Source: Bdellovibrio sp. CG22_combo_CG10-13_8_21_14_all_39_27 (GTDB taxonomy: Bacteria; Bdellovibrionota; Bacteriovoracia; Bacteriovoracales; Bacteriovoracaceae). From it: a DNA stretch of 62,550 nt. A program made the translations under genes and the position numbers. The first letter of the stretch is position 1; every line of letters begins with the position of its first letter. Positions 1 through 62,550 of the stretch are shown piece by piece. A model generated the notes under the pieces. It was not told the DNA's origin. It made no database searches and saw only the letters and a program-made list of their open reading frames with translations. The stretch spans positions 1 through 62,550 of the forward strand of contig PCTW01000003.1 in NCBI GenBank assembly GCA_002786715.1, written 5' to 3'.

Positions 1-260
1 AAAATACTGGTGTCAATTGGTGTCAACGCGAGATCAAAGTTTAACAGTTACAATAGGTTGGAGATCGGCAGACTTCCCGACCATTTAAATTTCACGAACC
101 CTCGACCACCCCAATTATCTAATCACTCGATTTTACAGCATTTTAAATTTGGTTCGTTTGACATTTCACTTGATGGTGCAGACGGGGTATCGAACCATCT
201 TAAGTAGACTTCCAAAATTGAAAAAAAATGAGTTCTGTGTGATAAACTGACGTAACCTAA
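1..260. other. Unassigned left-end intergenic stretch
   Basis: I see no convincing gene here. A short tandem repeat GGTGTCAA occurs at 9-16 and 19-26. A 7-bp inverted repeat TGGTTCG (150-156) / CGAACCA (191-197) spans about 47 bases. The complement of 185-205 superficially resembles a tRNA T-arm plus 3' end, but the T-stem does not pair. The stretch could be a downstream region of the minus-strand sigma operon or an old insertion boundary. Confidence 0.3.
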
Positions 261-581
261 TTAAAGCCAGTCAGCTCCAACAGCGCGATCTGAAACGCCC
301 TCATCATTTAAAAAAAGAAACTCAATATATTCCTGAGAAGTCATCGTGACCGTTTTGTTCTGAGAATGAATCACCAAAGCAATCACCGTAGCTAGGGCCA
401 TGGAAGTGACTGCAACTGGGACTAAAGTAGGAAAGCGAAAATAATCCCAAAAGCTTTTCCTTTCCTCTTTGGCCGAGATCGCACTTTGAATCATGTCGAA
501 TTCGCTATGTGGAGCTGATGGAACTGCGTCGATCGATTTTTTGAGAAAGCGAGTCAATGCTTCTTCTTTTTCATCTTTCAT
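261..581 (-). CDS. Single-TM anti-sigma factor candidate
   Basis: The protein has 106 residues: a charged cytoplasmic N-terminus (1-49), one membrane segment (about 51-72) and a short C-terminal periplasmic tail. I recognise no catalytic motif. Its start overlaps the end of the ECF sigma gene by four bases (ATGA), so the two are almost certainly translationally coupled. The layout of a small one-TM protein directly behind an ECF sigma gene is the usual position of an anti-sigma factor, which would hold the sigma factor at the inner membrane. No zinc-binding HxxxCxxC motif is visible, so it is not a ZAS-type anti-sigma; a CnrY-like short anti-sigma is the closest known layout. The function is inferred from context. 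Confidence 0.65.
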   Translation of the reverse strand: MKDEKEEALTRFLKKSIDAVPSAPHSEFDMIQSAISAKEERKSFWDYFRFPTLVPVAVTSMALATVIALVIHSQNKTVTMTSQEYIEFLFLNDEGVSDRAVGADWL

Positions 582-1081
582 AAAACAATCTCCATTTTTT
601 TCATTAATTGTTGAAGTTCCTCTTTGGCGTAATGCAATTGCGATTTCACTGTTCCTTCACTCTCATCCAAACTTTCTGCGATTTCGGCAATCGAAAAGTC
701 GTGAAGATAATAAAGCACAATAACGTTTCGATGTTTTTCACTAACCTTCATCAACAGTTGAGCAACAGCATCTTTATCTTCTAATTGCTTTATCTCTTTA
801 TTGCTCGCTTCAAGTTCTTGGGCCTCTTCTGCTAAAAAATCTTCTTTCAAGCGCCCCTTCTTTCGATAAAAATCATAGATGCTATTCATTGTTATCTTCA
901 TCAACCAAGCCTTAACTTTTTCCTGATTTTGCAATGAATCTAATTTACCCCAGGCCTTAACAAAAACTTCCTGAGTGACATCGTGACATTGCTCATTATG
1001 AATATAAAAATAGACAACTGAGCGAACTAGCTTGTTGTATCTGTCATAAATAAGTTTGAAAAACTCTTTCTTATTCACCAT
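578..1081 (-). CDS. ECF-type RNA polymerase sigma factor
   Basis: The sequence is a sigma-70 family protein of the extracytoplasmic-function type with about 167 residues. Region 2 is visible around YFYIHNEQCHDVTQEVFVKA, and region 4 with its helix-turn-helix around HDFSIAEIAESLDESEGTVK. A longer reading could begin at 1114, but the internal ATG at 1081 (protein start MVNKKEFFKL) fits the family N-terminus better. That start overlaps the end of the upstream LTXXQ-like gene by 11 bases and overlaps the downstream membrane protein by four. The set periplasmic protein, sigma, anti-sigma matches CnrX-CnrH-CnrY-like systems. The regulon cannot be read from the sequence. Confidence 0.9.
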   Translation of the reverse strand: MVNKKEFFKLIYDRYNKLVRSVVYFYIHNEQCHDVTQEVFVKAWGKLDSLQNQEKVKAWLMKITMNSIYDFYRKKGRLKEDFLAEEAQELEASNKEIKQLEDKDAVAQLLMKVSEKHRNVIVLYYLHDFSIAEIAESLDESEGTVKSQLHYAKEELQQLMKKMEIVL

Positions 1082-1454
1082 CTGAGCAATACCCTGTATG
1101 CCCACGCAATTCACTATGAGATCCCTTCATCATCTTGAGATATTGCCTCTGCTCTGGAGGGAGAATCTTCCTCATCATTAAGATGTGATTGAATCTCAAA
1201 TCTTGATGCCGCCCCCTTAAATCTTTGAGTTTTTTAAATTCCTCATTGATCTTTTCCTCAGTGGCATCGCTTGCTAACAATTCATCCATTATTTGGACCT
1301 GTGCTTTAATCTGATTTTTCAACTCCTTGGCCTTCTCATTAAAATCAGATTTGATCTCTTTAACTTTATTAATGATCTCCTTCGGGACTTTTACCTCTTC
1401 AGAATGAGCTAAAAAGGTAAAAGCCATTAACAAAATTATCAAGAGCCATTTCAT
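1071..1454 (-). CDS. LTXXQ/CnrX/Spy-like periplasmic protein
   Basis: The N-terminus MKWLLIILLMAFTFLAHSEE is a signal peptide. The rest is almost all charged helix, with the segment ILPPEQRQYLKMM matching the LTxxQ signature of the CpxP/Spy/CnrX helical hairpin family. The C-terminus carries Met, two His and one Cys (MMKGSHSELRGHTGYC), which are possible metal ligands. I chose the ATG at 1454 rather than the GTG at 1463 because a GGAG ribosome-binding site lies eight bases before the ATG and overlaps the GTG. It is the first gene of a tight run with an ECF sigma factor and a one-TM protein. This suggests it senses metal or envelope stress and releases the sigma factor. The ligand is unknown. 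Confidence 0.7.
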   Translation of the reverse strand: MKWLLIILLMAFTFLAHSEEVKVPKEIINKVKEIKSDFNEKAKELKNQIKAQVQIMDELLASDATEEKINEEFKKLKDLRGRHQDLRFNHILMMRKILPPEQRQYLKMMKGSHSELRGHTGYCSDGE

Positions 1455-1471
1455 ATCTCGCACTCCAAAAT

Positions 1472-2041
1472 CTAGTTTGATAAATTTCTCTCAAATGCAC
1501 TGAGATGATTATAACTCGCATTCAACAAATTTTGATAGACAAGAGTGAGGTCAGCGGGAACATTTTGTAGCTCTCTCTGTAAATCGGCAATGTCGATCAA
1601 CTCAATGTCTCGCCCCACTTCTAAAGCGGCCTTCAACGAAGTACTGCCACGAGCGATCAACTGATTGTAGGTTGTCTGTAGCTCGTTATTATAAAAATAG
1701 CCAACTTGAGGACTGACACTAAAATTTAAATTGTATTTGATGACGAGCTGATTAACTGAGTCCATGTGCTTTTGTTCTGATCCCGAAATATTACTAAAAA
1801 CTTTCTGCCCATACATACTATTAAAAGTGAGATAGACATCTCTCGCCATTTTTTCTTCTTCAAGCATGTAAACAAGTCCATCTTCCTGAGCATCTGTTAA
1901 ATCTGCATTAGGTATTGAATTCAACTCAGTTAAAGAAATCGAGCTTTTCATTCCCTTTCCACCTCCCATTCCTTGTTCACCTGATTGGTTACAACTGGCG
2001 AGAAAAGTAAGAGCGATCATACCTAAAACTAGCTTTTTCAT
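1472..2041 (-). CDS. DUF2202 (ferritin-like) lipoprotein
   Basis: This is a lipoprotein of about 189 residues: MKKLVLGMIALTFLASC is a signal peptide with lipobox LASC. It is followed by a Gly/Met-rich linker (GMGGGKGM) and a DUF2202-type four-helix domain containing the conserved LxYMxEEEKMARDVY stretch. The Glu/His pattern (EEEKMARD, SEQKHMDSV) resembles ferritin-like helical bundles, so metal binding is plausible but unproven. The ATG at 2041 is preceded by GGAGG at normal spacing; an upstream extension to 2140 lacks such a site and would bury the signal peptide. It lies 17 bases upstream of the LTXXQ-like gene, so it is probably co-transcribed with the sigma module and may be a metal-binding partner. 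Confidence 0.75.
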   Translation of the reverse strand: MKKLVLGMIALTFLASCNQSGEQGMGGGKGMKSSISLTELNSIPNADLTDAQEDGLVYMLEEEKMARDVYLTFNSMYGQKVFSNISGSEQKHMDSVNQLVIKYNLNFSVSPQVGYFYNNELQTTYNQLIARGSTSLKAALEVGRDIELIDIADLQRELQNVPADLTLVYQNLLNASYNHLSAFERNLSN

Positions 2042-2169
2042 AAGAACCTCCGAATATTGATTTCTGATTAAAACCAACCAACGTCCAACTTTCACATGTA
2101 GACGCTCCCCGCTTCCAAAAGGTTCAAATCTTTCATACAAATCCCAAAATAGACTGCGAAAACAAATAG

Positions 2170-3186
2170 TTAGAAGAAGTATTGAACCAAGGCTTTGATG
2201 CCCTTTCCTTGAGTATTTTTGAGTAATGACCCGTCGAGAACTAAGCCATTTTTGAAATCGTAATTGACACCTAAGAATGATCGATACGAATCATCGTCGG
2301 TATTTTTGGTATAGAGAAGATAAACATTTGAATAAACCCAATTGAAAGGTTCTTTCTGTGTAACTTTCAAATAGTGAAACCGTCCATCTTGATGAGTATC
2401 GACGTACTCACCGACAATCGTTGTATCGATGATTGATTGATATCGAAATCCTAAAAGATAACTCTCTGAATTTGGCAATTTTCCATATTCACCGTGAACT
2501 TCAAGGCCTTCGACAAGATTGAGTGAAAGATCAGTGCCGTAACTATCCTTTGCTACGATTAAATCAAAATCAATATCCCAAATCAAAAGATAAATTTTTG
2601 CTCCGTAATTGCTTTGCGCACCTTCTGAAAACAAGTAATCGTTATCTTTTGTTCTTGGTGCTCCCAAAACCGTCAAAGTATAGTTTTTTATAGCACTATC
2701 CGCTAGCGATTTTGTCATTTGAGCTTCTCCCATCCAAAATCCTTCTCTTGCGAGCTCTGGAAAAATGGGATCTTTTTGTCGCTCAAAAAAGGCCAGAGAA
2801 TTATAGGAATAGCCCTTCCCCCAACGCTCAACTTTCTTTCCCACTTCAAGTGAAAAACGTTCCTCTCCAAAAGTCTGGGTTAAGGAATTCAGAACAAAAT
2901 GAGACGATGACTCTTTGGTTATGCTATCTGTTTTGTAATAGATCGATAAATCATTGTGGATATCAAAAACATATTTATCAATATCGGTCTGTAAATTGAA
3001 CTCATTCAAAGATGTTTGTTTATCTCTCACCGAAGTATCGAGAAAAGTATAGTCGATGCGAGCGTAACCTTTAAATTCGATAGTTTTTTTTTCGAAGGAC
3101 TCAACGTCAAATCCAAGGTCGTCATATTCACCTGAATATGCCACTGACGAGAACAAAATGAGTGCGAAATTAAAGAGGTAAATCAC
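2170..3186 (-). CDS. Outer-membrane beta-barrel protein of ABC export operon
   Basis: The protein has 338 residues. After a signal peptide (about 1-18, cut near AYSGEYDD) it shows alternating hydrophobic/polar strands with aromatic girdle residues and ends in a terminal Phe (LVQYFF), as outer-membrane barrels do. It starts four bases inside the LolA-like gene and is the fourth gene of the ATPase-permease-LolA-like-barrel run. In known operons of this kind (ATPase, FtsX permease, outer membrane lipoprotein-sorting protein, barrel) the barrel gene is usually annotated as DUF1302-like or hypothetical. It may accept substrate or lipoprotein from the LolA-like carrier. The substrate is not evident. 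Confidence 0.65.
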   Translation of the reverse strand: MIYLFNFALILFSSVAYSGEYDDLGFDVESFEKKTIEFKGYARIDYTFLDTSVRDKQTSLNEFNLQTDIDKYVFDIHNDLSIYYKTDSITKESSSHFVLNSLTQTFGEERFSLEVGKKVERWGKGYSYNSLAFFERQKDPIFPELAREGFWMGEAQMTKSLADSAIKNYTLTVLGAPRTKDNDYLFSEGAQSNYGAKIYLLIWDIDFDLIVAKDSYGTDLSLNLVEGLEVHGEYGKLPNSESYLLGFRYQSIIDTTIVGEYVDTHQDGRFHYLKVTQKEPFNWVYSNVYLLYTKNTDDDSYRSFLGVNYDFKNGLVLDGSLLKNTQGKGIKALVQYFF

Positions 3187-3896
3187 TGTCTGATATCACC
3201 TAATTTGCCCATGTATTCCATCGTGAAAACTTCATCTTTGAATTCACGCTTCTTCATTTTTGCAAAAATCATGACACTTTTGAAACCTTTCTGAAGCTGA
3301 CTTGTGGTCTCCAAAACAGAAGGGCGTTTAAAATCTCCGAAATCTTTAGGATCTAAGTACCGAATTGTTTTCAAAGTAATACCATTGGCAATGCAATCAA
3401 TTTCGATTGGGAATAAACTCGACTTCTCAACCTTCATTTTTAGTTTTTCGTAAGTCACTGTTTCATTCTTTGCTTTCAGCTCAAGAAAATAATAAGTTTT
3501 ATCTTCTGTCTGCTTCTCGATCTGATACTCCTCTGAAAAATCGAGTCTCATAATATCGGCGTTATTAAAGACACCACCCGTTACACTTTGCATTGAGGAT
3601 ATTCTTAAAGGCTTCGCAACACCAGGAATATAGAGCCACATATTGTCGACCAATCTCAAAGTCGCTCTCCCCTTATCACTTGCGGGTGACATAAAAAGAG
3701 ATGCAACTTTGTCCTTACCTTTCTTGAGCATGTACAAAACAAATTCTTTTTTAGTACCATCAGGCTCAATATTAATGAGCTTGCGATAACTCTCATATGA
3801 GTCAGGCTGGAGCTTTTTATCAATATCCTCGAGGAGATTTGTCTTGGCGTGAACACCATTTGATAAAAATATAAAAACTAGAAATACGACTTTCAT
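3183..3896 (-). CDS. LolA-like outer-membrane lipoprotein-sorting protein
   Basis: A signal peptide (MKVVFLVFIFLSNGVHA) is followed by a 220-residue LolA-like fold domain. Characteristic segments are SLFMSPASDKGRATLRL, NMWLYIPGVAKPLRIS and SVTGGVFNNADIMRLDF, which match the family usually annotated 'outer membrane lipoprotein-sorting protein'. The gene begins one base after the FtsX-like permease and overlaps the barrel gene. It therefore probably receives a hydrophobic substrate extracted by the permease at the inner membrane and carries it across the periplasm. It is not the housekeeping LolA, whose sequence is shorter and different. Confidence 0.8.
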   Translation of the reverse strand: MKVVFLVFIFLSNGVHAKTNLLEDIDKKLQPDSYESYRKLINIEPDGTKKEFVLYMLKKGKDKVASLFMSPASDKGRATLRLVDNMWLYIPGVAKPLRISSMQSVTGGVFNNADIMRLDFSEEYQIEKQTEDKTYYFLELKAKNETVTYEKLKMKVEKSSLFPIEIDCIANGITLKTIRYLDPKDFGDFKRPSVLETTSQLQKGFKSVMIFAKMKKREFKDEVFTMEYMGKLGDIRQ

Positions 3897-3897
3897 C

Positions 3898-5109
3898 TTA
3901 ACTCCTCAATGCTTCAACAGGATTCATTCGCGCCGCTTTTAAAGCGGGATATAGCGATGCCAATGCAGAAATGACGACGACTAATAAAGTCACAAGGACA
4001 ACGGTTCCCCCCATAAGAACAGGGCTTAGCACAATCGCCTCTTGTCGACCAAAAGCAAAGTTAATATCGCCAATGCCAAAAACGACAAGCGATGAAATCG
4101 TGACACCAACGATCGTTCCAACAAATCCCAAAATAATTCCCTCGAAGATAAAAGTTGAAGCGATAAATGATGAAGGCGTTCCAATGGCCGAAAGCGTACC
4201 GATTTCTTTGATCCTTTCATAGATACTCATAATCATGACATTGAGGATCGAAATGAGAACAATGGACACCAAGATGAATTGAACAGAAATACTCATCACA
4301 TCCAACATATCTGATATACTTGTAAACGGACTCAGCTTTTCCCAAGTATGCACTTCCAATTTATCTTGGGCAATCACAGGATTTCCTTTGATACTTTTAG
4401 CGGTTGCATGCAGTTCGCTTAATCTTTTGAGTCTAAGAACAATTTCATTTACTTCTCTGCCCTTAATTCTCAAAAGTTTCCTCGCATCATTGATATGAAT
4501 ATAACCGTCTCTTCCTCCAGGTCCCGAAATGATACCCAAAACGCCGGCTACTTTAAAATTGATCGCGTTCATAGAGCCAGCCTGATTTGTTGCCACCAAT
4601 ACAATGGGATCACCCACTTTGAGGTTCATCCCTTTTGAGACGACTTCAGGGATCACGACTTCCCCTTCCTTGATTTCAGAAGTTCCAGACAAGATTCGAC
4701 TTTTGAGCAGAGGCAAAGTCCTATGCTCACTTTCTGGCTCAATGCCGTTTAATCGTACATTTGTTGAATTTTCGTAATTGCTCAGAAGAGCAGAAAGTTT
4801 CAAGCGATATGAATAATTTTCTATCGATTTACTTTCAGTAATGATTTTTTCAATCACCTGCAATTGTTCTTCTTTAAGGTTTTTATCAAGCGGCATATTA
4901 TCCAGACTTTCAACATAGCCGAGATGATGAATTTGAACATGGCCAAGCATACTATCGGTAATTTGGCTCACCATGTATGATTTAAAACTGCCTGAGAATG
5001 CACCAAACAAAAGGACAAATGCCACCCCCACGGCAATTAAAGAGATCGTTAATGCAGATCTTCTCTTCGACCTTAGCAAGGTTCGATATGCAATTTTTAA
5101 GCTTTTCAT
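3898..5109 (-). CDS. FtsX-family ABC transporter permease (LolC/MacB-like)
   Basis: This permease has 403 residues and the FtsX/MacB topology: one N-terminal TM (about 20-42), a periplasmic domain of about 230 residues with beta-rich MacB_PCD character, then three C-terminal TMs. The C-terminal helices contain the FtsX-family segment YERIKEIGTLSAIGTPSSF, and the end matches LYPALKAARMNPVEALR. It overlaps the ATPase gene by four bases, so the two form an obligate pair. Family members use mechanotransmission to push or extract substrates (lipoproteins, peptides) from the inner membrane. The neighbouring LolA-like protein and barrel favour a LolCDE-like extraction role. Confidence 0.9.
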   Translation of the reverse strand: MKSLKIAYRTLLRSKRRSALTISLIAVGVAFVLLFGAFSGSFKSYMVSQITDSMLGHVQIHHLGYVESLDNMPLDKNLKEEQLQVIEKIITESKSIENYSYRLKLSALLSNYENSTNVRLNGIEPESEHRTLPLLKSRILSGTSEIKEGEVVIPEVVSKGMNLKVGDPIVLVATNQAGSMNAINFKVAGVLGIISGPGGRDGYIHINDARKLLRIKGREVNEIVLRLKRLSELHATAKSIKGNPVIAQDKLEVHTWEKLSPFTSISDMLDVMSISVQFILVSIVLISILNVMIMSIYERIKEIGTLSAIGTPSSFIASTFIFEGIILGFVGTIVGVTISSLVVFGIGDINFAFGRQEAIVLSPVLMGGTVVLVTLLVVVISALASLYPALKAARMNPVEALRS

Positions 5110-5786
5110 TTCATTTCCTTCGTATCTTTGACGATCGCTCCGTCTTGTAACGTGACGATTCTTTCTGCAACTCTCATAATTTTTTCATCATGAGTTGAAA
5201 AAATAAATGTCGTCTTAAATTTCTTTTGCATCATTTTCATGAGCTCTAAAACTTTTTGAGCTGAGAGACTGTCCAAATTAGCGGTAGGTTCATCGGCCAA
5301 AATAATCTGAGGCTCAACCACAAGGGCCCTTGCAACGGCCACTCTCTGCTTTTGTCCCCCGCTAAGCTGATCCGGATATTTATCAATTTGCTCACTCATT
5401 CCAATGGCATCCAAAATCGATTCAACTTTCGCACGCGTATTTTTTTGTTTTAAAATGGTTGATAGTGGGAATTCAATATTTTCAAATACAGTAAATGACT
5501 CAATCAAGTTAAAGTCTTGGAAAATAAATCCCAAGTGTTCAGCTCGAAAGCGAGAGCTCTCCTTATTTGTCAGCTTAGTCACGTCTGTCCCATCAATAAG
5601 AATTTGTCCTTGATCTGGTCGATCCAAGCAACCAATTAAATTAAGCAAAGTACTTTTGCCACTCCCACTTGGCCCGACAATCGCCATGAATTCCCCTTGA
5701 TCAACATTCAGATCAAGTTCTTTGATGATGGTTGTAGTGATTTCTCCAACTTTATAACTTTTATTAAGCTGCTTAATACTAATCAT
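5106..5786 (-). CDS. ABC transporter ATP-binding protein (LolD/MacB type)
   Basis: The 226-residue ATPase is complete, with Walker A GPSGSGKST (38-46), Q-loop FIFQD, signature LSGGQ (141-145), Walker B ILADEP (162-167) and H-loop STHD near 199. The sequence ALVVEPQIILADEPTANLD is typical of the LolD/MacB/FtsE group. The ATG is preceded by GAGGAA. It heads the leftward four-gene run and overlaps the permease gene, so it energises the FtsX-like permease. Confidence 0.93.
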   Translation of the reverse strand: MISIKQLNKSYKVGEITTTIIKELDLNVDQGEFMAIVGPSGSGKSTLLNLIGCLDRPDQGQILIDGTDVTKLTNKESSRFRAEHLGFIFQDFNLIESFTVFENIEFPLSTILKQKNTRAKVESILDAIGMSEQIDKYPDQLSGGQKQRVAVARALVVEPQIILADEPTANLDSLSAQKVLELMKMMQKKFKTTFIFSTHDEKIMRVAERIVTLQDGAIVKDTKEMK

Positions 5787-5812
5787 GCTTCCTCTAGATA
5801 TTGATAATTTTT

Positions 5813-5845
5813 AATAAAGTTTTAGCAGCTCCTTTTTGTTGCTGC
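5813..5845 (-). terminator. Weak hairpin downstream of the small TM gene
   Basis: On the minus strand GCAGC (5845-5841) can pair with GCTGC (5829-5825) and is followed by TAAAACTTTATT. The stem is only five base pairs and the T-tract is interrupted, so this is a weak candidate terminator separating the 5903-6067 gene from the ABC operon. Confidence 0.3.
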
Positions 5846-5902
5846 AAGTTAAATGAACAGTTAACGATCATACAATCGAGGAACACACGAATTTCAAAAA
5901 TA

Positions 5903-6067
5903 TTAGTCTTTATTTTTAGTTGAGACCTTTTTTATTAAAGCAGAACTAAACCCCTGATCCAACTTTTTGATGGTTTCAACCTTGAACTCTTTGATCAAGC
6001 TTGGAGCAATATAGCTTCCCGATACCAGCAAAATAATGGCCGCTACTATTTCTGCGACTGCTTTCAT
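5903..6067 (-). CDS. Small single-TM protein
   Basis: The protein has 54 residues starting MKAVAEIVAAIILLVSG, with one hydrophobic helix at 5-22 and a basic C-terminus ending KKVSTKNKD. The ATG at 6067 has a strong AGGAGG site. The start codon overlaps the stop of the recombinase-like reading frame upstream (ATGA), so it seems to be translated after that frame. I recognise no family. Confidence 0.55.
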   Translation of the reverse strand: MKAVAEIVAAIILLVSGSYIAPSLIKEFKVETIKKLDQGFSSALIKKVSTKNKD

Positions 6068-6261
6068 TTTTCTTCCTCCTGTTGACGACGGACAATAGCT
6101 GTTACTACGGACTTGTCCCACTTCCCACCTTTTTTACTTTTAATTTTTTTATCGTTTAAGTGTTTAGCGATTTGACGAAATGATTGGCCATCTTCACAGA
6201 GTCGGTTACAGCCACGATTTGCCTCATATAGAGAAGCCCAAAACGAGGTAAAGCTTCTTAA
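6064..6261 (-). pseudogene. Recombinase-domain-like frame without a usual start
   Basis: An open frame of 65 codons on the minus strand reads as the DNA-binding 'recombinase' domain of serine recombinases. The core segment is GQSFRQIAKHLNDKKIKSKK, followed by GGKWDKSVVTAIVRR, the familiar 'RqIAkeLNekgiktkrGgkW..stV..il' pattern. No ATG, GTG, TTG or CTG lies in frame between the upstream TAA (6264-6262) and the domain, so either the 5' end is lost or frameshifted, or an unusual start is used. Its TGA overlaps the ATG of the next gene. It could be a remnant of a resolvase or a small stand-alone HTH protein. Confidence 0.45.
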
Positions 6262-6364
6262 TTATTCCGTAATTTTCCGCTGGCGTATTGAAAAAAGGTG
6301 TAATAAAAACAGAGATACAACTAGTGTTGGGGAGCGGTTCGTTTAGCGTTGCGGTTGCCCGACC

Positions 6365-6407
6365 ATCTATAAAAAAAAAGAACCGAAGGGTTCCTTTTTT
6401 TATAGAT
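6365..6407. terminator. Bidirectional rho-independent terminator
   Basis: The inner stem GAACC-gaag-GGTTC is flanked by an A-tract on the left and a T-tract on the right, and the outer ATCTATA/TATAGAT arms are also complementary. The element works equally well on both strands. It sits between two divergent coding blocks rather than behind one, so it probably ends a short non-coding or leader transcript. Confidence 0.8.
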
Positions 6408-6534
6408 AGTCTGGACTTACTGAATTAGTCCTGCGACCCGAAAGGGGCGATGGTGACGAGCAGGATGCGAGAAATGCAGGCGTAAGCAGGAGCGATCGCC
6501 GGCACAATTTCAAAGAGAAATGAAGAGGAAATAA
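6408..6534. other. GC-richer intergenic segment with inverted repeats
   Basis: This stretch between the terminator and the deacetylase gene contains GGCGAT (6446-6451) complementary to ATCGCC near 6495-6500, three GCAGG motifs and a CCTGC that can pair with any of them. Alternative stems are therefore possible. The last 15 bases carry the GAGGAA ribosome-binding site of the next gene. I could not match it to a known riboswitch class. It may be a leader RNA of the deacetylase gene or a minus-strand RNA ending at the terminator to its left. Confidence 0.3.
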
Positions 6535-7428
6535 ATGATTAAACTATCTCTAATATTTTTTTGGATATCTCACGCGCTTTGGGCCGCTGATTTTAGCATT
6601 ACGATGGATGATCCAAATCTTTATAACACTCCCCTTTTCACGCCTCTTGAGAGAGATTTTAAAATTCTTAAACAGCTCGATCAAAATAAAATCAAAGCCG
6701 CTCTCTTTGTATGCGGAAAAAGAGTTGATTCTCAAGACGGAATTGAACTCTTAAAGAGATGGGATGCAAAAAGGCATCTCATTGGCAATCACACCTATTC
6801 TCATCCCTACTATCATAGCTCTGCCCTGTCTTTTGAGGACTTTGCTAAAGATTTTTTAAAAGTTGAACCTCAGATTTCGCACTTAACTCATTTCACAAGA
6901 GTGTTTCGTTTTCCCTTTTTAAAGTCAGGCAATACCGTTGAAAAAAGAAACAAAATAAGAGAGTTATTAAGAGACAAAGGCTATCGCCATGGCTATGTGA
7001 CGATAGATGCTTCCGATTGGTATATATCAGAGCGACTTGAATCAAAGCTAAAGCAAAACCCCAATTTTAAGATCGCAGGTTATAAAGATTTTTATCTTCA
7101 ACATATGTGGGATCGAGCACAGTACTACGATGGCCTTGCTCAAAAGGTTTTAGGGCGCTCTCCAAAACATACAATGCTTATTCATCACAATCTGTTAAAT
7201 GCACTTTTTTTGAATGACCTTATTCAATTTTTCAAGCAAAAAGGATGGAACTTAATCGATGCAGAAGAAGCACTTAGGGATCCTCTTTTTTCTTTAGAGC
7301 CTGACAATTTGCCATCAGGAGAAGGAATTATTTGGGCACTGGCCAAAGAAAAAAAGATCGCGGGTCTTCGCTACCCAGCAGAAGATAGCGTGTACGAAGA
7401 AGAAAGAATGAATCAACTAGGCCTATAA
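6535..7428 (+). CDS. Secreted polysaccharide deacetylase (NodB domain)
   Basis: The protein has 297 residues. A signal peptide (about 1-17, cut after LWA) is followed by the NodB-homology catalytic domain. Motif 1 reads SITMDDP (normally TFDDG), with its two Asp residues present, and motif 2 HTYSHPYYH supplies the metal-binding histidines. Later segments RVFRFPFLKSG and HTMLIHHN correspond to motifs 3 and 5. Members are Zn-dependent N- or O-deacetylases acting on peptidoglycan, chitin or other polysaccharides. In a predatory lineage peptidoglycan deacetylation of prey wall is a known use of this fold, but nothing here proves the substrate. The ATG is preceded by GAGGAA. Confidence 0.85.
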   Translation: MIKLSLIFFWISHALWAADFSITMDDPNLYNTPLFTPLERDFKILKQLDQNKIKAALFVCGKRVDSQDGIELLKRWDAKRHLIGNHTYSHPYYHSSALSFEDFAKDFLKVEPQISHLTHFTRVFRFPFLKSGNTVEKRNKIRELLRDKGYRHGYVTIDASDWYISERLESKLKQNPNFKIAGYKDFYLQHMWDRAQYYDGLAQKVLGRSPKHTMLIHHNLLNALFLNDLIQFFKQKGWNLIDAEEALRDPLFSLEPDNLPSGEGIIWALAKEKKIAGLRYPAEDSVYEEERMNQLGL

Positions 7429-7615
7429 GCAGCAAACTTGTCGCCAAGCTGAAAGCAATTTCAATGGACATATCAAACTTCAGACCTCAAAATGGGAATG
7501 AAAAATGGCAAGTTGAATATTTTTATAGCTCACAATAAATCTCTTTTAGAACAACTTTCCATGTGGCATCGAAGTTTTAATTTTAGAAAGAATTAAATTT
7601 AGAGGAAGCATAATC

Positions 7616-8158
7616 ATGAAACAAAAAGCACCTTTTCTGATCACACTCTTTAGTATTTTCCTTGGCGTGTTCATTGCCATTTTATTTGCAGTGAATGAGG
7701 ATCTTTTTAAGAAGCAAATTGCCAATGGATTACTTGAAAATGCCAAGGTCATCGAAATGTCTCAGAGTTCAGCTCCTGAGATGCAAGAGAAAAAAGCTAG
7801 TTATATCAAGGCTGAATCGGAAAAGAATTGGCGTTACTACCAAAGGTTTCATTTTCATTCGACTGGAATCGCTGCCATGAGCTTGGGAATTCTTTTGGTC
7901 ATCTCTTTGCTTTCAGCCCCTAAGCTTCAAGTTTTAATAGCTTCCTACATGGTCGCCGTCGGTGGCTTTCTCTACCCTTTCGTCTGGTTATTCGCCGGTA
8001 TTTACGGCCCAAGTATGGGGCGATCTGCTGCAAAAGAATCATTCGCTCTCTTTGGCTATATGGGAGGAGTTTTTCTAGTGGGTGTCGCTTTCTCAATTTA
8101 TCTCGTTGCCAGATATCCTCTTCGAGATTTTTTGAAAAATGAGTCCCTTTCCCTGTAA
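7616..8158 (+). CDS. Four-TM membrane protein of unknown function
   Basis: The protein has 180 residues. It has one N-terminal TM (about 8-26), a roughly 60-residue charged loop rich in Lys and Glu, then three TM segments (about 86-102, 107-127, 145-165) and a short tail. It has a good GAGGAA ribosome-binding site. No family is recognised with confidence. It stands alone between the deacetylase and the haem-binding lipoprotein, on the same strand. Confidence 0.75.
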   Translation: MKQKAPFLITLFSIFLGVFIAILFAVNEDLFKKQIANGLLENAKVIEMSQSSAPEMQEKKASYIKAESEKNWRYYQRFHFHSTGIAAMSLGILLVISLLSAPKLQVLIASYMVAVGGFLYPFVWLFAGIYGPSMGRSAAKESFALFGYMGGVFLVGVAFSIYLVARYPLRDFLKNESLSL

Positions 8159-8209
8159 AAATGTCTGTCTAAATAGCTGTCTAACTCAAAGAGTGCTAGA
8201 GTGCGCTCC

Positions 8210-9079
8210 ATGAGTAAAACCTTGTTATGCCTTTTGGCCCTATTGCCAGCTTTGGTGGGCTGTCTTCCATTCGGAAGTGGCAGCGGTTTTATTTTTCGCG
8301 ATTATAAACAAGAACAAATCAATGCCTCTAATCAGAAGCTTGAAAACACCAGAAGAGAAGAAGCGCAGAGATTGGCCTTCCAAGAAGAGAAAAGAAGAAC
8401 AATGGAAGAGATCGTAGCAGAAGCTAACGCCAGCTTCGAAGAGATCAAGCCTATTCTTCAGAAGAAATGCTTTGATTGCCACGATACAAATACCAGATTG
8501 AAATTTTATGCCAGAATCTTGCCAAGATTAAATCCTCTCTACAAACACCAAGAAGAAGGACTAAAGGCCATTGATTTCGTCGACACTTTCCCGCTCAAGG
8601 CAAAAGGGACTCCTCCCCAATTATCTCTTTTAAAGTCGATTCGCAATCAAGTGATTGATCGCACGATGCCTCTCAAATCCTATCGTTTGGTCTATCGCAA
8701 CAGACGAATCTTTAATTCAGATGAGGAGAAGATCCTCGCTTGGACCGATCCCTTGATCCAAAAATTAGAAGATTATAATGAAAAATTTGAAAACCCGGCG
8801 AATGACCCTACTTTATTGGCCAAGAATATTATGGAGAATAAATGTTTTCGCTGTCATGCCAATGGCAATGCCAAAGGAGGCTTTGGCGATATGGAAGACA
8901 GCATGAAGTTACTCGCGAGTAAGTATGTTGATTTAAAGAATCCAGAAAGCTCAGAGCTCTTGACCATCACAGACAAAGGGCAAATGCCTCCCAACAAGCG
9001 AGAAGCGCTAACCGAAAAAGAACTTTTCGATCTTAAGGAATGGCTTATAATTGAAAGTAAAAAGGAAACAGTTCAATGA
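8210..9079 (+). CDS. Lipoprotein with two haem-binding CxxCH motifs
   Basis: After a lipoprotein signal ending LVGC the protein (about 289 residues) has a charged helical stretch, a first haem motif CFDCH and a second CFRCH. A Met in KGQMPP near the end is a typical axial ligand region of cytochrome c. The two-domain layout resembles planctomycete-type or cbb3-like dihaem cytochromes, so it probably carries electrons at the envelope. I use the ATG at 8210; a GTG three codons earlier is possible. It overlaps the next gene by four bases. Confidence 0.75.
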   Translation: MSKTLLCLLALLPALVGCLPFGSGSGFIFRDYKQEQINASNQKLENTRREEAQRLAFQEEKRRTMEEIVAEANASFEEIKPILQKKCFDCHDTNTRLKFYARILPRLNPLYKHQEEGLKAIDFVDTFPLKAKGTPPQLSLLKSIRNQVIDRTMPLKSYRLVYRNRRIFNSDEEKILAWTDPLIQKLEDYNEKFENPANDPTLLAKNIMENKCFRCHANGNAKGGFGDMEDSMKLLASKYVDLKNPESSELLTITDKGQMPPNKREALTEKELFDLKEWLIIESKKETVQ

Positions 9080-9519
9080 AAATCACTCTCATCGTTATTT
9101 CAGCTCTTCTTATTGGATTCTTGATACGTCTGATTATATTTGGGCAAGAAAGCCAGAAAATGGTGGTTAAGCTCGGAGTCACTACTGAAAGCAAGTTGAA
9201 TTCTTGTCGCGATCTGATGAATTGTGTCAGCAGCTTTGAGAGCACTGACCCGGAATTGCAAAAGCTCAAAACTGATGTGAATCCAATTGCGAAGATTAAG
9301 GAGTCTGCCGAAAAAAAGGGTCTGAAGATTATTGAGAGTAATGAGACTTATCTTTATTTCAATCATCAATCTAAACTCTTTGGGTTTGTTGACGACGTTG
9401 AATTTCTCTACCTGCCAGAGTCTCAAGAACTTCACTTTAGATCCGCCTCACGAGTGGGAAAATCAGATCTCGGTGCCAATAAAAAACGAGTTCTAGAGTT
9501 CTTAAGTGAGTTAAATTAA
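9076..9519 (+). CDS. DUF1499 family protein
   Basis: The protein has 147 residues: one N-terminal TM or signal segment (about 3-20), then a DUF1499 domain recognised by CRDLMNCVSSF, FVDDVEFLYLPE and RSASRVGKSDLGANKKRV. The RSaSRvGksDlGvNrkRv stretch is the family hallmark. The function of DUF1499 is not established. The start overlaps the stop of the haem lipoprotein (ATGA), so the two are co-translated and may act together at the inner membrane. Confidence 0.85.
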   Translation: MKITLIVISALLIGFLIRLIIFGQESQKMVVKLGVTTESKLNSCRDLMNCVSSFESTDPELQKLKTDVNPIAKIKESAEKKGLKIIESNETYLYFNHQSKLFGFVDDVEFLYLPESQELHFRSASRVGKSDLGANKKRVLEFLSELN

Positions 9520-9520
9520 C

Positions 9521-9541
9521 AACTTAAAGACTGTTTAAGTT
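9521..9541. repeat. AT-rich perfect inverted repeat
   Basis: AACTTAAA (9521-9528) and TTTAAGTT (9534-9541) form an 8-bp stem with loop GACTG. A T-run follows 14 bases later (9556-9565). It may be a weak terminator of the DUF1499 operon or an operator for the next gene. Confidence 0.4.
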
Positions 9542-9630
9542 TCCAACACCCCTTATTTTTTTTTCATAACTCCCCATCAGAGTGTTTTTTTAAGCGAAGA
9601 TAAGCTCATTAATCTTTCAAGGAGTCTTTA

Positions 9631-10137
9631 ATGAAGAAGTTTGCTTTATCTTTTCTCGTGCTTTTATCGGCCCAAGCTTTTGCGGCCAACAACGCCTTTG
9701 ACAATGCGGAATGTATTCGCGTTTATCGCGACGGTTATATTGAGCTTCGTGAAAACGTAGAACTCTATAATAGTGAGCAAATTAATAAGTGGGAATTCTC
9801 AGCTTCACTATCGGCCATTAGTACTGACATTGGTCTTTCTCGTGGAATTTGTCATTTTACAGAAACGCCTGATGCTTCTACATGTGTTGAGAAGTATAAG
9901 AATCTCTATAACAAACTTCGCGATCGTATTAAGATTTCTTCTGTTATGACTGGAAACCAACCAAAGATTAATTACTCTGAACAAGTTCATGTGATCGAAA
10001 CTAAAGTTGATCAAGAAGAAGACACTTCTTTATTTGGTAGAGCTCGCACATTCTTTAGAGGTGCCCGTGAAGCTGCGGTTCAAACTCAGCAATTAGGTGA
10101 ATTGGCCTTCATTGATTTGAAATGCCAGTCTAATTAA
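9631..10137 (+). CDS. Secreted Cys-containing protein of unknown function
   Basis: The protein has 168 residues. A clear signal peptide (MKKFALSFLVLLSAQAFA) is followed by a mature domain with four cysteines (AECIR, GICHF, STCVE, LKCQS) that could form two disulfides in the periplasm. A strong AAGGAG site precedes the ATG. It converges on udk with an eight-base overlap of the 3' ends. No family is recognised. Confidence 0.75.
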   Translation: MKKFALSFLVLLSAQAFAANNAFDNAECIRVYRDGYIELRENVELYNSEQINKWEFSASLSAISTDIGLSRGICHFTETPDASTCVEKYKNLYNKLRDRIKISSVMTGNQPKINYSEQVHVIETKVDQEEDTSLFGRARTFFRGAREAAVQTQQLGELAFIDLKCQSN

Positions 10138-10747
10138 TTTGCGCTCGAATATACGATTCCAGCTCAGTGAGAGTTGAATCGTATTGACCTAGATCTTTCA
10201 CAACCCAACGGGCATGCACCATTGAGGGTTGAACAAATTCTTCATGCATCGGTTGTACTTGTTTATCAAATTGATTCCGTACTCCTTCGGGAGTACGGCC
10301 TCTTTCTTCCACGTCACGCTTTAATCTTCGAGAAAAACGAAGTTCAGCATCTGCATCAAAGAAAATCGAATCATCTAACTCATCTCTGACAATACGAGGT
10401 TCTAAAATAAGAATGCCATCAATCAGAATGACTTTCTTCGGTGGCTGGTGAATAGTTTCTTTTTTTCTCGCATGGGTAGCAAAATCGTAAATAGGAATTT
10501 CACATGAAAGTCCTTGCTTCAATTTCTTAATTTTACGAGCGAGCAATGGAAAATCTAGCGATGAAGGGTGGTCAAAGTTTACACTTCCTCCATCAAAGTC
10601 GAATTTATTTGATTGATCGATGTAGAAATTGTCTTGATAAATAATGGAGCAGAGTTCATCACCTAACCTCTTTTGAAGATCACGCGCGAAATAAGTCTTT
10701 CCTGACCCACTTCCACCTGCAACACCTAAGACATATACACCGGCCAT
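10130..10747 (-). CDS. udk: Uridine kinase
   Basis: The 205-residue P-loop kinase of the uridine kinase/PRK family has Walker A GGSGSGKT near residue 11-18, a lid region with RRLKRDVEERGRTPEGV, and the family segments DHPSSLDFP and YDFATHARKKET. It phosphorylates uridine and cytidine to UMP and CMP using ATP or GTP. It is the last gene of a five-gene leftward operon, eight bases after upp. In this operon it would bring uridine to the UMP level, the entry point proposed for the URC uracil-degradation route. A strong hairpin lies inside the gene (10277-10298). Confidence 0.93.
   Translation of the reverse strand: MAGVYVLGVAGGSGSGKTYFARDLQKRLGDELCSIIYQDNFYIDQSNKFDFDGGSVNFDHPSSLDFPLLARKIKKLKQGLSCEIPIYDFATHARKKETIHQPPKKVILIDGILILEPRIVRDELDDSIFFDADAELRFSRRLKRDVEERGRTPEGVRNQFDKQVQPMHEEFVQPSMVHARWVVKDLGQYDSTLTELESYIRAQIN
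10277..10298. repeat. Perfect 9-bp hairpin with UUCG loop inside udk
   Basis: CCGTACTCC and GGAGTACGG flank the tetraloop TTCG on the plus strand; on the udk mRNA the loop reads CGAA. The stem lies over codons for the GRTPEGV lid segment. A 9-bp perfect stem in coding sequence is unusual and could affect mRNA stability or translation, or it may be chance. Confidence 0.6.
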
Positions 10748-10755
10748 TTAAATCC

Positions 10756-11388
10756 TTATAAAGTTTGAAAGAGGCGATCGCCCGCATCTCCAAGCCCTGG
10801 AACCAAGTACCCTTTTTCGTTGAGGTCTTTTTCTTCGTTTAAGAAGTAAAAGTCAACATCGGGGTGGAAGTGGTGGATGCGATCAAGTCCATAGCTCGAA
10901 GCGAGTACGGATAACACCTTGATTTTTCCTACTTCGTAACTCTTGAGACGATCAATCGCTGCAATCAATGTGTCACCAGTTGCGAGCAGAGGATCACAAA
11001 GAACGATCTGACGGTCTTTGAGGTTCTTTGGCATCTTGAAATAATATTCGACAGTATTATGAATGAACTTATCGCGATATATACCTATGAATCCTACTTG
11101 AGCGAATGGAATCATAGAGAGAACGGCATCAAGCATACCATTTCCAGCTCTCAAGATTGATACCACGATCGGAGGATTAACGATTCTCTCAATTTTAGTT
11201 TTAGCAATTGGTGTTTCAATATCTACGACATCAAAATCTTTCCAATCACGCATGACTTCATATGCCAGAATTCGAGAAATCTCTTTCATCAATTCTCTGA
11301 ATTCATTTGATTGTGTATCTTTATCACGAAGATATCCCAATTTATGTCTCAACAATGGATGATCGATGTGAATACGTTTGCCTGTCAT
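10756..11388 (-). CDS. upp: Uracil phosphoribosyltransferase
   Basis: The 210-residue enzyme matches uracil phosphoribosyltransferases: the PRPP loop region appears as LCDPLLATGDTLIAAIDRL, the uracil-binding C-terminal region as YLVPGLGDAGDRLF, and the N-terminal part as HPLLRHKLGYLRD. It converts uracil and PRPP to UMP. It sits between the DUF1688 gene and udk. In fungi the URC pathway needs this activity (Fur1/Urc6), so its presence here may serve catabolism as well as salvage. AGGAG precedes the ATG. Confidence 0.95.
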   Translation of the reverse strand: MTGKRIHIDHPLLRHKLGYLRDKDTQSNEFRELMKEISRILAYEVMRDWKDFDVVDIETPIAKTKIERIVNPPIVVSILRAGNGMLDAVLSMIPFAQVGFIGIYRDKFIHNTVEYYFKMPKNLKDRQIVLCDPLLATGDTLIAAIDRLKSYEVGKIKVLSVLASSYGLDRIHHFHPDVDFYFLNEEKDLNEKGYLVPGLGDAGDRLFQTL

Positions 11389-11401
11389 GAAATGCTCCTA
11401 T

Positions 11402-12613
11402 TTAAAAAACTGTACCGTCACTAATAATATTAAGCGGAGGTCCGCCATCTTCTCTGCGCAACTTAGCGGCACGTCTTCCGGCCCACCAGCTTCCGCCTTC
11501 CAAAACTTTTACTAAGGGAAATTTTTGAGGATCGAGCTTCATTTTTGCTCTCAGCTTCAAGGCCAATTCATCTAATAAGCATATGGTTAATGCACGCCAT
11601 TCAATAATCAGCTCTGAATTTGGAGCATGAGGTTTCTTCCAATCTTCAGGATCTTTTAAATCAATAAGTTTCATATCAAGAAAGAGTCCACCATTGCGAT
11701 ACTCTGGAAGCCCTGTCATCTCATCAATATGAGTAATCTCAACACCTGCTTCCATTAAAGGTTGCATGAGACTGTAGGTGAGCCATTGAGAAAGTTTATG
11801 AAAAGGAACGAGAGAGTCCAACTCTCCAACATCGCCAAAGGGAGGATATTGCCAAACATCGCCCAAATTATGGCCTTCTCGGCTGAGTCTCCCCGGCCAG
11901 ATCTCTCCAAGATTTAACAGAACAGTCTTTAACATTTTTTCAGCAGGAATTTTGCGTCCATAAGTTTCAATTAAATAATCAACCATAAACCCTGGTCGAG
12001 AATTTTTAAAGACAGTGCTATTTTGAGAAACGACGGTTCCGAGATTTTTAAGCAAAGTCAGTCTGCCCTCGACTCCAACTAAAGGATTCGTTGCTGAGAC
12101 CTGAAAGGCTTCTTCTAATTTTTTCGCCGTTAGAGTTTTTAATCCTTCAGCACTTGCTTCGAGTTTTCCTTCAGTGGAAAAATATTTATCAAAAAACATA
12201 TGGAAACTAGCGACGCCTAAACCTTCTGAGCGATTGAATGATTCTTTGGTGTCAGCTTCGATAAATTTCCAATCAGGGCCTGCGCCAGCATCCAAGAGAA
12301 CAGAAGTAATGACGAGGTCAAAAAGCGTTCTTGCTCTTTCCATGGGATCAAGCGCATTGAGCACAGCTTCTTTCTCTTTTAAGCGATCGCGCTTGCCCGC
12401 TTTAAAATGAACGTAGCGAGCGTGAAAAGGAATATTGAGATCAGGATAGTTCTCGAGGATGGTCTTTTCAACCAGATCGACAACCTCTCCCCAATTCTCT
12501 TCGTGATAGGTGAAATGTCCTTTCCCCGTCACAATACGATGAAAGATCTTTTTCGACTGAAAGCGCACGCATTCAGGAGAGAAAAGATAATCGAGCTCTT
12601 TTGATAACGCCAT
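11402..12613 (-). CDS. DUF1688 / URC4-like protein (uracil catabolism)
   Basis: The 403-residue protein matches the DUF1688 family, whose eukaryotic members are URC4 of the URC pyrimidine-degradation pathway. Recognisable stretches are ALDPMERARTLFDLVITSVL, DAGAGPDWKF, SEGLGVASFHMF and ending RREDGGPPLNIISDGTVF. Its biochemical reaction is not firmly known to me; genetic work in the yeast Lachancea kluyveri showed URC4 is required to use uracil as nitrogen source. It is directly downstream of the URC1-like gene and upstream of upp, with 9- and 13-base gaps. Confidence 0.85.
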   Translation of the reverse strand: MALSKELDYLFSPECVRFQSKKIFHRIVTGKGHFTYHEENWGEVVDLVEKTILENYPDLNIPFHARYVHFKAGKRDRLKEKEAVLNALDPMERARTLFDLVITSVLLDAGAGPDWKFIEADTKESFNRSEGLGVASFHMFFDKYFSTEGKLEASAEGLKTLTAKKLEEAFQVSATNPLVGVEGRLTLLKNLGTVVSQNSTVFKNSRPGFMVDYLIETYGRKIPAEKMLKTVLLNLGEIWPGRLSREGHNLGDVWQYPPFGDVGELDSLVPFHKLSQWLTYSLMQPLMEAGVEITHIDEMTGLPEYRNGGLFLDMKLIDLKDPEDWKKPHAPNSELIIEWRALTICLLDELALKLRAKMKLDPQKFPLVKVLEGGSWWAGRRAAKLRREDGGPPLNIISDGTVF

Positions 12614-12622
12614 TGAATCCGC

Positions 12623-13879
12623 CTATTCGTCTATTTTGCGACCTTGTACTTTTTTAAGATCATCGTCTTGTTTGATTGAGCCAGGAGTAAAATATCCAGC
12701 CGCTTTTTTCGCTTCAATTTCCACTTGAGCATCTGCAGGAATTAATTCTGGTGGAATTTCAATTCTATTAACAACTTCAATTCCGCTTCCCACGATAGCG
12801 TTATACTTCATATTACTCATCGAATGAAGATTATGAATTTTCTTAATTCCAAAGAAATGCAGAATATCTGGCATCAATTCTTGAAAGCGTGCATCTTCAA
12901 CTCCCGCAACACATTCAGTGCGATGGAAATAAGTGGCCGCTGAATCTCCGCCTTCTTGACGCTTACGAGCGTTGTAAACTAAGAATTTTGTCACTTCGCC
13001 AAGAGCGCGTCCTTCCTTGCGGTAATAAGCGATAATTCCCACACCGCCTCTTTGGGCCGTGCGTGCGGCATCTTCAATCCCATAAATGAGATAAGGGCGA
13101 CAGGTACAGATATCAGAACCAAAAACATCTGAACCGTTACACTCATCGTGAACACGACAAGTCAGTTCGACATTGGTCTTTCTAAGATCTTTTGGATCTC
13201 CCATTATATAAACAGTAGTGCTTCCAATTGGTGGCAAGAAAATCTTGAGGTCTGGACGAGTTACTAATTCAGGAAAAGTCCCTCCCGTTTCACGGAACAT
13301 TACTTTTCTGAGTTCACCTTCTTCGACGCCAAGACGTTTTGCGATGCCAGGTAAATACCAAACTGGCTCGAATGCAACCTTTGTAATTTTGATATCACCA
13401 GTGTCACTGATAATTTTTCCATCGGGCTTCAAACGACCTTTTTGAATTGCAGTTTGAATTTCTGGAATGTTCAGACGAGCTTGAGTCACAGCAATAGTAG
13501 GCCGAATATCGTAACCTTTATCCATCAACTCTTTAAAATGAACATTGACATCTAATCCCCACGGGTCAATTGAGACTAAACGATCGGGATCGTACCAAGA
13601 ATCGCACGGCTCCATCTTGGTTGTGCTTTCTGTGTTATGAAGATCGGGTTTATGATCTGGAGAGAATTGTTTTGATGCAATCGATAGAGCACGATAAATA
13701 GTATAACTACCACTATGTGTGCCAATAGCATTTCTCGCTTTGGGGTTTGTGATTGAAGCAATTACTGGCCCTCTTTCCAACGGAGTTTTTGCCCCCCAAT
13801 GAATAGGAAGCGATTCTTTATAAACTTGCGTCGGGTGAGACGCGAGAATGATATGAGGGGTTCTTTTAAATTCGGTCAT
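12623..13879 (-). CDS. URC1-like GTP cyclohydrolase II homologue
   Basis: The protein has 418 residues, about twice the length of RibA. The C-terminal half carries the GTP cyclohydrolase II zinc site, RVHDECNGSDVFGSDICTCR (three Cys), and the motif YYRKEGRALGEV, related to YLRQEGRGIGL. The following region (RKRQEGGDSAATYF) departs from RibA. The N-terminal extension and adjacent DUF1688 gene identify the URC1 branch, in which the homologue is needed for uracil catabolism rather than riboflavin synthesis. It probably opens the pyrimidine ring of a uridine nucleotide. RibA activity cannot be excluded from sequence, but no rib genes are nearby. Confidence 0.85.
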   Translation of the reverse strand: MTEFKRTPHIILASHPTQVYKESLPIHWGAKTPLERGPVIASITNPKARNAIGTHSGSYTIYRALSIASKQFSPDHKPDLHNTESTTKMEPCDSWYDPDRLVSIDPWGLDVNVHFKELMDKGYDIRPTIAVTQARLNIPEIQTAIQKGRLKPDGKIISDTGDIKITKVAFEPVWYLPGIAKRLGVEEGELRKVMFRETGGTFPELVTRPDLKIFLPPIGSTTVYIMGDPKDLRKTNVELTCRVHDECNGSDVFGSDICTCRPYLIYGIEDAARTAQRGGVGIIAYYRKEGRALGEVTKFLVYNARKRQEGGDSAATYFHRTECVAGVEDARFQELMPDILHFFGIKKIHNLHSMSNMKYNAIVGSGIEVVNRIEIPPELIPADAQVEIEAKKAAGYFTPGSIKQDDDLKKVQGRKIDE

Positions 13880-13891
13880 ACAAGGCTCCTA

Positions 13892-15367
13892 TTAAGACAT
13901 CCAATTATTATCGTTTTGTTTTTCCCATTTCACGGTAACTTTTTTCAGATTGCTCCAAAAATCGAGAGAGTGCTGGCCAGTAATATCTCCATGTCCGAAT
14001 TTCGAGGCATTGATGCCTCCGAAAGAGAACGGCTCTCGAGGAACGGGAACTCCCACATTCACTCCCACCATACCTGTACTGGCAGAAGAGATTACTCTTT
14101 CCGCGAGGGCACCATTTGAAGTGAAGACTGAACAGGCATTGCCGTAAGGAACTGAATTTTCAATTTCCATTGCCGATGAAATATCTGGACAATGAATAAT
14201 TGAGAGTACTGGTCCAAAAAGTTCAAGCGTCGCCGCTTCAGAACCTTTAGTGACACAATCTAGAATAGTAGGGCCAATCCAATTGCCTTTTTCCATTCCT
14301 TTTGGTGCCGGAGTTTTTCTTCCATCGAGGAGAACTTTGACTCCCGCCTTTTCAGCGCGATCAATTGCTGCTTTTAAAAACTCAACTTGAGCAGCGGTTA
14401 TAATCGCTCCCATTTCCGTACCAAGTTTCATCCTTGAAGCACGCTCCACAATTTTATTGATATGGGCTTGGCAATCTCCTACAGCGAGCAAAACAGAAGC
14501 GGCCATACATCTCTGTCCTGCGCATCCGGTAAAGCTATCACTGATTCCCGTTCCTGATAATTCGGTGTTCGCGTCAGGTAAAAGCACAATATGATTTTTA
14601 GCACCACCTAAGGCGAGAACTCTTTTTCCAAGCTGAGTCCCTCTTTGGTAAACAGCTTTAGCAATTTTAGTAGAACCGACAAAACCAACGGCCTGAACTT
14701 TTGGATGATCGATAATCGCTTCCACCGTTTCTTGGCCGCCTTGAAGAACCGTCAATAGTCCCTCTGGTAATCCCGCTTCATGAAGAGCGTTGGCAATTTT
14801 AACTGAAGTTAAAGGAGTTTTATCTGATGGCTTCCAAACATAAGCATTGCCTAAAGTTAAAGCGATGGGAATTGTCCACATCGGAACCATGGCAGGAAAA
14901 TTAAAAGGAGTAATGCTCGCGACAACTCCCAGGGGCTCACGTCTATATTCACAACTCACACCGCGCGAGACTTCAAGTCGGCCACCAAGATCTAAGTTCT
15001 GAAGAGATAAAGCGTATTCAAGCACTTCAATCCCTTTCATTAATCCGGCTTTTCCTTCCGCAAAGGTTTTTCCAGACTCCGCACTTTTGAGATGAGAAAT
15101 AGCATCAATATCTCGCATAAGAATATTGCGAAATTGAAACATCACTTTGGATCTTTCTTTAATTGGTGTTTGGGCCCACAGAACTTGTGCCTTTGAAGCA
15201 AAGTCGACGGCCTTCTGAACATCACTCGCTGTTGATTGAAAAGACTCTCCAATCACTTCACCATGATAAGGACTCTTGATTGAAAATTTTTCACCAGTAC
15301 CTTGAACCCATTTTCCGTTGACGAAATTAGAGCACTGAATTTTTTCACGAGGCAATTCGACTTGCAT
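13892..15367 (-). CDS. CoA-acylating (methyl)malonate-semialdehyde dehydrogenase
   Basis: The aldehyde dehydrogenase of 491 residues has the MmsA signature: catalytic Cys in GCAGQRCMAAS, and LALGGAKNHIVLLPDAN where ordinary ALDHs carry LELGGK with the general-base Glu. N-terminal SPYHGEVIGE and the NAD-fold segment GFVGSTKIAKAV also fit. MmsA enzymes oxidise malonate or methylmalonate semialdehyde to acetyl- or propionyl-CoA, using NAD and CoA. As first gene of the URC-type operon, with 12 bases to the next, it could dispose of the three-carbon semialdehyde left from uracil. Valine or inositol catabolism genes are not nearby. Confidence 0.88.
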   Translation of the reverse strand: MQVELPREKIQCSNFVNGKWVQGTGEKFSIKSPYHGEVIGESFQSTASDVQKAVDFASKAQVLWAQTPIKERSKVMFQFRNILMRDIDAISHLKSAESGKTFAEGKAGLMKGIEVLEYALSLQNLDLGGRLEVSRGVSCEYRREPLGVVASITPFNFPAMVPMWTIPIALTLGNAYVWKPSDKTPLTSVKIANALHEAGLPEGLLTVLQGGQETVEAIIDHPKVQAVGFVGSTKIAKAVYQRGTQLGKRVLALGGAKNHIVLLPDANTELSGTGISDSFTGCAGQRCMAASVLLAVGDCQAHINKIVERASRMKLGTEMGAIITAAQVEFLKAAIDRAEKAGVKVLLDGRKTPAPKGMEKGNWIGPTILDCVTKGSEAATLELFGPVLSIIHCPDISSAMEIENSVPYGNACSVFTSNGALAERVISSASTGMVGVNVGVPVPREPFSFGGINASKFGHGDITGQHSLDFWSNLKKVTVKWEKQNDNNWMS

Positions 15368-15472
15368 AGATATCCTTCAATATAAATTCAAATGAAGATC
15401 ATAATAAAGTTGAAGGTGGAATGTGAAGGAAAATAGCCACGACACCATGAGTCCCGAGCGCTTCACTCGGCT

Positions 15473-15823
15473 TTAAGAGTAAGGATCTTTGATATATTTC
15501 CAGATGCGATCTTTAATAAAACCAGGAGCGAAGTTGGCGAGCACCTTGGCCACTCTGCGCATATGGGCGAAACTCTTCATACTCCATGGATAATGACTGA
15601 GAAGTATTTGTGAATCTAATATGGAAAAGAAGTAGTCACTAATAATGCATAAGATTATAAAGTCATCAATCAAACCAAAAACGGGAATCCAATCTGGAAT
15701 AATATCAAATGGTGAAACCAACAAAACCATGAGAGCAATTAAAACTTTCTTGTCTCGTTCTGGAATTCGCTCATCGTGAGCAACATCCTCTAAAAATTTT
15801 TTAAGTTTCTTGAAAAACTTCAT
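15473..15823 (-). CDS. DUF1232 (YkvA-like) membrane protein
   Basis: The protein has 116 residues. The DUF1232 core LVSPFDIIPDWIPVFGLIDD lies at about 37-56, followed by a hydrophobic helix. Its function is not known; members are small inner-membrane proteins. The start codon overlaps the stop of the upstream secreted protein gene (TAATG), so both form a small operon. The hairpin CCGAG/CTCGG at 15452-15468 lies downstream but lacks a T-tract. Confidence 0.85.
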   Translation of the reverse strand: MKFFKKLKKFLEDVAHDERIPERDKKVLIALMVLLVSPFDIIPDWIPVFGLIDDFIILCIISDYFFSILDSQILLSHYPWSMKSFAHMRRVAKVLANFAPGFIKDRIWKYIKDPYS

Positions 15824-16356
15824 TACTTACCTAAAAGCATTGACCCTAATAGCGCCGCACCTGCAGAAAAAATAATCGCATTAGTGGCCGTATCATTAAC
15901 ACCACTGAAAGTAGGTTTTTCTGGTCTCTCTGCTTTGCCAAAAGTCACTTGAGAAGTGTTGGTTGAAGAAACTGCTCCAATCGCTCCCAGATCAATGGCC
16001 GAAGCATCCATGACATTGAAGATGCGAACTTCGCGTTGTTGCTCACCCACATACATTTTCTCATCAGTTGGAACAGCACGGATAAAGAATTGTTTGTTTA
16101 AGTTTTGGCGAACGGTATTGGCCAAGTCTTTTTCGCGAAATTTTGCGGGATAAGCGAGAGCCTCACCTTTATCTGATTCAAAGACAAAATAGAATTCATG
16201 GCCAAGCTTATTACGTGAATCGTTCTTGGGCAGATGGATAAAGCGCCCTAAAATCTTCACATCTTCAACTTTTCTACGAGTTGAATCTGCATAGGTTCCA
16301 TTCATCATTATAATGACGGCCAAAAAAGGGCTTAAGATCTTTTTCCAAATACTCAT
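15823..16356 (-). CDS. Secreted protein of unknown function
   Basis: The ATG at 16356 (protein MSIWKKILSPFLAV) is chosen because AAGGAG lies at correct spacing; an upstream start at 16398 would hide the signal peptide. The precursor has 177 residues with a signal sequence (about 1-24, cut after TYA) and an OB-like beta-rich middle (DVKILGRFIHLPKNDSRNKL). A hydrophobic C-terminal tail (ATNAIIFSAGAALLGSMLLG) may anchor it. No family is recognised. It is coupled to the DUF1232 gene. Confidence 0.65.
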   Translation of the reverse strand: MSIWKKILSPFLAVIIMMNGTYADSTRRKVEDVKILGRFIHLPKNDSRNKLGHEFYFVFESDKGEALAYPAKFREKDLANTVRQNLNKQFFIRAVPTDEKMYVGEQQREVRIFNVMDASAIDLGAIGAVSSTNTSQVTFGKAERPEKPTFSGVNDTATNAIIFSAGAALLGSMLLGK

Positions 16357-16519
16357 AAAAATTCTCCTTATGCCTGTCCTTTTTACAACAGTGTCCAAAC
16401 TTTAAACAGGGGCTGATGGTCATAATATTGGAAAAACAGGGGTTTAGCTATGATCTTTAGCAGGTTCTTCTGGCATCATCCTTGCTTTAAGTAGCTTGAG
16501 AGAAATTAAGGAGAGAATT

Positions 16520-16885
16520 ATGAAAACCATTATGTTTATCCTCGCTACTTCATTCTTGATGAGTACATCTTCAAGAGCTTCAGAAGGATCTATCACTTGT
16601 GAGATCCCACGTATGGAGAAGAATGTCGTTATAGAGAAGGCCAAAATGGTATGGGTTGATCCCGATATCCAAGGTGCTAAAAGAGAAGTTGCTTCTCTCG
16701 ACGGCCAAGCAGTGAGAACAAAATTTTCACACTCTGGGATGGAAAAATTTATGATGGTAGATGGTAAGAAATTTACCATTCACATCGAGAATCTTAAGCA
16801 AATGAATGAAGTTGATGACTATATTTTGATTCGCTCAAAAGAAGGTCATGAAATGACTTACCCGATTTCGTGTCAGCAATCATAA
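16520..16885 (+). CDS. Small secreted protein
   Basis: The ATG at 16520 has TAAGGAGAG eight bases upstream, and the product (121 residues) opens with the signal peptide MKTIMFILATSFLMSTSSRA. The mature part has two cysteines (ITCEIP, ISCQQS) that could form one disulfide and a beta-rich pattern. No family is recognised. The opposite-strand frame of 111 codons (16444-16779) lacks comparable features. Confidence 0.7.
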   Translation: MKTIMFILATSFLMSTSSRASEGSITCEIPRMEKNVVIEKAKMVWVDPDIQGAKREVASLDGQAVRTKFSHSGMEKFMMVDGKKFTIHIENLKQMNEVDDYILIRSKEGHEMTYPISCQQS

Positions 16886-16886
16886 A

Positions 16887-17687
16887 TTAGCGACCAAACT
16901 TAAACGGCTGGCTTTTCTCTTCTTCCTTCGGTGGAATTTTAAAGCCAGTGCAACCTTCAAGCGGAACTGAAACTTCATTCGATACAATTACCCGATCTTC
17001 CAATTCTAAATAATTCGACATTTTTCGCTTCTCTGATTGATTGTAAAGTGCCAGATCAATAATGTATTCACCCGATAAGGATCTTCCCCCATTCAAGGTA
17101 ATCGGAGAATAACTAAAAGCTTCGACTCTCGCCGAAATCGTTTCCATCTCACTAGGAGAAGTTGCAATGACAGAGCCGGGACCATTTTCTTTTTCAATTT
17201 TAATTTCTTCTATCCATTTATCATGATCAAAAGCAGGACAATCAAATTTTTCAAAACGCGAAGATAGCGCTGCAGCTGCGTAGTAGACGCTAAAGAATCC
17301 TCCTTTCGTTTGCTTAATTCGCATCTGTCCTGATTCTTTAGTGCCTGGAAGGACAATCGGTACGTAGAGAAAACCGAGTACTTCTGAACGTCCCATATTT
17401 CGGCGGCGAACGCGAATCAACCAAGAGTCAGCTCCTCTATTATTAACCAGATCTTCAATATCATCGGTCTCGAGTTGAGGAAACTTCACTTTGATTTTTA
17501 CGCCTTTGGCGACTTTTTGTTTACCTAAAAGACCAACGGTCCATGGGACCACGTCTGCATCTTCGGCTCCAACATTGAGAGGAGTAATACTGGCAATGGC
17601 ATTGTTAACTGAATACTGGGATTTCTTTTCACAAGAACTGAATAGAAATAAATGAGCCGCTATTAAAAGAACAAAATAGTATCTCAT
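16887..17687 (-). CDS. Lipoprotein of unknown function
   Basis: The lipoprotein signal MRYYFVLLIAAHLFLFSSC is preceded by AAGGAGATC, which decides the ATG at 17687; the frame extends to 17750 but without support. The mature protein (about 250 residues) is beta-rich with a short motif VPWTVGLLG and a long basic/acidic mixture. It ends in KIPPKEEEKSQPFKFGR. It lies 14 bases downstream of manA and could be co-transcribed with it. No family is recognised. Confidence 0.65.
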   Translation of the reverse strand: MRYYFVLLIAAHLFLFSSCEKKSQYSVNNAIASITPLNVGAEDADVVPWTVGLLGKQKVAKGVKIKVKFPQLETDDIEDLVNNRGADSWLIRVRRRNMGRSEVLGFLYVPIVLPGTKESGQMRIKQTKGGFFSVYYAAAALSSRFEKFDCPAFDHDKWIEEIKIEKENGPGSVIATSPSEMETISARVEAFSYSPITLNGGRSLSGEYIIDLALYNQSEKRKMSNYLELEDRVIVSNEVSVPLEGCTGFKIPPKEEEKSQPFKFGR

Positions 17688-17700
17688 CTGATCTCCTTGA

Positions 17701-18618
17701 TTATTGAACAATGAGACATCTCCCTGCTTTAAGAGAAAGTATTTCTTCATTTTTTAAACTTATTCCTGATTCATAAGCTTTAAGAATGACGTTTCCTATT
17801 TGAAACTCTCCTTCCAAACAAATCACACTTAAGGCCCTCTTTTTGGCCACCAAACTTAAAGATTCTTTCGAATCAGCATTCCACAGTGACATTTCAAAAT
17901 CTGCATGGTCTACAAGCTTGAGCTGGCCTTTCATTTGAAAAAGGTTTTCTTGGTAACGAAAATAACTTAACTCATTTTTGCTTGCTTCAAATTGCGCTAC
18001 ATCCATGGCCTTCTTTACATGAAGCTCACGACTTTGACCTTTGTCATCTAAACGATTCCAATCCCAAACTCTATAAGTCACTCCTGAACTTTGTTGAACT
18101 TCACACATCAAAACATCTTTTCCGATAGCATGAAGAGAACCTGCAGGAACAAAAAAGAATTGTCCTTTCTTCAGCGGATAGAAATTCATAAGCTCATCAA
18201 CTTGAGCAGAAGCTTCAATCGCTTTTTGAAATTGATCTCGCGTAACACCTTTTTTCAGTCCCAAATAGAGTCCTGCGCCCGGAGCCGCATCAAGAATCAA
18301 CCAACACTCAGTTTTGCCAGATTGATTTTCGTGAATGCGCGCGTACTCATCAGCGGGATGCACTTGAATGGAGAGATTATCGGAAGTATCGATAAACTTT
18401 ACTAAGTAAGGCAATTGTTCTGAATTTAAATAGTCGCTTAATTTATGACCATGAAAAGTAGTACAGGTACCGTCTGGGTGAATGGAAACCTCCCAGGTCT
18501 CCCCCAACGGATCAGTTCCAGTCAAAGCAACCTGTCTTAAATGTGAGAGGCGCCTTCCACCCCAGATTTTAAAAGACGGATTTGGTTTAAGCTTAGTAAA
18601 TTCAGACAGTTGTAACAT
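17701..18618 (-). CDS. manA: Mannose-6-phosphate isomerase, class I
   Basis: The 305-residue enzyme is a short cupin-type phosphomannose isomerase. Zinc ligands are visible in SIQVHPADEYA (Gln and His), in GKTECWLIL (Glu) and in PAGSLHAIGKD (His). The N-terminus LKPNPSFKIWGGRRLSHL matches the family's 'kpyvWGG..L'. It interconverts mannose-6-phosphate and fructose-6-phosphate for glycan precursors. I prefer the ATG at 18618; a TTG at 18639 is also possible. Confidence 0.88.
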   Translation of the reverse strand: MLQLSEFTKLKPNPSFKIWGGRRLSHLRQVALTGTDPLGETWEVSIHPDGTCTTFHGHKLSDYLNSEQLPYLVKFIDTSDNLSIQVHPADEYARIHENQSGKTECWLILDAAPGAGLYLGLKKGVTRDQFQKAIEASAQVDELMNFYPLKKGQFFFVPAGSLHAIGKDVLMCEVQQSSGVTYRVWDWNRLDDKGQSRELHVKKAMDVAQFEASKNELSYFRYQENLFQMKGQLKLVDHADFEMSLWNADSKESLSLVAKKRALSVICLEGEFQIGNVILKAYESGISLKNEEILSLKAGRCLIVQ

Positions 18619-18771
18619 TTCAATCCCATAAGCCTTCAATGGCCCAACTTCTTGTCACTTTTAGTCTAGGGAAGCCCCTCAATACTTTCAAGTTAATTCG
18701 ATTAAATACTTAATTTTACTACAAAAAAGATTTGTCGGAGGGATTCAGGTAAAGCCGCTTTAAAATAGCCC

Positions 18772-19458
18772 ATGGCCGGAAAATACAGATTGCCAGTACT
18801 ACCTATTCCCAACGTTGTGTTCTATCCGAACACAGCATTGCCCCTACTGGTGGTCGAACCTATATATCGTCGTATGATCAATGATTGCATTGAGAAGAAT
18901 CTCAATCTGGGGATTGCCTTGGCCGAACCAGTGGGAGTCAACACCAAGGATGCTCGATGGGTTCCCCATAAAATTTGTACTATGGGAAAACCAATTATCA
19001 TTGAAGAATTGCCCGATGGCTCTCTCAAAGTCTTAGTGCGTGGTCTTGCTCGCGTACGGCTTAAAGATATCAAACAAAATATTCCTTATATGATCTTTGA
19101 TGCCGAAGCCATTCAAGATTTTGCTTTGGATGAGAGTTTCGACAGCGAGGGAAAAATAGAAAGATTAAGTAAAATTCTTGATCAATGGGTTCTCGATTTT
19201 ATTCCTGATTCACTCGAGCGCGACAGCTTCTATCACAATCTTGTCGATACAAAACATATTGTCGATTACGTCTGCATGTTTCTCATTCAGGACAGAGAGC
19301 TTAGACAATTATTATTAGAAAATATGTCACTGATTGAACGCATTCAAATGCTCGATACTCTTTTGCCTGGGCATTATCCCATGAATGAAGATGCACTCGT
19401 TGGTAGGGCCATAAAAGAGTTTGAACACATCGAGAAGATTGCTTCTTGCGCTCACTAA
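18772..19458 (+). CDS. Lon N-terminal (LAN) domain protein
   Basis: The 228-residue protein consists of the substrate-binding domain of Lon protease only: RLPVLPIPNVVFYPNTALPL at the start, then EPIYRRMINDC and VLVRGLARVRL. No ATPase or protease domain follows, so it is a free LON-domain protein of the kind found widely in bacteria (often near cereblon-like or ubiquitin-like folds). Its role is unknown, possibly substrate binding. It converges with the next gene, overlapping at the stop codons by four bases. Confidence 0.85.
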   Translation: MAGKYRLPVLPIPNVVFYPNTALPLLVVEPIYRRMINDCIEKNLNLGIALAEPVGVNTKDARWVPHKICTMGKPIIIEELPDGSLKVLVRGLARVRLKDIKQNIPYMIFDAEAIQDFALDESFDSEGKIERLSKILDQWVLDFIPDSLERDSFYHNLVDTKHIVDYVCMFLIQDRELRQLLLENMSLIERIQMLDTLLPGHYPMNEDALVGRAIKEFEHIEKIASCAH

Positions 19459-20099
19459 TTCAGAGGAATGATCATCGCTAAAAATGTTAGACCCGCTCCA
19501 GATAAGAGAGGAATGGTCAGATTGTCATCGACATAAGTTGAGCATAGTTCTGATAAAGCTCCCACCAAACCGGCCAGTAAAGAAAAGATGCCTAAATAAA
19601 CAGGTGAGGTCGAAGTGTTGAAAAAGTAAGTGTAGGTAATCAATGTACACACCAGTAAACTGGCCAAAAAGCCTTCGAGAGATTTCCCTTTTATGATCTG
19701 CTTTCTGCCATGAAGAATACCAGCTGTTGAAGCAATCGGATCAGCAAAGATGAGAAAGAGAACACTCAAGATCGCCATTTTTTCTGGAAAAAATAACAAA
19801 GAGCTCGACACTCCCAAGGCGTAGAAAGGCAGACCGGTAAATGAATTGCGCTCACATTCGCGCATGATTGGGCCTAAAACTTTGACCACATGGTTATTAA
19901 GAACCGCAAATTTCATTCGCAATAACTCAAAAAGAAAGCTGGAAATGGCGAGGACAAACAAAGCGTATGCTGTGATTCTTGGCCCATAACCTAAGAGATA
20001 ATAAGCACCTAGACCAGCTAGACCGCTAGAAATGTGCCAAAGCTTTCTCACTATGTGGAGATCGCTTCTCAGTTTTAATTGTGTTTTCACTGAATCCAT
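19455..20099 (-). CDS. SEC59/DGK1-like polyprenol or diacylglycerol kinase
   Basis: This 214-residue membrane protein has about six TM segments and the CTP-dependent kinase motifs of the SEC59/DGK1/VTE5 family: VRKLWHISSGL, RECERNSFTGLPFYALG and IFADPIASTAGILHGR. Members phosphorylate dolichol, diacylglycerol or phytol using CTP. In this Gram-negative background it may recycle polyprenols or DAG. It is transcribed alone toward the Lon-N gene and divergently from the MinD-like gene. Confidence 0.8.
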   Translation of the reverse strand: MDSVKTQLKLRSDLHIVRKLWHISSGLAGLGAYYLLGYGPRITAYALFVLAISSFLFELLRMKFAVLNNHVVKVLGPIMRECERNSFTGLPFYALGVSSSLLFFPEKMAILSVLFLIFADPIASTAGILHGRKQIIKGKSLEGFLASLLVCTLITYTYFFNTSTSPVYLGIFSLLAGLVGALSELCSTYVDDNLTIPLLSGAGLTFLAMIIPLN

Positions 20100-20303
20100 A
20101 ACGCCATCCGTCGTTCAAGAGAGACTCTTTTGCTACGATAAAAGGCCCTGATCGAATTGTCACTCGAATAGGGATTTTTTCCTCATGCGTTGCAAAAAAT
20201 GGTGTTATCTTCGCACTTTATATGCTGACACCCCCTTTTCTTTTTACCTATAATTACTGGGAACAAGGATGTTCTTGATTTAGTGGACAAAGGCATTGGT
20301 TAA

Positions 20304-21239
20304 ATGACTTTTAATGATTCTCCAGCGGGTTTTTTTACTTCCCGTTCAAATGTACGTGTTTGGGCGATTGGCGGTGGTAAGGGCGGCGTAGGCAAAAGCC
20401 TCGTGACGGCCAACTTGTCCATTTGTTTAGCTCTTATGGGTTACAAAGTAGTAGCAATCGATTTGGACCTTGGTGGGGCCAATCTTCACACCTGTCTTGG
20501 CGTTCCTATTCCTGATAAAACTCTCTCTGATTACATCAGTAAAAAAGTGAAGAGTCTCAATGAACTTTTAACTCCAACTCAAATAGATAATCTCAAAATC
20601 ATCTCTGGTGCTCAGGATGATGTGGGCATCGCCAATCTTCGCCAAATGCAAAAAGCAAAAATTCTCTCCAGCTTTGATGAGCTTGATGCTGATTTTGTGT
20701 TACTTGATCTCGGTGCCGGCACTGCTTTTAACACTCTCGACTTTTTTATCTCTGCTCACAACGGAATTTTGGTTGCTCTGCCTGAGCCAACTTCAATTGA
20801 AAACACCTACCGATTTATTAAATCTGTTTATTATAGAAAATTAAAAATGGTAGAAGATCTTTTAGAAGTGGGGCCAGTTATTGATCAGGCCATGAATGCA
20901 AAAATTTCACAGAACTCTACTCCTGCTGATCTCATTCAAAGAGTGATTGAAATCAATCCTCAAATCGGTCACAAGTTACGCTCTGAAATTTCGAATCTCA
21001 GTCCGAAACTCATTATCAACCAAGTGAGAACGCAAGCTGATATCGACATCGGCTTTTCCATGAAGATTATTAGCAAAAAATATTTCGGGATTAATCTCGA
21101 TTATGTTGGATATCTCGAATACGATGCCACCGTATGGCAAAGTGTAAAAAAACGCAGACCATTGCTCATGGAATTTCCGAACTCTGGACTGGTTAATAAT
21201 TTCGATCGCATCGTCCACAGACTGCTAAACATCACTTGA
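20304..21239 (+). CDS. MinD/ParA-family ATPase
   Basis: The 311-residue P-loop ATPase has a deviant Walker A GGKGGVGKS at about 24-32, a switch I/A' region DLDLGGANLHTCLG and Walker B FVLLDLGAG. It is longer than MinD and resembles the FlhG/MinD-like proteins of delta-proteobacteria and Bdellovibrionota. It is followed after seven bases by the J-domain/RodZ-like protein, so it may position an envelope or polar structure with that partner. No membrane-targeting helix is obvious at its C-terminus. Confidence 0.85.
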   Translation: MTFNDSPAGFFTSRSNVRVWAIGGGKGGVGKSLVTANLSICLALMGYKVVAIDLDLGGANLHTCLGVPIPDKTLSDYISKKVKSLNELLTPTQIDNLKIISGAQDDVGIANLRQMQKAKILSSFDELDADFVLLDLGAGTAFNTLDFFISAHNGILVALPEPTSIENTYRFIKSVYYRKLKMVEDLLEVGPVIDQAMNAKISQNSTPADLIQRVIEINPQIGHKLRSEISNLSPKLIINQVRTQADIDIGFSMKIISKKYFGINLDYVGYLEYDATVWQSVKKRRPLLMEFPNSGLVNNFDRIVHRLLNIT

Positions 21240-21246
21240 GGAGAAA

Positions 21247-21924
21247 ATGATGGAAGAAAGTCGCAACTATTATGAAGTTTTAGAAGTTGGCATCGAAGCC
21301 AATCAGGATGAAATATATCGTGGTTATCTTCGCGCTAAGAACGCCTACTCTCAAGATTCATTAGCACTTTATTCGCTCATGACAAAAGAAGAGTGTCAGC
21401 AAATTCTTGATCTCATCGAAGAGGCTTATTCCATTCTTAGTGATCCTAATAAAAGAAGACAATATGACGAAGTGAGAGGATTCAACAAAGGAATGCCTCG
21501 AGTAATGAGAGCCGCTTCTCCAGGTCTCACATCTGCAGATAATAGCGATCATCATCTCAATCAAGCTCAAGACTCAACAGGCGAACACTCAATGGCGAAA
21601 ATTGTCGCCAAGAAGAGATTTGGCCTCGATTATAACGAAAATACTGATTTTGAACGTGAAATAGAAAGCACAACTGAATTTACCGGTGAATTTTTAAAGA
21701 AAATCCGTGAATACAAAAATGTCGAAGTAGATCGTCTCGCAGATATGACAAAAATTTCAAAAAGTTATATTCGCTACATCGAAGCCGAAGATCTCGATCG
21801 GCTTCCAGCAGAAGCTTATGTCAGAGGATTTGTTTATCAAGTCGCAAAATGCTTAAAGCTCAATCCTGATATGGTCGCCACTTCTTATCTTTATCGTATG
21901 AAAAAGCTTAGGAGCGAAAAGTAA
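21247..21924 (+). CDS. J-domain-like plus RodZ-type HTH fusion protein
   Basis: The 225-residue protein has two domains. Residues 5-78 form a DnaJ-like domain (NYYEVLEVGIEANQDEIYR, then SILSDPNKRRQYDEVRG). The position of the HPD loop reads YLRAKNAYSQDS, so the tripeptide needed to stimulate DnaK is missing. Residues about 153-222 form a RodZ/HTH_25-type helix-turn-helix (VDRLADMTKISKSYIRYIEA). There is no TM segment, unlike RodZ. It overlaps no neighbour but is three bases from the pseudouridine synthase gene. It is probably a structural adaptor linking the MinD-like ATPase to another partner. Confidence 0.75.
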   Translation: MMEESRNYYEVLEVGIEANQDEIYRGYLRAKNAYSQDSLALYSLMTKEECQQILDLIEEAYSILSDPNKRRQYDEVRGFNKGMPRVMRAASPGLTSADNSDHHLNQAQDSTGEHSMAKIVAKKRFGLDYNENTDFEREIESTTEFTGEFLKKIREYKNVEVDRLADMTKISKSYIRYIEAEDLDRLPAEAYVRGFVYQVAKCLKLNPDMVATSYLYRMKKLRSEK

Positions 21925-21927
21925 ATC

Positions 21928-22929
21928 ATGAGTGAAGAATCTCTGGGCGAAGAGTCCAGAATATTCACTATTACCCAAAAAGATCGGGATGATTTCAAAA
22001 GATTAGATCAATATCTCAATCATAAAATTGAAGAGTATAGTCGCAATTTTCTAAAAAACTTATTTGATAATGATTTGATTGAGCTTAATAGTGACTCTCC
22101 CAATCCTCACATCAAGCTTGAACTCAAGAAAATGCCACCTGAAGGCACCATTGTTCAAGTCAATATCCCTCCTCCCTTACCAGCAGAAGCTGAAGCAGAA
22201 AATATTCCTCTTGAAATTCTCTATGAAGATGAGCACTTGGTCTTCGTCAACAAACCGGCCGGCATGGTGACTCATCCTGCCCCTGGAAACTATCGAGGAA
22301 CATTAGTTAACGCCATTCTTTATCATTGCAAAGACCTCAAAGGTGTTGGTGATCAAAAGCGGCCAGGTATTGTCCATCGCCTAGATAAAGGGACTTCAGG
22401 AGTCATGGTCGTTGCTAAAAATCAAAAATGCCACGAGCTTTTAGTTGGACTCTTTTCCAAACACGATCTCGAACGACGCTATCAAGCACTGGCGATTAAT
22501 CGCCCTCAAGCGACAGCAGGACATCTTGAATCAATGATTGGTCGCCATCCTCAGAATCGCTTAAAAATGACAACCCAGCTCACAAGAGGAAAACAGGCGA
22601 TTACAGATTATAAAGTTCTCGAACTTTTTCACAAGGCCTGTTTACTCGAAATGAAATTAGAGACAGGGCGCACTCATCAAATTCGCGTTCATTTAAAAGA
22701 GCTGTTAAAAACACCTATCATCAATGACCCTTTGTATGGTCATCCCAATGATGACAAACGTATCTTGGGGGCAGCAGCGACCGTTGCGATTGGAAATTAT
22801 GAGCACCCCTATTTGCATGCAAAGGTTTTGGGATTTATTCATCCCATGACCCAACAACCTATGCATTTTGAATCCCCGCTGCCTCCTGAATTTCAACAAT
22901 TATTGGATGTTTTGAGAGGAGAATCATGA
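21928..22929 (+). CDS. RluA-family 23S rRNA pseudouridine synthase
   Basis: The 333-residue enzyme has an N-terminal S4-like domain (RLDQYLNHKIEEYSRN) followed by the RluA/RluD catalytic domain with catalytic Asp in IVHRLDKGTSGVMVVAK. Other family marks are LYEDEHLVFVNKPAGMVTHP and RTHQIRVHLK. It isomerises specific uridines in large-subunit rRNA. Its stop overlaps the next start (ATGA), a common pairing of rluD with pgeF. Confidence 0.9.
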   Translation: MSEESLGEESRIFTITQKDRDDFKRLDQYLNHKIEEYSRNFLKNLFDNDLIELNSDSPNPHIKLELKKMPPEGTIVQVNIPPPLPAEAEAENIPLEILYEDEHLVFVNKPAGMVTHPAPGNYRGTLVNAILYHCKDLKGVGDQKRPGIVHRLDKGTSGVMVVAKNQKCHELLVGLFSKHDLERRYQALAINRPQATAGHLESMIGRHPQNRLKMTTQLTRGKQAITDYKVLELFHKACLLEMKLETGRTHQIRVHLKELLKTPIINDPLYGHPNDDKRILGAAATVAIGNYEHPYLHAKVLGFIHPMTQQPMHFESPLPPEFQQLLDVLRGES

Positions 22930-23513
22930 CGCTTCTTCTTAAAAGAGATTTGGGAACTTTGCGTTTTGAGACTTACGATCAAAAACCAGAGTTTGAAGTT
23001 GTTAAACTAAAACAAGTTCACGGGCCGCATGTCGTGACCTATCAAGAAGCAAGTATAAAAGAGCTTGAAGCTGATGGAATGGTCTTGCCAAGCACTTTTC
23101 AGAAACCAGCTGCTATTATAACGGCAGATTGCCTTCCCATACTCATTCAAGGATTAAAAGGATATGCCTTTCTTCACGCAGGCTGGAGAGGACTTCACAA
23201 CCAAATCATGAATCATTCCCTCATTCATGATCTTCAACCTCAATCGGCTTATATCGGGCCTCATATTAAAGTCTGTTGCTTTGAAGTTCAGCCCGAATTT
23301 AAAACCAATTTTCCGCAAGAACATTTTTATCAAGTAAGAGAGAATAAGCTCTTTTGCGATCTCACTCAAATAGCTCAGACCCAGTTGAAAACTTTTTATC
23401 ATATTGGCCACGTAGAGATAGAAAAGAGTTGCACATGCTGCACTTTACAATTCAAAAGCTTCAGAAGAGATGGCACAATAGACAGGAACTGGAATATCAT
23501 AAAGATTAATTAA
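22926..23513 (+). CDS. pgeF: PgeF/YfiH laccase-domain protein
   Basis: The 195-residue protein carries all the marks of the YfiH/PgeF family: KQVHG, TADCLPI, HAGWRG, IGPHIKVCCFEV and a C-terminal CTCC-FRRDGTIDRNW. E. coli PgeF edits peptidoglycan precursors that have L-Ser instead of L-Ala; some members were described as purine nucleoside phosphorylases or polyphenol oxidases. It follows the pseudouridine synthase with a four-base overlap. It is somewhat shorter than usual (about 240) at the N-terminus. Confidence 0.88.
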   Translation: MTLLLKRDLGTLRFETYDQKPEFEVVKLKQVHGPHVVTYQEASIKELEADGMVLPSTFQKPAAIITADCLPILIQGLKGYAFLHAGWRGLHNQIMNHSLIHDLQPQSAYIGPHIKVCCFEVQPEFKTNFPQEHFYQVRENKLFCDLTQIAQTQLKTFYHIGHVEIEKSCTCCTLQFKSFRRDGTIDRNWNIIKIN

Positions 23514-23527
23514 TAAGGACTTTCATT

Positions 23528-24685
23528 ATGGAAAAAGCAAACAACCAATCTTTCTACAAATCAGCATCCATGAATATTCAAATTCTCTTTGTTTTGGCTT
23601 CTATCTGTATGATTGCCTTTTCAATTTATCTCACCAATCACTATTTTGAGATTATTTTCCCGATGGGATTAGGCTCGTCAACTCTGTGTGATATTAATAC
23701 ATTCTTTAATTGCGATATTACGACCTACTCTCCTTTTTCAAATATTGCAGGAATCCCCATCTCCCTTTTCGGTCTTGTAATGGGATCTATGCTTCTTATT
23801 GGTTACTTCTTTCCAACTGAATCAGTTTCTTCTACATTGCACTTTCTTTTGAGAGTAAACCTTGTTGGTTGCGTGGTTCTTTTCTTATACTCACTTTTCT
23901 TTCTTCACGGCCTCTGTCCCTTTTGTACTCTTTATTATATTTCTTCGGCCGCTGCTTGGTATTCCATGCATCACACGAAAGTTCCAGCGAAGCTCGTCAT
24001 TAAACCTTTGGCAATCATGAGTGTCGTGGTCCTCATCGCATCTGGTTTAATGTGGAAAGTTGTTGATGGGAAGCGCGATTATCAAGACAAATTGGCTACA
24101 GATCTTATTCGTCAATTTGATTCACTTCCCAATCTTGGTGCACCAGCTGAAGACTCAGCTTATAGAGTCGCAAGTTCAACTCCCAAATTTACAGATGCCG
24201 TTATTCAAATTACAAAATTTTCTGATTTCCAATGTCCGGCATGTAAAATGCTTTCTGAGATTTTAGAGAAAGTAGCGAAACGTTATGCTGGAAAAATCAA
24301 TATTCAGTATGTTTTTTATCCGTTAGACCCCACTTGTAATCCTAATATGACCAATCCTCTTCATCAGTACGCTTGTAAAGCTTCTTACCTAGCAGCTTGC
24401 TTGCCTGAAAAGTTTCCTGAAGTTTCGCATAAGATTTTTGCCAATCAAAATGATCTTTCCGACAAATGGCTTCTCGATTATGCCAAGTCTGAAAATGTTC
24501 TCGATTGTTATCAAAGCCCTGAGACAAAAAAGAAGGTCATGGATCTGATTGCCCTTTCAAATCCATTTAATATTAAATCAACTCCAACTTCACTCATTAA
24601 TGGTATTAAAGTTGAAGGTGCTCTACCTCTTAAGAATCTGACGGCAATCCTCGACGAAATTGTCAGAAGACACGATGGCAAATAA
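23528..24685 (+). CDS. VKOR-DsbA fusion (disulfide-bond formation)
   Basis: The 385-residue protein has a VKOR domain with about five TM segments (20-165), conserved cysteines in STLCDINTFFNCD and the active CxxC in HGLCPFCTLYY. A periplasmic thioredoxin-fold (DsbA-like) domain follows, with FSDFQCPACKML near residue 235-246 and cis-Pro region STPTSLINGI. Such fusions oxidise periplasmic cysteines and pass electrons to quinone, replacing DsbB/DsbA. It fits the many secreted Cys-bearing proteins in the window. AAGGA precedes the ATG. Confidence 0.9.
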   Translation: MEKANNQSFYKSASMNIQILFVLASICMIAFSIYLTNHYFEIIFPMGLGSSTLCDINTFFNCDITTYSPFSNIAGIPISLFGLVMGSMLLIGYFFPTESVSSTLHFLLRVNLVGCVVLFLYSLFFLHGLCPFCTLYYISSAAAWYSMHHTKVPAKLVIKPLAIMSVVVLIASGLMWKVVDGKRDYQDKLATDLIRQFDSLPNLGAPAEDSAYRVASSTPKFTDAVIQITKFSDFQCPACKMLSEILEKVAKRYAGKINIQYVFYPLDPTCNPNMTNPLHQYACKASYLAACLPEKFPEVSHKIFANQNDLSDKWLLDYAKSENVLDCYQSPETKKKVMDLIALSNPFNIKSTPTSLINGIKVEGALPLKNLTAILDEIVRRHDGK

Positions 24686-25472
24686 GATTGTAGCCCCTGC
24701 CCCATTGCCTATAATCGAGACTCATTTCCATTTGGATTATTTAAAAGCTTCGTCCGCGGAAGAGATTCTTCAGCGGGCGAAGCTCAATAACGTTCAGCGC
24801 TTTATCACAATTGCGGTTCATCCCGATAATCTTTCTGTTGTTCGCGATCTCTCGAAACGATTTCCTGAAGTTTATTTCACGCAAGGTATTCATCCCCATG
24901 ATGCCAAACTCGTGACCACTGAAGTGCTTAATGAGATCCGCGAGGCCAAGAGTTATGATCGCTGTGTCGCCATTGGAGAAATTGGACTCGATTATCACTA
25001 CGACAATTCCCCTCGCGATATCCAGTGCCAAGCTTTTAAAGATCAGCTACTCATTGCTTGCGAGCTCGATCTTCCGGTGGTTATTCACACTCGCGAAGCA
25101 GAAGACGATACGCTAGAAATTCTTAAATCAGTGACTCCCAAGCTTCATAAGCGCGGGGTTCTTCATAGTTTTACTTCAAAACCAGAACTCGCTCGCTGGG
25201 CAGTCTCGCAAGGATACTATTTAGGTTTCAATGGCATCATTACTTTCAAAACGGCCCATGAGGTTCGCGATGTGGTTGCTGAAACTCCATTGACCAATAT
25301 TTTGCTGGAAACAGATGCTCCTTTTCTTACCCCGCATCCTCATCGAGGAGTTGAAAACAGCCCCTATTATCTTCCTTTAATTGCGCAAAAAATTGCGGAG
25401 ATAAAACAGATTACTGTTGAAGAAGTCCTTGCCACTTGTTTTGAAAATTCTGAGCGACTTTTCTTTAATTAA
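24675..25472 (+). CDS. TatD-family metal-dependent hydrolase
   Basis: The protein of about 265 residues matches TatD nucleases. The metal-binding HFHLD lies near the start, AIGEIGLDYHYDNS in the middle, then VVIHTREAEDD and LLETDAPFLTPHPHRG near the end. Members are DNases or RNases that act in DNA repair or RNA turnover. The ATG at 24675 overlaps the VKOR-DsbA gene by 11 bases; a TTG at 24660 is also open. It converges with the CPBP gene, the stops overlapping by eight bases. Confidence 0.9.
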   Translation: MANKIVAPAPLPIIETHFHLDYLKASSAEEILQRAKLNNVQRFITIAVHPDNLSVVRDLSKRFPEVYFTQGIHPHDAKLVTTEVLNEIREAKSYDRCVAIGEIGLDYHYDNSPRDIQCQAFKDQLLIACELDLPVVIHTREAEDDTLEILKSVTPKLHKRGVLHSFTSKPELARWAVSQGYYLGFNGIITFKTAHEVRDVVAETPLTNILLETDAPFLTPHPHRGVENSPYYLPLIAQKIAEIKQITVEEVLATCFENSERLFFN

Positions 25473-26187
25473 AAAATCCTGAATTCCACAATCCTAGAAA
25501 GTCCATGCTGACAGCGATCATCATATGCAAGACAACGCCCGGCCAAATGCTCTTTCCTTTGAGGGCAAGATGAGCAAGAACCAGACCGGCGAAAATGCTT
25601 CCGATAGCTTCAGGAAAAGGTTTGTGAATATGAATGAGAGCATAAGGTAGAACCATCATTAGCGGACCAAATCCAGGCTTTAGTCGATTAAAAAAAGCTA
25701 ATAAGGGTCCTCGAAAAAAGAATTCAACCGCAAAAAATTGAGGCAGATAGATCAATTCAAACTTCAACCAATCCAAACTATTTTCAGGTCGATAAAGAGG
25801 ATAGAATTTATAAAATTGCGGATCCCGAGCAACGAAAATAAGTACTGGCAGCATGACCGCGTAGAGGATTCCATAAAGAGGTAAAACTTTGAAATCCGGT
25901 TTGGCCAACAACCAAATCCTCTCTGAAAATGAGAATCGATAAATAAGAGCAGGAATGAAAACCATCAAAAAATAAAAGCTACATGTCGTCCAAATTTGAG
26001 CATGGAAGTATCGCATATTCATTGAGCTGAACCGATAAAAATTCGAATCTTGAAAAAGACGATGATAAGGACCTTGCCAACCAAAGTACTCAAAACAAAG
26101 CATTGAAATTGTCAGCAATAAAAGAAGGGCCGTTTCATCCTTGCAAGACCGGTGAAAAGGATTGATTTGCTCAAGTATCGCTTTCAT
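25465..26187 (-). CDS. CPBP-type intramembrane protein (Abi/CAAX family)
   Basis: The protein has 240 residues and about seven TM segments. The CPBP motifs are recognisable: AVEFFFRGPLL (motif 1, normally EExxxR), ALIHIHKPFPEAIGS (motif 2 His) and SIWPGVVLHM (motif 3 His). The first Glu of motif 1 is replaced by Val, so proteolytic activity may be altered or lost. Functions in the family range from prenyl-protein processing to bacteriocin self-immunity. AAGGAAG precedes the ATG. Confidence 0.75.
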   Translation of the reverse strand: MKAILEQINPFHRSCKDETALLLLLTISMLCFEYFGWQGPYHRLFQDSNFYRFSSMNMRYFHAQIWTTCSFYFLMVFIPALIYRFSFSERIWLLAKPDFKVLPLYGILYAVMLPVLIFVARDPQFYKFYPLYRPENSLDWLKFELIYLPQFFAVEFFFRGPLLAFFNRLKPGFGPLMMVLPYALIHIHKPFPEAIGSIFAGLVLAHLALKGKSIWPGVVLHMMIAVSMDFLGLWNSGFFN

Positions 26188-26307
26188 ATTCTTCCTTAAA
26201 ACATCTAGTTAACTTCTATTCTAACCTGCTTCTGGCAAATTCAAAAACCCATTAACGATCTGGGCCCTAAAACCGAAGAGTCATTATCCCTATTAAAGGA
26301 AATGACC

Positions 26308-26664
26308 ATGAAGTACACACTTGTAGCTTTAATTATGTCTCTCAACGTGCAGGCCGCAAGTTATGAGGTTGTTAATCCTATTGACGTGAATGGCTGGAAA
26401 GCAACTGATCGCGATGCCGTGGTTGAACTCATTCAAAATAGTGTTTATAAAAAGGTCGTTCTCGATTGTGATTCATTTCTCCATGGACTGACTTTAACCA
26501 GTGATCAATCTTCAAACTTTTTTATGCTTCACGAAAGTGAGTGCGATAAGCTTTGGAAGCTAGTCAAAGAAGATGCAGATCAACAAGCTTCAAGTTGTAT
26601 GTTAGTTGATTTCGATACGGGGACATTAGAATATTTACAAAATCAGAAATGTACTCAGAACTAA
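26308..26664 (+). CDS. Small secreted protein
   Basis: The product has 118 residues. A signal peptide (MKYTLVALIMSLNVQA) is followed by a mature domain with four Cys (LDCDSF, ESECDK, SSCMLV, QKCTQN), probably disulfide-bonded in the periplasm. I use the ATG at 26308, two codons after another ATG, because AAAGGAA sits at better spacing. No family is recognised. Its stop overlaps the stop of the convergent gene by four bases. Confidence 0.7.
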   Translation: MKYTLVALIMSLNVQAASYEVVNPIDVNGWKATDRDAVVELIQNSVYKKVVLDCDSFLHGLTLTSDQSSNFFMLHESECDKLWKLVKEDADQQASSCMLVDFDTGTLEYLQNQKCTQN

Positions 26665-27623
26665 TTCATCATCGCAATTTTTGCTTTTTGAATTGAAGTT
26701 TTCATTCTATCCATTGCCATGACTTCATTTATATTTTGAAATATTTCAAATTGAATCTCTGGACTCTCTTGAAGATCGTTATGGTTCTCAGTTCTCAACT
26801 CATTAACGACACTACTCGTTTCTTTGTTGCGAGCGATATTGGGACCATCGTTGAAAAACATATCTTGATCACTGATATAGTTCAGATTTTTGGCGACGTT
26901 TTGTGGAATGATATCGTTATCCCAACCTATTGAATCGAGAGTCACCATCAAATTTATTTTTCTAAAACCATTGTCCGCGGAATTGAGCTTGTTGGCGATA
27001 TTAACAACTGTATCACCACCCATTCCATGCCCTACTAAAATCAGAGGACGCTCTGGAGGTATCTTGCGTATTTGATCGAGAATATTATCTTCTTGATTCC
27101 ATTTGAAAACTTGAGATCCAGGAACTCCTCGAGACATTCCGGTCAATCCCATTTCATCTGTATCAAAAGGATTGATATGAAATCCCGTAACAAAGAAAAC
27201 TCCCGGTCGATCGTTCATCATATTGGGCTTTGAAAGGATATCTTCAGTCTTTGCTGTTTGATCAACGATTGATGGAGTTGGCAACGGCAACGGTGAAGAA
27301 CTCAAAGCGCGGCCTATCGCTTGACCAGCCTGCTTGAGCAAATGCCCACCAGCTTCTTTCACTTCATTGCCTTTTCCTTTCAAAGAATCTTTCACATTCT
27401 CTTTAATATTTTTGCCTTCAACGGGGGCTTCTGGTTGCTCCGCTGGCACCCCTTCTGGCTTCAATTGCGAAGCGGCCTTCGCCTCTTCTGAAATCGCAAC
27501 ATTATCTTTAGGAGCTAAATTCGAAGCAGACTCAGCCGTTTTCGCCAGACCTTTAGGCAATTGGCGGCGATTCAGGTAATCGGCTTTGGATGCGTAATGA
27601 GTCATATTGGGGCTCGTTTTCAT
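26661..27623 (-). CDS. Lipase-like alpha/beta hydrolase lacking the nucleophile Ser
   Basis: The protein has 320 residues. The first 130 are low-complexity (Pro, Glu, Lys, Ala rich). The C-terminal domain resembles an alpha/beta hydrolase: VFFVTGFHINPF, then the nucleophile elbow LILVGHGMGGDT, where the usual GHSMG serine is Gly. LMVTLDSIGWDND follows. It is therefore probably inactive as an esterase, or uses another residue. No signal peptide is obvious. AGGGG precedes the ATG at 27623. Confidence 0.6.
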   Translation of the reverse strand: MKTSPNMTHYASKADYLNRRQLPKGLAKTAESASNLAPKDNVAISEEAKAASQLKPEGVPAEQPEAPVEGKNIKENVKDSLKGKGNEVKEAGGHLLKQAGQAIGRALSSSPLPLPTPSIVDQTAKTEDILSKPNMMNDRPGVFFVTGFHINPFDTDEMGLTGMSRGVPGSQVFKWNQEDNILDQIRKIPPERPLILVGHGMGGDTVVNIANKLNSADNGFRKINLMVTLDSIGWDNDIIPQNVAKNLNYISDQDMFFNDGPNIARNKETSSVVNELRTENHNDLQESPEIQFEIFQNINEVMAMDRMKTSIQKAKIAMMN

Positions 27624-27801
27624 ACCCCTATTCTACGTGAGCAACGTGTCAAACAGTAGATGAGGTCAAACTTTCTATGTTGAGCATTTTTGTCAATGTT
27701 CCGAGTCCTTCAGAACTGTTCAATGGGTTCTGAATGTGGCATAGTCCCCCCAAAAATGACACATGAACTAAATATCTAAATTTTAAGAGGGGAAGCGACT
27801 T

Positions 27802-28812
27802 ATGACTAAGGCAAGAGTTGGTATTAATGGCATGGGAAGAATCGGCAGAACTTTATTAAGAGAATTCGCTGACCGCACAAATTCCGATATTGAAATTGTC
27901 GCCATCAACAATCCTGGCGATAAAGAAACATACTTGCACCTCCTTCGATTTGATTCAGTCCATGGCAGAGCAAAATTTGAAGTCGAATCTGTAGAAGGTG
28001 GCTTTAAAATGAATGGCAAAAAAATCTCATTTCATACCATCATGGATCCAAGTGAAATTCCATGGAGTGCCGATAATGTCGATATCGTGATCGATGCGAC
28101 GGGGAGATTTAAAGATCAAGCAGGTCTGGGACGCCATAAGCATGGAACTGTTAAAAAAGTGATCATGTGTGCTCCAGGAAAAGATCTCGATGGCACTTTC
28201 GTTATGGGAATTAACAATAACGAATACGACAATGCTAAACACCACATTATTTCAAACGCAAGCTGTACAACAAATTGCCTCGCTCCCATGGCCAAGGTTC
28301 TTCACGAGAACTTCGGAATCGAAGCGGGCTTTATGACAACAGTTCACTCTTATACCGCTGATCAATTGTTGATGGACGGCTCGCACGAAGATTTACGTCG
28401 TGCTCGCGGCGCGGCCCTTTCAATGATCCCAACCACAACAGGTGCTGCTAAGGCCGTTGGTTTGGTTATGCCAGCTCTCAAAGGCAAGCTCGATGGTTTC
28501 TCGATTCGCGTTCCAACTCCAAACGTTTCATTTGTTGACCTCAACGTTCGCTTGAGCAAGAAAGCAACAAAGGAAGAAATCAATTCAGCTCTGATTAAAG
28601 CTTCAAAAGAAGGCCTAAAGGGAATTCTCAAGACTGAAGAATTAGAACTTGTAAGCTCTGATTATATGGGAATGAAAGAATCATCATGCATCGATCTTTC
28701 TCTCACAAACGTGATCGGAGATATGGTTAAAGTAACTTCTTGGTATGACAACGAAGTTGGCTTCTCAAACAGAGTTCTTGATCTAGCGACAATGGTAGCG
28801 AACAAACTTTAA
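27802..28812 (+). CDS. gap: Glyceraldehyde-3-phosphate dehydrogenase, type I
   Basis: The 336-residue enzyme has the NAD-binding start VGINGMGRIGRTLLR, the catalytic Cys155 in NASCTTNCLAPM, and the C-terminal SWYDNEVGFSNRVLDL. It oxidises glyceraldehyde-3-phosphate to 1,3-bisphosphoglycerate. It heads the gap-pgk-tpiA-secG block with small gaps of 14, 2 and 70 bases. GAGGGG precedes the ATG. Confidence 0.97.
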   Translation: MTKARVGINGMGRIGRTLLREFADRTNSDIEIVAINNPGDKETYLHLLRFDSVHGRAKFEVESVEGGFKMNGKKISFHTIMDPSEIPWSADNVDIVIDATGRFKDQAGLGRHKHGTVKKVIMCAPGKDLDGTFVMGINNNEYDNAKHHIISNASCTTNCLAPMAKVLHENFGIEAGFMTTVHSYTADQLLMDGSHEDLRRARGAALSMIPTTTGAAKAVGLVMPALKGKLDGFSIRVPTPNVSFVDLNVRLSKKATKEEINSALIKASKEGLKGILKTEELELVSSDYMGMKESSCIDLSLTNVIGDMVKVTSWYDNEVGFSNRVLDLATMVANKL

Positions 28813-28826
28813 TTTTCGGAGCATCT

Positions 28827-30017
28827 ATGGCCCTCAAATATGTGGATGAACTAGAACTCAACGACAAAAAAGTTATTGCTCGTTTTGATTTTAATGTTCC
28901 TTTGGACAAAAATGATCCAACAAGAATTACCGACACGACTAGAATTGATGAAGCTCTAGGAACTATCGAATACATTCTTTTAAATGGAGCCAGCAAACTG
29001 ATTCTCATGAGCCACTTGGGCCGTCCCGATGGAAAACCCAATCCAAAGTATTCGCTTGAACCAGTGGCTAAATATTTGGCCGAAAAATTAAAGCAAGATG
29101 TTGTCCTGACTGAGTCGTGTACCGATGCTGGAATAAAAACTTTGCTCAGTTTACCTGAGACAAAAATTGTATTGCTTCAAAATCTTCGCTTTCATGCTGA
29201 AGAAGAAGCCAACGACCCTGATTTTTGTCGTAAGCTTGCAAGCTACGCTGACATTTATATCAACGATGCCTTTGGAACTGCTCACCGCAAGCATGCTTCA
29301 ACTTATGGAATCAATGCTTTTTTCAAAAACAGAAATGCCGGAGGTTTCCTCTTAAAAAGAGAAATCAAAGCTCTTGAAAAAGTGGTTGAGAATCCAGCAA
29401 AACCATTTGTTGCGATCGTTGGTGGCGCCAAAGTTTCAGATAAAATTAAAATCATTGAAAGACTTTTGACCAACGTTAATCACCTTCTGATTGGTGGAGC
29501 CATGGCTTACCCGTTTCTTAAGGCGAAAGGAATAACTGTTGGAAAATCTCTTTGTGCTGATGAAGATGTTGCCTTGGCCAAAAAGATTCTCTCTCACTCG
29601 TCTAAAACAAAAGTTGTTCTCCCAATCGACCATATCGTGTCGAGCGAATTTGGAGGGGCACCAGAAGTCTTGAATGAAGAGAATATTCCTGCTGATAAAA
29701 TGGGTCTTGATATCGGACCGAAAACTCTTGAGCTTTATCGCTCAAAACTTCATGGAGCTAAAACAGTTCTTTGGAATGGACCGATGGGACTTTTTGAGAA
29801 TGCTGATTTTGCCAAAGGAACAATGGGCATTGCCCATACCTTAGCAGAACTGCCAGGTGCTTTCACTCTCGTTGGTGGTGGCGATTCAGTAAGTGCCGTG
29901 AACAAGTCTGGAGTTGCTGAAAAAATGTCTCATGTCTCTACTGGTGGCGGCGCCTCTTTAGAGTTTATTGAAGACGGCACTCTCCCAGGAATTCAAGCAT
30001 TAAAATTTGGAGTTTAA
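28827..30017 (+). CDS. pgk: Phosphoglycerate kinase
   Basis: The 396-residue kinase shows RFDFNVPLDKND at the N-terminus, SHLGRPDGKPNPKYSLEPVA, and the nucleotide-binding C-terminal GGGDSVSAVNKSG. It makes ATP and 3-phosphoglycerate. Its length is that of the family and it sits between gap and tpiA as in many bacteria. Confidence 0.97.
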   Translation: MALKYVDELELNDKKVIARFDFNVPLDKNDPTRITDTTRIDEALGTIEYILLNGASKLILMSHLGRPDGKPNPKYSLEPVAKYLAEKLKQDVVLTESCTDAGIKTLLSLPETKIVLLQNLRFHAEEEANDPDFCRKLASYADIYINDAFGTAHRKHASTYGINAFFKNRNAGGFLLKREIKALEKVVENPAKPFVAIVGGAKVSDKIKIIERLLTNVNHLLIGGAMAYPFLKAKGITVGKSLCADEDVALAKKILSHSSKTKVVLPIDHIVSSEFGGAPEVLNEENIPADKMGLDIGPKTLELYRSKLHGAKTVLWNGPMGLFENADFAKGTMGIAHTLAELPGAFTLVGGGDSVSAVNKSGVAEKMSHVSTGGGASLEFIEDGTLPGIQALKFGV

Positions 30018-30019
30018 TA

Positions 30020-30772
30020 ATGTCTCAACCTAAAACATATATCGTCGGCAATTGGAAAATGAATCAATCGATTGCTGAAACTGAAAGCTTCTTTAAAAAT
30101 CTTTCTCCCGAGATTAAACATTATTCGGGTGAAACGTGGATAGCTCCTCAGTTCATTCATATTCCTCTCGCTCTGGAACTTGCCAAGAGTACTGATGGAA
30201 AAGTTAAGATTGGCGGGCAAAATTGTGCTGCCACTGATTTTGGTGCTTTCACAGGTGAAGTTGCTGCTCAGTCTTTAAAAGAAATTGGGGCGCACTTTGT
30301 GATCTTGGGACACTCAGAAAGAAGAGCGATCTTTGGTGAGAATGATCAAACGATCAATCATAAGATGAAAAAATCACTTGAGAAAAATCTTTTTGCCATT
30401 CTTTGCGTTGGCGAGAGTCTCGCTGAGAGAGAAGGCAATAAAACTTTTGACGTCGTTAAAAAGCAAGTGATTGAAGGGCTCTCTGGGTTAGCGGCCTCTG
30501 ATTATAAAAATATAGCGATAGCCTACGAACCAGTTTGGGCGATTGGCACTGGAAAAGTGGCCACTCCAGAACAAGCTCAGGAAGTCCATGCTTTCATCAG
30601 AAAGACTTTGACGGAAACCAGCTGTCCCGCTGCACAAGAGCTCTCCATCCTTTATGGTGGCTCAGTGAAGCCCGACAACGTGGAAGGCCTGCTCAAGTGT
30701 CCAGATATCAATGGCGCCCTCGTTGGCGGAGCCAGTTTAAAAGCAGATAGTTTTTACGGACTGTGTCGTTAA
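30020..30772 (+). CDS. tpiA: Triose-phosphate isomerase
   Basis: The 250-residue TIM barrel has GNWKMN near the start, the catalytic His in GHSERR, the catalytic Glu in AYEPVWAIGTG and the phosphate loop YGGSVKPDN. It starts two bases after pgk, so translation is coupled. It interconverts dihydroxyacetone phosphate and glyceraldehyde-3-phosphate. Confidence 0.97.
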   Translation: MSQPKTYIVGNWKMNQSIAETESFFKNLSPEIKHYSGETWIAPQFIHIPLALELAKSTDGKVKIGGQNCAATDFGAFTGEVAAQSLKEIGAHFVILGHSERRAIFGENDQTINHKMKKSLEKNLFAILCVGESLAEREGNKTFDVVKKQVIEGLSGLAASDYKNIAIAYEPVWAIGTGKVATPEQAQEVHAFIRKTLTETSCPAAQELSILYGGSVKPDNVEGLLKCPDINGALVGGASLKADSFYGLCR

Positions 30773-30842
30773 CAATCCTTGTCAATTGATGGCCCGGTTT
30801 GGTAAGTATATTGTCTAAATTAATGTTGAGGTTAGGTAAGTT

Positions 30843-31199
30843 ATGAGTAGTTCATTGATGGTTCTCCAAGCAATCACTTCTGTTCTTTTGATTGTTGTTG
30901 TTCTTCTTCAATTTGGTAAAGGTGCTGAAGCTGGACTTATGGGTTCAACTGACACTGTTTTCTCATCTTCTCAACAAGGTAATATCCTCAGTAAGATCAC
31001 AGTTTTCTTGTCTGTTATCTTCCTTGGAAATTCAATTCTTCTTGCAAGAATTCAAAGTCAGCATGGTGCTAAATCAATGCTCGATTCTGAAGCTCCTGTT
31101 TCTATGCCACTTAACTCTGATGCTGTAGCTCCTACTGCCGCACCAACAGAGCAAAAAGAAACGGCTCCTGCGGCTCCTGCTGAGGAAGCAAAAAAATAA
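30843..31199 (+). CDS. secG: Preprotein translocase subunit SecG
   Basis: The 118-residue protein has two TM segments (about 6-24 and 52-70). The SecG motif VLLQFGKGAEAGLMGSTDTV lies between them, with an Ala/Pro/Glu-rich cytoplasmic tail ending AAPAEEAKK. It assists SecYE translocation. The placement directly after tpiA is the common arrangement. AGGT before the ATG is a weak ribosome site. Confidence 0.93.
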   Translation: MSSSLMVLQAITSVLLIVVVLLQFGKGAEAGLMGSTDTVFSSSQQGNILSKITVFLSVIFLGNSILLARIQSQHGAKSMLDSEAPVSMPLNSDAVAPTAAPTEQKETAPAAPAEEAKK

Positions 31200-31211
31200 T
31201 TAGGTCCAATT

Positions 31212-32357
31212 ATGCGTCCTGAATTCAGAGAACTCATTCGAAAAGAGTATCACCATTTAGGGACGACATTTTTTAATACGGCCTACTTTGGTCCCTCTCC
31301 TTATTCTGCAAAACAAAAAGTTGCTCGCTCTCTACAAAAAGAACTCGATCCCTCTTTTTATGATTACAACACGTGGATGGGAATTTCAGAACGCATGCGA
31401 ACCCTGATCGCTAAGATTCTGGGATGTTCACCAGACAATATCTCTCACCAAACTTCATCTTCAGATGTGGTGAATGTTGTGGCCAATGGATACCCTTTTA
31501 AAGAAGGAGATATCGTTTGTGCCGTTGATAAGGACTACCCTTCTAATGTTTTGCCTTGGATGCTTGCAGAGAAGAATACTCCATGTAAATTTCAACTTCT
31601 TAACCTCGGTAATGAAATTTTGCCTTCTGTTGAATGGCTGAAAAAAAATCTCCCTAAAGAAACTAAGATTTTTGATATCTCATGGGTGACTTTCGATACA
31701 GGTAAAAAAGTCGATATTTTGGGTATTGGTAAGCTCTGTCGCGAAAGAAATATTCTCTTCGTGGTTGATTCAACACAAGCCTTAGGTGGCATGCCTATTT
31801 CTCAAGAAGAACTCTCCACCATCGATGTCCTCACCTGTTCAACTTATAAATGGATGCTGGGCCCTTACGGAACCGCCTTCGCTTATTTCTCTGATCGCGC
31901 TATTGAATTGATCCAACATCGAAACGCCAATTGGATTTTAAGCCCAAACTCAAGAGTTGTTTACAATCTTCTCGACTATACGACGGAAACTCTTCCGGGG
32001 GCCCGTTGTTATGATCGTGGACAAGCTTCTAATATGCTGGCCAATTCTTGCCTTGAAGCAGGACTCGAACTTATCGATGAGATTGGACTTGAAAACATCG
32101 CTGAACATAATGCCGAATTGAGAGATTATTTCTTAGAAAACTATCCTAAGAATAAATACCATCTCATCACTCCAAGAGAGGCGATGGGAAATATTTTAGC
32201 GCTTAAAGCACGTGATCTGGATTCGATTACATTAGAGCGGGAATTGAAATTTAGAAACGTCGATATCTCTGTTCGCCAAGGCAATTTGCGAATTAGTTTT
32301 CACCTCTTCAATACTCAAGATCAAGTGGATCAACTCATTTCGGCTTTGGATATTTAA
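31212..32357 (+). CDS. Class V aminotransferase family PLP enzyme
   Basis: The 381-residue enzyme belongs to the class V fold (cysteine desulfurase/isopenicillin epimerase-like). The PLP-binding Lys is in TCSTYKWMLGPYG, preceded by the Asp-containing ILFVVDSTQALG. No Cys in the active loop typical for desulfurase (SSGSAC) is visible, so it is more likely an epimerase or kynureninase-like enzyme. It is 12 bases after secG. The substrate cannot be read. Confidence 0.85.
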   Translation: MRPEFRELIRKEYHHLGTTFFNTAYFGPSPYSAKQKVARSLQKELDPSFYDYNTWMGISERMRTLIAKILGCSPDNISHQTSSSDVVNVVANGYPFKEGDIVCAVDKDYPSNVLPWMLAEKNTPCKFQLLNLGNEILPSVEWLKKNLPKETKIFDISWVTFDTGKKVDILGIGKLCRERNILFVVDSTQALGGMPISQEELSTIDVLTCSTYKWMLGPYGTAFAYFSDRAIELIQHRNANWILSPNSRVVYNLLDYTTETLPGARCYDRGQASNMLANSCLEAGLELIDEIGLENIAEHNAELRDYFLENYPKNKYHLITPREAMGNILALKARDLDSITLERELKFRNVDISVRQGNLRISFHLFNTQDQVDQLISALDI

Positions 32358-33529
32358 GAAACTTTTTTATTTTTTTTCTTCTCATCATCAGTCATCACTT
32401 TCCCAAATTCTTGTTTGTCTTTCTTTAAGAAATTGGAATGCTTAACTTCAGCTTTGACTTGCTTAAAAGGAAGGACATTGTGAGGCTGGCAAGGATCAAA
32501 ATCATCGGCCAGTTCACGATTCGTTTTACCTTTTAAGACCAGATCCTTAATTTGAACCGTGAAGACTTCAAAAATCTTAGGATCGATTTTACGCCCAACT
32601 GATCTTTGCATAACTTGGAGAGCATCTTCAGTGGTCAAAACCTCGTGATAAGAGCGTTTGGTTGTAATAGCATCAAAGAAATCGGCAATGGCAGTAACTC
32701 GCGCCATTAGGTGAATATCTTCGCCTTCTATTTTAGCCGGATAACCTGATCCGTTAAAGTTTTCATGATGTTCATGAACAACTCTTCTGATGGCATCAAA
32801 TTCAATCCCTTCGATATGACAGCATGTGTGCTCATTTAAAAGCTCCATCCCGTAATCAGGATGCTTTTTAATTTGCTCAAAATCTTCGTCTGATAAATTG
32901 CCCGGGTTATTAATGATATGAGTTGGAATCTTCATTTTTCCAAGATCGTGAAGAAGTCCACCAAGACCTGCTTCCAGTAATTCTTTCTTACTTGCTTTCG
33001 GCTTAATTGATCGATAGGTCACAATAGAATACATCGCAACGTTAATGGAATGATCATAGGTATAAAAGTCATGAAAACTTAAATTCGCAATAAGTTTTTG
33101 AACATCAGAAACATCGTAATCTTGAATCACATCAATCATGTTTTCAACTGAATCGCGGCAGCCCTTAATCGCCTCACCTAAAACTTCATTGGTAAATTCT
33201 TTGTCTTTATCAAACAAGCGATTGAGATGTTTAATCGCGGAATCCTTGATGACTTCTGTTTTTTTAACATCTGTGAATTGATCAGATTTCACTAGAGACT
33301 TTAGATAGAGTTCACGTTGAATTTCTGGAACATAGAGCTGGTGATACTTTTGCTTCATTTCAGTCAGTTCATTGCGAGTAAGCGAAGTTCCTGAAGCTGT
33401 AATTTTAACGAAACGATCACGAGATTCATTGCTTGATGAATTAATATAAATATCAAATCGAAGAGCATCGTTTTCTGGAACGACCTCATCAGAAATTGAA
33501 AAAAAGCTTTCGCGATTGGTTTTATCCAT
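32354..33529 (-). CDS. HD-GYP domain protein (c-di-GMP phosphodiesterase candidate)
   Basis: The 391-residue protein has an N-terminal domain of about 140 residues typical of the DUF3391-like group. An HD-GYP domain follows with HDLGKMKIPTHIIN and the second motif HHENFNGSGYPAKIEGED. All metal-binding histidines and aspartates appear present. HD-GYP enzymes hydrolyse c-di-GMP (or cGAMP) and often control motility or predation behaviour in Bdellovibrio relatives. It converges with the PLP gene (4-base overlap) and is divergent from the desaturase gene. Confidence 0.88.
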   Translation of the reverse strand: MDKTNRESFFSISDEVVPENDALRFDIYINSSSNESRDRFVKITASGTSLTRNELTEMKQKYHQLYVPEIQRELYLKSLVKSDQFTDVKKTEVIKDSAIKHLNRLFDKDKEFTNEVLGEAIKGCRDSVENMIDVIQDYDVSDVQKLIANLSFHDFYTYDHSINVAMYSIVTYRSIKPKASKKELLEAGLGGLLHDLGKMKIPTHIINNPGNLSDEDFEQIKKHPDYGMELLNEHTCCHIEGIEFDAIRRVVHEHHENFNGSGYPAKIEGEDIHLMARVTAIADFFDAITTKRSYHEVLTTEDALQVMQRSVGRKIDPKIFEVFTVQIKDLVLKGKTNRELADDFDPCQPHNVLPFKQVKAEVKHSNFLKKDKQEFGKVMTDDEKKKNKKVS

Positions 33530-33668
33530 TAATTCTTGTTACTCCTATCGGTAACTTATCGGTTTAATGCCGGCATTTCATTAAAGTCGAAAAAACTAGA
33601 CAAGTCCCTGTATTTACTCAAGATATTTGATAAAATACCGATGCTTAAGAATAATTTCAAGGTGAGTA

Positions 33669-34463
33669 ATGAAAGAATTGATTCACGATAAGCCGCTCGC
33701 CCCTGTGACGATTTCCCTCTTCTTAGGGTTATGTGGATTTTATGCTTTGAACATTTGGGCCTATTTTCATGGCCACACTTCACTCTTTCAAAGTTTTATT
33801 ATTAATATTCTCATCGGCTATTTCATCTTTACACCGCTCCACGAAGCTTCCCATGGCAACGTGGCTGGCTCTTCGAAACATAAATGGCTTGATCAGATCG
33901 TGGGAGAAATCAGTGGCATGGTTTTGTTTGTCCCTTTTATGATGTTTAAAATTCTCCATCTTCGTCATCACTCCAATACTAATCATCCCCAAAATGATCC
34001 TGACTATTGGGTGGCCCAGCCAAATTTTATCAGAATACTATTGGCTGCATTTACGATCATGCCTCATTATTATCGCAACGCTATTTTCAATCCTACTTCT
34101 CGTATAAAAGAAGAATTGCCAGCGACTCTCTTAAGAAAATTTTTGATGATTGCCTTAATCATTTTTATTTCAATTTATTTTAAAACTGTTGCGCCTCTTG
34201 TTTTGTGGCCACTGTCCGCACTTTTTTCATTAGCGATTTTAGCAATTGTTTTTGATTGGCTTCCCCATCAGCCTTACCGATCGATGGAGAGGTATTACGA
34301 CACGAAAATTATCAATTACAAAGTTCTTACTCCACTACTGATGAGTCAGAATTATCATTTGATCCACCATCTCTACCCGAGAATTCCTTGGTATCGTTAT
34401 GGTCGCTGTTTTGAGCTTTTAGAAAAAGAACTAAGAGAAAAAAAAGTTGAAATCATTGGCTAA
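33669..34463 (+). CDS. Fatty acid desaturase family membrane enzyme
   Basis: The 264-residue protein has four or five TM segments and the three His boxes of the membrane desaturase/hydroxylase superfamily: HEASHG, HLRHHSNTNH and HLIHHLYP. These bind the di-iron centre. The sequence around the third box (NYHLIHHLYPRIPWYRYG) resembles beta-carotene hydroxylase or acyl-lipid desaturase types. It stands alone, divergent from the HD-GYP gene. AAGGTGAG precedes the ATG. Confidence 0.85.
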   Translation: MKELIHDKPLAPVTISLFLGLCGFYALNIWAYFHGHTSLFQSFIINILIGYFIFTPLHEASHGNVAGSSKHKWLDQIVGEISGMVLFVPFMMFKILHLRHHSNTNHPQNDPDYWVAQPNFIRILLAAFTIMPHYYRNAIFNPTSRIKEELPATLLRKFLMIALIIFISIYFKTVAPLVLWPLSALFSLAILAIVFDWLPHQPYRSMERYYDTKIINYKVLTPLLMSQNYHLIHHLYPRIPWYRYGRCFELLEKELREKKVEIIG

Positions 34464-34496
34464 AAAAAAGAAGGCCCGCATGGCTAAATGCGGGCC
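34464..34496 (-). terminator. Rho-independent terminator of ssb
   Basis: On the minus strand the stem GGCCCGCAT/ATGCGGGCC (34496-34473) is followed by a run of T after TTC. It lies 60 bases after the ssb stop and abuts the desaturase stop, giving a clean end for the leftward ssb transcript. Confidence 0.85.
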
Positions 34497-34557
34497 CTCG
34501 GAGAACGTCAATGGGTCTTAAGTGTGAATTTATAAACCCATTAATGTATCATGAGAC

Positions 34558-35010
34558 CTAAAACGGGATATCATCAGCTGTGAAGCTTTGATCCGTAGTG
34601 ACCTCATAATTCTTGTCATACATACTTTCATCATTATTTTGTTGTGTTGGTCCACCAGCATCACGTTGTGCGCCAGGTGCAGCTCCAGCTCCTAAGAACT
34701 GAACTGAACTTGCCATGATTTCTGTTGTGAATTTCTTCTGTCCACTCTTGTCTTCCCAAGAACGTGTACGAAGGCTTCCTTCAACATAAGCTTGACGACC
34801 TTTTGCCAAGTATTGATTACAAAGTTCACCAAGCTTGCCCCAAACAACAACTCTGTGCCATTCAGTGCGCTCTTGCTTTTGACCGCTTTTATCGGCCCAA
34901 GTTTCAGAAGTTGCAACTGAGAAGTTACATACTGCTGAACCAGATGGTGTGTACTTAAGTTCAGGATCTTGTCCTAGTCTTCCGACAATAATAACTTTAT
35001 TAACGCTCAT
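34558..35010 (-). CDS. ssb: Single-stranded DNA-binding protein
   Basis: The 150-residue protein has the OB fold start [20 protein letters not shown], the family segment [20 protein letters not shown], a Gln/Gly-rich linker and the acidic interaction tip DDIPF at the C-terminus. It binds ssDNA as a tetramer and recruits repair partners through the tip. The ATG is preceded by GGAGG. It is not next to rpsF/rpsR as in many bacteria. Confidence 0.96.
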
Positions 35011-35065
35011 TAAAATCCTCCAGAACGTGCATGTGTGTAGATGGTACGAATTTGTCTGTCTCGTG

Positions 35066-35077
35066 TTAAATCACCAT
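35066..35077 (-). other. Three-codon leader reading frame before ssb
   Basis: On the minus strand a perfect AGGAGG lies seven bases before ATG GTG ATT TAA, about 56 bases upstream of the ssb start. A ribosome would probably bind here. It may be a minimal leader or start-stop element, or a decoy. No other gene explains the strong site. Confidence 0.3.
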
Positions 35078-35215
35078 ATATCGTCCTCCTCTTTTTTTAA
35101 AGCAAGAAAATCTCAACATTCCCAACACGACAGAGGCAAACGGTTAATTTTGGGGATCGATTTAAATGACTAAAAAGAGGTGAATTTAAAAAATCTTAAG
35201 TGAAATATTGAACGC

Positions 35216-35620
35216 TTAACGCAACTCATTTTGATCAGTTTGTTCTGGTGAATTCTTTAATTCCCAAAATTCTTTGACCAAACGACGAGCTACTTTTACG
35301 TCACGCTTATACCACGACGCATCAAATCCACAATACGGACAGGGTATCTCCTTGCGAAAATTAGTGCGAACACCGGCCTCGAAAGCTGCCCAAACGATAA
35401 AGATACAAAAGAGTCCTTCATATTTCATAAAAGGATAAAGCATCGCCGCAATGACAACTGTAATGATCGACATTTGAAGATAATGGCGTTTTGTTAGTCG
35501 TGGTTTAGAGGCAAAAGCTCTCGGGCTACGACACAAAGGACAGAAAAATTCGGTCGCTGGTTTCTTATAGCGATAAGGCCGAGTTTCAAGTGGCCGCAAT
35601 TTATTCTGTAGGTTTTTCAT
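35216..35620 (-). CDS. Zinc-ribbon membrane protein
   Basis: The 134-residue protein has two Cys pairs, FFCPLCRSPRAF near the N-terminus and IPCPYCGFDASWY near the C-terminus, which together could form one zinc site. Two TM segments (about 52-68 and 70-86) lie between them. No catalytic motif is seen. GGAGG precedes the ATG, with a slightly long spacing. It is separate from ssb by about 200 bases. Confidence 0.65.
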   Translation of the reverse strand: MKNLQNKLRPLETRPYRYKKPATEFFCPLCRSPRAFASKPRLTKRHYLQMSIITVVIAAMLYPFMKYEGLFCIFIVWAAFEAGVRTNFRKEIPCPYCGFDASWYKRDVKVARRLVKEFWELKNSPEQTDQNELR

Positions 35621-35703
35621 TGATGAGAGACCTCCTGTCTCTAATCTATTATGCCTTATTTTACGGTCACAATTAAGACGGGAAAGATTGCCCGTCCAGA
35701 GGC

Positions 35704-35738
35704 AAAAAGGCCTCCAGAGCCCCCGCGAGCTCTGGAGG
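35704..35738 (-). terminator. Strong hairpin with minus-strand T-run
   Basis: CCTCCAGAGC (35711-35720) pairs perfectly with GCTCTGGAGG (35729-35738). On the minus strand the stem is followed by CC and TTTTT. It lies upstream of the zinc-ribbon gene, so it must end a different transcript coming from the right. Confidence 0.65.
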
Positions 35739-35915
35739 AAGATGAGCTTAACCTCTTGAATGCCTTACGGCCGGTGAATTTGCTCAGTTGGAAGGGCTGC
35801 CAGAATCAAGCTACGTTCCGCCTGTCACGGCCTGGCCGACCCATGACAGTTAGTGTCATACATACAAATCTGATACCAAATGTCGTAGCCCTGTTCTCAG
35901 TTATTTAAGTTCATT
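35704..35915 (-). ncRNA. Candidate structured RNA, unidentified
   Basis: A locally GC-rich segment (compared with the AT-rich flanks) ends in a good minus-strand terminator. On the minus strand it can form ATGACA/TGTCAT (5-nt loop) or, alternatively, CTGTCA/TGACAG. A long-range pairing AGGGCT/AGCCCT and a GUAA tetraloop within GCC-GUAA-GGC are also possible. No protein frame on the minus strand looks real. I could not match 6S, SRP, tmRNA or RNase P consensus. An 85-codon plus-strand frame covers it but has no ribosome site. Confidence 0.4.
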
Positions 35916-35984
35916 GTTTGACGCTTAGAAATGGCACCAGTAGCATTAAGACACTCAAAATCGGGACCAATTGTTGACTCATTC

Positions 35985-38675
35985 ATGAAGAAAATTCGAA
36001 CGAAAATCATTCAAAATCAGGGCGGCCAAATCACCATTTTTTTGGGGCTTTCGATGGTGCTCATTTTAACCTTCGTGGCTTTTATCGTGAACGTCGGACT
36101 CTTCGTTAAGGCCAAAATCAATTTGCAAAATGCAGTGGATGCTTCAGCCTACGCTGGTGCTTCAGTCCAAGCTCGTCAGCTCTCGAATATTTCTTATCTC
36201 AATTGGGAAATTCGCAATACCTACAAAGAGTGGATGTTTAAGTATTATGTTCTTGGACAAAAAGGTCTGACTCAAAAATTTGATGCTCAATTCTCTGGTG
36301 GCGCAACTAAAATGAATTTCCGTCTCGACACTTTTTACAAGGCTTCAGACGGTGCCTATTTTGATTCAAGTGTCTTTGATAAATATAATGTCCCTTCCAT
36401 TTGTATTCACTTTGGTTCTCCTCACAATATTTGTGGTATCGCTTCAGTACCTGGTCTTCCTCGTTTTGAAACTTTAGGAATTTCTGGGATCTCTGAAGAG
36501 AACGAATCATTTTTAAATGCCATCGTAAAAACAAAAGCGAATGACTGTTCAACTCGTACCAATCTCAATTTCGGAACGGCCATGATGTGGGCCTTTGGAG
36601 ATGGAAAAGGTGATCTCTTTCCCGACATTCCCCAAATCGGTGCCTCTCGACCAGGTGCTTGGCCTCAGGCTTTTGAGCTTGGCATACGAATGAGAAATTT
36701 AGAATCGATCGTCAACTTTCCTCCAGTTAAGAATGGAATTTGCGCCGATCCTTCAGTTGGATGTCCGAATGCCGTAATCGACCTGCTAAATCGATACCAA
36801 TTTGGCCCTCAAGTCGAAAGAGTTTCAAAAGCTTTCTATTCGGGGTTTAGAAATTTGGGTGGAAGGGCCTATGAACAAGATTGTAATGGAGCTCAAGGTG
36901 CTCAAAGCAATATGGCCTGTTCATTTACTCTCTACGAACTCTCCCCTTCTGATTTTCAAGTCCAACCAAATTCTTTGAGTGGCTTCCTCCTTCCGACTGA
37001 TGCTGACAGCGATTCCTTTTTTAATAAACGCTATCTCGATTTGATCGCTTATCCCGTCAACCTAGTTAATTTCTATTCCATGTTTCTCTCGCAAACGACA
37101 GATTTTAAAAACTCTGCGACGAAGTCCGAAGCCGATTGCGGCATTATTAAAACAGCGCTTCCTATTCCTGCCTACCTGATGGGCTTCACTAAAAATCCAA
37201 ACGTCATGACTTATTATGCAGTTAAAGGAAAAGCAAAATTTGTGGGACTCATGTTTCCGTTCAAAGATCAAACCGGAATCGAGTTAACCGCCTATGCTGG
37301 TGCAAAACCATTTGGCGGAAGAATTGGCCCTCGGATTTTTGCACATGAACCGACTCGAAATCCCACCATGATTAAACCGAGGAACCAAGGGAATTACCTT
37401 CTCTCTTCTTCTTATCTCTCTGGCTTACAGCCCAATTTAACTTCTGGTTTTAAACCTGGATTGCCTATTCCAATTGAAGAAGAATTTTGGGTGAGAACTG
37501 ATTCTGAAGCGGTTGGCGGTTCACCTACATCATCTAACAAACCAAAATTTGCGGTACCTAATATTTATTATGATTTTTTAAATGGCACTGAGCTCAATCT
37601 TGAAGTCAACAAATTAGGTTCGGTTGAAATTCTTAAAGAGGCCAATACTTGGACTGAGGCTTACGAACAAAATCAAGAAGACCGTGGACTTTTTAATCGC
37701 ATTCAATTCGAACAGTTTTGGAATCTCCAAGCAAACAGTGGATCGGGGACGAATAACGCCGTGATGTCAGCTGATCAAGTGGAAGATTCGATAAAAAGAG
37801 CACGTGCTCCCACCAAGTATGATTCGCTCAATTATCTTATTCCCAGTTTTGCAGATGCCAACACCGCTGGTAATAATCCTTTTGATACTAACCCAAGCTT
37901 TATCAATCAATCTTCAAGAGCAAATGAAGTCAAATACATGATTTATGCTCCCCTGTTTGGGACTTTTTTCCCACACAATAGAGAAATCCAAGGGATTAAA
38001 AACGAAGTAACTCAGTATCTCACCTATAACGAAACAGCGATCACCACTTTTAATGATTCATTGAAGGCCGTAGCTGACGCCATGATCGCTGATTCCGCTG
38101 GCGCTAAAAGTCCAGATGCTTACGTCGAAGCGGCCAAAACTATTTATAATGAACCGCTTGATGTAGTCGGCGCACCAACCGATCCTCAATGTCAAAAGCT
38201 CAGTCTTGCCCAACAGTTTAATCAATTTTTTAAAGGTGTTGGTGAACAGTGTGGCATTAAACCCATCAAAGAATATATGGAGTCCTATTTAGACGAACAA
38301 AGAAGTGCCAATGGTGAATACCAAAATTATTATACGACTTCCTTTTTGAGATTAAACCAAGGAGAAACACCTCCTTTTGATCCCAATATTTTGATGTCTG
38401 CCTATAGCCCCGGCAGGCGACAAGGTGCAGAACCAAACGGAACGATGATCACTCCATCTGGAGTCGATTTAGGTATTGCAAGGCGTAATGTTTACTCTAC
38501 TAAATTTGTTCCCGTTAATGATTTTTTGATAAGACCCGTAACGGGAAGTGGAATCATGACTTTAGGGTTATTACATGAAAATGATCAGTCCACAGTACCT
38601 GACGTAACTGGATTGAATATTGAAAATAAACTGTTACCGGACGATTTGACCGAATATAGCTCTATTGATTTTTAG
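35985..38675 (+). CDS. TadE/TadG-like pilus-assembly-type protein
   Basis: The protein has about 897 residues. The N-terminus KIIQNQGGQITIFLGLSMVL followed by a TM segment and then QNAVDASAYAGASVQAR is the class III prepilin-like N-domain of TadE/TadG proteins. The remaining 800 residues are extracytoplasmic, with no other domain I recognise and several Cys pairs. In Tad systems TadG anchors the pilus at the envelope; Bdellovibrionota often carry long orphan versions. I take ATG 35985 because it begins the N-domain directly; ATG 35931 is open too, and neither has a good ribosome site. No tad operon is beside it. Confidence 0.7.
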   Translation: MKKIRTKIIQNQGGQITIFLGLSMVLILTFVAFIVNVGLFVKAKINLQNAVDASAYAGASVQARQLSNISYLNWEIRNTYKEWMFKYYVLGQKGLTQKFDAQFSGGATKMNFRLDTFYKASDGAYFDSSVFDKYNVPSICIHFGSPHNICGIASVPGLPRFETLGISGISEENESFLNAIVKTKANDCSTRTNLNFGTAMMWAFGDGKGDLFPDIPQIGASRPGAWPQAFELGIRMRNLESIVNFPPVKNGICADPSVGCPNAVIDLLNRYQFGPQVERVSKAFYSGFRNLGGRAYEQDCNGAQGAQSNMACSFTLYELSPSDFQVQPNSLSGFLLPTDADSDSFFNKRYLDLIAYPVNLVNFYSMFLSQTTDFKNSATKSEADCGIIKTALPIPAYLMGFTKNPNVMTYYAVKGKAKFVGLMFPFKDQTGIELTAYAGAKPFGGRIGPRIFAHEPTRNPTMIKPRNQGNYLLSSSYLSGLQPNLTSGFKPGLPIPIEEEFWVRTDSEAVGGSPTSSNKPKFAVPNIYYDFLNGTELNLEVNKLGSVEILKEANTWTEAYEQNQEDRGLFNRIQFEQFWNLQANSGSGTNNAVMSADQVEDSIKRARAPTKYDSLNYLIPSFADANTAGNNPFDTNPSFINQSSRANEVKYMIYAPLFGTFFPHNREIQGIKNEVTQYLTYNETAITTFNDSLKAVADAMIADSAGAKSPDAYVEAAKTIYNEPLDVVGAPTDPQCQKLSLAQQFNQFFKGVGEQCGIKPIKEYMESYLDEQRSANGEYQNYYTTSFLRLNQGETPPFDPNILMSAYSPGRRQGAEPNGTMITPSGVDLGIARRNVYSTKFVPVNDFLIRPVTGSGIMTLGLLHENDQSTVPDVTGLNIENKLLPDDLTEYSSIDF

Positions 38676-38712
38676 TCCTGATTGACGACAAAATCTATGG
38701 GGAGTAAAAAAG

Positions 38713-39453
38713 ATGAAAACTTTGTTAGATAAAGCCTGGGGGTATATTGTGAGCAAGAAGACGACTTCGAAAAAAGCGGCCAAGAAAGTGGCCAAGAAAA
38801 AAGTTGCAAAAAAAGCAGCATCGAAGCCAAAGGCGACAAAAAAAGCTGCTCCAAAGAAAAAAGCACCGGCCAAGAAAATGGCCAAGAAAGTTGTTGCTAA
38901 AAAAGCAGCTCCTAAGAAAAAAGCACCTGCTAAAAAAGTCACAAAAAAAGTAGCACCTAAAAAAGCTCCAGTGGCCAAGAAAGTTGTTGCTGCTAAAACA
39001 GCAACAAAGAAAACGGCTGCCGAAAAAGCTCAAGACAAGAAAGACAAAAAGCTTTCTCGTGAGGAGGCTATTCGTCTCTATAGAAAAACTCATAAAAACC
39101 AACTCGACGCTAAAATAATTGAAACTTATCAAGAATCACTGGATGAAGATGAAGTTATTGATGTTGTGGCAGGTGAAGAAGAACTCGAAGGCGAAGACGG
39201 AGAACTTACGACTCCGGGTATGATGGACGAGTTTGAAGACGAAGATGAGTATGAAACAGAACCACTTCCTGCGAAAGAAAAAGAAGAAGAAGAGGAAGAA
39301 GAAGTTATGGCCCTAGAAGAAAAAGAGGGCGACTATGGTTTTGGCTGGGGATACAGTGATGCTTTTGATAAGCCAGATGAAGAAGACGAAGCTGATTTAT
39401 CTGATGAAGACGAACTCTATGCTCGCGGCTTAGATTCAGGCTCCGATGACTAA
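38713..39453 (+). CDS. Histone H1-like Lys/Ala-rich protein with acidic tail
   Basis: The 246-residue protein has residues 14-100 made of Lys/Ala repeats such as KKAAPKKKAPAKK, present twice with small changes. A short helix with LSREEAIRLYRKTHKNQ follows, and residues 140-246 are strongly acidic (EEEEEE, DEEDEADLSDEDE). The basic part resembles histone H1-like nucleoid proteins (Hc1-type, AlgP); the acidic part is nucleoplasmin-like. It probably condenses or organises DNA. GGGGAG precedes the ATG; a GTG at 38749 is an alternative start. Its stop overlaps the next ATG (TAATG). Confidence 0.75.
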   Translation: MKTLLDKAWGYIVSKKTTSKKAAKKVAKKKVAKKAASKPKATKKAAPKKKAPAKKMAKKVVAKKAAPKKKAPAKKVTKKVAPKKAPVAKKVVAAKTATKKTAAEKAQDKKDKKLSREEAIRLYRKTHKNQLDAKIIETYQESLDEDEVIDVVAGEEELEGEDGELTTPGMMDEFEDEDEYETEPLPAKEKEEEEEEEVMALEEKEGDYGFGWGYSDAFDKPDEEDEADLSDEDELYARGLDSGSDD

Positions 39454-39713
39454 TGTCAGCTCCATTGTTAGAACTTTACTACTATTACTCATGCCCTTTT
39501 TGCCAAATTGTTCTAGAAGTTGTTAAAGAGCTAAATCTTCAAGTTGAATTAAAAGATATTTTGGCCAATAGAGAAGATCTCAACCGACTAGTTCGAGACA
39601 CTGGCAGAAGAACAGTCCCTTGCCTCTACATTGATGGAAAACCGATGTTTGAATCGCGAGACATCGTAAAATGGTTAAGGGATAATAAGCAAAATCTTAA
39701 GACTAAAAATTAA
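39453..39713 (+). CDS. Glutaredoxin-like protein
   Basis: The 86-residue thioredoxin-fold protein has the redox motif CPFC (YYYSCPFCQIVLEV) and the cis-Pro region RRTVPCLYIDGKPMFES, followed by DIVKWLRD. It belongs to the glutaredoxin or GST N-terminal type. It probably uses glutathione or a similar thiol. It is translationally coupled to the histone-like gene. Confidence 0.9.
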   Translation: MSAPLLELYYYYSCPFCQIVLEVVKELNLQVELKDILANREDLNRLVRDTGRRTVPCLYIDGKPMFESRDIVKWLRDNKQNLKTKN

Positions 39714-39727
39714 AATAAAGGACTCAA

Positions 39728-41032
39728 GTGGAAATCAGAGATCCGGTTCACGGTTCAATTCATATTTTAGAAGAAGAAGAGAACATCATTAAAGATGACT
39801 TTTTTCAACGCCTAAGAAATATCAAGCAGCTTGGTTTTTCTGAGTATGTTTTTCCAGGGGCAACCCACTCTCGCTTTATTCACTCCATCGGCGTAATGTC
39901 AGTTGGAGAAAGGGCCTTCAATAAACTTTTTAAAAATAAAGTTCAGAATCAAGATCTTCTAAGATTAAAAGAAACTTTTAAGTTAGCTTGCCTTCTCCAC
40001 GACGTTGGGCATGCTCCTTTGAGCCATTCTACTGAATCAGTTATGCCGATGGTGAGTGAGCTTCAAATCCCAGCTCAATTCAGGGCCGAGAAAGATATCA
40101 AGAAAGATCGCCAAGCAACCCATGAAGATTATACGATTAAGTCTATCGCAGATAGCTCGTTCGCTGAATCTTTTGCCGGTGTAGAATCAAAATTTGGAGT
40201 TGATCGTCGACACATTGCCGATCTTATTGTTGGAAAAACGCAAGATAAGTCTTATTTCACTGTCGAAGGAATTAATTATTTCCCAATTCTCAATCAACTC
40301 GTTTCCTCTGAGCTCGACTGCGATCGCATGGATTATCTTTTAAGAGATAGCTATTTCTGCGGTGTCAGTTATGGTGGCTATGACCTGGATTGGATGATCG
40401 ACAATCTTGAAGTTTGTATTGTCGATAATCATGCATATCTTGGAATCACAGAAAGAGCGGTTGTCACTTTTGACGATTTTTTATTATCTCGTTACCACAT
40501 GTTTGTGATGGTTTACTTTCATTACCGTTCAGTTTGTCTGGAACAGCTTCTCTATAAATATTTTAAAACTTCACCTGAAGAGTATAAAATCCCAGCAGAT
40601 ATTGAAAAATATATTGAGCATGATGATCATTACCTTATGAAAATCATGCGCATGAGTAAGAATCCTTACGCTCAAGCGATCGTTAAAAACAAAATCCCTA
40701 AAAAAGTGTTTGAGTCGTTCAATGAAGACCAACATAAAAAACTCGATCAGATTCAAAAATATTTTGAAGCTGAAAAAATTGAATATATTAAAGGGTCTTC
40801 AAGAGGGCGATTATCGAAGTATTATCTTGAAGAAGAAAGCAAAGAGAAATTCCCGATGAAAGTTGTTCGGAAGCTCTTTGACTCTCCAACTCCCGTTTTT
40901 ACCGATATTACGGATGCTACCGACCTCTTTTCCAAGTTTTCCAAGTCCCATGAAGTCAATAGACTTCATTGCGATCTCGAATCACTTAGCGAAGCTCAGA
41001 GAAAGCATCTCCTCTCTCTTATTCAGCGTTAA
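39728..41032 (+). CDS. HD-domain phosphohydrolase (dGTPase/YwfO-like)
   Basis: The 434-residue protein starts with the family's RDPVHGSIHILEEEE, followed by FPGATHSRFIHSIGV, the HD motif LLHDVGHAPLSHS and a long helical C-terminal part. It matches the YwfO/SAMHD1-like HD phosphohydrolases, which hydrolyse (d)NTPs. Start is GTG at 39728, with AAGGA at proper spacing; no ATG fits. It follows the glutaredoxin gene by 14 bases. Confidence 0.88.
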   Translation: MEIRDPVHGSIHILEEEENIIKDDFFQRLRNIKQLGFSEYVFPGATHSRFIHSIGVMSVGERAFNKLFKNKVQNQDLLRLKETFKLACLLHDVGHAPLSHSTESVMPMVSELQIPAQFRAEKDIKKDRQATHEDYTIKSIADSSFAESFAGVESKFGVDRRHIADLIVGKTQDKSYFTVEGINYFPILNQLVSSELDCDRMDYLLRDSYFCGVSYGGYDLDWMIDNLEVCIVDNHAYLGITERAVVTFDDFLLSRYHMFVMVYFHYRSVCLEQLLYKYFKTSPEEYKIPADIEKYIEHDDHYLMKIMRMSKNPYAQAIVKNKIPKKVFESFNEDQHKKLDQIQKYFEAEKIEYIKGSSRGRLSKYYLEEESKEKFPMKVVRKLFDSPTPVFTDITDATDLFSKFSKSHEVNRLHCDLESLSEAQRKHLLSLIQR

Positions 41033-41073
41033 TGCTCTTGTTAGGTGCCTAGGGATTTGCGATAATATTTTCA

Positions 41074-41775
41074 ATGAATCGCTTTTCTTTATACATTCTG
41101 CTCATCATGCTCTATTTGGGGCTATCTAAGAGTTTTGCTCCTTCTGAACAAAAAGCAGATTACATTCAAAATGAACAGGTTTTGTCCGGCTATTTTAAAG
41201 GTGCACCGATCACCGTTCTTATAACAGACACCATTCAGGCAGGATTTTTGATCAAGACCTATTATTTAAAGCTTAAAATTATCAACCCTTTTGAATCCTA
41301 TTCAGAAGATGTAGTTGTGAGAACTAGCGCTCAGTTCTGGGAAAAAAATATAAGCCATATTGGGATGACGATCTTTAGAAGAAAAGAAGACAATGCCGAA
41401 TACAGCACTCTTCCCTTGCCTCCTGGCGCGCAGTACATTGGTGACCCTGCCTACGGTTCTTGGGTCTATGAAGATTCAGGTCGCAAAGTCTGGCAGTTTC
41501 ACAAAGCATATAGAAGACTTTATCAAGAATTTTATTGGGGTAACTTTAGACCAGATTTTGAATTCTACGAAAAACTCAAAATTTATCTCAATAACGGAAC
41601 TATCTTTTACGGTCTCAATGAAGAATTTGGAACAAATGGCAGTGTCACGAAGGAAAACCTCCTTCCAGACAGAGCAAAAAATAGTGATGATCTTTCGACC
41701 AAAAGATTTAAAGACTTCATTAAAAAATACTGGCTGCTTCCCAATCAATTCAAGATTGGCAGAGGAAATTCATGA
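41074..41775 (+). CDS. Conserved-type hypothetical with N-terminal TM
   Basis: The 233-residue protein has an N-terminal signal or TM segment (4-22) and a soluble remainder with a beta-rich pattern and aromatic clusters (YGSWVYED, YRRLYQEFYW). No family is recognised. It overlaps the DUF350-like membrane gene by four bases (ATGA), so the two are functionally linked, perhaps as a periplasmic partner. Confidence 0.65.
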   Translation: MNRFSLYILLIMLYLGLSKSFAPSEQKADYIQNEQVLSGYFKGAPITVLITDTIQAGFLIKTYYLKLKIINPFESYSEDVVVRTSAQFWEKNISHIGMTIFRRKEDNAEYSTLPLPPGAQYIGDPAYGSWVYEDSGRKVWQFHKAYRRLYQEFYWGNFRPDFEFYEKLKIYLNNGTIFYGLNEEFGTNGSVTKENLLPDRAKNSDDLSTKRFKDFIKKYWLLPNQFKIGRGNS

Positions 41776-42680
41776 ACGAATTACTTGATAAGCTTATTCT
41801 GAGAATTATCTTTACTCTTTTTATGTGCCTCATGTTGTTGGTTTATAAATATGCGCACACGATATTTTATCCCACATCTCGGCAACAATTGTTTAAGCGT
41901 TTTTATCCTTCGAAGAATCCCGCGGATACTCTCCATCTCTTTTCACGAATCTTAGGAATTGGGATTATCTTCTCTGAATTTTATTTTCACTTAAGTGATG
42001 GCTTCTTCTTTGCCATGTTTGATTTCTTTCTCAAGGCCATACTGGCTTGTGTTTTTTATCTCCTCTCGGTTTATATTATCGAGGGAATCGTTCTTTTTGA
42101 TTTTGAGTATAACGATGAAATTATAAAGAAAAAAAATATGAGCTATTCACTCGTCTGTTTTACTCATGCTCTGGCCATGGCCTATCTCATGAAATCGATT
42201 TTAAGTATCAGTCAGGATTCTCAGCTTTTTATGTTTTTCCTTTGGCTCTTTGTTATGGTGATGATGGGATTTGCGACAAAAAGCTTTAAGATACTTTCAA
42301 AAATAAACTTGAACGCCTCTCTCGTGCAAAAGAACACTGCCGGTGCTTTTTCCTATCTCGGCTTTTTCTGGGGCTGCACTATTATTATCGTCTCAGGAAT
42401 TTCGAACGAAGTTTTCAATCTCAAGGAATACATCATTCTTGTCGTTCTTAAAATCCTACTGTCGATTATCATCATTCCCATTTTTATCTACGGGCTTAAA
42501 TGGATCTTTAAATTGCAAGATGACATCGACAAGGTCAACGCTGAAGAAAAATATTATGACACGACCAGAATTGAATATAGCTACGGTATATATGAGGGAT
42601 TAACTTTCTTTACCTGTTGTTTCCTAACCACTGTGACTACCGGACAAATTAACTTTGGTACTTTTTACCCTGTCTTTTAA
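41772..42680 (+). CDS. Multi-TM membrane protein, DUF350-like
   Basis: The 302-residue protein has about eight TM segments in two similar halves. Each half contains an Asn-rich loop (KKKNMSYSLVCFTHALAMAY; KINLNASLVQKN) recalling the DUF350 'N-x-A-x-A-l' pattern. I call it DUF350-like with moderate confidence. Its function is unknown, and transport is suspected for the family. It is coupled to the 233-residue protein upstream; GAGGAA precedes the ATG. Confidence 0.6.
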   Translation: MNELLDKLILRIIFTLFMCLMLLVYKYAHTIFYPTSRQQLFKRFYPSKNPADTLHLFSRILGIGIIFSEFYFHLSDGFFFAMFDFFLKAILACVFYLLSVYIIEGIVLFDFEYNDEIIKKKNMSYSLVCFTHALAMAYLMKSILSISQDSQLFMFFLWLFVMVMMGFATKSFKILSKINLNASLVQKNTAGAFSYLGFFWGCTIIIVSGISNEVFNLKEYIILVVLKILLSIIIIPIFIYGLKWIFKLQDDIDKVNAEEKYYDTTRIEYSYGIYEGLTFFTCCFLTTVTTGQINFGTFYPVF

Positions 42681-42720
42681 TCTCAACCGACAAAAGAGAT
42701 AATTTACAGAGGGGATATCT

Positions 42721-43227
42721 ATGGAACTACGTTTTTTTCAAATGCTTGATATGATCAATAATCGTCTTACGAATATTGAGAAGAATATTAATCGCATTGA
42801 AGAAAAAATTGATTTTTCTATTAGCCTCCAAAGAAACCATCTCATTCGTGTAAAAAATGGCCAAGAAATTGATGATGCTATGATCTTATACGGAAAGCCA
42901 TACAACGATCTTACTCCACAAAGAGCTTTTGAGATTTTTGAGAATCCTAATATCGATTTTATTCTTCTCGATGTAACTGAAAAAGATTATGTTCCTTCGC
43001 AACCGCTCGAAGGAGCTATTCATATCCCGCTAGAGGAACTCAAAGATCGTTGCCATGAAATCTCAAGCCATACAGCTTCTTTATTGGTTATTTCAGAGAA
43101 AGGTCTACGCTCAATTCGCGCCTGTGAAATCTTGGTTCAAAAAGGTTATTTTAACGTGAATAATATTTCGGGTGGCTATATGTTCTGGCCGGGGCTTAAG
43201 AAAAAAGAACTTCCCGCAATTCCTTAG
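42721..43227 (+). CDS. Rhodanese-like protein without catalytic Cys
   Basis: The 168-residue protein has an N-terminal coiled coil (about 8-34, NRLTNIEKNINRIEEKIDF) and a rhodanese domain (about 65-160). Typical parts are DFILLDVTEKDYVPSQPLEGA and HIPLEEL. The loop normally bearing Cys (CxxGxR) reads VISEKGLRS, so Ser replaces Cys and sulfur transfer is not expected. It may be a binding domain. GAGGGG precedes the ATG. It converges with the MarR gene, overlapping by four bases. Confidence 0.75.
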   Translation: MELRFFQMLDMINNRLTNIEKNINRIEEKIDFSISLQRNHLIRVKNGQEIDDAMILYGKPYNDLTPQRAFEIFENPNIDFILLDVTEKDYVPSQPLEGAIHIPLEELKDRCHEISSHTASLLVISEKGLRSIRACEILVQKGYFNVNNISGGYMFWPGLKKKELPAIP

Positions 43228-43685
43228 TGCTCTAGTGGCAATTCATTTTTTTGACTAGCTGTCATTTTGGTGTGAACACTCGTTAACAAATGTTCAAATC
43301 TTTCCAATTCGACTTCTCCCAATAACATCGAATACTCTTGCTCTAATTGATTGATCGATTCATTCAAGGCAAATTTAAAACGCTGCCCATATTCCGTAAG
43401 GTGAATATTTTGCTCGCGCTTATCATAGGGATTAATCGTTCTTGAAATATAGCCCCGATTTTCAAGTTCGTTCAGATGGCTGGTCATCGTTTGTTTTTTA
43501 AGTCCGCAGGCAAGACCAATTTCTTTGATAGAAGGCCCATCCTTTTCACAAATCGCTAATAGCACTTCAAGAAAGCTTGGGCGCAAATCAGTGAAGCCTT
43601 TGTTCTGAAGGATTAAAAGAAGTTCACCGCTATAGATGCGATAGATTCTTTTGAGGAGGCTGCCAATTTGGGAAATTCGTTTCAT
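43224..43685 (-). CDS. MarR-family transcriptional regulator
   Basis: The 153-residue winged-helix protein has IKEIGLACGLKKQTMTSHLN as recognition helix-turn-helix and the wing RTINPYDKREQNIHLTEYG, both typical of MarR. It probably responds to a phenolic or oxidant ligand. A perfect palindrome ATTAGTACTAAT lies 41 bases upstream of the start, a likely autoregulatory operator. Confidence 0.9.
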   Translation of the reverse strand: MKRISQIGSLLKRIYRIYSGELLLILQNKGFTDLRPSFLEVLLAICEKDGPSIKEIGLACGLKKQTMTSHLNELENRGYISRTINPYDKREQNIHLTEYGQRFKFALNESINQLEQEYSMLLGEVELERFEHLLTSVHTKMTASQKNELPLEH

Positions 43686-43725
43686 AGTATGCTAATAAGA
43701 CTATCCCATATCAGGACAATTCGCA

Positions 43726-43737
43726 ATTAGTACTAAT
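43726..43737. promoter_or_regulatory. Candidate MarR operator palindrome
   Basis: ATTAGTACTAAT is a perfect 12-bp palindrome between the marR-like start (43685) and the next gene's stop (43747). TTGCGA with TAGTCT 17 bases further on could be its promoter on the minus strand. MarR proteins commonly bind such AT-rich palindromes upstream of their own gene. Confidence 0.35.
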
Positions 43738-43746
43738 ATCTTGAAA

Positions 43747-44010
43747 TTACAGATGTTTAAGAGCGCGAACCAACTCTTCTGGCAGCTCTTTTTTGGCTTC
43801 AAGTGAGGAGTCTTCTTCGCTTTCTTCGTCACTCATGGCGCGATCGACATTGGGTTTATCGACCCCCATTGTCCAGAGAGAATCAGAGACATGGCTTAAA
43901 GTTGATGAACGATCACCGGCCTTTGCCACTGAAACCATAAGTCCTGCCCAAAGAAGAACAGAAGTGACTACTTTTACGACAAGTGACAAATAACGAAACA
44001 ATATATCCAT
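43747..44010 (-). CDS. Small secreted or membrane-anchored protein
   Basis: The 87-residue protein has a basic start and hydrophobic segment (LSLVVKVVTSVLLWAGLMVS, about 8-27) and ends in a charged acidic part (SDEESEEDSSLEAKKELPEE). GAGGGG precedes the ATG. No family is recognised. It lies downstream of rodA, 55 bases away, on the same strand and may be the last gene of that operon. Confidence 0.55.
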   Translation of the reverse strand: MDILFRYLSLVVKVVTSVLLWAGLMVSVAKAGDRSSTLSHVSDSLWTMGVDKPNVDRAMSDEESEEDSSLEAKKELPEELVRALKHL

Positions 44011-44064
44011 GAAATTCCCCTCTTTTAGGACCTTTTCAGAATATAAAGCAAGACTGATGCCGAA

Positions 44065-45168
44065 TTAAAAAAGATTGCGCGAGTTGGACATCGATGTCGC
44101 GATTCCGTTGCAGATACCGAATGTCAGCAAGGCTGATCCCCCATAGGATACGAAAGGAAGAGGTAGCCCCACGACAGGCATCAGCCCCATCACCATCCCC
44201 ATATTTACAAAAGTATGCCAGAAGAATATCGCCATCAGACCGACGGCGGCAATGGAGTCGAATATTTTGGAAACGGACTGAGACAGCCACAGATAACGCC
44301 AGAATAAAATGACATAGAGACTGATCAGAAAGAGTGCTCCGATAAATCCATGCTCTTCATTGAAAACCGAGAAAGCAAAGTCTGTATGGTTTTCAGGAAG
44401 ATAGTTTAATGAAGCTTGAGTTGATTTTTTAAACCCCTTGCCCAAAAATTGACCGGAACCAATGGCAATTTTTGATTGAATGGCATTATAGCCAGAGCCC
44501 TTGGCATCGGCACTGGGATCAATAAAGGTCATCACGCGTTTCTTTTGATAATCTTTAAGGCCAAATTGATACATCAATCCACCGCTGATGATTCCAAAAA
44601 TGACAATGACGGTAATCGTTTTAAGATTGAGTCTTCGATAAAAGGCCATCACTAAGAAAATTAAAATAACCAGAAGTCCGGTTCCAAGATCCGGTTCAAC
44701 CACGATTAAAAGCGTAGGAATGAAGGCAATGATAAAAGGCAAAATTAAATCTTTGAGATTCATCTCTTTATCCGGCTCATGCAAAGAGAACCAACGAGAA
44801 AGCGCCAAGACAGCACCTATCTTTGTCAGCTCAGAAGGCTGTAATCGAAAAGGTCCTAAAAGAATCCAGCGTTGCGCTCCCATTCCTTTCTGACCAACAA
44901 CCAGAACTAATGCCAAAAGAACGACACAAGTGAGATAGGCAAAATAGGCATAACGAAAAAAGTTTTTAGGTTGAATCAAGCTCACTATGAATCCTACGAC
45001 TAATGAAAACAAATACCACATGAGCTGGGTCGTATAGATACTACTTTCTGTTGTTGCATGGGTTGCCGAGTAAAGATTAAGAATACCAATAAGAAAAATG
45101 GCCGTTGATATTCCAAAAAAGCTAAAGTCGTATTTTTTAATCGCATCAAAAAGATCGGATCGGTTCAT
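44065..45168 (-). CDS. rodA: RodA SEDS peptidoglycan glycosyltransferase
   Basis: The 367-residue protein has about ten TM segments and SEDS signatures. Examples are ADAKGSGYNAIQSKIAIGSG, LPENHTDFAFSVFNEEHGF and GLMPVVGLPLPFVSYGGSAL near the C-terminus. It polymerises glycan strands in the elongasome with its partner PBP2. It is three bases downstream of mrdA, as in most rod-shaped bacteria. Confidence 0.95.
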   Translation of the reverse strand: MNRSDLFDAIKKYDFSFFGISTAIFLIGILNLYSATHATTESSIYTTQLMWYLFSLVVGFIVSLIQPKNFFRYAYFAYLTCVVLLALVLVVGQKGMGAQRWILLGPFRLQPSELTKIGAVLALSRWFSLHEPDKEMNLKDLILPFIIAFIPTLLIVVEPDLGTGLLVILIFLVMAFYRRLNLKTITVIVIFGIISGGLMYQFGLKDYQKKRVMTFIDPSADAKGSGYNAIQSKIAIGSGQFLGKGFKKSTQASLNYLPENHTDFAFSVFNEEHGFIGALFLISLYVILFWRYLWLSQSVSKIFDSIAAVGLMAIFFWHTFVNMGMVMGLMPVVGLPLPFVSYGGSALLTFGICNGIATSMSNSRNLF

Positions 45169-45171
45169 TCA

Positions 45172-47157
45172 TTACTCCCCTTCCGGTTTGTCTTCTAAGT
45201 CCACAGGAAGAACGGGTGTATCCTCTTCTTCAACAATGGGCTTTTTAGGTATTACGATTCGAATATTCTTTTCTTGTTGAATATTCTTTTCATAAATGTC
45301 TGGATAATATTTTTTCATATAAGTGGTTATAATACTTTCGGCCACAGGAGCAGCCGCAGAAGAACCATGGCATCCGTGCTCAACCACAATGGCCACTGCA
45401 ATTTTAGGATCGTCATAGGGTGCATAAGCAGCGAAGACACCATGATGGCGATGCTTATATTCTTTTTCTTCACATTTTTGATAAATCTTATCAGCCGAAA
45501 AACTCATCACTTGTGATGTTCCGGTTTTTCCGGCCATCTTGATTCCGCGTCCTTTATGCCACCACGCTGTTCCAGAAGGCGAGTTCACAACATCCCTCAA
45601 GCCTTTCTTAACCAATTCCATCGTCCGCGGTTTAAACTTTATGTGATCCTCTTCAACGATTTCACCTTTGTCGATTAATTCACCTGTGCTGGAAAAGACT
45701 TCTTTCACTAAATAGGGTCTTAGTAATTTTCCGCCATTGGCGATGGTCGCATACGCTTGGGCCAGCTGAATAGGAGTGGTTAACACAAAAGATTGTCCAA
45801 TCACGCACGATAGAGTTTCCCCTTTATGCCATTCTTGTCCGTTGCGCTTCTTCTTCCAATCTTTGGTTGGAATTAACCCCGTTGTTTCTCGAGGGAGAGC
45901 AACACCCGATTTCTTTCCTAAACCTAATGAAGAAGCATATTTTGCCAAAACATCAATATCGATTTGAGTACCTATCTTGTAATAGTAAACGTCACAGGAT
46001 TCAGAAATGGATTTAGAGAGATTTACTTTTCCATGGCCATTCTTTTTCCAGCAGTGAAAAACACGTCTACCTAATCGAAACGAACCATTACAAATGACTT
46101 CTGTGTTTTCATCGACAATTCCTTCTTCAAGGGCAGCGATGGCCGTAATTGTTTTAAAAACTGAACCAGGAGAATAATGTTCTTGAATTGTGCGGTCGCG
46201 AAGCGGATTTTTATCATCATTAATTAAGCTCGACCAGTACTCAGGAGTTAAGCCTCGACTAAATTGTGAAGGATCAAAAGCTGGTCGCGAAACCATGGCC
46301 AAGATCTCTCCCGTATTTACGTCGAGAGCAACCGCACTTCCGACTTTACCTTCGAGTGACTTGTAACCGCTTTCTTGTAAATCGCGATCGATCGTCAACC
46401 GCATATTATTTCCAGGACGAGCTATTTTGTTTTCAATTTCCCCAAACAGATTTTCATTTCTAAAATGTTTCTTCAGTCTTCCGCGCGCATCAACTTCCAC
46501 AAACTCGTAGCCATCATCGCCACGAAGAGTGAGATCATGTTGTTCCTCAATTCCCGCTTGTCCAATAAAGTCACCGAGCTTGTAATTAATATTGTCGCGC
46601 TTTCGATATTTCGGTAGTTGAGAGGGGGAAATTTCAGAAATATAACCAAGCAAATGACTGCCAATTTCTTTCTCTGCATATTCGCGCGAAATGAAAGTCG
46701 TGACACTGACTCCAGGCATTTTAGAGTTTTCCGTTTCAATAATGGCCAACTCTTTATCCGTAATATTTTTCTTGATTACTACGGGAATATAACTGGCTTG
46801 CCCTTGGTTTTTTTGCAGTGTCTTTAATATTTGATCACTCGTCATATCTAAAATAGAAGAAAGCTTAGCAATAGTTTCTTTTTTATTTTTTAAATACTGA
46901 GGAGTAATAATGGCATCAAAGCGAGGAATATTTTGCACCAGAATTTGATTATCACGACTAAAAATCATACCTCTTGGTGCTTGAATATTATCTTTGCGCA
47001 AACGATTCTCGAGAGAATAAATATAAAAGGTCTTGCCTTTATAAATCTGCAAATACCAAAGACGAGAGAGGATCAGCAAAAAACAGACAAGAACGATATT
47101 TCCAGTGAGATCGGCGCGAGTTTTGTGAATTCGGACGAGCTCTTCCTCATTGAACAT
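45172..47157 (-). CDS. mrdA: Penicillin-binding protein 2 (transpeptidase)
   Basis: The 661-residue class B PBP has one N-terminal TM (about 20-37), a pedestal domain, and a transpeptidase domain with the SxxK motif in YSPGSVFKTITA. It also has SESCDVYYYKIG (SxN region) and the KTG motif in MAGKTGTSQVM. It crosslinks lateral wall peptidoglycan with RodA. It lies between mreD and rodA, two and three bases from them. Confidence 0.95.
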   Translation of the reverse strand: MFNEEELVRIHKTRADLTGNIVLVCFLLILSRLWYLQIYKGKTFYIYSLENRLRKDNIQAPRGMIFSRDNQILVQNIPRFDAIITPQYLKNKKETIAKLSSILDMTSDQILKTLQKNQGQASYIPVVIKKNITDKELAIIETENSKMPGVSVTTFISREYAEKEIGSHLLGYISEISPSQLPKYRKRDNINYKLGDFIGQAGIEEQHDLTLRGDDGYEFVEVDARGRLKKHFRNENLFGEIENKIARPGNNMRLTIDRDLQESGYKSLEGKVGSAVALDVNTGEILAMVSRPAFDPSQFSRGLTPEYWSSLINDDKNPLRDRTIQEHYSPGSVFKTITAIAALEEGIVDENTEVICNGSFRLGRRVFHCWKKNGHGKVNLSKSISESCDVYYYKIGTQIDIDVLAKYASSLGLGKKSGVALPRETTGLIPTKDWKKKRNGQEWHKGETLSCVIGQSFVLTTPIQLAQAYATIANGGKLLRPYLVKEVFSSTGELIDKGEIVEEDHIKFKPRTMELVKKGLRDVVNSPSGTAWWHKGRGIKMAGKTGTSQVMSFSADKIYQKCEEKEYKHRHHGVFAAYAPYDDPKIAVAIVVEHGCHGSSAAAPVAESIITTYMKKYYPDIYEKNIQQEKNIRIVIPKKPIVEEEDTPVLPVDLEDKPEGE

Positions 47158-47159
47158 TC

Positions 47160-47690
47160 CTATCTTTCTCCCAGAATTCCATCTTCTTTAACATTCCAAA
47201 CGCGATCAAGAATAAAGAAGAAAAAGGGAGCGACAAAAGAAATGAATAAACTTTCAGGAACAAAGCGCCAAAACTTTTCAAGAACATATGTCCATTGATC
47301 GGTTTTCATATAGATTAATCCCGAAATGAGAAAGAACCATAAAACTTGAAAGAGCTGTGTTACAAAAATGGTGACAGCACTGGATCTAAAGTGAATCAGG
47401 TCGCGCAGGTAAGAAATAACGATTGAAATAATAATTCCTACCAAAGTTCCCATTTCCCAACCTTCCGTCGAAAAAAGTGAGTGAACATATTGATAAAATA
47501 AAATGAGCACGGCGAGATAGCTGACATTAAGTTTAAAACCGAGATAGAGCACGATCATGATATTAAATGGAATTCGATATTTGACCAAACCGAGCACTGG
47601 TAAAATGGAAGTTGAAAACACTTCGAGCACGATTAAAATAATCAGTGTCTTTATAACGGGTAAGGCTAAATCTTTAAGTTCACTTCTCAT
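47160..47690 (-). CDS. mreD: Rod shape-determining protein MreD
   Basis: The 176-residue protein has five or six TM segments and the MreD-like spacing of short loops. Identification rests largely on position between mreC and mrdA, and on length. It overlaps mreC by four bases. It belongs to the elongasome scaffold at the inner membrane. Confidence 0.85.
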   Translation of the reverse strand: MRSELKDLALPVIKTLIILIVLEVFSTSILPVLGLVKYRIPFNIMIVLYLGFKLNVSYLAVLILFYQYVHSLFSTEGWEMGTLVGIIISIVISYLRDLIHFRSSAVTIFVTQLFQVLWFFLISGLIYMKTDQWTYVLEKFWRFVPESLFISFVAPFFFFILDRVWNVKEDGILGER

Positions 47691-48580
47691 TTGCTATGAT
47701 CATCCTGGTTTTCGAGGGCATCAATTTCTTTTAGTTTTTGAGAATTGAATTGGCCGGTAAGCACGACAACTTCTTCCAGTTTTCCAAAATCAACGGAAGG
47801 AGTCACCTCGATATATTGAGTTATACCATAACTCTCTCTTTCAATGCGCGAGATGGTTCCCACGCGAATGCCTTTGGGATAAACATTTCCTAGACCCGAG
47901 GTCATTAAAATGTCGCCTAAGATAACCGGCTCAGTTCTCGAGATATATTTTAAAATTGCACTGGATGAACTATAACCTTCAAGCACTCCGTTAGAACGAG
48001 TTCTCTCGACTAAAATATCAACTCTGTTATTAGGATCAAGAATAGTCAGAACATCGGCGAAGTGACCGGTAATGCGATAAATATAGCCAACCAGACCTTG
48101 GGCCGTAATCACAGGGTCCTGCAGTCTCAGTCCTTGCTTTAATCCTTTATTAATTCTCAAAACTTTGAGATCAGATGAAGCATCCCAGGCAATCACTTGG
48201 GCGAGAACGCGGTTGAGAGTCAAATCGCTGCTAAACTTGAGTAATTCTTTCAACCTTTCGTTTTCGCGGTTGAGCTCATCCATGGAAAAAAGTTGACTCT
48301 TATACTCTTCTACTTGTTTTTTCAAAACGACATTATTTTTACTCGCTCCAACATTGGCGATGTAATGACCTAGCACATCCTGAATCGAGGTCTGGATGAA
48401 TGACATGCCCTTTTGCAGAGGTGCAAAAGTATCGACTAATAAATTATCGAAAGCAGAGGTTTGCTGCAACACGTCATCACGACGAGTGTAGCTGAACAGA
48501 CTCAAAAGAATCACAACCGTGTTGATAATAATTTTGCTGCGTATGGGCTTATCCGAAACGATGTTCAATTCTCCTCCCAC
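47687..48580 (-). CDS. mreC: Rod shape-determining protein MreC
   Basis: The 297-residue protein has an N-terminal TM, a coiled coil (about 75-115, VVLKKQVEEYKSQLFSMDEL) and the MreC beta-domain with VLAQVIAWDASSDLKVLRIN, GLVGYIYRITGHFADVLTI and DILMTSGLGNVYPKGIRVG. Start is GTG at 48580, with a TTG at 48568 also possible. mreB is not upstream as usual; the divergent PpiD-like gene is there instead. Confidence 0.93.
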   Translation of the reverse strand: MGGELNIVSDKPIRSKIIINTVVILLSLFSYTRRDDVLQQTSAFDNLLVDTFAPLQKGMSFIQTSIQDVLGHYIANVGASKNNVVLKKQVEEYKSQLFSMDELNRENERLKELLKFSSDLTLNRVLAQVIAWDASSDLKVLRINKGLKQGLRLQDPVITAQGLVGYIYRITGHFADVLTILDPNNRVDILVERTRSNGVLEGYSSSSAILKYISRTEPVILGDILMTSGLGNVYPKGIRVGTISRIERESYGITQYIEVTPSVDFGKLEEVVVLTGQFNSQKLKEIDALENQDDHSK

Positions 48581-48683
48581 AACGTTCTATCTTGGCTTTA
48601 CTTAAAAAGCGTCTTCTAACATAATCAGTTATTCTAAATTCATTGTCATCTATCTCTATTGTTGAATAAAGGGAAAACTTAAC

Positions 48684-50177
48684 ATGAGCGGAACATTTCA
48701 AAAGAAAACTTCTAATTTTTTCATTACTTTCTTAATTGGACTCATTGTCGTGTCATTTATGTTCACGGGTTATGAATCAATGAGAGGAACTCCTGATACT
48801 GTGGCCAAGGTTGGTTCTGAGTCTATCAAGATTGCCGAATACCAAAGAGAATATGATCGCCAGCTAGAGTTTTACCGCTCAATTTTTGGTGGACAGGCCC
48901 TTTCAACTCAACAAATTGAGAATATGGGAATTAAAACCAATGCCCTCAAGAATATCGTTCAGCAAAAATTAATGCTTATTTTGGCCGATGAAGCCCATAT
49001 TCCAGTGCCACCAGAAAAAGTGAAAGAAGAAATTAAGAAAATGCCTTATTTCTTAACTAATAATCAATTTGATATTAATCGCTACAAGGCCGTTTTGAAT
49101 GCGAACCGCTTATCTCCTCAAGATTTCGAAATGCAATTGAAAGACCAAGTAAAAGCCGAGGGTGTTCAGACGATCCTTTCAAATGTTCCTCTTTCTCAAA
49201 ACTACTTAAACGACATTGAGAAGTTCAAAAAAGAGAAAATGATGGCGCAGATTTCTCAATTTCCAAAAGAATCACTTCGAAAGCTCATCCCTATTTCAAA
49301 CAAAGAAGCCAACGACTATCTAGCTGTTGCTGAAAACCAAGAGCGAATCAAATCTCTCTTTGCTGATAGAAAGTCACAACTCGATCAACAAGAAGAAGTT
49401 AAAGCTCGTCATATTTTGTTAAAAGCTGACGAAAAGAATGGAAAAGAAATCGAAAAGAAAATTAACGACCTTGCAAAAAAGGTAACGCTTAATAATTTTA
49501 AAGATATGGCAAAGAAATATACTGAAGATCCATCTGGCAAAGATAACGGTGGAGATTTAGGCTGGTTCGCTAAAGGTCGTATGGTTCCTGAGTTTGAAAA
49601 AACCGCCTTCAGTATGAAGTCAGGAACAATCTCTAAGCCCATTAAAACAGACTTCGGCTATCACATCATCCTCGTTGAAGATCATAAAGCCGCCAAAGAA
49701 GCGAAGTACGAAGATCACAACCTTGATCTAGCGAAAGAAATGATTCGCAAAACTAAAAACGATGAACTTAAAGCTCTTGCCACAAAGACAACAGAAGATC
49801 TCAAGCAAGCTCTTAGCAGCAAGAATTGGGGTGCTCTTGATCGCATGAAGAAGCAATTCGATCTCACTTATGAAAAAGATTCTGAAATCAATCGCTACGA
49901 TGGAACAGTTGGTTCAATCTTTCTTCAAACCAACGAGCTCAAACAAATCTTCGAAAAAGGTTTATCACAAAAAGAGACTTATGCTTTTGACAACGTCAGC
50001 ACAGTAACTGTGGTAGCGACAGCTCCTGCTGCGATGGAAAAGAAGAAATCACAAGAAGATATCGAAAAAGAAAGAAATGGTTTATCCATGGCCTTAAGTC
50101 GTAAGCTTGTTCAAAATATTTTAAAAAATATGGAAGAGCAATCTCAGGTCAAGATTTACGCCGACTTTTTAAAGTAA
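48684..50177 (+). CDS. ppiD: PpiD/SurA-type periplasmic peptidyl-prolyl isomerase
   Basis: The 497-residue protein has an N-terminal TM (about 12-30), a SurA_N-like chaperone domain, and a parvulin domain with KARHILLKADEKNG, ED-PSGKDNGGDLGWFAKG and DFGYHIILVEDH. This is the PpiD layout: an inner-membrane-anchored chaperone for newly translocated proteins. It is divergent from mreC. A weak AAGGG site precedes the ATG. Confidence 0.88.
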   Translation: MSGTFQKKTSNFFITFLIGLIVVSFMFTGYESMRGTPDTVAKVGSESIKIAEYQREYDRQLEFYRSIFGGQALSTQQIENMGIKTNALKNIVQQKLMLILADEAHIPVPPEKVKEEIKKMPYFLTNNQFDINRYKAVLNANRLSPQDFEMQLKDQVKAEGVQTILSNVPLSQNYLNDIEKFKKEKMMAQISQFPKESLRKLIPISNKEANDYLAVAENQERIKSLFADRKSQLDQQEEVKARHILLKADEKNGKEIEKKINDLAKKVTLNNFKDMAKKYTEDPSGKDNGGDLGWFAKGRMVPEFEKTAFSMKSGTISKPIKTDFGYHIILVEDHKAAKEAKYEDHNLDLAKEMIRKTKNDELKALATKTTEDLKQALSSKNWGALDRMKKQFDLTYEKDSEINRYDGTVGSIFLQTNELKQIFEKGLSQKETYAFDNVSTVTVVATAPAAMEKKKSQEDIEKERNGLSMALSRKLVQNILKNMEEQSQVKIYADFLK

Positions 50178-50183
50178 TCTGAA

Positions 50184-50414
50184 ATGGCAGATAAAACGGT
50201 CAAATGGAAACAAAATGTTTCCGGTGCCTTTTATGTCGATGAGCAATGTATCGCCTGCGATGCCTGTGTAATCGAAGCCCCTCAATTCTTTGCTATGAAT
50301 AAAGATGAGGGGCATGCTTATGTCATCAAACAACCGCAAACTCCCCACGAAATAGAAAACTGTAAAGAGGCCCTCGCTGGTTGTCCCGTCGATGCGATTG
50401 GCAACGATGGTTAA
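50184..50414 (+). CDS. Single [4Fe-4S] ferredoxin
   Basis: The 76-residue protein has one CxxCxxC set in QCIACDACVIEAP and the fourth Cys in LAGCPVDAI. It is the small Fer4_13-type ferredoxin. It carries electrons; partners are not evident. It follows the PpiD gene by six bases and may be co-transcribed. Confidence 0.9.
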   Translation: MADKTVKWKQNVSGAFYVDEQCIACDACVIEAPQFFAMNKDEGHAYVIKQPQTPHEIENCKEALAGCPVDAIGNDG

Positions 50415-50486
50415 TTAATCTTTACTATCCTCTTGAAAAAACAATCCGATGAGAGTTATTGAATCACTTTTTGCAATGAGGGAACA

Positions 50487-51071
50487 ATGCAAAAAATTGC
50501 GATCATCTGCTCTGATCAGTTCGAGGCCAAAAAATATTGGTATTCACATAAACTCATCTCTAAAAAATATACGGAGATAAATTTCCAGAAGCTTCCCAAA
50601 TTACTCATTCTTAAACCGAATTGTCTGAATATTTTTCTTGGAATCTCCTATCGAGAAATGGCCGCAATGGACATTTTAAGAATTGAAAAAGAACAATCTT
50701 TTGTTATCGCCAAGAATTTTACTTCAGATGAAGTTAAGAAACTTAACCACACAGGATGGGGCAAAATTATCGACATGAACAAGAAGCTCTTTTTAAAAGT
50801 ACTTGAGCGCCATATAGACAAGCTTCAATGCTTGTCCCCTGAGTTGACTATCCATCGGGTAAGCAAACAAATAGGCCTAACGGAAAAAGAGTGCAGAATG
50901 CTTGAACTTATCCTTCACCATCATGAAGTTTCAAAGGATCAGCTCAGGCAATTGATGGAGCTTCAAACGAGAAGTTTCAATCAACATTCTCTAAGTCTTC
51001 AAAAAAAGCTCGCGACTATTGGTCTTTCACTCACTGACAAACAGAGTGGGCGATTTTACAGAATTTCTTAA
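50487..51071 (+). CDS. Hypothetical protein with possible wHTH C-terminus
   Basis: The 194-residue protein has an N-terminal alpha/beta part and a C-terminal helical part (about 120-194). RVSKQIGLTEKECRMLELIL and RSFNQHSLSLQKKLATIGLS there recall the OmpR/trans_reg_C winged helix. The receiver-like half lacks the phospho-acceptor Asp set that I would expect. It may be an atypical response regulator. No neighbour suggests its target. Confidence 0.5.
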   Translation: MQKIAIICSDQFEAKKYWYSHKLISKKYTEINFQKLPKLLILKPNCLNIFLGISYREMAAMDILRIEKEQSFVIAKNFTSDEVKKLNHTGWGKIIDMNKKLFLKVLERHIDKLQCLSPELTIHRVSKQIGLTEKECRMLELILHHHEVSKDQLRQLMELQTRSFNQHSLSLQKKLATIGLSLTDKQSGRFYRIS

Positions 51072-51308
51072 AATTTTCTAAATGCTTAATAATTAGCTTT
51101 TGATACATATTCTAGACATCCTATGTTATCGAAATCAGCGTTTACAAAACACAAAGTAGAAGCTTTCAGGTGTTTGGAAAATTTTGTATTGCCAACTCAT
51201 TGATTTGATTTGCATGTCATAAGGTTAATGAAAATTTACTGCAGCGGCCGAGCATTCTTGTCGAATAATAACCGAATGTTTTTGACAATTATTGATGAGG
51301 CTTCGTTT

Positions 51309-51575
51309 ATGAAAACAAAAAGTTTGCTAGCATTTTTTCTATTATCCAGCTTACTTATTTCTTGCTCAAAAAATGGAGGCACTCCCAGTGACGGGATTAA
51401 AACCTCAAGTGGTGCCATTATTAGTGAGCAATCCGAAGTCGTCTCAGCGCTTAATCAAGCACAAGGCTCTCAAGGAGCCTACCAGTTATCTGCTCAAGAG
51501 ATCGAAGAGCTCTTTAGTAGCGGCACTATCACTGAACAACAAAAACAAGAACTCCTAGCTTTGGTTCAACCATAA
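51309..51575 (+). CDS. Small lipoprotein upstream of the RHS gene
   Basis: MKTKSLLAFFLLSSLLISC is a lipoprotein signal with lipobox LISC. The mature part of about 70 residues is Ser/Gln-rich and ends EQQKQELLALVQP with a short amphipathic helix. The longer frame from 51210 lacks the signal. It ends one base before the possible first ATG of the giant RHS protein, so the two are probably co-expressed and the lipoprotein may help secrete or anchor it. Confidence 0.65.
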   Translation: MKTKSLLAFFLLSSLLISCSKNGGTPSDGIKTSSGAIISEQSEVVSALNQAQGSQGAYQLSAQEIEELFSSGTITEQQKQELLALVQP

Positions 51576-51597
51576 AATGAAACTTCAAGGATTAACT

Positions 51598-54500
51598 ATG
51601 CGGAACGTTTGCCGAGTCCTCTTACTTCTTTGTTTCTCTACAACTCTTTGGGCCGATGGTGGTTTTAATTTCCCTAATCATAAGAAGGGATTTTGGATTA
51701 CTCCAAAAGATAATCCAAATAGCCTCGTGCCGCTCGCTTCAGGTGATAAGAAAACCTTTGAACTCGATCTTTGTGTTGTAAAATGGGGCGAAGAGAACAA
51801 GAAAGAGCGCTGTCAAAAAGTTCCTGATACTAAACTCGAATTTCATGCCTATTTTCCTGACAAGCTCCATGATGTCACAAGTCAAATTCAAGTCACAAAA
51901 TCAAAAGATAAAAAATCTTGGAAAGTCATTTACCAAACAGAAGAGTTAAAAGCGAGCGATCTCAATCAGTTCTCCTTCATTATTGGTTCGGTAAAATCTT
52001 CAGCGGAATCACTTTTAAAAACTCAGGCAAAGTTTGAAAAAAGAATCTTAGAGCTGGCCAAACTCAGAGCGAAATTTATAGATCGGCAGAATAAAGAGAA
52101 ATACATAGCTTACATCGATAAGATGATCGCCCTATTAACAGACGTCAATCATCGCATCGATCTGGCCCTTGAGTCTTCACCCGATGTTCTCGCTGAGATT
52201 TCACTTCCTCTTCAAGTTGATAATAATCTTGCAGCACCCTTTTATTATGCTTCCAATTTTTCAGGTCAGAAAATGGCCATGAAGCTCACTCATGGATCAG
52301 CGATTGAAGGCGAATCAGTTGTGCTTGATGCAACAGTTACGAACCTTTCACATCTCGACTTTAAATTTCCATCGATTGAAAAAGAAGAGCGAGAAGAAGG
52401 CGAAGAAAAAGAGCACGACGGACAAAACAACTACAATTATTCAATTAGCTTTAACGGCCAAAAAATTGTACAGAAAAACATGATGGAACTCGCCTTTGGT
52501 GAATCTTGGAGCGAGTCCAAAATCTTATCAAAATTAAATCCGAACGATACCAATGACATTAGTTTCATTTTATCAAAAATTCACCGCGAAGATGATGCCG
52601 ATAAAAATGATAATAAAAAGGACAAAAAGAAAGATAAGAAAAAAGAAAAAGATGAGGATGAAAAGAGATGGGGAAGCCTTTATAGTACAATTCCTGTTGC
52701 ACCTGATGCTGTTACTCCAGTCTTCACTGAAGTTCAACCTGATTCAAGTATTGAGTATGCTCAAAGTTTTCCAAGCATCAGAGCAACCCTATCGGATTCC
52801 TTTGGTCGTATCAATCCTGACAGCATTGCCTTAAAAGGCTCAGCTATTCTCGTTGATGATACAAATACTGCGCGAGATTTTTCTTCAGTACTTATTAAAA
52901 ATAAAATCCAAGACGGTCAAAGCTATTTACTCTCAAGTGAAGTCAACCCACTTGAAGAAGGACTTTGGACATTAACATTGAGAGGAGCTGACTACGCCGG
53001 AAATTATGCCGATGATGTTGTTAGGAATATTCGCATTGACAGGACTGCTCCTATTATTAATCTTTCTTCGCAGGACAATATTCTTACTAACCAAAATATT
53101 TATTCACTTAATGCCATCATCTCGGATTTGTCACCAGTATCACTACAAATATTTCAAAATGGACAACTTGTTTATTCAACTGAGCTTGTTCAGGTTTCAT
53201 ATGATGCAACTCTTCAAGAGGGTGTAAATTCATTTCTCATTAAGGCAACGGATGCAGCTGGGAATATCACACAAAAAAATCTCTCTTCCATAATCCTTGA
53301 TACGATTCCTCCAGCTCTGTCCATAACAACACCGCCAGAAGATCTCATCACAAATGATAAATCTTTAATCATTTCAGGAAGCGCTAATGAAATGCTTAGC
53401 TCAATTTCATTGAACTCAAATTCTCTTAACCTCGCCCCTGACAAGTTAAAATTTGATGGAACATTTGAGCTTTCAAATTACGGCCAATATGAACTAAGTT
53501 TTAGCGCAACTGATTTAGCTGGAAATTCAAGCTCAATAATAAAAAAAGTAACTCGCAATTCACCTCCTATTGCCAATTTAACTTTGCCCGTCAAGGTTGA
53601 AGAGAAACGTCTCTTTGCATTTAATGCTCAACTCTCGTCTGATAGCGATGGCTCGATTATTGAATATAAAATAGAAACTGGTGATGGCGAAATTTTAAGC
53701 TCGTCTTCACCCCTAATAGAATACGTCTATAAAAATTCTGGGACTTATACAGGTAAACTCTTTGTAACAGATAATAATGGCGCCTCGGCATCAAAGTCTT
53801 TTATCGTTAATGTACTGGCCAATAATCCACCTTTCGCTTCATTTACGACAAACCCATCAATCGGCAAAGCACCTTTACTTGTCACGCTGAATGCCTCTGC
53901 TTCGAGTGATCCAGATGGAGACTCGTTAACCTATTCATGGGAATTTTCAGATGGAACAATGGCAAGCGGTGTAAGTTTGCAACATTCATTTACAAATATA
54001 GGAAATCAATATGCCAAACTTACAGTTATAGATGAAAGAGGCTTACAAAGTTCATCTCAAGTCGATATTACTGTCGAAAACCCAAATCTGTCACCAATAG
54101 CTTCAATGAATTGTAATTTAAGTGATGCCACTTTGAATTGTGTTAGCACTTCATCAGATCAAGATGGAACTATTGTATCGAGTAAGTGGCTCGTTGATGG
54201 AAAGGAATTTACTGCGTCCTCAATACACTATGAATTTCCAGGTAGTGGCAGCTATACAATTGTTCTCGTGGTTCAAGACAATGCTGGAGCCGAGTCAACT
54301 GCCACCCAATCGTTTACAGTCGTCAAAGCAAATGCAATTGCGTTATTAGAAGAATTTGAAAATAAGATAATCATCCCGCCTGATCCTTCTTCTATCTCTA
54401 CACCTATTGATGGGATCAAATGGTCCAATATTTTTGATCAGGTCAACTTTCTCTTTGCAGGAAGCAACCCTATCCAGCAAATGGTCATCCCAGAAACTAT

Positions 54501-57500
54501 CGATAAAGCTAGAACATGCATTATCAAAGGCAAGTTTGTTGATTCTCTAGGTAATCCAATCAAAGGTGTAAAAGTTGAAATTACAGATAGATCAGAATTT
54601 GGTTACACTATTTCTAGAGCAGACGGAGAATTTGACTATGTCGTCAATGGTGCTGAAAGATACAATCTCTACTATTCAATTCCTTCTTATGTTGGAAATT
54701 ATCAGTCCGTAGAGTGTCCTTATAATGACTTTTTGGTTTTAGATAAAATTGTGCTTTCTAAAAGAAATCCCATCGCCAAAATAGTTAATTTTGCAAGTTC
54801 AAATTCAACAATGATTGAGGAAAGTACTTCGAAAATAAAAATTTATATTCCAAGCAATACACCGGCAAAAATAGTCAAGGCAGATGGAAGCGAGATCCCT
54901 GTCAGTAATGCAAATTTAAGAATTTCGGCAAGGGATACTTCCAATGATCCTGTTGTTAGAGAAGGAGAACTTTTAGCTGATGTAGAGATTACACTTGACG
55001 AAGAGATTTTGAATAATGGACGTGAAGTAAAATTTGACCAAGCAATTCCTCTCTATCTTCCCTATTCTTCATCAGAATCAGTGGGCACAATCGTCGATGT
55101 TCATTATTTCAATCGTCAAACCAATCAAGATCAGGTCCTTGAATCAAATGGTCTTATTATTTCAAAAATCGGTTCTAACAATGGCAGGGCCATGCTTGAT
55201 ACGAATGGAGACGGTTCTGCTGAGGATCTGGCATTTTTAAATGCACTAGGAATTTCTAGTGAAGAATTAATAAGAATAGATAGCAGTTTCAACAATGGAG
55301 AAAAGTTCATCAGGGCTTCAACTTATCACTTAACAAGCTTTAAGTTTTACATTGGAGACTCAGAAATTCCTTTTTACATAGTCGTCAATTTAAATTCAAA
55401 TATTGCTCCAACTCTTTCAAGTCTTTCGACTCTTTCTGCGACCTATGGAGTAACTTGTTCATCAAGAGGAACATTTCAAGACGGAAACAAAGAGATATTT
55501 TATTGTAATTATGGATCTTCTCCAAAATTCGTAAGACCATCTCCTCCTACTCCTCCGATAATTGGAAGGTGGTTATTTGAAGAGAATTTCGCACTAATTA
55601 ATTCTCCAATTGTGAATGCTGATTATAGATGTGGCTCTATAATAGATGTTCAAAATCAGACTTTAGGAGAAAGCATTCCCATCGTTGGGACAGATTTTAA
55701 TCTTTCCTACAAAAGTGATCGAGTTGATGGGATGTTAGCTAAAAATCAAATCCGAATTCCATTGAGTGCTGGAGAATTACCAAACAACTTAGAAAAAATT
55801 CTTCTCAGAGTAGATATTGCTGGACGAAGATTTGATTATGATTTCTCACCCCTAAGCGATCCTGAGTACATTTTTACTTGGGATGGTCTCGATGGCTATG
55901 GACGTAAATTGTTTGGAGCTCAGAAAGCAACTATCAAATTAGGATATTCATTCACTAATACTCAACCCAAGATAGCTTGGTCAGGTAGTAAAGTTATAGA
56001 CATTTCAAAAAACTTTTTAAATGACAATAAAAAACTTGGAGGCTGGAGTCTCGACGTCCATCATAACTATGACCCTATTTCAAAGACATTGTATAAGGGA
56101 AATGGAACAGAGATAAATTCATCACCTACTCAATTTAATAAGTATATCGAATACAAACCTCACAAGTTTAATTTCGTAAGTCCCTACTCGAATCTCGTCA
56201 ATTGGAAAAGCATTCCTTTTCCAAATGACGATAGACCGGCAATTAAACTATCAGACATCTATTTCGATGGTTTTGTTTCAAACCCATTGTTTATGAGCAA
56301 TGGAAACACATATTATCTATTCTACATATACAATGAAAATTTTTCGAGAGCATTACTCAAGATTGATAAAAATGAGAATGTGACCTTTCTTGTTTTAACA
56401 TTAAGTTTTGCATACAAACTAAAGCTTCATAATGGTATTGACGAAAGCTACATCACTGCACACGGAGCTCATATTCTTGATTATATCAATTTTATAAGAC
56501 TCGGCAACCATCAAGAGATTTTCATAATCAACGACAGTGCTATATACAAATATCAGAATAATATAATAACAACAATTTTTCCGAATTCAAAACGCGGCTT
56601 ACCTCTAGCAAGAACAAATAGCGGAGTTGAACTTAAACTTAAAAAAATTCTTGAGTTGAAAGTTGGTCCGAACGATGATTTTTATGCTTATGTCCAATAT
56701 GATTGGCCAGGATTACCCGACTATCCAGTACTCTATAAGTACCCTTCCAACGGGGATGAAAATCAAAGAGTCGCTATAACAAATGACAATTGGACACAAC
56801 AAACACAACGTGCGTTTTCTTTTAATGACATAGATGGGAAAAAATTATCAAATTTTTTAGACTTTCGTTTTATTGATTATATTATTTCTAAAAATAATGA
56901 AGTGTTCATGATTACGGGGTTTAACCTAGATGCTTTTCTTTACCCCCAAGAACACAGAATAATAAAAGTTGATCAGAGTGGGATTGTTTCTAATGTTATA
57001 GGAGGAGGAACAGATAAATACGAAGGAATCACCTCTTCAGAGTTTAAATTATCACTTGCCGCGTTTAAGCCTTTATACTCTTTGTTAGGTAATTTTGATT
57101 TTAATAATTCGTCGGATCTAATGGCTTTTGATAAAAACGACAATCTTGTTTTCTTTGATGATAGTTCAAGTTTAAAAGAATCCTATTTAAAACACCTTTC
57201 TCCTTCGGGAAACATTACATCCGTTGCGACGACTCCACAATCTAAACTACAAGGGACACTCGAAAAAAATCTTTTTGGCGACATTCAGATATACTCCCCT
57301 CAGGACTTAAGCCTTAAAGTTTTTAATCAATTACCATCCATACTTGTCGGATCAGATGAATTTATGATCCCTTCTACGAATGGACAAGAAGGCTATGTTT
57401 TCAATTTTAAGCAACAACATATTAGAACCATAAATCCAATGACAGGAGAACTTATTAGAAAATTCATTTATTCAAATGCTGGTCTCGTGACTGGAATTGA

Positions 57501-60408
57501 GGATAAGTTTGGAAACAAAACTTCATTTCTTGAAAATGGAAGTGGAGAGATTGGCAATATCATTTCGCCTTTTGGGCATACTACAAGCTTAGTCTATGAC
57601 GGTAAGTACCTATCCCAAATTATTAACCCTGAAAATGCGACGACCTCACTTACCTACACTGGAAATGGATTACTTTCAATTTATACATTGCCAAATGGCA
57701 ATTCTACTTTTTTTACTTATGATCAGCTTGGAAGACTCCTGAGAGATACTAACTCAGCCGGAGGATACCAAGATTTTCAGAGACAAGCGACTCCCAATGG
57801 AGTGAATGTTCAAGTTAGCGACGAAAAAAGTTCTCAATCGATCTATGAGACAATATATCAATTGAGCGGCGAAAAAAGGATGAAGAATGTAGATAAATTT
57901 GGACATACGACAGAGACTATTTACTATCCTAATGACGTAGAAAATAAAAGTTACTCCAATGGTTTAACGGTCTCAAAAAAACTTAAACGATCTAAACTTT
58001 TTGGGAGTCTTGTACCCCTTGTCGAGCTACAATCAATCAAAACCCCAGGAGGACTTGAAAATAGATATGCAGAAGATTTATCTATTACGCTTCCAAGTAA
58101 TAACGCTGACCCGTTTACTTTCCTGACCTTGATCAGCACTTCCTATATAAATGAAAAAACTTACAAGACAACTTATGATAAAGTAGCAAAGAAAATAACA
58201 AATCGCTCACCTGCAGGACGAGAGACTTATAGTTACTTAGATTCAATGAAAAATATTACCTCATCTCAAGTCTCTGGCTTGCTTCCTCTTGAATACGAGA
58301 GAAATATCAAAGGTCAGATGACATCCATTCTTCAAGGCGAGAGAAGCAGCACGATGACCTATGATTCAAGTGGAAATATTTCTTCACTGTCGCAAGGTGG
58401 ACAAACAACTTTATATGAATACGACTTGGTTGGCCGAGTAACGAAACAGATCCAACCTGATGGCGGCGAAATCTTTTATTCCTATGACTTAAATGGAAAC
58501 CTCACTTCTGTCGTTCCTGCCGGTCGCCCCGCTCATCAGTTTGTTTATAATTCACTCGACTTTATTAGTGACTATATTCCTCCTGAAATCTTAGGACTGG
58601 CCGCAACGACTCAGTACTCGTACACTCCTTCAAAAAAGTTGCTCCAAGTGAATCGACCTGATAGCAAAACGATTCTTTACAACTATCATCCTCAAACAGA
58701 TCGTCTGCAGGGATGGGTTAGCTCAGATGATGAAGTCAATCTAACCTACAACAGCTCAACCGGGCAATTATCAAGCATTATCAAAGACAATTTTAATTCT
58801 CTCTCCTATTCTTACGATGGCCCTCTTGTGACATCAATTACTCAAGCAGGCGACATGACCTCTCTCCTTTCATTCGCCTACAACAATGACTTTAGACCGA
58901 TATCATTAAGTCTTAATAACAACCTCAGCATAAATTATTCCTATGACAATGATGGTTTATTAACAGGCGCGGCTTCAGAAACTCTCACTCATTCACCTGT
59001 CAACGGCCTTCTCAGCTCGACTCAAGTCGGTGTTGTTCGCGAAGATTATTCCTATACTAATTATGGCGAAGTGAGCAGCTACACGGTTAAAGTTGGATCA
59101 ACTCCAATCTTCACTCAAAACTACACGAGAGACTTGTATGGCAGAATTATGTCGCTTGATAATAATTCTGAAACAATGACCTTTAGTTATGATTCCGTTG
59201 GGCAATTATCCAGCGTCAGCAACAATTCAAATACAGTTGCAAGTTTAGTCTATGATCAAAACGGTAATCGCCTTGATTACAACGGCATCCTTGGAACGTA
59301 TGATAATCAAGATCGTCTTATCACTTACGGTGACTATTCATTCACTTACAATGGTAATGGAGATACTCAAACCATTAGCGACTCAACAGGGACTACGACC
59401 TTAGACTATGATGTTTATGGAAATCTTCTCACTGTAAGTTTGCCGAGTAAAAATATCAGCTATGCCATTGATCCTCTCAATCGCCGCATCGGCAAAAAAG
59501 TAAACGGCTCACTCACTCAAGGTTTCGTCTATCAAGATCAACTCAATCCTATCGCCGAGCTTGATGGCTCTGGTAACGTGATCTCTATCTTCGTTTACGC
59601 CAGCAAATCAAACGTCCCCGACTACATGGTTAAGAACGGCGTTAACTACAAAATTATTTCTGATCATCTCGGAAGCCCTCGACTTGTGGTCAATGCGAAT
59701 GATGGTACAATTGTTCAAGAGATGAGTTATTCAGAATTTGGTGAAGTTGTCACCGACACAAATCCAGGCTTCCAACCCTTCGGCTTCGCCGGAGGTCTCT
59801 ACGATCTCGACACCGGACTCGTGAGGTTTGGTGCGAGAGATTACAATCCTGTCACGGGTCGGTGGATGCAAAAAGATCCATCAGGATTTAATGGAGGCGA
59901 CACAAACCTTTATCGCTATGTCCACAATGATCCAATTAACTTTTTCGATCCAACTGGAAACTTTGAAGTGCCTTCCTGGGCAATCGACGCTGGCGCAGGA
60001 GCTGCCTCATCTTTAACATTTGGTTTATCTGATTATGCAATAGATGCTGCTGGTTATGGAAGTTCAGTTAACAGAAATTCCACAGCCTATAATGCAGGCT
60101 ACATTGCAGGTACAGCAGTTTCTGTAGCAAGATTAGGTTATGCTGTAACGGCCAAAGTAGCGTCCCGTCTAGCATCTTCAGGTGCCGCAGCTTCAGCAGC
60201 TCGAACAGCATTTAAAAATCGGTTTGGCCTAGGACTCACAAAAAATATAAGAAAGCCAAACTTAGCAGGACTGACAGACGCGCAGCTGAGGGCATCTGCA
60301 GGTCGAACCAATCCGTTCGTAAATGCATGGGCAATAGGTAATCTCACCACTGCAGGAGGAAATGCTACTGATCCATTTTTTTCTGGTGGTGTTTGTGGTG
60401 GTGATTGA
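51598..60408 (+). CDS. Giant secreted RHS/YD-repeat protein, teneurin-like
   Basis: About 2,936 residues. A signal peptide (MRNVCRVLLLLCFSTTLWA) comes first, then a unique N-domain with two Lys/Glu-rich linkers. Ig-like repeats (about 370-655) and three PKD domains (655-910) follow, then a carboxypeptidase-regulatory-like domain (973-1058). The RHS N-plug has WDGLDGYGR near 1428. An NHL-like segment (about 1535-1911, IIKVDQSGIVSNVIGGG) is followed by YD repeats (1931-2728) and the core signature YRYVHNDPINFFDPTGNF. A 148-residue tip ends it. This is the polymorphic-toxin plan: a cocoon holding a C-terminal toxin released by self-cleavage. The ATG at 51598 has AAGGA; an earlier ATG (51577) would extend the signal. 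Confidence 0.9.
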   Translation: MRNVCRVLLLLCFSTTLWADGGFNFPNHKKGFWITPKDNPNSLVPLASGDKKTFELDLCVVKWGEENKKERCQKVPDTKLEFHAYFPDKLHDVTSQIQVTKSKDKKSWKVIYQTEELKASDLNQFSFIIGSVKSSAESLLKTQAKFEKRILELAKLRAKFIDRQNKEKYIAYIDKMIALLTDVNHRIDLALESSPDVLAEISLPLQVDNNLAAPFYYASNFSGQKMAMKLTHGSAIEGESVVLDATVTNLSHLDFKFPSIEKEEREEGEEKEHDGQNNYNYSISFNGQKIVQKNMMELAFGESWSESKILSKLNPNDTNDISFILSKIHREDDADKNDNKKDKKKDKKKEKDEDEKRWGSLYSTIPVAPDAVTPVFTEVQPDSSIEYAQSFPSIRATLSDSFGRINPDSIALKGSAILVDDTNTARDFSSVLIKNKIQDGQSYLLSSEVNPLEEGLWTLTLRGADYAGNYADDVVRNIRIDRTAPIINLSSQDNILTNQNIYSLNAIISDLSPVSLQIFQNGQLVYSTELVQVSYDATLQEGVNSFLIKATDAAGNITQKNLSSIILDTIPPALSITTPPEDLITNDKSLIISGSANEMLSSISLNSNSLNLAPDKLKFDGTFELSNYGQYELSFSATDLAGNSSSIIKKVTRNSPPIANLTLPVKVEEKRLFAFNAQLSSDSDGSIIEYKIETGDGEILSSSSPLIEYVYKNSGTYTGKLFVTDNNGASASKSFIVNVLANNPPFASFTTNPSIGKAPLLVTLNASASSDPDGDSLTYSWEFSDGTMASGVSLQHSFTNIGNQYAKLTVIDERGLQSSSQVDITVENPNLSPIASMNCNLSDATLNCVSTSSDQDGTIVSSKWLVDGKEFTASSIHYEFPGSGSYTIVLVVQDNAGAESTATQSFTVVKANAIALLEEFENKIIIPPDPSSISTPIDGIKWSNIFDQVNFLFAGSNPIQQMVIPETIDKARTCIIKGKFVDSLGNPIKGVKVEITDRSEFGYTISRADGEFDYVVNGAERYNLYYSIPSYVGNYQSVECPYNDFLVLDKIVLSKRNPIAKIVNFASSNSTMIEESTSKIKIYIPSNTPAKIVKADGSEIPVSNANLRISARDTSNDPVVREGELLADVEITLDEEILNNGREVKFDQAIPLYLPYSSSESVGTIVDVHYFNRQTNQDQVLESNGLIISKIGSNNGRAMLDTNGDGSAEDLAFLNALGISSEELIRIDSSFNNGEKFIRASTYHLTSFKFYIGDSEIPFYIVVNLNSNIAPTLSSLSTLSATYGVTCSSRGTFQDGNKEIFYCNYGSSPKFVRPSPPTPPIIGRWLFEENFALINSPIVNADYRCGSIIDVQNQTLGESIPIVGTDFNLSYKSDRVDGMLAKNQIRIPLSAGELPNNLEKILLRVDIAGRRFDYDFSPLSDPEYIFTWDGLDGYGRKLFGAQKATIKLGYSFTNTQPKIAWSGSKVIDISKNFLNDNKKLGGWSLDVHHNYDPISKTLYKGNGTEINSSPTQFNKYIEYKPHKFNFVSPYSNLVNWKSIPFPNDDRPAIKLSDIYFDGFVSNPLFMSNGNTYYLFYIYNENFSRALLKIDKNENVTFLVLTLSFAYKLKLHNGIDESYITAHGAHILDYINFIRLGNHQEIFIINDSAIYKYQNNIITTIFPNSKRGLPLARTNSGVELKLKKILELKVGPNDDFYAYVQYDWPGLPDYPVLYKYPSNGDENQRVAITNDNWTQQTQRAFSFNDIDGKKLSNFLDFRFIDYIISKNNEVFMITGFNLDAFLYPQEHRIIKVDQSGIVSNVIGGGTDKYEGITSSEFKLSLAAFKPLYSLLGNFDFNNSSDLMAFDKNDNLVFFDDSSSLKESYLKHLSPSGNITSVATTPQSKLQGTLEKNLFGDIQIYSPQDLSLKVFNQLPSILVGSDEFMIPSTNGQEGYVFNFKQQHIRTINPMTGELIRKFIYSNAGLVTGIEDKFGNKTSFLENGSGEIGNIISPFGHTTSLVYDGKYLSQIINPENATTSLTYTGNGLLSIYTLPNGNSTFFTYDQLGRLLRDTNSAGGYQDFQRQATPNGVNVQVSDEKSSQSIYETIYQLSGEKRMKNVDKFGHTTETIYYPNDVENKSYSNGLTVSKKLKRSKLFGSLVPLVELQSIKTPGGLENRYAEDLSITLPSNNADPFTFLTLISTSYINEKTYKTTYDKVAKKITNRSPAGRETYSYLDSMKNITSSQVSGLLPLEYERNIKGQMTSILQGERSSTMTYDSSGNISSLSQGGQTTLYEYDLVGRVTKQIQPDGGEIFYSYDLNGNLTSVVPAGRPAHQFVYNSLDFISDYIPPEILGLAATTQYSYTPSKKLLQVNRPDSKTILYNYHPQTDRLQGWVSSDDEVNLTYNSSTGQLSSIIKDNFNSLSYSYDGPLVTSITQAGDMTSLLSFAYNNDFRPISLSLNNNLSINYSYDNDGLLTGAASETLTHSPVNGLLSSTQVGVVREDYSYTNYGEVSSYTVKVGSTPIFTQNYTRDLYGRIMSLDNNSETMTFSYDSVGQLSSVSNNSNTVASLVYDQNGNRLDYNGILGTYDNQDRLITYGDYSFTYNGNGDTQTISDSTGTTTLDYDVYGNLLTVSLPSKNISYAIDPLNRRIGKKVNGSLTQGFVYQDQLNPIAELDGSGNVISIFVYASKSNVPDYMVKNGVNYKIISDHLGSPRLVVNANDGTIVQEMSYSEFGEVVTDTNPGFQPFGFAGGLYDLDTGLVRFGARDYNPVTGRWMQKDPSGFNGGDTNLYRYVHNDPINFFDPTGNFEVPSWAIDAGAGAASSLTFGLSDYAIDAAGYGSSVNRNSTAYNAGYIAGTAVSVARLGYAVTAKVASRLASSGAAASAARTAFKNRFGLGLTKNIRKPNLAGLTDAQLRASAGRTNPFVNAWAIGNLTTAGGNATDPFFSGGVCGGD

Positions 60409-60442
60409 AGGAAAAAACTAAAGGAATAACGAGGAGATAAAT

Positions 60443-60775
60443 TTGTTTGAGATTAATTCAAAATTATCTATGCATGATAATAAACTGGCCATAGTTTTTA
60501 AAGGCCTAGGGAATGCTCGTAAAATTATAGGAGTTGTGAAGCGTGACTACGGTGGTAAGGGTAGTTGGAAAAATTATATTCCATTTTATTACCTATTTTT
60601 CGATCATTATCTAAAGGAATTTATGGTTGATGGAAAAAAATTTGTTATAGAACCTGATGGGCATACGTACATGGATGGTCTTGCGTTTTGGACAGACCAA
60701 GACAATGAGGTACTTTTTTATAAAATTGTCGAAACGCTAAAAGAAAAGGTGAACCTAACTGTGGAGAAGGAATAG
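60443..60775 (+). CDS. Candidate immunity protein for the RHS tip
   Basis: The 110-residue protein is soluble, with mixed charge and aromatic patches (SWKNYIPFYYLFFDHYLKEF). It begins with TTG, decided by GAGGAG six bases upstream. It starts 35 bases after the RHS stop. A small soluble protein in this place is the usual position of an RHS immunity protein. No family is recognised, so immunity is inferred from position only. Confidence 0.6.
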   Translation: MFEINSKLSMHDNKLAIVFKGLGNARKIIGVVKRDYGGKGSWKNYIPFYYLFFDHYLKEFMVDGKKFVIEPDGHTYMDGLAFWTDQDNEVLFYKIVETLKEKVNLTVEKE

Positions 60776-60859
60776 TTGCCTTACTTTTGCCAAAAAATTC
60801 AGATGAATTCTTAAAATTTGAAGCTATTGGCAGTAACACATTGGCAACGAGGAGTGAAT

Positions 60860-61219
60860 ATGGGCTTAAATTTATCTTCAAAATCTTATGAGTTTGATAA
60901 TAAAACAATCGAAGATGAGTTAGTTGACAATAAAATTGGAAACTACGCACTTGGTTACGTAAAAGAAAACACTTTTTACGTAAGGTATGTTGGAAGGGCA
61001 GACACATGTTTGAAAGAGAGGCTAAAGGATCATGAGCATATGGCTGATGACAAATGTAAGAGGTTTAAGTTCGCTTATACTGACAGTGTTGAAAATGCTT
61101 TCCAAAAGGAATGTGCAAACTTTCATGAATACAGTCCTGCATTAAATAAAATTCACCCTGATTCTCCAAATGGGTTAGATTTAGAATGTCCAATAGAAGA
61201 TTGTGATAATGATGAATAA
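60860..61219 (+). CDS. GIY-YIG-like nuclease domain protein
   Basis: The protein has 119 residues starting MGLNLSSKSYEFD, with GAGGAG six bases before the ATG. GNYALGYVKENTFYVRYVGR fits GIY...YIG, then CLKERLKDHEH supplies the Arg and His. FQKECANFHEYSPALNK gives the catalytic Glu and Asn. All key positions of the family seem present. It may be an orphan toxin module displaced from an RHS tip, or an independent nuclease. Its acidic C-terminus (ECPIEDCDNDE) is unusual. Confidence 0.6.
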   Translation: MGLNLSSKSYEFDNKTIEDELVDNKIGNYALGYVKENTFYVRYVGRADTCLKERLKDHEHMADDKCKRFKFAYTDSVENAFQKECANFHEYSPALNKIHPDSPNGLDLECPIEDCDNDE

Positions 61220-61288
61220 TTCAGTTGATCTCAATGCAAAAATACTCAAGCGATTTATGAGTGAGCTAGGAAGCATCCTAAAACAACT

Positions 61289-61341
61289 CTCACTCCCATA
61301 AGCATCGACACCGGGGGGATACCTTGCGAGTTTGGAGTGAG
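61289..61341. repeat. Inverted repeat with 37-nt loop
   Basis: CTCACTCC (61289-61296) and GGAGTGAG (61334-61341) can pair, with a G-rich loop (ACCGGGGGGAT). CCCAT and ATGGG just outside offer a competing pair. It lies between the GIY-YIG gene and the integrase and may be an RNA structure or an attachment-site feature. Confidence 0.4.
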
Positions 61342-61396
61342 TGTCTCATGGGTAGGCCTACATTCTTTTAAACAACTGCTTTTATATTTCTTGTTG

Positions 61397-61489
61397 ACCC
61401 AATTGGGAAAAGAATTCTCTTAACTAAGACCACATTCTGACATCCCAAATGGGAACTAAGATTTTTGAGCTTTAAGTTCCCAATTGTGA
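61397..61489. repeat. Three related CCCAATTGGG-type motifs
   Basis: ACCCAATTGGGA (61397-61408), TCCCAAATGGGA (61443-61454) and TTCCCAATTGTGA (61477-61489) are similar palindromes spaced 35-46 bases. The second and third also pair as TGGGAACT/AGTTCCCA (61450-61457, 61475-61482). They lie just behind the integrase gene, so integrase arm sites or a repressor operator are likely readings. Confidence 0.45.
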
Positions 61490-61517
61490 CCCTATTTATA
61501 ATAGATATTCAGAGTAA

Positions 61518-62090
61518 CTAGAAGTCATATGGCGAGGGATTAGAAACATCGTGGGATCTAAGATTTCCATAGAGATCAACTGTCATCGCAATTGTTTTAT
61601 GACCTAATATGGCCTTGAGCTGATACATCTCTCCACCTTTCTTTAAAAAGTTATAAGCAAAGGAATGTCTTAGAGCATGGCATCCCCAATCCTTTCCCGG
61701 GATTGGATAAAGTCTTTTAAGTCTCGTCACCATTCGATGAATCTTTTGACGGTGAAGCTTTCTTCCTTCCTCATTGATAAAGACGTATTGGTGTTTTAAA
61801 TCTTTAAAGCGTAGAAATTGAAGAAGACTCCTAAGCCCCTTGGACATTTCTATACTACGGGATTCTCCATTCTTCGTTTCTCTAAATGTAAGTCTATTGG
61901 TGGCAAAGTCCACATCCGTCCAGCATAGATTTGCCACCTCTGATCTTCTTGCTCCCGTTTGAACGATGGCGTAGAGAAAAGGATAAAGAATATTAGGACT
62001 ATATTTGAAAGCTCCATCTAGCATTTCTTTAAGCTCCTCAGCAAGGATTTTACCTGTAGAAAGAATTAAAAAGCGAAAAGAAATTATCAT
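61518..62090 (-). pseudogene. Tyrosine recombinase, catalytic domain only
   Basis: The 190-residue frame contains a full phage-integrase catalytic domain. The first Arg is in TGARRSEVANLCW, the HxxR box in HALRHSFAYNFL, the later His in LGHKTIAMTVDLYG and the Tyr in the same segment. The N-terminal SAM-like DNA-binding domain of about 100 residues is missing; upstream sequence on the minus strand shows no trace of it. The gene is most likely a remnant of an integrative element, though a short recombinase cannot be excluded. The RHS and GIY-YIG genes next to it support an accessory region. Confidence 0.7.
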
Positions 62091-62099
62091 TCCCTTGCA

Positions 62100-62280
62100 A
62101 CAAGGTGCTGACGGGATCTTACTTTTTTATCTTTTCTATCGTGATGTGCTAATCTCGTCATTCGTGGCGTTCCGCTTCTTCACTTTTGGCCTTCGACGAA
62201 GAAGTGCTCGTTACGATCTTGGTGATACGATGAATCCATTCTCTCGTTGGCCCCGAACCCTGTCTCTCATGAATTAGCTT
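62100..62280. other. Unassigned GC-richer stretch upstream of integrase
   Basis: The segment is open in more than one frame on both strands but has no convincing ribosome site or family match. It may be a genome-repeated intergenic sequence or the eroded 5' part of a mobile element. Confidence 0.25.
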
Positions 62281-62389
62281 CATGGAATTTTTTTACGATT
62301 CACACAATTCTTTTCACAAAACTTTTACTAAAAGTAAACCTGTCGTGAAAAAGTGATATTCATAAAATTTATGAAAGGCTCTTTAAAAA

Positions 62390-62442
62390 GGTTCCAACAC
62401 CTTTTTCCTTATGCACTGTTTAAGGAAAAAGGTGTTGGAACC
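62390..62442. repeat. Perfect 22-bp inverted repeat (REP/BIME-like)
   Basis: The arm 62390-62411 (begins GGTTCCAACACC) is perfectly complementary to 62421-62442 (ends GGTGTTGGAACC), with a nine-base loop. Each arm itself contains a small hairpin AAAAAGGT...ACCTTTTT. Two inverted copies of a hairpin unit is the BIME plan of REP elements associated with REP-associated tyrosine transposases. Confidence 0.7.
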
Positions 62443-62470
62443 AAAAAAAGGGCCTTCCGAAGAAGGCCCT
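62443..62470 (-). terminator. Rho-independent terminator
   Basis: GGGCCTTC-CGAA-GAAGGCCC (62450-62469) followed on the minus strand by a run of T. It serves a leftward gene that enters from beyond the right end. Confidence 0.88.
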
Positions 62471-62498
62471 GAATTCGTCTAGGATTTTACTGGTTAGA

Positions 62499-62550
62499 TT
62501 ATCTCTTAATGTTAAGAACTTCTTGCAACATTTGATCTGCTGTAGTCAGA
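62499..62550 (-). CDS. 3' end of a gene entering from the right
   Basis: The minus strand reads in frame to TAA with the C-terminal residues LTTADQMLQEVLNIKR, 29 bases before the terminator stem. The frame is chosen because it gives a plausible helical tail and the right distance to the terminator. Too little is present to name the product. Confidence 0.5.
   Translation of the reverse strand, partial: LTTADQMLQEVLNIKR

What the first reader, a model, noticed from the sequence alone, without database searches (positions are those of the whole stretch)
51598..60408. Very large teneurin-like RHS protein with Ig, PKD and NHL-like parts
The YD shell with preceding NHL-like segment and the stretch HIRTINPMTGELIRKF, resembling the teneurin linker, suggest a bacterial relative of teneurins. 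A Sec-type signal peptide, not a type VI PAAR domain, is at the front, and Ig/PKD domains point to surface display. It may deliver a toxin to competing or prey cells.
Basis: partly seen in the sequence, partly recalled or inferred. Interest (0 to 1): 0.7.

Follow-up and report, generated by a model that had tools for sequence, protein, structure and literature searches.

The report
Bacterial teneurin-like toxin in Bdellovibrionota
The gene encodes a complete bacterial relative of the teneurin brain receptors, a protein cage expected to hold a small toxin on the surface of a Bdellovibrionota bacterium; this protein family was described in 2026, but comparing relatives shows that the cage and the toxin almost always carry a matching cysteine each, and that toxin arrays of this kind in its lineage end in their own recombinase gene.

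Summary
The 2,936-aa ORF (51598-60408) has a Sec signal peptide, Ig-like and three PKD domains, then the full teneurin order: TTR, TIP, FN-plug, NHL propeller, YD-shell, and a short unmatched C-terminal domain (CTD) with a unique small gene 35 bp downstream. Sequence, predicted fold and phylogeny place it in the bacterial teneurin-like proteins (TLPs), a toxin family published in 2026 (PMC13018210). It is a new member, from a phylum (Bdellovibrionota) absent from that paper's list, and not on the branch that holds animal teneurins. Both autocleavage sites of the solved TLP are conserved.

Two results go further. (1) C1352, beside the plug cleavage site, and C2940 in the CTD are the only cysteines in the last 1,600 residues and match the C719-C2216 disulfide of the solved TLP; across 46 complete TLPs, 45 have the plug cysteine and 44 have both. 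The paper reports the bond for one protein. (2) A truncated tyrosine recombinase lies 1.5 kb downstream. Its homologues sit convergently at the 3' ends of Rhs/TLP toxin-tip arrays (24 of 30 neighbourhoods), and in four arrays a leftover tip stub ends at one codon position (RYYDPxT|GR). This suggests integron-like toxin exchange, which earlier papers said lacked a known integrase.

The parts
51598..60408 (+). Teneurin-like protein (TLP) gene; frame open from ATG 51577, preferred start ATG 51598. Residue numbers in this report count from 51577 (2943 aa)
51309..51575 (+). Small lipoprotein gene (88 aa, lipobox LLISC) ending 22 bp before the TLP start; no homologue in the fetched loci; possibly co-transcribed
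   Evidence: lipobox read by eye
51598..51654 (+). Sec/SPI-type signal peptide
   Evidence: read by eye from the translation
51655..53016 (+). N-terminal region without a Pfam match; its first part is similar to the N-terminus of another Bdellovibrionota TLP (L079, 28% over 127 aa, E 3e-10)
53068..53559 (+). Ig-like domains (Big_13 at residues 498-576; Glucodextran_B at 579-661)
53554..54327 (+). Three PKD domains (about residues 660-917)
54502..54756 (+). Teneurin TTR-like domain (PF25020)
54760..55596 (+). TIP (teneurin insertion protein) domain region between TTR and FN-plug, 19-30% identical to other Bdellovibrionota TLPs, aligned with the solved TLP
55630..55638 (+). C1352 next to the conserved G1353-S1354 autocleavage site (aligned with G723-S724 of BiTLP)
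   Evidence: site defined in PMC13018210
55609..56121 (+). FN-plug domain (PF24329 core at residues 1393-1469)
56122..57321 (+). NHL-type beta-propeller (approximate limits)
57322..59958 (+). YD-shell (cocoon), ending in the Rhs core
59836..59958 (+). Aspartyl autoprotease motif: R2754, D2767 (DPSG), D2791 (DPTG), aligned with R2103, D2116, D2140 of BiTLP
   Evidence: residues defined in PMC13018210
59836..59856 (+). Codons RDYNPVT, equivalent to the inferred cassette crossover site in related arrays
59959..60405 (+). CTD (149 aa), probable toxin, no family match; only cysteine C2940 at 60394-60396
60443..60775 (+). Candidate immunity gene (110 aa), GAGGAG ribosome-binding site, found in no other searched relative genome
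60860..61219 (+). Small ORF with weak GIY-YIG nuclease similarity (E 0.005, below the curated cut-off)
61518..62090 (-). Tyrosine recombinase remnant: catalytic half present, N-terminal domain missing; 59-61% identical to the array-terminal integrase of L030

Best explanation
This is a teneurin-like protein (TLP), a Sec-exported polymorphic toxin of a Bdellovibrionota bacterium. Shown by sequence and predicted fold: the exported chain has Ig/PKD domains, TTR, TIP, FN-plug, propeller and a YD cocoon, and carries both autocleavage motifs of the solved Bacillus TLP. Inferred from that structure: the chain cuts itself at G1353|S1354 in the plug and after the DPxG motif at the end of the shell, so the ~15-kDa CTD lies loose but enclosed in the cocoon. 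Inferred here: C2940 near the CTD's end forms a disulfide with C1352. [quoted passage not shown] pulling that fragment could draw the toxin out end-first, and reduction in the target cytosol could free it. The next gene probably protects the producer. The toxin end is exchangeable; in this lineage, related arrays end in a dedicated tyrosine recombinase that probably helps exchange toxin-immunity cassettes. The window's own copy is truncated, so its array is probably frozen.
For: Pfam teneurin-specific models. PDB sequence ranking: BiTLP 1e-164, teneurins 1e-75 to 1e-56, T6SS Rhs 1e-31 and weaker, Tc C subunits 1e-8 and weaker. Shell model, core pLDDT about 95: BiTLP TM 0.82 at 1.9 A, teneurins 0.75-0.77, T6SS Rhs 0.35-0.63, Tc at most 0.43. 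Plug+propeller model: BiTLP first (E 1.5e-16), then 15 teneurin entries. Tree: branch with support 100 separates TLPs, teneurin and window from 8 Rhs proteins of the same family. Cleavage residues conserved. Cysteines: none between C1352 and C2940; 45 of 46 TLPs have a Cys in the 12 residues before the plug cut, against 0-12 of 46 in nine of ten nearby windows; 44 have both; in six, including this one, these are the only two; the two TLPs without a CTD Cys are those that lost the Ser/Cys of the cut. Unique downstream gene. Published TLP toxicity and immunity.
Against: No experiment on this protein. The CTD has no family match and no confident model (pLDDT below 40), so toxicity is by analogy. 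In 27 of 46 TLPs a further cysteine at +5 (GSIIxC) could pair with the plug cysteine instead. C1352 and C2940 could not be put in one model (1,200-aa limit). Non-TLP Rhs orphan tips of this family also often end in a cysteine (25 of 35 in the last 10 residues), so a terminal Cys is not specific to TLPs. The propeller model has mean pLDDT 67 only. The 46 TLPs are related, so counts are not independent.
Confidence: 0.75

Rival explanations
1. The protein is mainly a surface adhesin or recognition protein, as in animals, used in prey or kin contact, and the CTD is not a toxin.
For: Large Ig/PKD part; the CTD is short and matches no known toxin; animal teneurins act as adhesion receptors (PMC5851990, abstract).
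Against: Both autocleavage sites are intact, which would be pointless for a pure adhesin; a unique small gene follows, as in published toxin-immunity pairs; a sibling array in the same GTDB family carries a recognised toxin domain (Ntox33 in an L030 orphan).
Confidence: 0.15
2. It is a T6SS-type or Tc-type Rhs effector that only resembles teneurins.
For: All share a YD/Rhs shell and the DPxG protease.
Against: Signal peptide and adhesion domains at the front, no PAAR or VgrG match; shell fold and tree side with TLPs and teneurins; plug, TTR and TIP are present.
Confidence: 0.02
3. C1352 and C2940 are not bonded to each other; the plug cysteine serves catalysis, metal binding or another bond.
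For: 27 of 46 TLPs have a third cysteine at +5; the paper notes possible metal density at the plug site.
Against: The equivalent pair is bonded in the BiTLP structure; in the window and five other TLPs no third cysteine exists in the superfold or CTD; CTD cysteine and cleavage site were lost together.
Confidence: 0.2
4. Toxin tips in this lineage are exchanged by RecA homologous recombination over the shared core, as proposed for enterobacterial Rhs, and the integrase is a bystander.
For: Proposed mechanism in PMC2935791; homology in tips continues about 100 bp past the inferred crossover; no stub was found in most arrays, nor in the window.
Against: One integrase subfamily lies convergent to Rhs tips in 24 of 30 neighbourhoods, and 5 of the 6 others end near contig edges; in four arrays a stub beside the integrase ends at the same codon position; tip homology starts abruptly about 24 bp before GRW in several arrays.
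Confidence: 0.35

Closest known systems
BiTLP, Bacillus inaquosorum teneurin-like protein (PDB 9IFO/9PT5; PMC13018210)
   Same: Order TTR-TIP-FN-plug-NHL-YD-shell-CTD; shell TM 0.82; same plug G|S site, same R/D/D protease residues with the same spacing, an equivalent cysteine pair, downstream gene
   Different: Gram-negative Bdellovibrionota host; Ig/PKD N-terminus with its own N-terminal region; unrelated CTD; adjacent lipoprotein gene; locus ends in a recombinase remnant
Metazoan teneurins 1-4 and Ten-m
   Same: TTR, FN-plug, NHL, YD-shell; shell TM 0.75-0.77
   Different: Animal proteins are receptors with EGF repeats and a Tox-GHH domain outside the shell, and lack TIP and the DPxG cut (PMC13018210); they group with Bacillota/Chloroflexota TLPs, not with the window
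T6SS Rhs effectors (RhsP, Tse5, Tse15, Tre23, RhsA)
   Same: YD cocoon and DPxG autocleavage of a C-terminal toxin
   Different: No signal peptide, TTR, TIP or NHL; poorer shell fit
rAID arrays of Bacteroidales (PMC12247911) and XerC/D-linked polyimmunity loci (PMC3482391)
   Same: A tyrosine recombinase linked to arrays of short conflict genes
   Different: Those arrays hold orphan immunity genes only; here the cassettes are Rhs toxin tips with a following gene, and the inferred junction lies inside the toxin reading frame

Membership tests
[quoted passage not shown]
   Pfam FN-plug and TEN_YD-shell over cut-off; propeller model best matched by TLP and teneurins; shell TM 0.82. Blade number not settled
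Bacterial teneurin-like protein (TLP) | TTR and TIP domains before the plug | tested here: met
   TTR_TEN1-4 1e-17; TIP region aligns with BiTLP (i-Evalue 1e-31 for residues 769-1252) and 19-30% with other TLPs
Bacterial teneurin-like protein (TLP) | Groups with TLPs in a tree | tested here: met
   support 100 against family Rhs; position inside the TLPs not resolved
Bacterial teneurin-like protein (TLP) | DPxG-X-DPxG aspartyl autoprotease with conserved Arg | tested here: met
   R2754, D2767, D2791 match R2103, D2116, D2140, same spacing. Cleavage itself not testable
Bacterial teneurin-like protein (TLP) | Plug cleavage at G|S | tested here: met
   G1353-S1354 aligned. Cleavage itself not testable
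Bacterial teneurin-like protein (TLP) | Short variable CTD that is toxic | not testable with these tools
   149 aa, no family match; toxicity needs an assay
Bacterial teneurin-like protein (TLP) | Immunity gene immediately downstream | tested here: inconclusive
   110-aa unique ORF 35 bp downstream; function not tested
Metazoan teneurin | Tox-GHH/ABD C-terminus, EGF repeats, shell in the metazoan branch | tested here: not met
   No such Pfam match; tree
T6SS Rhs effector | PAAR or VgrG at the N-terminus, no signal peptide | tested here: not met
   signal peptide
Integron-like toxin-tip array (idea of this report) | Intact recombinase plus repeated sites in the window | tested here: not met
   Recombinase truncated; no second site in 60406-61525. 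An integrase with a tip stub is present in L030, L032, L187, L190

The most novel reading that the evidence does not exclude
In Bdellovibrionota, Rhs/TLP toxin arrays are integron-like: a dedicated tyrosine recombinase at the 3' end moves toxin-immunity cassettes through a ~20-bp site inside the codons for RYYDPxT of the Rhs core, so a new toxin is joined in frame to the existing delivery protein and the old one is shunted downstream. The window's locus would be a frozen example.
Probability: 0.45. Interest if true: 0.78.

Novelty: new member of a known kind. Interest (0 to 1): 0.55.

Why it matters
The TLP adds a phylum known for predatory bacteria to a class from which animal teneurins derive. 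The near-universal plug/CTD cysteine pair gives a testable release model for a family whose delivery the describing paper calls unresolved. The recombinase-linked arrays bear on a question open since 2009: how Rhs toxins swap their ends. Jackson et al. [quoted passage not shown] Kirchberger et al. wrote that no evidence existed for integrase-aided effector-immunity insertion (PMC5361080). Here such an integrase co-occurs.

Tried and rejected
T6SS or Tc effector: rejected by domain content, fold and tree. Direct ancestor of animal teneurins: not supported. Naming the CTD toxin: no match in Pfam at E up to 10, no homologue in the fetched loci beyond a chance hit, disordered in the model. Family match for the immunity gene: none. 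A cassette-site repeat in the window's own downstream region: best match 8 of 21 mismatches, as in shuffles. Cys pattern as a TLP-only trait: weakened, since orphan tips of non-TLP arrays also often end in Cys. A first regex-based cysteine count undercounted the plug cysteine (36 of 46) and was replaced by an alignment-based one. The 15-sequence alignment was too divergent for a genome scan; a 5-sequence one worked.

Full report
What is there. The ORF is intact and encodes 2,943 aa from ATG 51577, or 2,936 aa from ATG 51598, which has the better ribosome-binding site. After a Sec-type signal peptide come an N-terminal region without a Pfam match, Ig-like domains, three PKD domains, a teneurin TTR domain, a FN-plug and a teneurin YD-shell, all by curated models. 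Against the PDB the best sequences are the Bacillus inaquosorum teneurin-like protein (9PT5/9IFO, E 1e-164), then teneurins (1e-75 to 1e-56), then T6SS Rhs proteins (1e-31 and weaker) and Tc C subunits. A 586-residue plug+NHL model (mean pLDDT 67) matches the same TLP first and 15 teneurin entries next, ahead of other propellers. The shell model (core pLDDT about 95) fits the TLP at TM 0.82 and 1.9 A, teneurins at 0.75-0.77, T6SS Rhs at 0.35-0.63 and Tc shells at 0.43 or less.

Known class. PMC13018210 (Nat Commun, February 2026) describes these TLPs: a variable adhesive N-terminus, TTR, TIP, superfold, a CTD of about 15 kDa enclosed in the shell, two autocleavages, a C719-C2216 disulfide in BiTLP, and downstream immunity genes with tested examples. 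Every feature that can be read from sequence is present in the window, including G1353-S1354 and R2754/D2767/D2791 with the same spacing as in BiTLP.

Where it lies. The host is therefore in Bdellovibrionota, a phylum not in the paper's list of six. The teneurin TTR model passes its cut-off in 19 of 369 genomes of the phylum. The genome scan found 252 relatives; the 80 kept come from Pseudomonadota, Myxococcota, Bacillota, Acidobacteriota and also Verrucomicrobiota, Chloroflexota, Gemmatimonadota, Planctomycetota, Methylomirabilota and others, by record title. In a tree of the second half of the shell, TLPs, teneurin-4 and the window are separated from 8 Rhs proteins of the window's family with support 100. 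Teneurin-4 groups with Bacillota and Chloroflexota TLPs (support 99), in line with the paper; the window lies outside that group. Its exact position is unresolved, and two odd Rhs-like rows, one with a very long branch, fall inside the large group.

Cysteine pair. The window protein has no cysteine between C1352 and C2940. In BiTLP, C719 just before the plug cut is bonded to C2216 in the CTD; the paper's main text mentions this bond for BiTLP only. In an alignment of 46 complete TLPs, 45 have a cysteine in the 12 residues before the plug cut; neighbouring 12-residue windows have 0 to 12, except just after the cut, where a second conserved cysteine (GSIIxC, +5) occurs in 27. In all, 44 have a CTD cysteine, 24 of them within the last 10 residues, and all 44 have both. 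The two that lack a CTD cysteine (L153, L157) are the two whose cleavage site has lost Ser or Cys. In six TLPs, including this one, the two cysteines are the only ones in the superfold and CTD. [quoted passage not shown] This pull-tab reading is inference. The caveats are the +5 cysteine, the relatedness of the sequences, and the frequent terminal cysteine in Rhs orphan tips of the same family.

Toxin and immunity. The CTD (149 aa) has no match and no confident model. The next gene, 35 bp downstream with a GAGGAG site, is unique to this genome among 116 searched, typical of immunity genes. A third small ORF resembles GIY-YIG nucleases weakly.

Recombinase-linked arrays. A tyrosine recombinase remnant (61518-62090, minus strand), with its catalytic half but without its N-terminal domain, follows. 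Its closest homologue (59-61%) ends the locus of the other TLP of the family: in L030, TLP, then an overlapping 381-aa gene (weak S41-peptidase match), then two orphan tip + following-gene cassettes (one tip with an Ntox33 toxin domain), each bounded by 64-139-bp repeats (84-96% identical), then the intact integrase. Homologues at E up to 1e-20 occur in 18 of 125 family genomes, and at 1e-30 in 22 of 369 of the phylum, including other families. In 24 of 30 neighbourhoods an Rhs tip lies convergent to the integrase within 5.2 kb (the window is counted with its own tip, 1.55 kb away, which lies outside the stretch scanned as L029); 5 of the 6 exceptions have a contig end within 2 kb of the integrase. 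Given a few Rhs loci per 3-4 Mb genome I expect about 1% by chance (estimate, not computed by shuffling). In L030, L032, L187 and L190 a truncated tip copy next to the integrase ends at the same codon position, RYYDPxT|GR, though the DNA sequences differ between array types. In several arrays the shared sequence of the tips starts abruptly about 24 bp before GRW. The simplest reading is a recombination site inside the core codons, just downstream of the catalytic Arg and upstream of both catalytic Asp. Jackson et al. [quoted passage not shown] Kirchberger et al. 2017 saw no evidence of integrase-aided insertion; rAID arrays hold immunity genes only; literature searches found no such Rhs system. 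In the window the integrase is broken and no second site is found, so the claim rests on relatives. Orphan tips also follow TLPs in other phyla, but without this integrase.

Verdict. The added value lies in the new phylum, the family-wide cysteine pair and the recombinase-linked arrays; the last two are computed here and untested at the bench.

Noticed in passing
window 61518-62090; L030:5796-11169: Tyrosine recombinase subfamily convergent to the 3' end of Rhs/TLP toxin-tip arrays; truncated in the window, intact in relatives
   Followed up: yes
L190:443-10449: Array of nine Rhs tips ending in the integrase and a truncated tip stub
   Followed up: partly
L033 (G012:C6:565000-580000): Eleven tandem Rhs tips in 15 kb without this integrase in view
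   Followed up: no
L036 (G055:C4): A shorter TLP-like protein that goes from a plug-like segment into the shell with no propeller between them; its shell falls inside the TLP group
   Followed up: no
L078 (G141:C2:1-9000): TLP frame broken into 1324-aa and 741-aa ORFs, a probable pseudogene or assembly error
   Followed up: no
G000:C81 (L035): A second, non-TLP Rhs protein of 3373 aa in the same genome with regularly spaced cysteine pairs in its N-terminal third
   Followed up: no
TLP family, plug site: In some TLPs the residue after the cut is Cys instead of Ser (GCII), as expected for a self-cleaving nucleophile; the GSII/GSVI motif resembles the SEA-domain cut site (from memory)
   Followed up: partly
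window 51309-51575: Small lipoprotein gene just upstream of the TLP, without homologues in the fetched loci; could help anchor it
   Followed up: partly
L029:2547-13838: A flagellar gene cluster follows the toxin locus on the same contig, so the host is probably motile
   Followed up: no
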